Virus record (IMG/VR): IMGVR_UViG_3300028822_000039
Location: 1 to 20,880 of that record
Origin: a virus
DNA length: 20,880 nt
Direction: 5' to 3' (one strand)
The notes below the pieces were generated by a model. That model was not told the DNA's origin. It saw only the letters and a list, made by a program, of their open reading frames with translations, and did no database searches. This document shows, piece after piece, positions 1-20,880 of this stretch. Made by a program: the position numbers and the translations under genes. Position 1 is the stretch's first letter, and every line of letters starts with the position of its first letter.

Positions 1-2246
1 GTACCAGCCGTAATAACGGTAGCTCGAACGTCTACTAAGTTCATACCCCCTACTGCCGCGGGGATTTCAATGTACCCTGCACCATCGCCTGTCTCTACGT
101 CTGTAGTGTAATCAAAGCATGTGATACCAACTGACTTGGTACCAGCCGTAGTGGTTGGTAGTCCACTATCCACCGCATCCCCATCAGCGTTCCATTCTAC
201 TAGGTTGCCGTTAGTACCGGCTGTTCCTGATACGACGGCTGCGTCTGCACCGGTTTTGTCTGACTCGTCAATAATTTTATTTCCCTCTACTGCTATCACG
301 CCAGCACTCTGTCTAGTGATAGTTGTATCAGACGCGCCAAAATTGATTTCTCCTGCTGCCGACAGAAAGATATGTGAGTATCCAAGTGTGCTTGATCCTA
401 GCGGGTAAGTATCGTCAAGGCTAGGTACTATACTGCCTTGCACGGATACTCCAGAAGAACCCTTTCCACGAATACGCAAGGGTATGTTAGTTTCTGATCC
501 TTCAGGTCTCAATATTGGACCGGTACCTGATTCTCCTGCGGTAATACTCAAGTGGTTGCCAGAGCCGTCGTTGTCCAAAAATTCCAAAATACTTGTACCA
601 TCTTTTGCAAAAATAGCTGCGTCACTCAATGTAACTGATGAATTTTGTATTTGTTTTCCTGTTGTTGAGTCAAAACGAGCTATAGCATTATCAGTAGCCG
701 AGGCTGGACCAACCACATCACCAGACCCGCCAGCGGGGTCATCTTTCCAACCCTTAGTACCAGAACCATCAGTACCGTAGACTTTGTTATTGCCAGGGCT
801 GGCTTCGTCACCGACTAGTTGTGCTTCGTTAGTGTCAACTTCGATAGAGTTTTTAACGTCCCCTGAATCTAGTGTGTAATCAGTAATATATCCAGCATCA
901 TTAGTAAGCTCGGATATGTTATCACCTGATTGCAGGGCAGAGTCTGCAAGGTCAAGTGAATCGTTAACACTGGTAGATAACTGACCTTCTGCAATCTTCC
1001 CAAAAGCCACATTACCAGAACCGTCACGCCGTAGTGCTGTATTATTTCCTGCGCTTATGTTACCCACAGTGCCATTTCCTGAACCTGCTCTACCTACTAC
1101 TGAGTGAGCTGTACCACTAGCAAGGTTGGCAAACGGTAAACGACCTGTAACGTGTGAGGTTAGGTTGATAAGTCCAAGAGTGATAGTTTGACCTAGAATC
1201 GTAAGGTAGTTTGGTGTACCTGCAAGGGTAACTGGCGCATGGTCAGTTGATACACCTACATAGGCACTACCAGTCCAGCGAAATAGCTCGCCTGTGTCTT
1301 CGGCTAGGTAAAGTTTGTCTGTGTCACCTGTTGCTGGAAAGGCTGCTTCATTAGCGTGTACTGAGAGGTTATCAAAGGCGGTAAGGTCGGGTTGGTTAGA
1401 CAGGTCGTTGTAGTCGCCTGATGTTGCTACGTCTGCAAGTCCAGTGATAGTAGAGGCAGCCTGGGTCCCTGTATGGTTAGCACGGTCAAACGCATCGTCA
1501 GCGATACCTTGTGGGTCGTATACCGCCTGGGTCATGTCACCAGAACCAGACACAGTGTTCGGTGCCCATGTACCGTCAGCTTGCTTAACCATCACCTGAC
1601 CAGCTACTGCGTCTACGGTGTCTGTGAGATCAGATGTTGCGTATGATTTAGAAGCCTGGATGCGTCGTTCAATAGACTGCATGTTGTTATCCAGTCGCTT
1701 ACCAACTTCTTCACCCAACTCTCCCCGAACAATCTTAGTTGTCTCTTTGATGATAGTCTTTGAATCAGCGTCTTTACCGGGTGCTCCCTTTTCTCCTTTG
1801 GGACCCTTGGGGCCAGCTACACCAGCAGGACCTTGTGGACCGGCCGGACCAACGATAGACTCACCAGCGGGGCCAACTTCTCCTCGGTCACCCTTATCTC
1901 CCTTCTCACCCTTGGGTCCCTGTGGACCTGTGATTGAGTCCCCCTTTTCTCCCTTAGGTCCTTGTGGTCCCTCTGGCCCCTCCAAGTTCGTCATCAATGA
2001 ACTAAAGATATTAGCCATCTTAGCTTGTGCTTCCAGACTAGGCTTGATAGCAGCGATAGTATCCTCTGTCGCCTTCATAGACTGAAGGATCTGAGCTTCT
2101 TGATTCTGCTCAATCTCGTTGAGTTTCACCGCAGACGCTTCAGTATTCGCGTCAACATTGTCGAGTGACTCGTTAGTTTTTAATCCGTTCTCAGCAATAG
2201 CTTCGAGTTCGACGTTATTGTCTTCTGGTAGTTGTTCAGGGTTCAT
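1..2246 (-). CDS. Collagen-like phage tail fibre / adhesin (3' end beyond the window)
   Basis: Open minus-strand frame from an ATG at 2246 to the left edge, 748 codons without a stop, C-terminus missing. Residues 1-85 are acidic and helical. Residues about 90-159 form a collagen-like run of G-X-Y triplets ([21 protein letters not shown]), then a short helical stretch ([15 protein letters not shown]), then a long Ser/Thr/Gly/Asp-rich beta region. Near the left end, [15 protein letters not shown] followed by [12 protein letters not shown] resembles repeats seen in many phage tail-fibre and neck-appendage proteins. Collagen-like segments in phages form trimeric shafts, so the inferred role is a fibre used in host attachment. 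It is the last gene of the visible structural run and has its own extended -10 box 11 bases before the ATG. Assignment as a fibre is good; receptor and exact position on the virion are unknown. Confidence 0.85.
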
Positions 2247-2257
2247 AGGTTGACTAT

Positions 2258-2266
2258 ATTATATCA
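2258..2266 (-). promoter_or_regulatory. Extended -10 promoter of the collagen-like fibre
   Basis: Minus strand reads TGATATAAT, a perfect TATAAT with the TG of an extended -10, and no clear -35. Eleven bases separate it from the ATG at 2246, so the predicted transcript start leaves a leader of only about 4 bases. No Shine-Dalgarno is present. It lies in the 115-base gap after the upstream gene's stop. Confidence 0.6.
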
Positions 2267-2284
2267 CGGGAGTAGGGTTGGGGT

Positions 2285-2365
2285 ATGAGTATCGAGCATG
2301 TTGTATCTTTTGTATTTATAGCTTGTTTGGCTATTTATTTCGTATACCTAAACGGTTTCCGCTAA
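2285..2365 (+). CDS. Possible 26-residue hydrophobic peptide in a gap
   Basis: A plus-strand ATG at 2285 opens a 26-codon ORF starting MSIEHVVSFVFIACLAIYF and ending in TAA at 2365. Residues about 5-22 could form one membrane span. A G-rich stretch (GGGTTGGGG) lies just before the ATG. The ORF occupies the only gap in this part of the minus-strand run and overlaps the last 4 bases of the neighbouring gene in antisense. No plus-strand promoter is evident. It may well be chance; it is listed because it is too short for routine ORF calling. Confidence 0.15.
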   Translation: MSIEHVVSFVFIACLAIYFVYLNGFR

Positions 2366-5300
2366 GGTAGCTTTGGTAATGTGGGTAATGTGGGTAATCC
2401 AGCGCCACCAGCACTCGGTAGTTTTGGTAGTGCGGGTAATCCGGATGTTGTAGTACCGCTTTCTTCAACCCCATCTTTATAATCTTCTTTTTGGTCTCCC
2501 CTACCAAACCACCAGTAGTACAGCTTTCCTCCTCCAGGTATGCTCTGGACGGCTTCTGACTTATACTTCTCCCCCTCAAGAGGTCCTCTTTCGTAAGTTT
2601 TATCTTCTTTTATATTGTATACATCCCGACCGATCCGGTCAGCTATAGACGCTGGGGGTAGTAGCCTCTGAAGCACAGCAAATCCAACCCCTCTTTCGCG
2701 TGAGTTGTAAATGTCGTACTTAGATGCTCCAGCCAGACGATATAAGTTATCTACAACACGATCACTTGGTGGTGTATCTCTTCCAAGGATAAAATCTTTA
2801 ATTTCATCCGCAGTTGCGTTAGCGAGCATAAACGCTGCCGATAGCCTTAAGAAATTTTGGGTAGCCTCCACTCGTTCTTTAGCTGTACCACTAACCATTT
2901 TATCTAACGCCTCTCGTCGGAAGATGTCGAACTGCTTGAGGGTAAAAGATTTAAGCATGTAGAAGATACGCCCGTTAGGAGCTTCGAGATACTTTTGTGG
3001 CATTTCTGATTTGGCTAAGGGCTGGATGTCGAGCAGCCGGTTGAAGTGAACCTCTTTGGTTCGTTGTGTAATAGCACCCTGTCGCAGCTCCTCAAGAGTA
3101 CGAGCGGCATCAACATCATCAAACATATAATACAGGTCAGAGACAAGTTTATCGTCTTGCTTCTGTGCGAGTTTAGTCAACTTCAAACGACTTCCCTCTA
3201 GGAAAGTTTCCTTTCCTAGACGGTCAATCTGTTCCATTCCTACATACTTAAACACTTTTTCTAGTGCCTTAGAGGTTTTGGTTGGGTTATCAAACTCTTG
3301 CCCAATACGCTCAATTCCTAATGATTCTTTTGTCATTTGGTTTTTCCTTGCGATTGTCCCCCCTACTCCCTTAAGAGTGTTGTAGTAACCATTTTTGTAC
3401 GCTGAAAAAGCTAAATCACCAATCTGTGTAATAGCGGATATTGGGTTACCCATGGTTGAGATATATTCGAGGTCACGGTACGCTGCGACCAGTCCGTTCA
3501 TACTGCCCTTTTTAAAGCGTGATTGCAGTATCTTTGTCACCTCTTCTTCCTGTAGTGCAGTTATATCACCATCAGAAACCAACTTCATTACGTATGCTCC
3601 GATACTATCTTGAGTGTTAAATGCAACCACTTCTTTTGTGTTTGGGTTTGTCGTGATGACCTCACCCCTGATTTCCTTGCCAAAGAACCTGCGCCCTTCA
3701 ATCTCATCGGTCATTTTATGAATGTATGTCAGAAACGCTGTATTACTGTTTTCATAGAATCGGTTTAGGTCAGATCCGATTGTTTCTATTGTACGAGCTT
3801 TTGTAGCACCAGGGCCAGCAAGAGTTACCTGATTTCCATAACCACGCAAAAGGTTGTTGGCAATAGACGACAGCTCTTCTTCAGTAAGGTCTGTGTATTT
3901 AACACCCTTTTCTTCCGCTTTAATAGTAATCTGTTTTTTAATCTCACCCCAATCTTTTCTTCCTCGCAGATACTGTGAAAACTCTGAAGGGTTTTTTACT
4001 TGGCGGGGGAAGTAGTCACCTCGGTATGGTACGTCTAGCCCAACCTTGTTGGCATCATCAATAATCTCATCAAGAACCTGACGAGCTTCAGCCATTTCTT
4101 TTTGCAACCCGTACTTTTGAGTAATAGCATCAAGGACGTCTGCATCTCCATTTTTTTGAGCAAGGTCAAAAACTGCCCTGTCATTAGGTGACATTTTCTT
4201 AGTTGCCTCGAAGAGGGGTAGTGCTTTCTGTAGTCTTTGTTGAGTTATGTCTCTTGTGCGAAACTCAAAATTTCTTAGCTTGTATTTAAGTTTTGGGTTA
4301 ATCCTGCCTAGTCGAGAAGAAATTGGGGTAAGTAATTCTCCAGTAAGACGTTTTGCACCCAGAGAAGGTGCCTTCTCAGCCATCTTAGCCATCAGTGTGT
4401 CCCCTTGAGCTGGTGATGGTGTAGCCTCGTATTTTTGCATCCCGGTCTGAATCACCGCATCAGGATTGTCCGTATTGCGAGGTGTCCTTGGCAGCCTTGG
4501 CAACTGGTTTATTGGGGTGCGTGATACAATCTCCACACCATCAGGAAAAAATTCTGATGTCACATCTTTTATACGGACATTCTCAATGCCATTTTGTCGA
4601 GCTGCTTCAAGTATGTGTCGTCCGTCAACAATATCAATCGAACCGTCTTCAATCACCCGAACTTCTACTGGACGTTCTGGCACTTCACCTTTTTTTAGAT
4701 TTGTGGATTGTTCTTTTATTGAATTGGATCTAATACCAGATTTGTTATTCTCAAGAGAGTTTTTTGCAAGTTGTGATAACTTAACGGTTGGTATCGTTCC
4801 ACCTTCAACCCGAGTAACGTCAGCGACACCGAAAGCTGTCTTGGGTAGCACTTGATCTTCTATGTACCTAGCTTCATCAGCCGCATCAAGAACTTTTGCT
4901 TGTTGTGCGTTTTTTGTTCTAACTACATCCTGAGCAATACTAGTTGCATCATCAGCAGAACGGACCGGGGTCATTGGTGTATCTGGAGAATCAGATCGAA
5001 CCACTGGTGTCTCTACCACCTCATCTGCCGTCCTCGCTACTGAAGAAGGTTGTGCCTGTCTACCTTTAGTAACAGGTTTGTATGGCCCCTTCCGAGCAAC
5101 AGATTCTCCTGTGGCCGCTTCACGGAATACGGCAGCTATAGAGGCGTCATCATTTGCATCTACTACCTTCTTTCCTAAGTCATACCGTTTAATAACATCA
5201 TCAGAAACACCTGCCTTTTTAAGGATGACTACAGCATCATCTAGAGACTTTGTTGTTCTTGCTAACTTCTGGCTTTTTGCAAGGTTTTTAAAAATAGTCT

Positions 5301-5895
5301 TAAAGGTTGCAGATGCTCCTCCTCCAGTTGGAATATCGGCGGCAGCCAATCCAAGCCCGATGGCAGCTGTACCTGGAGTAAACTTACCTTGATTTTCCTC
5401 AGTCCGAAAGATGTCTTGTAAGTCAGCTGCTTCACTATAGGCACTAAATTCTTTATCCCCAAATACAGTACGGCTTAATGCTGACCTGTTTGGGTCAAAA
5501 GTTGGACCAGCGGGGGTAAATTCACCAGCCTCTTTAGATGCTTTGTAAGTCTCAAGAGCTGTTGCTGGGGTTGAGATTGTTGAAGCTACACCCCGAGCAA
5601 AACCTTGAGCTACCCTACCTATGTTTTTAGGAATGGCCTTTGCTGTACCGACAGCCATTCCTGTCCTTGTTGCTGCAAAAGGCACATCAAGCCCCATGTC
5701 TCTTAGTTGAGTCCTCGTCTCCCCCATTGTCTGTCTCTTTCGTGGAACCTGAACAGGTACCGGCTTACTAGCGTCTCTGAGCATTTGCCGGTGAGGAAAA
5801 GCAGAATCCAACATACCAGAGTATGTTTGTTTTTTCTTGCTTACTGGCTGATACCCAGCTTGTTTTTTGTTTCCACTTACTGGTTGGTATGCCAT
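2362..5895 (-). CDS. Large internal virion (ejection) protein candidate with a ParB-like motif
   Basis: 1177 residues, the largest gene here. It starts with a duplicated YQPVS motif (residues 3-7 and 15-19) in a basic tail. Residues about 365-450 resemble the ParB/sulfiredoxin N-terminal fold: a PVEVRVIEDG strand and then DGRHILEAARQNGI, with DGRH at 424-427, close to the DGRHR-type nucleotide-binding motif. The remainder is mostly charged and helical. The C-terminus ends in Pro-Leu repeats (LPALPKLP, LPTLPTLPKLP). Large helical proteins encoded after the nozzle in podoviruses (T7 gp14-16 type) are packaged in the head and ejected with the DNA; that role is inferred from position, size and composition. 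It starts 12 bases after the preceding stop with no Shine-Dalgarno, consistent with translational coupling. Phage structural origin is fairly certain; the exact function is not. Confidence 0.7.
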   Translation of the reverse strand: MAYQPVSGNKKQAGYQPVSKKKQTYSGMLDSAFPHRQMLRDASKPVPVQVPRKRQTMGETRTQLRDMGLDVPFAATRTGMAVGTAKAIPKNIGRVAQGFARGVASTISTPATALETYKASKEAGEFTPAGPTFDPNRSALSRTVFGDKEFSAYSEAADLQDIFRTEENQGKFTPGTAAIGLGLAAADIPTGGGASATFKTIFKNLAKSQKLARTTKSLDDAVVILKKAGVSDDVIKRYDLGKKVVDANDDASIAAVFREAATGESVARKGPYKPVTKGRQAQPSSVARTADEVVETPVVRSDSPDTPMTPVRSADDATSIAQDVVRTKNAQQAKVLDAADEARYIEDQVLPKTAFGVADVTRVEGGTIPTVKLSQLAKNSLENNKSGIRSNSIKEQSTNLKKGEVPERPVEVRVIEDGSIDIVDGRHILEAARQNGIENVRIKDVTSEFFPDGVEIVSRTPINQLPRLPRTPRNTDNPDAVIQTGMQKYEATPSPAQGDTLMAKMAEKAPSLGAKRLTGELLTPISSRLGRINPKLKYKLRNFEFRTRDITQQRLQKALPLFEATKKMSPNDRAVFDLAQKNGDADVLDAITQKYGLQKEMAEARQVLDEIIDDANKVGLDVPYRGDYFPRQVKNPSEFSQYLRGRKDWGEIKKQITIKAEEKGVKYTDLTEEELSSIANNLLRGYGNQVTLAGPGATKARTIETIGSDLNRFYENSNTAFLTYIHKMTDEIEGRRFFGKEIRGEVITTNPNTKEVVAFNTQDSIGAYVMKLVSDGDITALQEEEVTKILQSRFKKGSMNGLVAAYRDLEYISTMGNPISAITQIGDLAFSAYKNGYYNTLKGVGGTIARKNQMTKESLGIERIGQEFDNPTKTSKALEKVFKYVGMEQIDRLGKETFLEGSRLKLTKLAQKQDDKLVSDLYYMFDDVDAARTLEELRQGAITQRTKEVHFNRLLDIQPLAKSEMPQKYLEAPNGRIFYMLKSFTLKQFDIFRREALDKMVSGTAKERVEATQNFLRLSAAFMLANATADEIKDFILGRDTPPSDRVVDNLYRLAGASKYDIYNSRERGVGFAVLQRLLPPASIADRIGRDVYNIKEDKTYERGPLEGEKYKSEAVQSIPGGGKLYYWWFGRGDQKEDYKDGVEESGTTTSGLPALPKLPSAGGAGLPTLPTLPKLP

Positions 5896-5907
5896 AAACT
5901 TAAACTT

Positions 5908-7359
5908 TTACTGCATCATTTCTAAAATCTCTTTGTCGTTGTACCCAGCTTTTCGATACGCCTGGATACTTGATTCTAAGGAATTAAGGTATGCTTCTGT
6001 GTCCACATCTTTCAAGTTCCACAGACCTTCTCCCATATCTCCAAATCCTGCGGCTGCGGCTGCCTCCTCTAAGCCAGATCCTGAGAAGGTGCTTCTAAAG
6101 TAATCTTTTGTTAAAAACTCTGGTACAGATGATTCTTGTCCGTATACACTTTGGAGTGCCGCTATTTCTGATTCTGTTGCTCCGGCTGCCCTTTCATTTT
6201 TAATAACTTCCTGTAAACCATACTCTGCTACACCTGCTGCTAGAACCCCAATATCTTGTTGGCTCCACCCTCCACCCAAAAGTGTCTGCTCATCAGTATT
6301 GGAGAAACCACCAAAAGAATCTTCTGACCCTGTCCCTGGTTTATATGTTTTAGGAATCTTTCTTACCACATTACCATCCGCATCGACAATAACATCACCT
6401 TCTTTAAGGATGGTTGGCTTATCTTGACCTTCTGCAACTAAGTTCCCAGCAGAGTCGTAGCGACGTTGTCCAGCTGATAGTGTAAATGACTCCCCTTGCG
6501 CTGCCGCCTCACTAGCTGCTTTCTGTTGTGCGTACTCTGCAATGATGTCGTTTGATTTTAGACCTGAGCCTTGGAGCATTTCTACCAGTTCTTCTTCAGA
6601 GAACTGGCTTGGGTCGTATCCTTGGGCAAGCATGTCAGATACGATAGATTGCCGGTACGCGTCACGCCGTTGGTCTCGGTTTGCTAAATAGTTCATGTAC
6701 TCACTAGCCCCAGCTTCACGAGCTTCTCGTTTAGCACGGATTTCGTCTTGTACGGCTGACCGGACGGGTCCCATAATAGACCCAATAGCTGCGGTTCGTT
6801 CAGCTTGAATACCCCGATTGATGTCGGTGTTAAAGCCTTGTACTTTGTTTTTTTGTGACGCTGCAAAGTCAGACCCAAGGAGTCCTCCTCGCGCTGCGCC
6901 AGCTCGCTGTGAACCTAGACGACCTTGTCCTTGAATACGTGCTTCGTTTAATAGTTGGTCGTACACTTGGTTGGTCGCATCAATCTCAGCTTGGTAGAGC
7001 TTCATTTGGTTTCGGGTTGCTGCGCGTGATGCCGCTGCTTCGTCAAATGGCTCTGGACGGTATGGGTCTTCGTAACCTGACGTAGCAAAACCTGCACCTT
7101 CAGATGCTTGTCGTTGATTTAAAATGTCTTGAATCCGGAGCGCTTCTCCTTTGATACCTTCTAAAGTTTCTCCGATGGTTGGTTGAGGTGCTACACCTGG
7201 TTCTACTGGTGAGGCTGTTGGGGTAGGCATCGGAGCTGGTGCAGGTGTTGGAGTAGGTGTTGCCAACGCAGGGTTGTAGCCACTCATCGCTCCTCCGTCG
7301 AGAGTACTCATTCCTGCTGGTGCGTTCTTTTCGCGGTCTGTTAGGTTGAGAGGGTCCAT
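5908..7359 (-). CDS. Putative internal virion / structural protein with a Pro-Thr-rich N-terminus
   Basis: 483 residues. Residues about 30-60 form a flexible Pro/Thr/Ala segment (TPTPTPAPAPMPTPTAS). Residues about 70-290 are highly helical and Ala/Gln/Arg-rich, including a Gly/Ala/Arg patch (GSQRAGAARGGLLGS). A small beta-like segment follows (DVIVDADGNVVRKIP), then a C-terminal region of short helices ending in EILEMMQ. I recognise no enzyme motif. It begins one base after the stop of the glycine-rich fibre and is followed after 12 bases by the 1177-residue protein, so the three are probably co-transcribed. Its position between nozzle/fibre and a giant helical protein suggests a smaller internal virion protein acting with that partner during ejection (inference). 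Confidence 0.65.
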   Translation of the reverse strand: MDPLNLTDREKNAPAGMSTLDGGAMSGYNPALATPTPTPAPAPMPTPTASPVEPGVAPQPTIGETLEGIKGEALRIQDILNQRQASEGAGFATSGYEDPYRPEPFDEAAASRAATRNQMKLYQAEIDATNQVYDQLLNEARIQGQGRLGSQRAGAARGGLLGSDFAASQKNKVQGFNTDINRGIQAERTAAIGSIMGPVRSAVQDEIRAKREAREAGASEYMNYLANRDQRRDAYRQSIVSDMLAQGYDPSQFSEEELVEMLQGSGLKSNDIIAEYAQQKAASEAAAQGESFTLSAGQRRYDSAGNLVAEGQDKPTILKEGDVIVDADGNVVRKIPKTYKPGTGSEDSFGGFSNTDEQTLLGGGWSQQDIGVLAAGVAEYGLQEVIKNERAAGATESEIAALQSVYGQESSVPEFLTKDYFRSTFSGSGLEEAAAAAGFGDMGEGLWNLKDVDTEAYLNSLESSIQAYRKAGYNDKEILEMMQ

Positions 7360-7360
7360 A

Positions 7361-8764
7361 TTATGAGTAGTATTCGGTTACTATTACGATTCCTGGTGCG
7401 CCAGCGCCGACACCTGGAGTAGCATTTCCATCAGAACCACCTGAACCACCTGAACCATACCCTTTTCCATCTTTTCCGCTAAAGTTACCAGAAGAGGCGG
7501 AGCTAGTATCTGCTGGGGCACCCCCTCCGAAACCAAGCATTGAATTACCTCCTGAACCGCCCTGAGAGTGGTCCCCCTGTGCACCCTCATTTCCGTCCTG
7601 ACCTGGTATATTTATATCTCCACCACTCGCTGAACCGCCAGTTATTCCGCTTGCTCCATTGCCCTGTACGGTGGTGTTATTATTTGTAAATGAAGAGTTA
7701 GCAGTAGCAGCACCAACAGTTACTGTTTCTGTAGAATCTAAATCAGAAGCAAGTATAAGCTTTTTTGAATACCCACCAGCCCCGCCACCATCTCCACTAG
7801 ATGTACCATTAGCACCACCACCCTGCACCTCAACAACAATATATTTAAGTCCAGCATCTTTTGTCCATGTACCTGACGATGTGAAGGTCACTACTTGAGG
7901 CGTAGGGAAGTATGTACCATCTTCAATAGAATCAATAATAGTTTTCTCAGCAGTAGTAACTGTTTGTGGGTTACGCGGAATCATCAATAACTTAGTAGTA
8001 GAAAGTGCTACTCCAATAGCTTGAGGGGTTGTTCCTTCGGTAGTTGTATACGCCCCCGCTGTGTTACCAGCGTAATATGTTGAACCAGCAGTTAATCCTG
8101 TGGTGGTGTGGGTACCTGAAATCTGGATACCGTTTGAAATACCTGCACCATCAGTTCCTGCTCCTAGTGCAATACCAAGTTGTACTCCTTCGACGGTAGC
8201 AGCAGTATCAGCGTCAGTTTTGTACCACTCTTGGTCAGAAGTCTTGAAGTAAACCAGGTCACCAGCAGCAACCGTTTCACCAGCGTTACCCGCAATAGTC
8301 TGGGCGTCAAACGCAACCGTACCACCGGTAATGTTGTCCAGTACGTATCCTACAGTAGCAATCTCGTCACGCGCTGAGAGAGTTGGCTCTGCATCGTACA
8401 CTAATGGGTTGGACCCATCTAACTCCACCTGTCCGCGCAAAATATCCGCTACTCGTTGCAAAGTGGCGAAGTTGGTAACGATACAAGGCGCTCCAACTCG
8501 GTGAGCACGAACAGCACCGGTAGTTTCAACTCCTTGGCGTGATACTGACTTTACTTCAGTGATGTTGGTGCCGTTCAGCTGACCAATAAGGTACTCTTTG
8601 TTAGAGGTCCCTGAGTCTAGGGTAAAACAGTACTTCCCAGCAGGGAGAGCTTCACCGTCATCATCTACTGACACGTTTACAGAAAATGATTCGTCACCAA
8701 CTGAAATCGCGGTTGTTACTTGAAGTTCTAGGTCGGCGATTGCTAAAGGAATTTGATTGGCCAT
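7361..8764 (-). CDS. Tail fibre / receptor-binding protein with a glycine-rich tip domain
   Basis: 467 residues. The N-terminal 115 residues are a beta-rich region (MANQIPLAIADLELQ...) resembling phage fibre bases. The middle (about 150-270) has repeated AGDLVYFKTSDQ- and AGSTYYAG-type beta motifs seen in phage structural proteins. From about residue 292 a C-terminal domain begins with TFTSSGTWTK, continues as VVEVQGGGANG, carries long Gly/Ser/Asn/Asp runs and closes with APGIVIVTEYY. That arrangement is common in glycine-rich phage fibre tips, some of which pack as polyglycine helices and bind receptors. It lies between the nozzle gene and the internal virion proteins. The start at 8764 is supported by an extended -10 box 9 bases upstream. 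Host recognition is inferred. Confidence 0.75.
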   Translation of the reverse strand: MANQIPLAIADLELQVTTAISVGDESFSVNVSVDDDGEALPAGKYCFTLDSGTSNKEYLIGQLNGTNITEVKSVSRQGVETTGAVRAHRVGAPCIVTNFATLQRVADILRGQVELDGSNPLVYDAEPTLSARDEIATVGYVLDNITGGTVAFDAQTIAGNAGETVAAGDLVYFKTSDQEWYKTDADTAATVEGVQLGIALGAGTDGAGISNGIQISGTHTTTGLTAGSTYYAGNTAGAYTTTEGTTPQAIGVALSTTKLLMIPRNPQTVTTAEKTIIDSIEDGTYFPTPQVVTFTSSGTWTKDAGLKYIVVEVQGGGANGTSSGDGGGAGGYSKKLILASDLDSTETVTVGAATANSSFTNNNTTVQGNGASGITGGSASGGDINIPGQDGNEGAQGDHSQGGSGGNSMLGFGGGAPADTSSASSGNFSGKDGKGYGSGGSGGSDGNATPGVGAGAPGIVIVTEYYS

Positions 8765-8773
8765 ATTTTTATA

Positions 8774-8782
8774 ATTATATCA
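8774..8782 (-). promoter_or_regulatory. Extended -10 promoter of the glycine-rich fibre
   Basis: Minus strand reads TGATATAAT in the 20-base gap after the nozzle gene's stop, 9 bases before the ATG at 8764. The predicted transcription start is within about 3 bases of the start codon, so the mRNA would be nearly leaderless. The motif is identical to the one at 2258-2266, before the other fibre gene. Confidence 0.6.
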
Positions 8783-8784
8783 CA

Positions 8785-10665
8785 TTAAATACCAGGCTCT
8801 GCCAAGTCCGTAGTCGCTCCATTGAGGCTTACATTCTGTTTTTCTCGGTATTGCTTAGGTAGTTTGTCTTCGTACTCCCAAATGTCGAAGTCAGTCATTT
8901 GCTGGATGGCACAGTACCCAAACTCGGTAGCTCGCAACCGTACCTTTCGTTTACGGAATTTACCTAACCGTAGTTTTATTTTCATAATAAAGTCGTACAC
9001 AGCTAACTCATCGTCACCACCCACTGTGCCATTCCCGATAAAGTCGGTACCAATAGCGTAAGTAGAACTATAATCAACGTAGTTACCTGAACCAAGAATA
9101 GTCCCGACCAACTGGAAGTCGCCGCTGTCAGTTGATACTAATACTTCGATTTTTTGAGCCGGGTCAATTTGACCCCGGAAGATAAAGTTCTTGGTTTTTT
9201 TGAGAGCTTTGGTTCCTAATAGGTCACCTTTTGAATCCCAGTAGTTGTTTACCTTCAGACCCATGTCATCAAACCCAGTAAACATCTCGTAACTGGTTTG
9301 AGCCAACGGATCACCCGCATACAGGAAACCGTCGTCTTTATTGAAACAACTAGCAGCGTATGGTGCCACATCCACTGTCTTCTCCTGCATGTCACACAGC
9401 AACATGCGGTTATTATTTACTGAGTCTTCGGTACAGGCCACCACGATGTATTTGTCCCAAGCTGCTAAAGACACTTGTGAGTAACCGTATTTCTGGAACT
9501 TAAATTGGGGGAAGTACGGAACTGTCACAAAGTTATCTCCGACAGGGTTGCGCTGTAAGATGTTGAGCATCGGTCTACTCGGGTTACCGGTGTTGAGGTA
9601 CATAATACCAGCGCTAGTACCGACAGCCGCACGCAGAGTTTCCACCCCAACGTCAGTTCGGATAAGTTCGTTGGTTGGATTGGTGTCAGCATTATCTAAA
9701 GTAAACTGATAGACAGAGTTTTCTTTAAACGAAAAGTATGATCCATCATACGGGATAACAACTTTAATAGAGTCACCCCCGGCATCCTGACGGACAACAA
9801 ACCCTTCACCAGCTAGACGAGTAGCAGACTTACTAAAGTCAGTCACTCCATTAGCGTTACTGTCTTCCCATTGGTAGTCAGCAGTACCTGCACCAGTCTG
9901 CCCGGTGATGGTAAATGCACCAGTCATGTAGTTAATGGTTCCAGTTCCTCCAGAGTCACCAGTGAGGGTGCCGTCGTAGTTGTCAGTAAACACCTCACCA
10001 GAAGAGGTGTCTGTTATCTGTACCCCGAAACAAGTACGAGTAGATCCCCCGGCTTTAAAAGCTAGTGTGCCTGACTCGACTGCTGTAATAGCCTCAGATG
10101 ATACCGTTGTGTACACATCGGAATCCTGCGCGTCAATATAGCTACCGTACAAACCAGAACTGTCAGTGGTGGTGTTCCACATAATAGCGCGACCCTTATC
10201 AATGAAGAAATGCCCCTTAAAGTTTTTAGTACTGTCATACACATCGGCATAACTACCAGGGTTAGCCGTCACAATCTTAAACAACCCGTCTTGTGGTGAA
10301 CCAATATAGACGTAGTTACCTGAAAGGGATGCGTAGTTAGCGAACGTGATGTCAGAGTTTGCGAGTCCGGTAATCACATCTGTCCAAGTGTCACCATCTA
10401 AGTACTGCACCCTACCTTCAGTGCCGTCCCAGATTTTGCGGAAGAAGACAGACGTACCATCAGTTTTGTAACCAGTGTGTTGCGCCCAGACTTTCCCTGC
10501 GGTGCCCTCGGTGCCCTGTGCCTGGCGCCCGTACATCAATTCAATCTTGCCGTCTTTCGTTAACCAACCAAGAGAATCACTAGCAGCGTCATTGGGAATA
10601 AGCTCATCCGATAGGAGGTTGTGTGTCCCTGAGCCGAATCCTTCAATGTCTCGCCGATCTGCCAT
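8785..10665 (-). CDS. Probable tail nozzle / tail tubular protein B-like
   Basis: 626 residues, mainly beta-strand. The N-terminus MADRRDIEGFGSGTHNLLSD is followed by repeated blade-like segments with Tyr/Trp and Gly-Asp turns (VWAQHTGYKTDGTSVFFRK, GNYVYIGSPQDGLFKI), consistent with a beta-propeller-like nozzle subunit. Other regions read like phage stabilisation or tail tube proteins (FGVQITDTSSGEVFTDNYDG; CTEDSVNNNRMLLCDM). In podoviruses a 200-residue adaptor gene followed by a 600-800-residue nozzle gene after the capsid is the standard order (T7 gp11-gp12, P22 gp4-gp10). It begins one base after the adaptor's stop with no ribosome binding site, implying coupling. The name rests on gene order and fold character, not on a specific diagnostic motif. 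Confidence 0.65.
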   Translation of the reverse strand: MADRRDIEGFGSGTHNLLSDELIPNDAASDSLGWLTKDGKIELMYGRQAQGTEGTAGKVWAQHTGYKTDGTSVFFRKIWDGTEGRVQYLDGDTWTDVITGLANSDITFANYASLSGNYVYIGSPQDGLFKIVTANPGSYADVYDSTKNFKGHFFIDKGRAIMWNTTTDSSGLYGSYIDAQDSDVYTTVSSEAITAVESGTLAFKAGGSTRTCFGVQITDTSSGEVFTDNYDGTLTGDSGGTGTINYMTGAFTITGQTGAGTADYQWEDSNANGVTDFSKSATRLAGEGFVVRQDAGGDSIKVVIPYDGSYFSFKENSVYQFTLDNADTNPTNELIRTDVGVETLRAAVGTSAGIMYLNTGNPSRPMLNILQRNPVGDNFVTVPYFPQFKFQKYGYSQVSLAAWDKYIVVACTEDSVNNNRMLLCDMQEKTVDVAPYAASCFNKDDGFLYAGDPLAQTSYEMFTGFDDMGLKVNNYWDSKGDLLGTKALKKTKNFIFRGQIDPAQKIEVLVSTDSGDFQLVGTILGSGNYVDYSSTYAIGTDFIGNGTVGGDDELAVYDFIMKIKLRLGKFRKRKVRLRATEFGYCAIQQMTDFDIWEYEDKLPKQYREKQNVSLNGATTDLAEPGI

Positions 10666-10666
10666 A

Positions 10667-11296
10667 TTAAATTTGGACTAGCTGGCTATTTAACCACTTT
10701 GCATTAGTCATTATCTCATCAGCAGCTGCGCGGTTTTCCGCTGCGTAGCTCTTGCCTTTAGGTGACTGTTGTATCATAAATTCATCACTTACCATTCTAT
10801 GGTAAATCCAGTCTGAGCCGTTGTAATCTTCTGGGAACCAAGGAGATTCATCGAGAGCTAGTGTTGGTTGTGCTGCATGGTAATCAAACTCAACCGCCTC
10901 AGCTTTTGTGGGTTGTTTTGCAAACTCAAGTCGGAGGTTTGCTAAATCAATCCAAGCGTAATTTGGATTATTCCTATATTGACGTCTGTCGTCACGAGAA
11001 ACTACTTGGACAGGCCGGTAAGTCGATCCAACAAAAACGACTGGACGCCCAGCTTCGTAAGATGAGTCGGTGTGATTATGGTTTGCCACTAAATAAAGAA
11101 AATCGCTAGGGATTGTTACATACGGGACTGATGTTGAGGTCGTACCAGTAAACTCAGACTTAGTCAGTTCCCATGTGTGGGAGCTGTTGAACATACGATA
11201 GAATTTATCGTATAAGTCAGAAGATTCTGCTGTGGACAACTCTGAGCTGTCATCGAGGTATAGTTGGGCCTTTGTTATTGTTTCACCTTTTGTCAT
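10667..11296 (-). CDS. Head-tail adaptor (tail tubular protein A-like)
   Basis: 209 residues. The N-terminus MTKGETITKAQLYLDD is followed by helices (FYRMFNSSHTWELT), a beta segment (VPYVTIPSDFLYLVANHN), then RLEFAKQPTKAEAVEFDYHAAQ and a helical C-terminus (ADEIMTNAKWLNSQ). The pattern of N-terminal helices, then strands with an IPxDF-type motif and a DYHA-like strand, matches gp11-type podovirus adaptors, which form a ring under the portal and receive the nozzle. The gene lies directly after the capsid/HNH region and one base before the nozzle gene, as expected. Its ATG is 6 bases after TGGTATAAT, so the mRNA is predicted to start on the start codon. Confidence 0.65.
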   Translation of the reverse strand: MTKGETITKAQLYLDDSSELSTAESSDLYDKFYRMFNSSHTWELTKSEFTGTTSTSVPYVTIPSDFLYLVANHNHTDSSYEAGRPVVFVGSTYRPVQVVSRDDRRQYRNNPNYAWIDLANLRLEFAKQPTKAEAVEFDYHAAQPTLALDESPWFPEDYNGSDWIYHRMVSDEFMIQQSPKGKSYAAENRAAADEIMTNAKWLNSQLVQI

Positions 11297-11302
11297 TGGT
11301 AT

Positions 11303-11311
11303 ATTATACCA
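11303..11311 (-). promoter_or_regulatory. Extended -10 promoter of the adaptor gene, leaderless
   Basis: Minus strand reads TGGTATAAT, with only 6 bases to the ATG at 11296, so the A of ATG is the predicted +1. The TAA that would end the read-through HNH frame lies inside this TATAAT. No -35 or Shine-Dalgarno is visible. Confidence 0.65.
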
Positions 11312-11393
11312 TGTGATTGTGGTTGGCGATTTTTTGTACTTGTCGTAAGAAAGGCTGCAATTCGTGGGCCCACTTCATTTTATTGCACATAGA
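11304..11393 (-). pseudogene. C-terminal remnant of the HNH gene after an in-frame UGA
   Basis: Directly after the UGA at 11394-11396 the same frame stays open for 29 codons to a TAA at 11304-11306. It encodes SMCNKMKWAHELQPFL... and ends in NHNHMV. The CNKMK motif is the CN-x-MK element that follows the CC pair in this HNH family, so this is the missing C-terminus and not random sequence. Either a point mutation has truncated the gene, or the UGA is read through. Confidence 0.65.
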
Positions 11394-11870
11394 TCAACAA
11401 GCTTTCGCATTTTTATTACTGTAGCCGTATCTGTTATCTAATCTATCAATACCGCCCGCCTTGGGCTCCCCGCATAAAAAACAGGGAGAAGCTAAGAGTT
11501 TGGAGAATTGAGTAAAAGAAAGTCTAAAACTGTAGTTTCTTTTCTTGGCTGCCGCCTTGTAGGTTGTATACTTTCCTCTGTCTGATTGTGAAATTATTTT
11601 TATTTTTTGCTTATTGTTCTCTCTCCATTTCTTTTTATACAAAGAAACTTTTTCTTCGTTTTCTTCCCCCCATTTTTTTATGTACTTACAAACTGATTTA
11701 GAGTTTTTAAGATAGTACTCTTTATTCTTTTGATACATACTTTCTTTGTTTTCTTTTTTCCATTTTCTATTTTTAGACAGAATAGACACCTTATTTTTAA
11801 GGTATCTTTTCCTGTCGTATTCTTTTTGCCACGCTATGCGGTGTGCTGTGCGATTTTGTTTTGTTTTCAT
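11394..11870 (-). CDS. HNH endonuclease of the GIDR-DN / CCxxCN type, cut short by UGA
   Basis: 158 residues to a UGA stop. Residues 15-90 are strikingly Lys/Glu/Asn-rich with repeats of the YxKKWxENNKxK kind, typical of DNA-binding N-termini in free-standing phage HNH proteins. The zinc/HNH core begins at C130-x2-C133 (PCFLCGEP) and continues GGIDRLDNRYGYSNKNAKAC (D142, N146, C158). Family members normally continue CC-x2-CN-x-MK; here the second Cys is replaced by UGA while CNKMK follows in frame. The gene is much more A/T-rich than its neighbours, which fits horizontal arrival. It sits between capsid and adaptor genes, a common home for mobile HNH genes. As written, it lacks the last zinc ligands and is probably inactive unless the UGA is read through. 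Confidence 0.7.
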   Translation of the reverse strand: MKTKQNRTAHRIAWQKEYDRKRYLKNKVSILSKNRKWKKENKESMYQKNKEYYLKNSKSVCKYIKKWGEENEEKVSLYKKKWRENNKQKIKIISQSDRGKYTTYKAAAKKRNYSFRLSFTQFSKLLASPCFLCGEPKAGGIDRLDNRYGYSNKNAKAC

Positions 11871-11898
11871 CGTAGGTCCAATCTACTGTTTCGAGATT

Positions 11899-11949
11899 GA
11901 GTGGAATGTAGGAATTGGACTCCTGCACTCCACTCAAGCCCGAAGGCTT
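11899..11949 (-). other. Two stacked hairpins downstream of the capsid gene
   Basis: On the minus-strand transcript, about 33 bases after the capsid stop, comes AAGCC-UUCG-GGCUU (11936-11949), a stem closed by the very stable C(UUCG)G tetraloop. It is followed at once by a 10-bp stem (one G-U pair) between 11899-11908 and 11926-11935, whose loop holds a smaller AGGA/UCCU stem. No U tract follows. A transcription end, a processing site or a 3' stabiliser for the abundant capsid mRNA are all possible. Confidence 0.6.
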
Positions 11950-11981
11950 AAGTACAATATATGCTTTATTGCTTTATTGAT

Positions 11982-13172
11982 TTAGATTGCAAGTTTTAGC
12001 TGTAGGAATCGCTTACTTCCATCCGTAAAGGTCCGGATTCCGGCCAAATAACTTGAGAACACGTTAGTTCCACGTCGGTCATCTGTTGCGCGCATATCAA
12101 CATCTTTCATGTCTTGCACAACGAGGTCAATTGCACCAACTTTCCCGAAGTAACAGTTGAGCCAGTTGGCTGTATCACCTGACATAGTGGTTGATACTGC
12201 GATACGTCCAGCACCAGTGATGGTTAGAGTATCTGTAGTGTCATCGTATGATGCAACGATTTGTGCGTTTTCAAGAGTTTCTCGATCAGCTTCTGATACT
12301 TCAAAGTATCCTGTAGCTGTGTCTTGTCCTGTAGCAGCACCGTTGATCATGTTGGCCATGATTGCTCCTTGTGCGTCAGCTGATCCAGCGATATCGAACT
12401 CACCAGCAGCAGATGGAGTTGCTTTCGCGGTGAAAGTAACACCTTCAACTGTGATAACTTCATCAGCTGTAGCTACGTCAACCACTAGAGTTGATTCACC
12501 AGCTAGGTTTTCTGAAACGTACATTACTGCGTTTCGTACAACACCAGCGTATCCGTTTTTGAATACTGATCCAGCGATGTCGATGTCTTTTCCAAGTAGG
12601 TACTGTTCGATGTCTGAAGCAGCGTATGAGTCAACCACAAGTGCCATGTTTGTAGACACTTCTTGGTTTTCTTTGTTACGCAACTTAGCAGCCATACGTG
12701 TACTCATTTGCGGTACAGTTGTAGAGCTTAGTGTAATTGGAGTTCCAGTAGAAGCGGTAGTTGTAAGGTCACCAGCATCGAATGTGTTAGCAGCGTTACG
12801 TACTTCTAGGAAACATCGGTGGTCAAGGTCTTGCGCAACCTTGTGTGCAATCTTACCTCCGATTACTTCACCTGGGTTTAGTGGCCCAGCTTGGGTTACT
12901 TCACCATCTGAGATGTGGAAGACCGCTTCTTTTTCAAGGTTCACTTCAAGTAGTTCAGAACTGTCAGTGATAACATCAATAGTTGATGCAGAACCACGAG
13001 ACACGTCTCGTACTTTTACACCAGAGATGTCGTATGACACTCGTTCTACACTTTCACCGAATCGGAGTGTTGACTCGAATCGGGTGTTCATTACTTCTTT
13101 GGCAACTAGTGTTTTTTGCCAGATGTCCTGGTACGCATTATCGAACTCAGGTCGAAAGTCTGTTAAAGACAT
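11982..13172 (-). CDS. Major capsid protein, HK97-like fold with an insertion domain
   Basis: 396 residues. The N-terminus (MSLTDFRPEFDNAYQDIWQK, then FGESVERVSYD) and the C-terminus (RRGTNVFSSYLAGIRTFTDGSKRFLQL) read like capsid proteins of podoviruses and related phages, with a central helical domain at about 105-220. Residues about 223-335 (STLVVDVATADEVITVEGVTFTA... to DTLTITGAGRIA) are a small beta-rich segment containing the VTFTA / A-x-IMAN-INGA pattern known from insertion or Ig-like decorations in phage proteins, so it is read as an insertion domain on the HK97 core. It directly follows the scaffold gene with a 35-base gap, the standard order. There is no Shine-Dalgarno; the leader carries a small hairpin. 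The long open frame on the opposite strand is a shadow. Confidence 0.9.
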   Translation of the reverse strand: MSLTDFRPEFDNAYQDIWQKTLVAKEVMNTRFESTLRFGESVERVSYDISGVKVRDVSRGSASTIDVITDSSELLEVNLEKEAVFHISDGEVTQAGPLNPGEVIGGKIAHKVAQDLDHRCFLEVRNAANTFDAGDLTTTASTGTPITLSSTTVPQMSTRMAAKLRNKENQEVSTNMALVVDSYAASDIEQYLLGKDIDIAGSVFKNGYAGVVRNAVMYVSENLAGESTLVVDVATADEVITVEGVTFTAKATPSAAGEFDIAGSADAQGAIMANMINGAATGQDTATGYFEVSEADRETLENAQIVASYDDTTDTLTITGAGRIAVSTTMSGDTANWLNCYFGKVGAIDLVVQDMKDVDMRATDDRRGTNVFSSYLAGIRTFTDGSKRFLQLKLAI

Positions 13173-13179
13173 AATATAA

Positions 13180-13200
13180 GGGGATTAAGAATTAAGCCCC
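13180..13200 (-). other. Symmetric hairpin just before the capsid start
   Basis: The minus strand has GGGG, one base, TTAA, a 3-base loop, TTAA, one base, CCCC, ending 7 bases before the capsid ATG at 13172. It could fold in the scaffold-capsid mRNA and affect capsid translation. This is seen directly; its function is inferred. Confidence 0.45.
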
Positions 13201-13207
13201 CGCCTAA

Positions 13208-13855
13208 CTACAAATTAACTGTCCGCTGTGCGTTGTACTGGTCCCGCATATCTGGATTGGCCAAAACTTCTCGTCGATATTCAGGGTCAGACTGCGCTCG
13301 CTTCATGTCAACTTTTGTATCTCCGGCTCCACCACGAGGAGTGGTAGTCTCAATGGTCCGCCGACCACCAAGGGCGTTGCCATACGCCTCTTCAAGAAGT
13401 TGTACAAAGGTTTTATCTTTGTTAGCAGGATTAAGCGCCATTTGCTTAATAACGTCAGCATTGGCTACATCCTTAAACTCGGGTGCTGATTCCAGCGCCT
13501 TATTGAGTCCAGCTTGTAGTTTTGCTTCACGCTCTGCTCGCTTTTCTTTTTCTTGAATCTCAGCTAGCTGTTTTGCAAGTTCTTTCACTTCAGGATCTTT
13601 CTCAGTATCAGACACAGTACTATCTGTATCCTTCTCCGCTTTCAATTCCTTGAGTTCAGCTTCAAGAGCTTTCTTCTCATCGTTTACCTTTTGGAAACGA
13701 TCATAAGGAATGTTGTCGGGGACTTTATTCTCCTTCGGTGCTTCCTCATCCTGATATGACCCTACGGTCTCATCAGATTCTTGCTCATCATTTACAGTTT
13801 CTTCTGGAACATCATTTACCTCCTGTTCAAGAGTAGTGTTGTCGTTTTCTGACAT
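13208..13855 (-). CDS. Capsid scaffolding protein
   Basis: 215 residues from ATG at 13855; a TTG two codons upstream is an unlikely start. Residues 1-45 are very acidic. Residues about 49-125 begin with NIPYDRFQKVNDEKKALEAE, the IPYxRFxxVN element typical of phage scaffold (DUF4355-like) proteins, and continue as a long Glu/Lys/Ala coiled coil. Residues 163-215 are more basic (KRAQSDPEYRREV, MRDQYNAQRTVNL), as expected for a capsid-binding C-terminus. It precedes the capsid gene by 35 bases. Scaffolds guide procapsid assembly and then leave. It has its own extended -10 promoter and a structured leader. Confidence 0.88.
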   Translation of the reverse strand: MSENDNTTLEQEVNDVPEETVNDEQESDETVGSYQDEEAPKENKVPDNIPYDRFQKVNDEKKALEAELKELKAEKDTDSTVSDTEKDPEVKELAKQLAEIQEKEKRAEREAKLQAGLNKALESAPEFKDVANADVIKQMALNPANKDKTFVQLLEEAYGNALGGRRTIETTTPRGGAGDTKVDMKRAQSDPEYRREVLANPDMRDQYNAQRTVNL

Positions 13856-13859
13856 ATTC

Positions 13860-13896
13860 AAAACCTGGGTTTTACATCCACAGTGGATGAGGTTTT
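13860..13896 (-). promoter_or_regulatory. Nested hairpin in the scaffold leader, next to the start codon
   Basis: On the minus-strand transcript an outer 7-bp stem (13890-13896 with 13860-13866) encloses an inner CAUCCA/UGGAUG stem (13875-13889). It ends four bases before the scaffold ATG at 13855, so folding could limit start-codon access. The same DNA on the plus strand looks like a hairpin with a T6 tail, but nothing on that strand is transcribed nearby. Confidence 0.5.
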
Positions 13897-13919
13897 TTAC
13901 CGAGCCTAATCGTACTTAT

Positions 13920-13928
13920 ATTATACCA
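13920..13928 (-). promoter_or_regulatory. Extended -10 promoter of the scaffold-capsid unit
   Basis: Minus strand reads TGGTATAAT. The predicted start at about 13912 gives a leader of about 57 bases, unlike the near-leaderless promoters elsewhere, and that leader holds the nested hairpin. It lies right after the hairpin block 13931-14013, so the two together mark a transcription-unit boundary. Confidence 0.6.
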
Positions 13929-13930
13929 CG

Positions 13931-14013
13931 CTACTGCCTAGTAGTGTGTGTGTTCTACCCGAGAGCGGCAGGGGAGGAACCCTCAGATAGAACACACACC
14001 TCGCTAGGAGGTG
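13931..14013 (-). other. Structured intergenic block: 12-bp perfect stem flanked by two hairpins
   Basis: Three inverted repeats overlap or abut: CACCTC/GAGGTG with a 5-base loop (13997-14013, overlapping the end of the preceding gene), a perfect 12-bp stem GTGTGTGTTCTA/TAGAACACACAC (13946-13957 with 13988-13999) around a 30-base loop, and CTACT/AGTAG with a 4-base loop (13931-13944). None has a U tract. The loop can form a further GAGG/CCTC stem. The likely role is termination or processing of the portal transcript before the scaffold promoter; a stable small RNA is an alternative. Confidence 0.6.
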
Positions 14014-14300
14014 AGTGCTTCCTCGATCATTCGGTCTACTTCTTCTTCATTGTCACCAGCATTTACTAGCAACTTAATGAGATCAAGGTTAGCTCGCAGG
14101 GTCGCGCAGTTCTTCTCACGTTCGTCAGTACTATAAGCGAGCTTATTCATCGCGTTCAAAACATCTTGTACCAGCAGACTAGTTAACGCCTTACCACCAG
14201 CAGACTCGTACAAAACACGAATGTCTTGTAGTTTATCTGCTTGCTCGGCAAGCGCTAGTACGTCTTCTGGCTGGTCTTTAAGATCATTCTGGCGACTCAT
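14004..14300 (-). CDS. Small helical protein of the head module, function unknown
   Basis: 98 residues, almost entirely helical and acidic (MSRQNDLKDQPEDVLALAEQ; LDLIKLLVNAGDNEEEVDR). There is one Cys and no catalytic or membrane motif. It starts 3 bases after the previous gene's stop with no ribosome binding site, so it is probably translated by coupling. Its place between portal and scaffold suggests a head-assembly or minor virion role. I do not recognise a family. Confidence 0.6.
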   Translation of the reverse strand: MSRQNDLKDQPEDVLALAEQADKLQDIRVLYESAGGKALTSLLVQDVLNAMNKLAYSTDEREKNCATLRANLDLIKLLVNAGDNEEEVDRMIEEALTS

Positions 14301-14303
14301 GAC

Positions 14304-14702
14304 TTACTTTTTTACATCAGTTTTTACAAAGCCGAACTTCTCGTAGACCGTATCAAGTAGTTCGTCGTACTGTTCAAGTTGGTCAACCACCTCTTCTAGC
14401 TTCGCTTCAGCTTTATCAACTACACTCTTGTTTTCCTGATACATCCATACGTGATGGATTTGCTCATCAGTTAGATCTTTCACAAACTCGTGGTTACGCT
14501 CAATGTTTTCACATGTTGATCTACACACACTAACTTGTGAAGATAGCTCTTTCTCCATTTTCTTCAGGTCAGCTTTGTGGTCCTCAACGAGAGCGAGGTC
14601 AAACTCAGTCTCTACGTTTTTACGGACAATCACAGACTTCTTAAAATCTTCCTTGTTCTCCTCCTTCAGCTCGAAATCGGCTGGATTTATTTTATCTGAC
14701 AT
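14304..14702 (-). CDS. Coiled-coil protein of the head module, function unknown
   Basis: 132 residues, with charged coiled-coil character across residues about 40-125 (DHKADLKKMEKELSSQ; DKAEAKLEEVVDQLEQYDE). Two Cys lie close together (C-x3-C, CRSTC, about residue 70). Its ATG overlaps the portal stop by 11 bases, a classic coupled arrangement, and only 3 bases separate it from the next gene. An assembly or virion accessory role is inferred from position only. Confidence 0.6.
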   Translation of the reverse strand: MSDKINPADFELKEENKEDFKKSVIVRKNVETEFDLALVEDHKADLKKMEKELSSQVSVCRSTCENIERNHEFVKDLTDEQIHHVWMYQENKSVVDKAEAKLEEVVDQLEQYDELLDTVYEKFGFVKTDVKK

Positions 14703-16623
14703 TTTGTTGGATTACGTCTTGCAATGGCTGTGCTGGCCCTGGCTGACGTAGTTGCGCTGGTCGCGCTGTCCCTGTCTGCCCTGCCATCATAGCTTCTTGT
14801 TCTTTCCTTGCCTGGTCTTGTGCCTGCCTCATTGTGTTAGATACAATGACCTCATCAAGTGAACTTACGTATTGTATCATACGCTGCATCGTTTCTTGGT
14901 CCATATCTTCCTCATGGTCCATCATGTAATGTACGAGCTTTTGCTTGTACGCAGCGTTCGCTAATCGGTTTGGTGGAATCATTTTTCCGTCAATGATTGA
15001 CTCAATATCTTTCTCAGCTTCGCTCATTAGGTTGCGACTGCCGTAGTTATCGACATCAAGTAGTTGTCGGATGTCGTCATCGGTTTCACCAGCAATCTTT
15101 CCAAGTCGCTCAATAGCAAACTTCGTATTGATGACTCCTTGTTGCCCCAGAACCGCTGAGTAGAACGCACCAGCAGCACGCTTACGATTCTCTGATAGTG
15201 CCAGCTCAGCGTTACTTTGTTCCGTTATTAGAGCAAACCCATCGTTCTTCCTAAAGATGTCGCGTCGGCTAATATTCATTACTTCAATCCCGTCAGGACC
15301 AATTATGTCTACCGCCACCTTCTTTATGAGATGCTCACGCGCTCCGTGCTCATACAGCTGCCCAAAGCGCTGGTACCCAAATGCGTATGACTTGTTAAAC
15401 AACCCAAACCGGTCAGCGACGTTCTGTTGGTTTCCTTCATAGATGGTCGCTCGTCCGTCAGTGTCCTCAACCCCTTTCGCTCCAGCAGTAACACCTGACG
15501 CAGACGCCTTAATTCTTTCCAAGGTCTCGAACACCTGGATAGGTGTATTGATTGATGGTGTCTCCTGGATCTTCACAGCGTTCGCTGCCATACCACCCTT
15601 AGCCTTAATATAACCATCCTTACGATACTTCAACTCAGCCAGGTTACTCACGACACTCGTATCAACGACCCGCATCGGCTTATTCACTCGCTCAGCGTTA
15701 TCAAGCATCTGGTTGATGCTCACTGCTTGTGCCATCAGCATCTCGCGCACATAGTCAGCTGGAGATGGTGTCCAGAATTCAGTCAGGTCGGGGTACGCTG
15801 CAAATGTCCAAAACGGCCAGAGGTTACTTTCAAATATATCAGTCAGCTTACATACCTTCACCGCTCGGCCACCGGACTCCGTAATCAGCACGTAGTACCG
15901 TTCACCTTCAAACGTGGTGTACCACTCCCAGAAGACAAACTTGTCCTTTGAAGTCATGTCCTTTTGCGCCTTGTCGTGTTTGTTGGCATAGGTACGGTTA
16001 GACTTATTCGTCTCTTCTTGGCTCGACTCAGTGTTGTTGCCGTCACCGTCAAGGAGCTGCTTCACCTCGTCCTTAATATATGACTTGTCCTTCTCTAAGT
16101 CATAACGATCTTTAACCACCCCGTAGCGTCCCATGTATCGGCCCCGCTCTAAATCAATCCCACCAGCGTCAGGGTCAACCAAGAAGTCATAAATGTCTAC
16201 GTTCTCCAGGTGAGACTGATACCCACCGTCAGAACTAGCAGCGTACGAGAAGATAGCCCGCCCATAGAGAATACACTGCTTTTTACCGGCAATATCTTTG
16301 ATATCCCAGATATCTCGATTGGAGTCAAAGTCCTTCAAGGCGTTGAGACGTTCAACCCGCTTTAGTTGCGAGTTCTTACGCTTCATAAACTTAAACGTCA
16401 GTGGGCTGTCGATTTTAGAGAGCAACGTGTGTACGTGTTCCTGCATTTGACCCAGGTCTACGTTTGCGCGGGACTCGTCCGTGCGTTCTTTAGCACCATA
16501 ATACATCGACTCGTTTTTCTGCCAAGTGGTAATTTTGCCTTGTTTGTGTCGCCGAGCGTGCGTAATTTCCTCCAGAACCTGGGAAACTATCTTTTCTCGC
16601 TTTGGTTTTGCTATATTTGCCAT
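14692..16623 (-). CDS. Portal protein
   Basis: 643 residues. The helical, basic N-terminus (MANIAKPKREKIVSQVLEEI) leads into MYYGAKERTDESRANVD, a core with DIYDFLVDPDAGGIDLERGRY and WPFWTFAAYPDLTEFW, and a long helical stem/crown region ending in a Gln/Pro-rich tail. The VDIYDFLVDP motif is typical of podovirus-type portals (often VSPxDFxxDP), and the length fits the P22/T7-like range. Portals form the dodecameric DNA channel at one capsid vertex and dock the terminase and later the adaptor. It follows the large terminase after 65 bases with its own promoter. The leader holds GGGGG seven bases before the ATG, the closest thing to a Shine-Dalgarno in the window. Confidence 0.88.
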   Translation of the reverse strand: MANIAKPKREKIVSQVLEEITHARRHKQGKITTWQKNESMYYGAKERTDESRANVDLGQMQEHVHTLLSKIDSPLTFKFMKRKNSQLKRVERLNALKDFDSNRDIWDIKDIAGKKQCILYGRAIFSYAASSDGGYQSHLENVDIYDFLVDPDAGGIDLERGRYMGRYGVVKDRYDLEKDKSYIKDEVKQLLDGDGNNTESSQEETNKSNRTYANKHDKAQKDMTSKDKFVFWEWYTTFEGERYYVLITESGGRAVKVCKLTDIFESNLWPFWTFAAYPDLTEFWTPSPADYVREMLMAQAVSINQMLDNAERVNKPMRVVDTSVVSNLAELKYRKDGYIKAKGGMAANAVKIQETPSINTPIQVFETLERIKASASGVTAGAKGVEDTDGRATIYEGNQQNVADRFGLFNKSYAFGYQRFGQLYEHGAREHLIKKVAVDIIGPDGIEVMNISRRDIFRKNDGFALITEQSNAELALSENRKRAAGAFYSAVLGQQGVINTKFAIERLGKIAGETDDDIRQLLDVDNYGSRNLMSEAEKDIESIIDGKMIPPNRLANAAYKQKLVHYMMDHEEDMDQETMQRMIQYVSSLDEVIVSNTMRQAQDQARKEQEAMMAGQTGTARPAQLRQPGPAQPLQDVIQQNVR

Positions 16624-16665
16624 AAATTGACCCCCGCCAATCTATTTTTGTGAATAATTACTACA

Positions 16666-16674
16666 ATTATAGCA
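16666..16674 (-). promoter_or_regulatory. Extended -10 promoter of the portal operon
   Basis: Minus strand reads TGCTATAAT in the gap between the TerL stop (UGA at 16689-16691) and the portal start at 16623. The predicted start is near 16659, giving a leader of about 36 bases that contains GGCGGGGG seven bases before the ATG. No -35 is visible. Confidence 0.6.
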
Positions 16675-16688
16675 CCTTTGTGTCTTAA

Positions 16689-19202
16689 TCAGATACCTAT
16701 GTCATGGAAGAGGGGCTCATCTTCCTCAATTTCCTCGTATTGTTCGGTAAATGTAGCGTACTTGCGCATCTGATAGCCAATGGCACAGTTGTGTACCAAA
16801 ATATTGTTAGCAAAGTATTCTGGAGAACCCTCAACCTGCAAATTATAAACTGTCTGCACGCTTTCTCCTTCTGTTTTTAAAGCATTTTGTCCCACAATAT
16901 TTTTGGTGGGGTACTCTAGTGAGATACGGTAACCCACACACCTCGCAAGTTTTCTCTTTGAATGGTTTTTTACGATGTTCACCTTGTGACCGATGGGTGC
17001 AACCGCGCGAACAAAAGCGCGCATTGTGGCTGACTGTTTCAAACTGGTCATCACACCATTCACATTTTCTTTTAGAGCGTTCGCGGGTTTTAATGCTTTC
17101 TCGTATACCCTGATTGACCGCTTCTCTATTTTGGACCAAGTTTTGTCGCAATGCCTCTTTTCTTTCAGGTTCCTCCATGTGTAAACGCATGTGTGCTGAA
17201 TGAGAAAGACACTCCAAGTTATCGGGGCGATTATTAAAAGGATTGCCGTCTTTATGATGAACACAATAACCTTTTGGAATAGGTCCATTATGTTTTTCCC
17301 AAATGACCCTATGAAGGTATTTAGCAGACTTTTTATTGGTTGCACCGCCTGAGAAATAAACTCGATGATTCCGGTGTGGTGAGTTGGGGTACCGATAATA
17401 TTTTGTGCCTCGGTATAAGACATATTCTCGATGGCCCTCTTTGATTCGTTCCATACTGTTATGGTATCACCGTGGCGAACTTGTGACAAGTCTTTTATAC
17501 CACCATTAACAAACACTGGATGATCGGGGGTTCCTGTTAGCCCAATATTAGTAATAACTTCTTTGGGGTGAGCAATGTTAGCAGTCACTTGTTTGTAACC
17601 GTTCCGAGTCATAACCTTATCGCCAACCCTAATGGACTCAATAGGACGCTGACCTTTGTTGGTCAAAACCATTGTCCCTTTAACAAAACACGCCATAAAC
17701 AAATCAAAGTGTCGGGTAACCAATCCAACCTTAGTATCAGTCAGGTCAGCTGTGGTGTATGACCGCATCTCCTTCAACACGTTCTTGTCGTATATCTTAA
17801 TCTTCCCGTCATTGTAGTCTTTCCGAAACTCAAACAACATAGCGGGCTTGCTCTTCCTAGTAGTCCGCCACCCAAACGTCTCAGACACACGCAAGGTGCG
17901 ACTACCCTCCTTCCGTTCAGTATATATATTAGGATACCCGCGCATGGTGGCGATAGTAGCGTGCCCGGTGTTGTTGTTCTCAGGCGCGATAATACAGTTA
18001 CCAAACTCACGCCCGACCCGCACCAGCTCGTGGCCAAACAGGTCAGGAGGGATGCGGTTATTAAAGTATGTCCCCACCAGGCGGGCCACATCTCCGTCAA
18101 ACGTACCAAAGTCCCACAACGCAAACGTGTTAGCGTCTTTCCCAATACCCTCACTGGTGTCAGCTCCGATACCATACTTGTGGTGTGGCTGATATGAGTC
18201 CCAGTACTTCACTCCGGCTGACTCAAACGTAGGCTGCTTACACGCATCCAAATCAGCATCTACCCGTGACCGATCAAAGAAGCTAGAGTCAGACCGAGAT
18301 GGGTCAGCCATGTACTCACCCCAGAAATCCTCAGCATCTCCTTGCAAGATGCGGATTTTCTCCTTGTCATAGCGCTCAGGCCAAGTGGGGCTACCGTCTT
18401 CCCTCATAATAGGTATCTTGTCCACCAGGACCGACGGCTTGTTAAAGAACCACTGAATCACCCCCTCCTCCGAGATATAGTTACCGTTACACATCCAAGA
18501 GCCGTCAGCCGACAAACCAGAAATAGCTTCATCAATACGATTGATAGTAGCTTCCGTCTGAGCAAGAGACTGGATAGATTCTCGATCCTCCACGTCGTCA
18601 AATATAATCCAGTCAGGGCGGTACGCATCTTGCAGGTGACCTCGCTGGGTGACACCGATCGTCCCAGCGAGTACCTTGCGCTGGTCAACAGTGGTGAACG
18701 CACCCATAGTCTCCTCACGCTTCTTGTCCCCCTCCCTTACAAAGATGTCTCCGTAAAGCTCCTTCAGTGTAACAATGTTGTTATACACGTCGGTTACTAA
18801 CTGACGCGCGTTACCCATATTCCTTGTCATCACCTTAATGTACTTCCTGGTAAAAGCTCGATCGTTGAGAATGACGAATGTTAAAAAGAGCTTAGTGAGA
18901 CTCGTCTTAGCACAGCCACGAAACCCCAGGTTCAAGTACCGTATCTCCCCGTAATAAGAACGGCGCATGTGTTCGATTATCACCGGATGGAAGTCCGGTA
19001 CTGGCGAAGTAAAGTAGCGGGAGAAAAATAGGTGACAGAACAAGTCGAACTTAAACCGAAACGTCAGTGCGTCGTCAGCATCCGATACCGCCAATAAAGT
19101 TAGTATCTTAGTGCGGTCATTGTCCTTGAGGTGATCCAAGGCAATATCCATCATTTGCTGGTTGTATAAGTGACGGGGAAATTGTGACTGTTCTAGGTCC
19201 AT
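16689..19202 (-). CDS. terL: Large terminase subunit with in-frame intein
   Basis: 837 residues including a 301-residue intein; the spliced protein would be 536 residues, normal for TerL. It packages DNA with an N-terminal ATPase and cuts concatemers with a C-terminal RNase H-like nuclease. Walker A is GFRGCAKTS (93-101) and Walker B is WIIFDDVED (198-206, acidic pair D202-D203, E205). Nuclease acidic residues are D348 (GIGADTSEG), E408 (IIAPENNN) and D500 (RHFDLFMA). The intein starts at C505, four residues after D500, so catalytic motif III is completed only after splicing. The gene ends in UGA, and its ATG lies 6 bases after TGGTACAAT, predicting a leaderless mRNA. It follows a small HNH-like gene by 18 bases and precedes the portal, the usual packaging order. 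Confidence 0.95.
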   Translation of the reverse strand: MDLEQSQFPRHLYNQQMMDIALDHLKDNDRTKILTLLAVSDADDALTFRFKFDLFCHLFFSRYFTSPVPDFHPVIIEHMRRSYYGEIRYLNLGFRGCAKTSLTKLFLTFVILNDRAFTRKYIKVMTRNMGNARQLVTDVYNNIVTLKELYGDIFVREGDKKREETMGAFTTVDQRKVLAGTIGVTQRGHLQDAYRPDWIIFDDVEDRESIQSLAQTEATINRIDEAISGLSADGSWMCNGNYISEEGVIQWFFNKPSVLVDKIPIMREDGSPTWPERYDKEKIRILQGDAEDFWGEYMADPSRSDSSFFDRSRVDADLDACKQPTFESAGVKYWDSYQPHHKYGIGADTSEGIGKDANTFALWDFGTFDGDVARLVGTYFNNRIPPDLFGHELVRVGREFGNCIIAPENNNTGHATIATMRGYPNIYTERKEGSRTLRVSETFGWRTTRKSKPAMLFEFRKDYNDGKIKIYDKNVLKEMRSYTTADLTDTKVGLVTRHFDLFMACFVKGTMVLTNKGQRPIESIRVGDKVMTRNGYKQVTANIAHPKEVITNIGLTGTPDHPVFVNGGIKDLSQVRHGDTITVWNESKRAIENMSYTEAQNIIGTPTHHTGIIEFISQAVQPIKSLLNTFIGSFGKNIMDLFQKVIVFIIKTAILLIIAPITWSVFLIQHTCVYTWRNLKEKRHCDKTWSKIEKRSIRVYEKALKPANALKENVNGVMTSLKQSATMRAFVRAVAPIGHKVNIVKNHSKRKLARCVGYRISLEYPTKNIVGQNALKTEGESVQTVYNLQVEGSPEYFANNILVHNCAIGYQMRKYATFTEQYEEIEEDEPLFHDIGI
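16788..17690 (-). mobile_element. Class 1 intein in TerL (residues 505-805)
   Basis: All splicing elements are visible in the TerL frame. Block A begins C505-FVKGTMVLTNKGQRPIESI, with VGDKV typical of the N-splicing domain. Block B is TGTPDHPVF, with T558 and H561 as the TxxH motif. Blocks F-G are TVYNLQVEGSPEYFANNILV followed by H804-N805, and the next extein residue is C806. Splicing would join MA to CAIGYQ and restore the nuclease motif. The N-domain is about 78 residues and the recognisable C-domain about 20-25. Between them lies a 200-residue linker with no endonuclease motif in this frame, including a hydrophobic run at 645-668. The linker DNA instead encodes an HNH enzyme in another frame. 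Confidence 0.93.
16843..17454 (-). CDS. HNH homing endonuclease nested out of frame inside the intein
   Basis: 203 residues, offset by 2 bases (mod 3) from the TerL frame. The core is KSAKYLHRVIWEKHNGPIP, then VHHKDGNPFNNRPDNL (H66-H67, N75) and SHSAHMRLH (H85/H88), the HNH_3-type fold of phage mobile endonucleases. Two zinc fingers follow, each C-x2-C-x13-C-x3-C: C131/C134/C148/C152 and C170/C173/C187/C191, with a basic tail RRRKRADSL. The ATG lies inside the codons for intein V583-W584, and an in-frame UGA five codons upstream excludes extension. The TAA falls in the codons for TVYN at the start of intein block F. It therefore fits exactly between the splicing blocks. The inferred role is to cut intein-free terL alleles and spread the intein. 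How it is translated is unclear, since no Shine-Dalgarno or strong promoter precedes it. Confidence 0.9.
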   Translation of the reverse strand: MERIKEGHREYVLYRGTKYYRYPNSPHRNHRVYFSGGATNKKSAKYLHRVIWEKHNGPIPKGYCVHHKDGNPFNNRPDNLECLSHSAHMRLHMEEPERKEALRQNLVQNREAVNQGIRESIKTRERSKRKCEWCDDQFETVSHNARFCSRGCTHRSQGEHRKKPFKEKTCEVCGLPYLTRVPHQKYCGTKCFKNRRRKRADSL

Positions 19203-19208
19203 TTAGTT

Positions 19209-19217
19209 ATTGTACCA
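19209..19217 (-). promoter_or_regulatory. Extended -10 promoter of terL, leaderless
   Basis: Minus strand reads TGGTACAAT, with 6 bases to the ATG at 19202, so transcription should begin on the start codon. It sits just after the stop of the HNH-like gene. One base differs from TATAAT. Confidence 0.5.
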
Positions 19218-19220
19218 GAG

Positions 19221-19541
19221 TTATGCCCAGGGATTTACAAACTTGCGGGTAATAGTGGTGTGCTCTGGGTTTACACACTGGTCGATACCACAGGTGCCTT
19301 GTACGTAAATCTCTTTCATTTCACGTCGTTCTTGCTTGATTGTGTAATTAAGAGTCTGGGGGTCGTGAATAGCAGCTGATACTTTTTTTACAGGTACGTT
19401 GTTAAAACGCTTCTGGGCGCATATCCAGCATCCTGGGGAGTTTTTCCCAGTGAGCTTGATTACGGGGATGCCGGTAAATTTTGAAAATTCGTTGTCCGCT
19501 GTGCGTTTTACCTTTCTCATTCGTTTAGATGGTACGGGCAT
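19221..19541 (-). CDS. Small HNH-like zinc protein between TerS and TerL
   Basis: 106 residues. The N-terminus is basic (MPVPSKRMRKVKRTADNE). C38-x2-C41 (GCWICAQ) and a C-terminal C84-x4-C89-VNPEH94 (TCGIDQCVNPEH) form the zinc-binding frame of HNH proteins, whose usual pattern is H-x-C-x(n)-C-V-N-P-x-H-L. The first catalytic His expected near residue 82 is not there (VQGTCG), so nuclease activity is doubtful. HNH proteins encoded beside terminases, such as HK97 gp74, are known to assist DNA packaging; a packaging accessory role is inferred here. It has a -35/-10 promoter about 100 bases upstream and ends 18 bases before terL. Confidence 0.55.
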   Translation of the reverse strand: MPVPSKRMRKVKRTADNEFSKFTGIPVIKLTGKNSPGCWICAQKRFNNVPVKKVSAAIHDPQTLNYTIKQERREMKEIYVQGTCGIDQCVNPEHTTITRKFVNPWA

Positions 19542-19616
19542 GGTTTATTTGGTTGTTAATCGACCATACAAAGCCGATATAGTAGTAAGCGAGGCTTGGT
19601 TAATATGTTTATGGCT

Positions 19617-19644
19617 AGCCTGCCCCCTGCCTAGGGGACAGGCT
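19617..19644 (-). other. GC-rich hairpin at the predicted 5' end of the HNH-like/terL transcript
   Basis: Minus strand: AGCCTG, T, CCCC, a 6-base loop, GGGG, G, CAGGCT. In RNA the T/G position is a U-G wobble, giving a continuous 11-bp stem; on the plus strand the same position is a C/A mismatch, so the fold favours the minus-strand RNA. The predicted transcription start (about 19639) falls at its edge. No U tract follows. Confidence 0.55.
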
Positions 19645-19645
19645 C

Positions 19646-19674
19646 AGTATATACTCATAATCCATTACAGTCAA
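19646..19674 (-). promoter_or_regulatory. -35/-10 promoter for the HNH-like gene
   Basis: Minus strand: TTGACT, a spacer of exactly 17 bases, then TATACT. It is the best two-box promoter on the minus strand. The predicted start near 19639 gives a leader of about 98 bases beginning with the GC-rich hairpin. Confidence 0.55.
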
Positions 19675-19814
19675 TGCACCTTTGGGGTTCTACAAGGGGT
19701 TTGGGGTGCTGTCAAGTTACTTTTGAAAAATTGGGAATTTTTGTGTGGATAGATATAGTATCTAGCGCCGGCAAATAAAAAATAACACCCCCCCCACCCC
19801 ATTATCGCGCACAA

Positions 19815-19850
19815 AATAACTAGGTATAATAGCCATTATACTCAGTTATT
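19815..19850. repeat. Near-perfect 36-base inverted repeat with TATAAT on both strands
   Basis: AATAACT and GTATAAT on the left pair with ATTATAC and AGTTATT on the right around AGCC, with one mismatch and one wobble in between. Each strand carries TATAAT (19825-19830 plus, 19835-19840 minus). It lies about 40 bases past the small terminase stop. It could be a bidirectional promoter/operator, or a weak terminator, since the minus transcript continues UUUUG. Confidence 0.5.
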
Positions 19851-19890
19851 ATAAAATATGGCTTAAAACAAGGCTATTTTCGCCCTGTCT

Positions 19891-20436
19891 TTACTGTGTA
19901 TTGCCTTTATCAGTGCGTTTGGGCTCGGTTTCCTCTATCTTCACTGTGTAATCAGGCTCGATCATGGGTGCTGCCTTGTGCTCTGTGCCTTGTAATGCGT
20001 TGGCGAGACTGTTAAGTGTGTCCGGTGTAAGTGTGAAAAGGCCGCTGTTTTCTACTACAGTCTTAGTACTCCACACGTCACGTCCTACTCTTTCAGCTGT
20101 GAAGTGTGTGCTTTTCTGTCGTAACGACAGTTTTTTCTCGTCAGCATCGTCAGGTATAGATAAGTCAGACTCTATGTTTTTCTCAGCCTGTTGCAATAGC
20201 TTGTTATAGTACTCAGCACGATCAACGGCCTTGTCTGTCTGTTCAGCCTTCTTATTTATAACCATGCTCTTAGCAAGAGGCACAAGGCGCTTGTGCGCGT
20301 TACTCTTGGCGTAACTTTCAGCGAACCCCGCACGAATAGCAGATTGTACAGCGTTGTCATAAGTAGGACTGGCTGGGCTTGTGTACCACTGTACAAACTC
20401 CAAGTCTCTAAGTGACGGCTCTTTTCTTTTTGGCAT
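19891..20436 (-). CDS. terS: Small terminase subunit
   Basis: 181 residues from ATG at 20436; twelve upstream codons are open but overlap the promoter, so the MPKRKEP start is preferred. Residues 8-50 (LRDLEFVQWYT, then AVQSAIRAGFAESYAKSNA) match the N-terminal DNA-binding helix-turn-helix pattern of small terminases (xxF-x4-Y-x(n)-NAxxAAxxAGY-type). A coiled-coil-like middle (about 70-105) would form the ring, and the C-terminus is charged and flexible (IEETEPKRTDKGNTQ). TerS recognises the packaging site and regulates TerL. It is the first gene of the minus-strand module, two genes before terL. The ATG is 9 bases after GTGTATAAT, with no Shine-Dalgarno. Confidence 0.8.
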   Translation of the reverse strand: MPKRKEPSLRDLEFVQWYTSPASPTYDNAVQSAIRAGFAESYAKSNAHKRLVPLAKSMVINKKAEQTDKAVDRAEYYNKLLQQAEKNIESDLSIPDDADEKKLSLRQKSTHFTAERVGRDVWSTKTVVENSGLFTLTPDTLNSLANALQGTEHKAAPMIEPDYTVKIEETEPKRTDKGNTQ

Positions 20437-20445
20437 ATTTACCAA

Positions 20446-20454
20446 ATTATACAC
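20446..20454 (-). promoter_or_regulatory. -10 promoter of terS, near-leaderless
   Basis: Minus strand reads GTGTATAAT, with 9 bases to the ATG at 20436. The predicted start is within about 3 bases of the start codon. The TG sits one base closer to the hexamer than in the other extended -10 boxes. Confidence 0.55.
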
Positions 20455-20545
20455 TAAAACGACGCAACACAATCAATTCTAAACCCTTCAAAACTGTACA
20501 CACGACATATACCATGCACAACTTACCACCACAACCGCACCAAAG

Positions 20546-20564
20546 TTGTCCACAGTTATACACA
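20546..20564 (+). other. Pair of DnaA-box-like sites
   Basis: TTGTCCACA (20546-20554) and TTATACACA (20556-20564) lie in tandem, one base apart. The second fits TTATNCACA exactly. The first is the form preferred in high-GC Gram-positive bacteria. The pair sits in an intergenic, strand-biased stretch, so a replication origin or a DnaA-controlled promoter is possible. Two boxes are few for an origin. Confidence 0.4.
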
Positions 20565-20571
20565 AAACCCC

Positions 20572-20600
20572 TTGACACTTGTACACCATGCGTGTACATT
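20572..20600 (+). promoter_or_regulatory. Rightward promoter with an operator in its spacer
   Basis: A perfect -35 TTGACA (20572-20577), a 17-base spacer and TACATT (20595-20600) as -10, preceded by TG. The predicted start is near 20607. The spacer and -10 are covered by the palindrome at 20580-20598, so a bound repressor would block RNA polymerase. Confidence 0.6.
20580..20598. repeat. 19-bp palindromic operator
   Basis: TGTACAC, a 5-base spacer, then GTGTACA: perfect 7-base half-sites. Related TGTACA motifs occur nearby (about 20496 and 20623). The symmetry and its place between -35 and -10 fit a dimeric repressor site. Confidence 0.6.
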
Positions 20601-20631
20601 ATAGATATACAAGCAATAACCTTGTACATAT

Positions 20632-20817
20632 ATGATCCACCACATCAACAGCAAACCCCACAAAAATATACAAATGAACAAACCACAACGCCGCGCACTA
20701 CCACACTACCGACACACACAACGCGCAGCGGCAGCGAAGAATGTAGCCGCAACCATTGCACTATTTGCAACATTCACCGGCCTACTCATTATCACAATGG
20801 CGATAACAATCAACTAA
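20632..20817 (+). CDS. Small membrane protein, start of a rightward transcription unit
   Basis: 61 residues from ATG 20632, or 47 from ATG 20674 (MNKPQRRALPHYR), which I cannot separate since neither has a Shine-Dalgarno. The N-terminal half is basic (HYRHTQRAAAAKN); the C-terminal half is one hydrophobic span (ATIALFATFTGLLIITMAIT) ending two residues later, so a C-tail-anchored or N-in/C-out protein is likely. The only plausible plus-strand gene in the window, it sits 25 bases after the predicted start of the rightward promoter. No family is recognised; a small early protein or a holin-like role are guesses. Confidence 0.4.
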   Translation: MIHHINSKPHKNIQMNKPQRRALPHYRHTQRAAAAKNVAATIALFATFTGLLIITMAITIN

Positions 20818-20830
20818 CGAACCAACGGCA

Positions 20831-20875
20831 CGGCACACAACACGCTTTGTGTGTCGAACCGTGGGAACGTCCCAC
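20831..20875 (+). other. Two tandem hairpins after the plus-strand ORF
   Basis: CGGCACACAA pairs with TTGTGTGTCG (10 bp with one G-U, 6-base loop, 20831-20856). After four bases, GTGGGA-ACG-TCCCAC follows (20861-20875). No T tract is present. They could end the small rightward transcript or form the leader of the next gene beyond the window. Confidence 0.5.
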
Positions 20876-20880
20876 AGGTA

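Follow-up and report, generated by a model that had tools for sequence, protein, structure and literature searches.

Large bifunctional inteins carry their endonuclease region in frame, between blocks B and F, and I-HmuI, an HNH homing endonuclease, is a group I intron enzyme. Genes that are fractured and encode split inteins, of the gp41-1 type, were reportedly described by Dassa and colleagues in 2009. A further arrangement is found in phage DNA methylases, in which the ShiLan domain is a hidden HNH insertion that has no intein splicing motifs and for which no splicing was reported (PMC11855218, Genes 2025); a methylase insertion of similar kind has also been noted in a phage (PMC12613952). 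An intein with an out-of-frame endonuclease was not found in our full-text literature search, although preprints and most subscription papers lie outside that search and a prior description is possible.

Here, we analyzed positions 1 to 20,880 of the IMG/VR virus record IMGVR_UViG_3300028822_000039 (20,880 nt; the window), in which the gene for the large terminase (TerL) contains an HNH reading frame nested within an intein. We consider it very probable that this insert is a composite mobile intein whose homing endonuclease is encoded by an overlapping gene and translated separately.

Table 1. Features of the TerL locus in the window (pLDDT values are from AlphaFold2 models)
Feature	Position	Strand	Remarks
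TerL precursor gene	16689..19202	-	Single uninterrupted ORF, 837 aa; 536 aa after predicted splicing
Intein, C1 to terminal HN	16788..17690	-	301 aa; delimited by motifs, intein-free relatives and Hint fold
N-terminal Hint half, blocks A and B	17451..17690	-	pLDDT above 93
TPDH (TxxH motif) in N-terminal Hint half	17520-17531	-	Intein residues 54-57
C-terminal Hint half, blocks F and G, VYNLQVEGSPEYFANNILVHN	16788..16862	-	Last 20 residues with pLDDT of 90 or more
C+1 of C-extein	16785..16787	-	Ala at the same position in intein-free relatives
Nested HNH endonuclease ORF	16843..17454	-	203 aa, offset +2 (-1) relative to TerL; HNH_3 E=1.4e-21; pLDDT 94
HNH_3 catalytic core (HNH residues 45-90)	17185..17322	-	Pfam HNH_3; invariant residues
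Zinc finger 1 (C131, C134, C148, C152)	16999..17064	-	Invariant in HNH relatives
Zinc finger 2 (C170, C173, C187, C191)	16882..16947	-	Cysteines read in window HNH
Weak Shine-Dalgarno-like GGTGAT, upstream of HNH ATG	17466..17471	-	Overlaps UGA 17467-17469

The intein extends from C505 to N805 of the TerL precursor, ending in HN, and is followed by C806 at the +1 position. Its boundaries are fixed because 10 close TerL relatives from IMG/VR (L001-L010; 66-89% identity) have no insert and continue across the site: FDLxxA is followed directly by A(V/T)IGWQM in these intein-free alleles, while in the window FDLFMA precedes the insert and CAIGYQM follows it. The TerL frame matches the Hint_2 (5e-9) and Intein_splicing (9e-7) profiles, and the insert has the Hint fold, C1, TxxH, the penultimate residue with the terminal Asn, and a C/S/T residue at +1. 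A group I or group II intron or another RNA element was rejected, as a search of the window against Rfam families returned no match. Just upstream of TerL, a small ORF on the same strand (19221-19541) has a weak, subthreshold match to zf-His_Me_endon (E=0.015); judged from this match, it could possibly be a second endonuclease adjoining TerL.

The nested ORF encodes the HNH core residues and zinc-binding cysteines of HNH_3 homing endonucleases. Its frame is shut by a UGA 4 codons before the ATG, the candidate Shine-Dalgarno (SD) sequence is weak and distant from the ATG, and its stop codon overlaps the start of the C-terminal Hint half. A preliminary description of this DNA had reported an open TerL frame with every splicing element and an HNH enzyme in another frame; its coordinates and description are correct, as is its view that the design is neither the classical one, given the +2 offset of the HNH frame, nor the fractured one, in which the host gene occupies two ORFs, given the unbroken TerL frame. 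The intein-frame product across the overlap matches PHROG families of unknown function, for example phrog_35162 (TerL residues 638-687), which suggests that out-of-frame shadows of HNH genes may already be catalogued as PHROG protein families.

The same arrangement of intein and nested ORF was found at 155 loci in phage and prophage sequences, each with an intact intein frame and an out-of-frame HNH; the offset is +2 in 149 of them and +1 in 6. These loci, some of which are near-copies of each other, were drawn from 163 loci that have both intein halves, pooled from a scan with an HNH alignment, a search with a DNA pattern for the intein C terminus, and contigs of bacterial and archaeal genomes. 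The count requires a host frame open in one segment, and 8 of the 163 were excluded as split. HNH in frame between intact intein halves was found at none of the 163 two-part loci; the sole locus at offset 0 (L109) is a broken gene. Scanning viral contigs with the single HNH protein recovered only two relatives, and the HNH alignment recovered 80 loci, mostly nested. With the intein C terminus alone, so that HNH was not required, 69 loci were nested and 8 were nested-like at contig edges; the rest were one mini-intein and two uninformative loci, with no in-frame HNH, the pattern being a consensus of this intein family itself and not a sample of all phage inteins. A tblastn search of phage records with the HNH protein gave matches in the TerL-annotated genes of three phages, namely, Tetrasphaera phage TJE1, Acinetobacter phage Highwayman and Rhodobacteraceae phage LS06-2018-MD07. 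Reading of the frames revealed the same nesting in all three, in one fecal phage contig and in a portal gene (L018), and nesting occurs on bacterial or archaeal contigs as well. The nested arrangement is widespread and stable.

When 62 host proteins were scanned, the majority matched terminase families and one matched a DegT aminotransferase; the L018 host is the portal protein. Most of the insertions occur at the TerL motif that ends in DAxRY and is part of the nuclease active site, and others occur at further conserved TerL motifs. At L059 (3150-5255), a nested-HNH intein sits between IEDA and CESFG of a DegT/DnrJ aminotransferase gene. Two host genes contain two inteins: L168 has an in-frame LAGLIDADG intein in addition to the nested-HNH one, and L037 (2271-4457) has a second Hint upstream. 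The six loci at offset +1 (L062, L063, L066, L077, L080 and L097) form one lineage, with no stops where about 15 to 18 are expected, and this lineage apparently arose independently.

To assess chance openness, we held the HNH protein fixed, resampled synonymous codons from each locus and counted host-frame stops. For the window alone, the probability of an open TerL frame was 0.006 to 0.011. Across 106 divergent loci, 489 stops were expected (4.6 per locus) and none was observed; about 2 of the 106 would be expected to be open by chance, which rules chance out. In the corresponding frame of free-standing or fractured HNH relatives, all 14 of 14 contain 1 to 14 stops. The opposite offset carries about 18 expected stops per locus, compared to about 4.6, and these synonymous statistics account for the dominance of offset +2. 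Comparison of 22 independent pairs gave omega values in the overlap of about 0.39 for HNH and about 1.27 for the host frame, both crude counts with no correction for multiple hits. Differences in the overlap fell mostly at third positions of HNH codons (797/625/1458 by codon position), and the intein part upstream of the overlap displayed the usual host-frame pattern (234/199/498). HNH is under purifying selection and the overlapped intein-frame protein is unconstrained; with an omega of about 1.27, the intein frame over the overlap is therefore only a stop-free linker. In the AlphaFold2 model of the window intein, the Hint halves have pLDDT values of 90 to 98 and the middle mostly 42 to 62, except for a helix at 71 to 82, in agreement with a linker that is kept open but not kept as a protein. 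The preliminary claim that the intein frame is maintained thus holds for stop avoidance and fails for the protein itself, and its chance estimate of 6 in 100,000 is too low for this single locus.

The start codons of HNH are conserved (130 ATG, 15 GTG and 8 TTG), and SD matches of at least 5 bases precede 25% of them, compared with 5% for internal start codons (P=6e-10), although a clear SD sequence is absent before HNH in many loci. Separate translation is suggested by the purifying selection, the start codons and the SD enrichment. Programmed -1 frameshifting out of the TerL frame could instead produce HNH as an N-extein/Hint-N/HNH fusion, and a -1 slip does reach the HNH frame in 149 of the 155 loci. 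However, above its start the HNH frame stays open for no more than 4 codons in the median case, which leaves almost no room for a slip; the start codons are conserved and enriched in SD matches, six loci use the other offset, and the offset bias is explained by synonymous statistics alone. We regard frameshifting as improbable.

Decay of the nested gene is seen within the family: L154 has lost the HNH core, L218 is a 147-aa intein retaining one zinc finger, and L186 is a 135-aa mini-intein, all with an open host frame. Erosion of HNH thus leaves the intein frame open. It is conceivable that the window intein spliced until recently and that its HNH is now a decaying passenger in this phage, as HNH is shortened in L037, the closest nested relative, and decays elsewhere in the family; yet the window HNH retains all catalytic and zinc-binding residues and is modeled confidently, making this scenario very unlikely. 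It is still harder to credit that the insert is a ShiLan-type, ordinary nonsplicing insertion whose open frame leaves it in the TerL protein. The methylase genes provide a precedent (PMC11855218), but here complete Hint halves and the Hint fold are present, with C1 in 150, TxxH in 153 and a terminal [H/S/K/A]N followed by C/S in 154 of the 155 loci, and the insertion sites fall within active-site motifs of TerL, so that 300 aa left in the protein should abolish its activity. A dead intein with a chance-open HNH frame, or the paired indel errors that the preliminary description wished to see excluded, could be entertained for one metagenomic virus fragment with a P value of only about 0.01, but recurrence at 155 loci in many separate records and isolate phages, with no stops and with purifying selection, makes either barely believable.

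Fractured relatives belong to the same HNH family. In L025 (Vibrio phage), L109 (Lactobacillus phage CL2), L121, L127, L128, L131 and L133, TerL stops after the N-terminal intein half and is followed by HNH and then by a separate ORF for the C-terminal half and the end of TerL, which has its own SD sequence in several of these loci; L115 (Brochothrix BL3) combines a split intein with an HNH remnant. Free-standing HNH relatives (L107, L108 and L110-L114) adjoin TerL, mostly between the TerL and portal genes, which fits a source beside the gene that the insert targets. Nested, free and fractured forms are interspersed in the HNH tree (13 changes versus a shuffled mean of 21), which gives no direction. 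Distances among Hint, HNH and extein are weakly correlated at large divergence (Spearman 0.14 to 0.23), with nearest neighbors agreeing in 40 to 49% of loci, so that co-inheritance of the three is supported over short times only. An earlier suggestion that HNH had drifted out of frame finds no in-frame relative among the 163 two-part loci. The proposal of an intermediate toward split inteins survives as a link, through the fractured TerL genes, and not as a passing state, the arrangement being widespread and stable.

We favor the composite intein with a separately translated nuclease and propose the following mechanism. Ribosomes translating TerL would continue in frame across the entire insert, and the Hint halves would fold and splice out in cis, as the complete conserved motifs and the Hint fold suggest. 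Internal entry on the same mRNA, at the HNH start codon, would yield a free HNH/zinc-finger nuclease. This enzyme would cut the intein-free terL of coinfecting phages, and repair would copy the entire insert; homing biology and the patchy distribution of the insert point to this step. Where the two frames overlap, HNH is selected as a protein, and the TerL frame is selected only for the absence of stops. A break in the host frame would then split the intein and fracture the gene; loci of this kind exist, and we infer the direction.

These loci offer a concrete route to a fractured gene that has a split intein and a free-standing endonuclease at the break, because the nuclease that remains once the host frame is lost is already independent. 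They also provide, in nature and in large numbers, overlapping genes on the same strand, with a folded enzyme encoded in one frame and nothing but stop avoidance required of the other. Annotation of phage inteins should change, as nested nucleases were missed in TJE1, Highwayman and LS06-2018-MD07, where the host gene is annotated as TerL only and the nuclease has no annotated gene.

Among known systems, I-HmuI (PDB 1u3e) is the nearest solved relative of the window HNH by both sequence profile and fold; the similarity is weak (E=3e-4), and no Rfam family matches the window. As in large bifunctional inteins, Hint halves surround an endonuclease region between blocks B and F, but here the endonuclease lies in another frame, is absent from the precursor and would need separate translation. 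Fractured genes likewise have an endonuclease between intein halves that is translated separately, as it probably is in the window; gp41-1 is the nearest solved intein, and fractured TerL genes fall within the window's HNH family. The window host frame is unbroken, however, and splicing would therefore be in cis. Closest among published cases is the ShiLan domain, in which HNH is out of frame but no intein is present: there, too, the host gene is uninterrupted and a zinc finger HNH occupies another frame within it, with a reported start at base 18 of the insert, equivalent to offset +2, near the beginning of the insert and a stop near its end, whereas full Hint halves flank the window HNH and ShiLan has no splicing domain. 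The loci described here likely represent a widespread class of mobile intein in which the endonuclease is an overlapping gene instead of a domain, translationally uncoupled from the intein and genetically inseparable from it. Relatives on either side link this class to mini-inteins and to fractured genes with split inteins, and the class may therefore be the origin of natural split inteins of phages.
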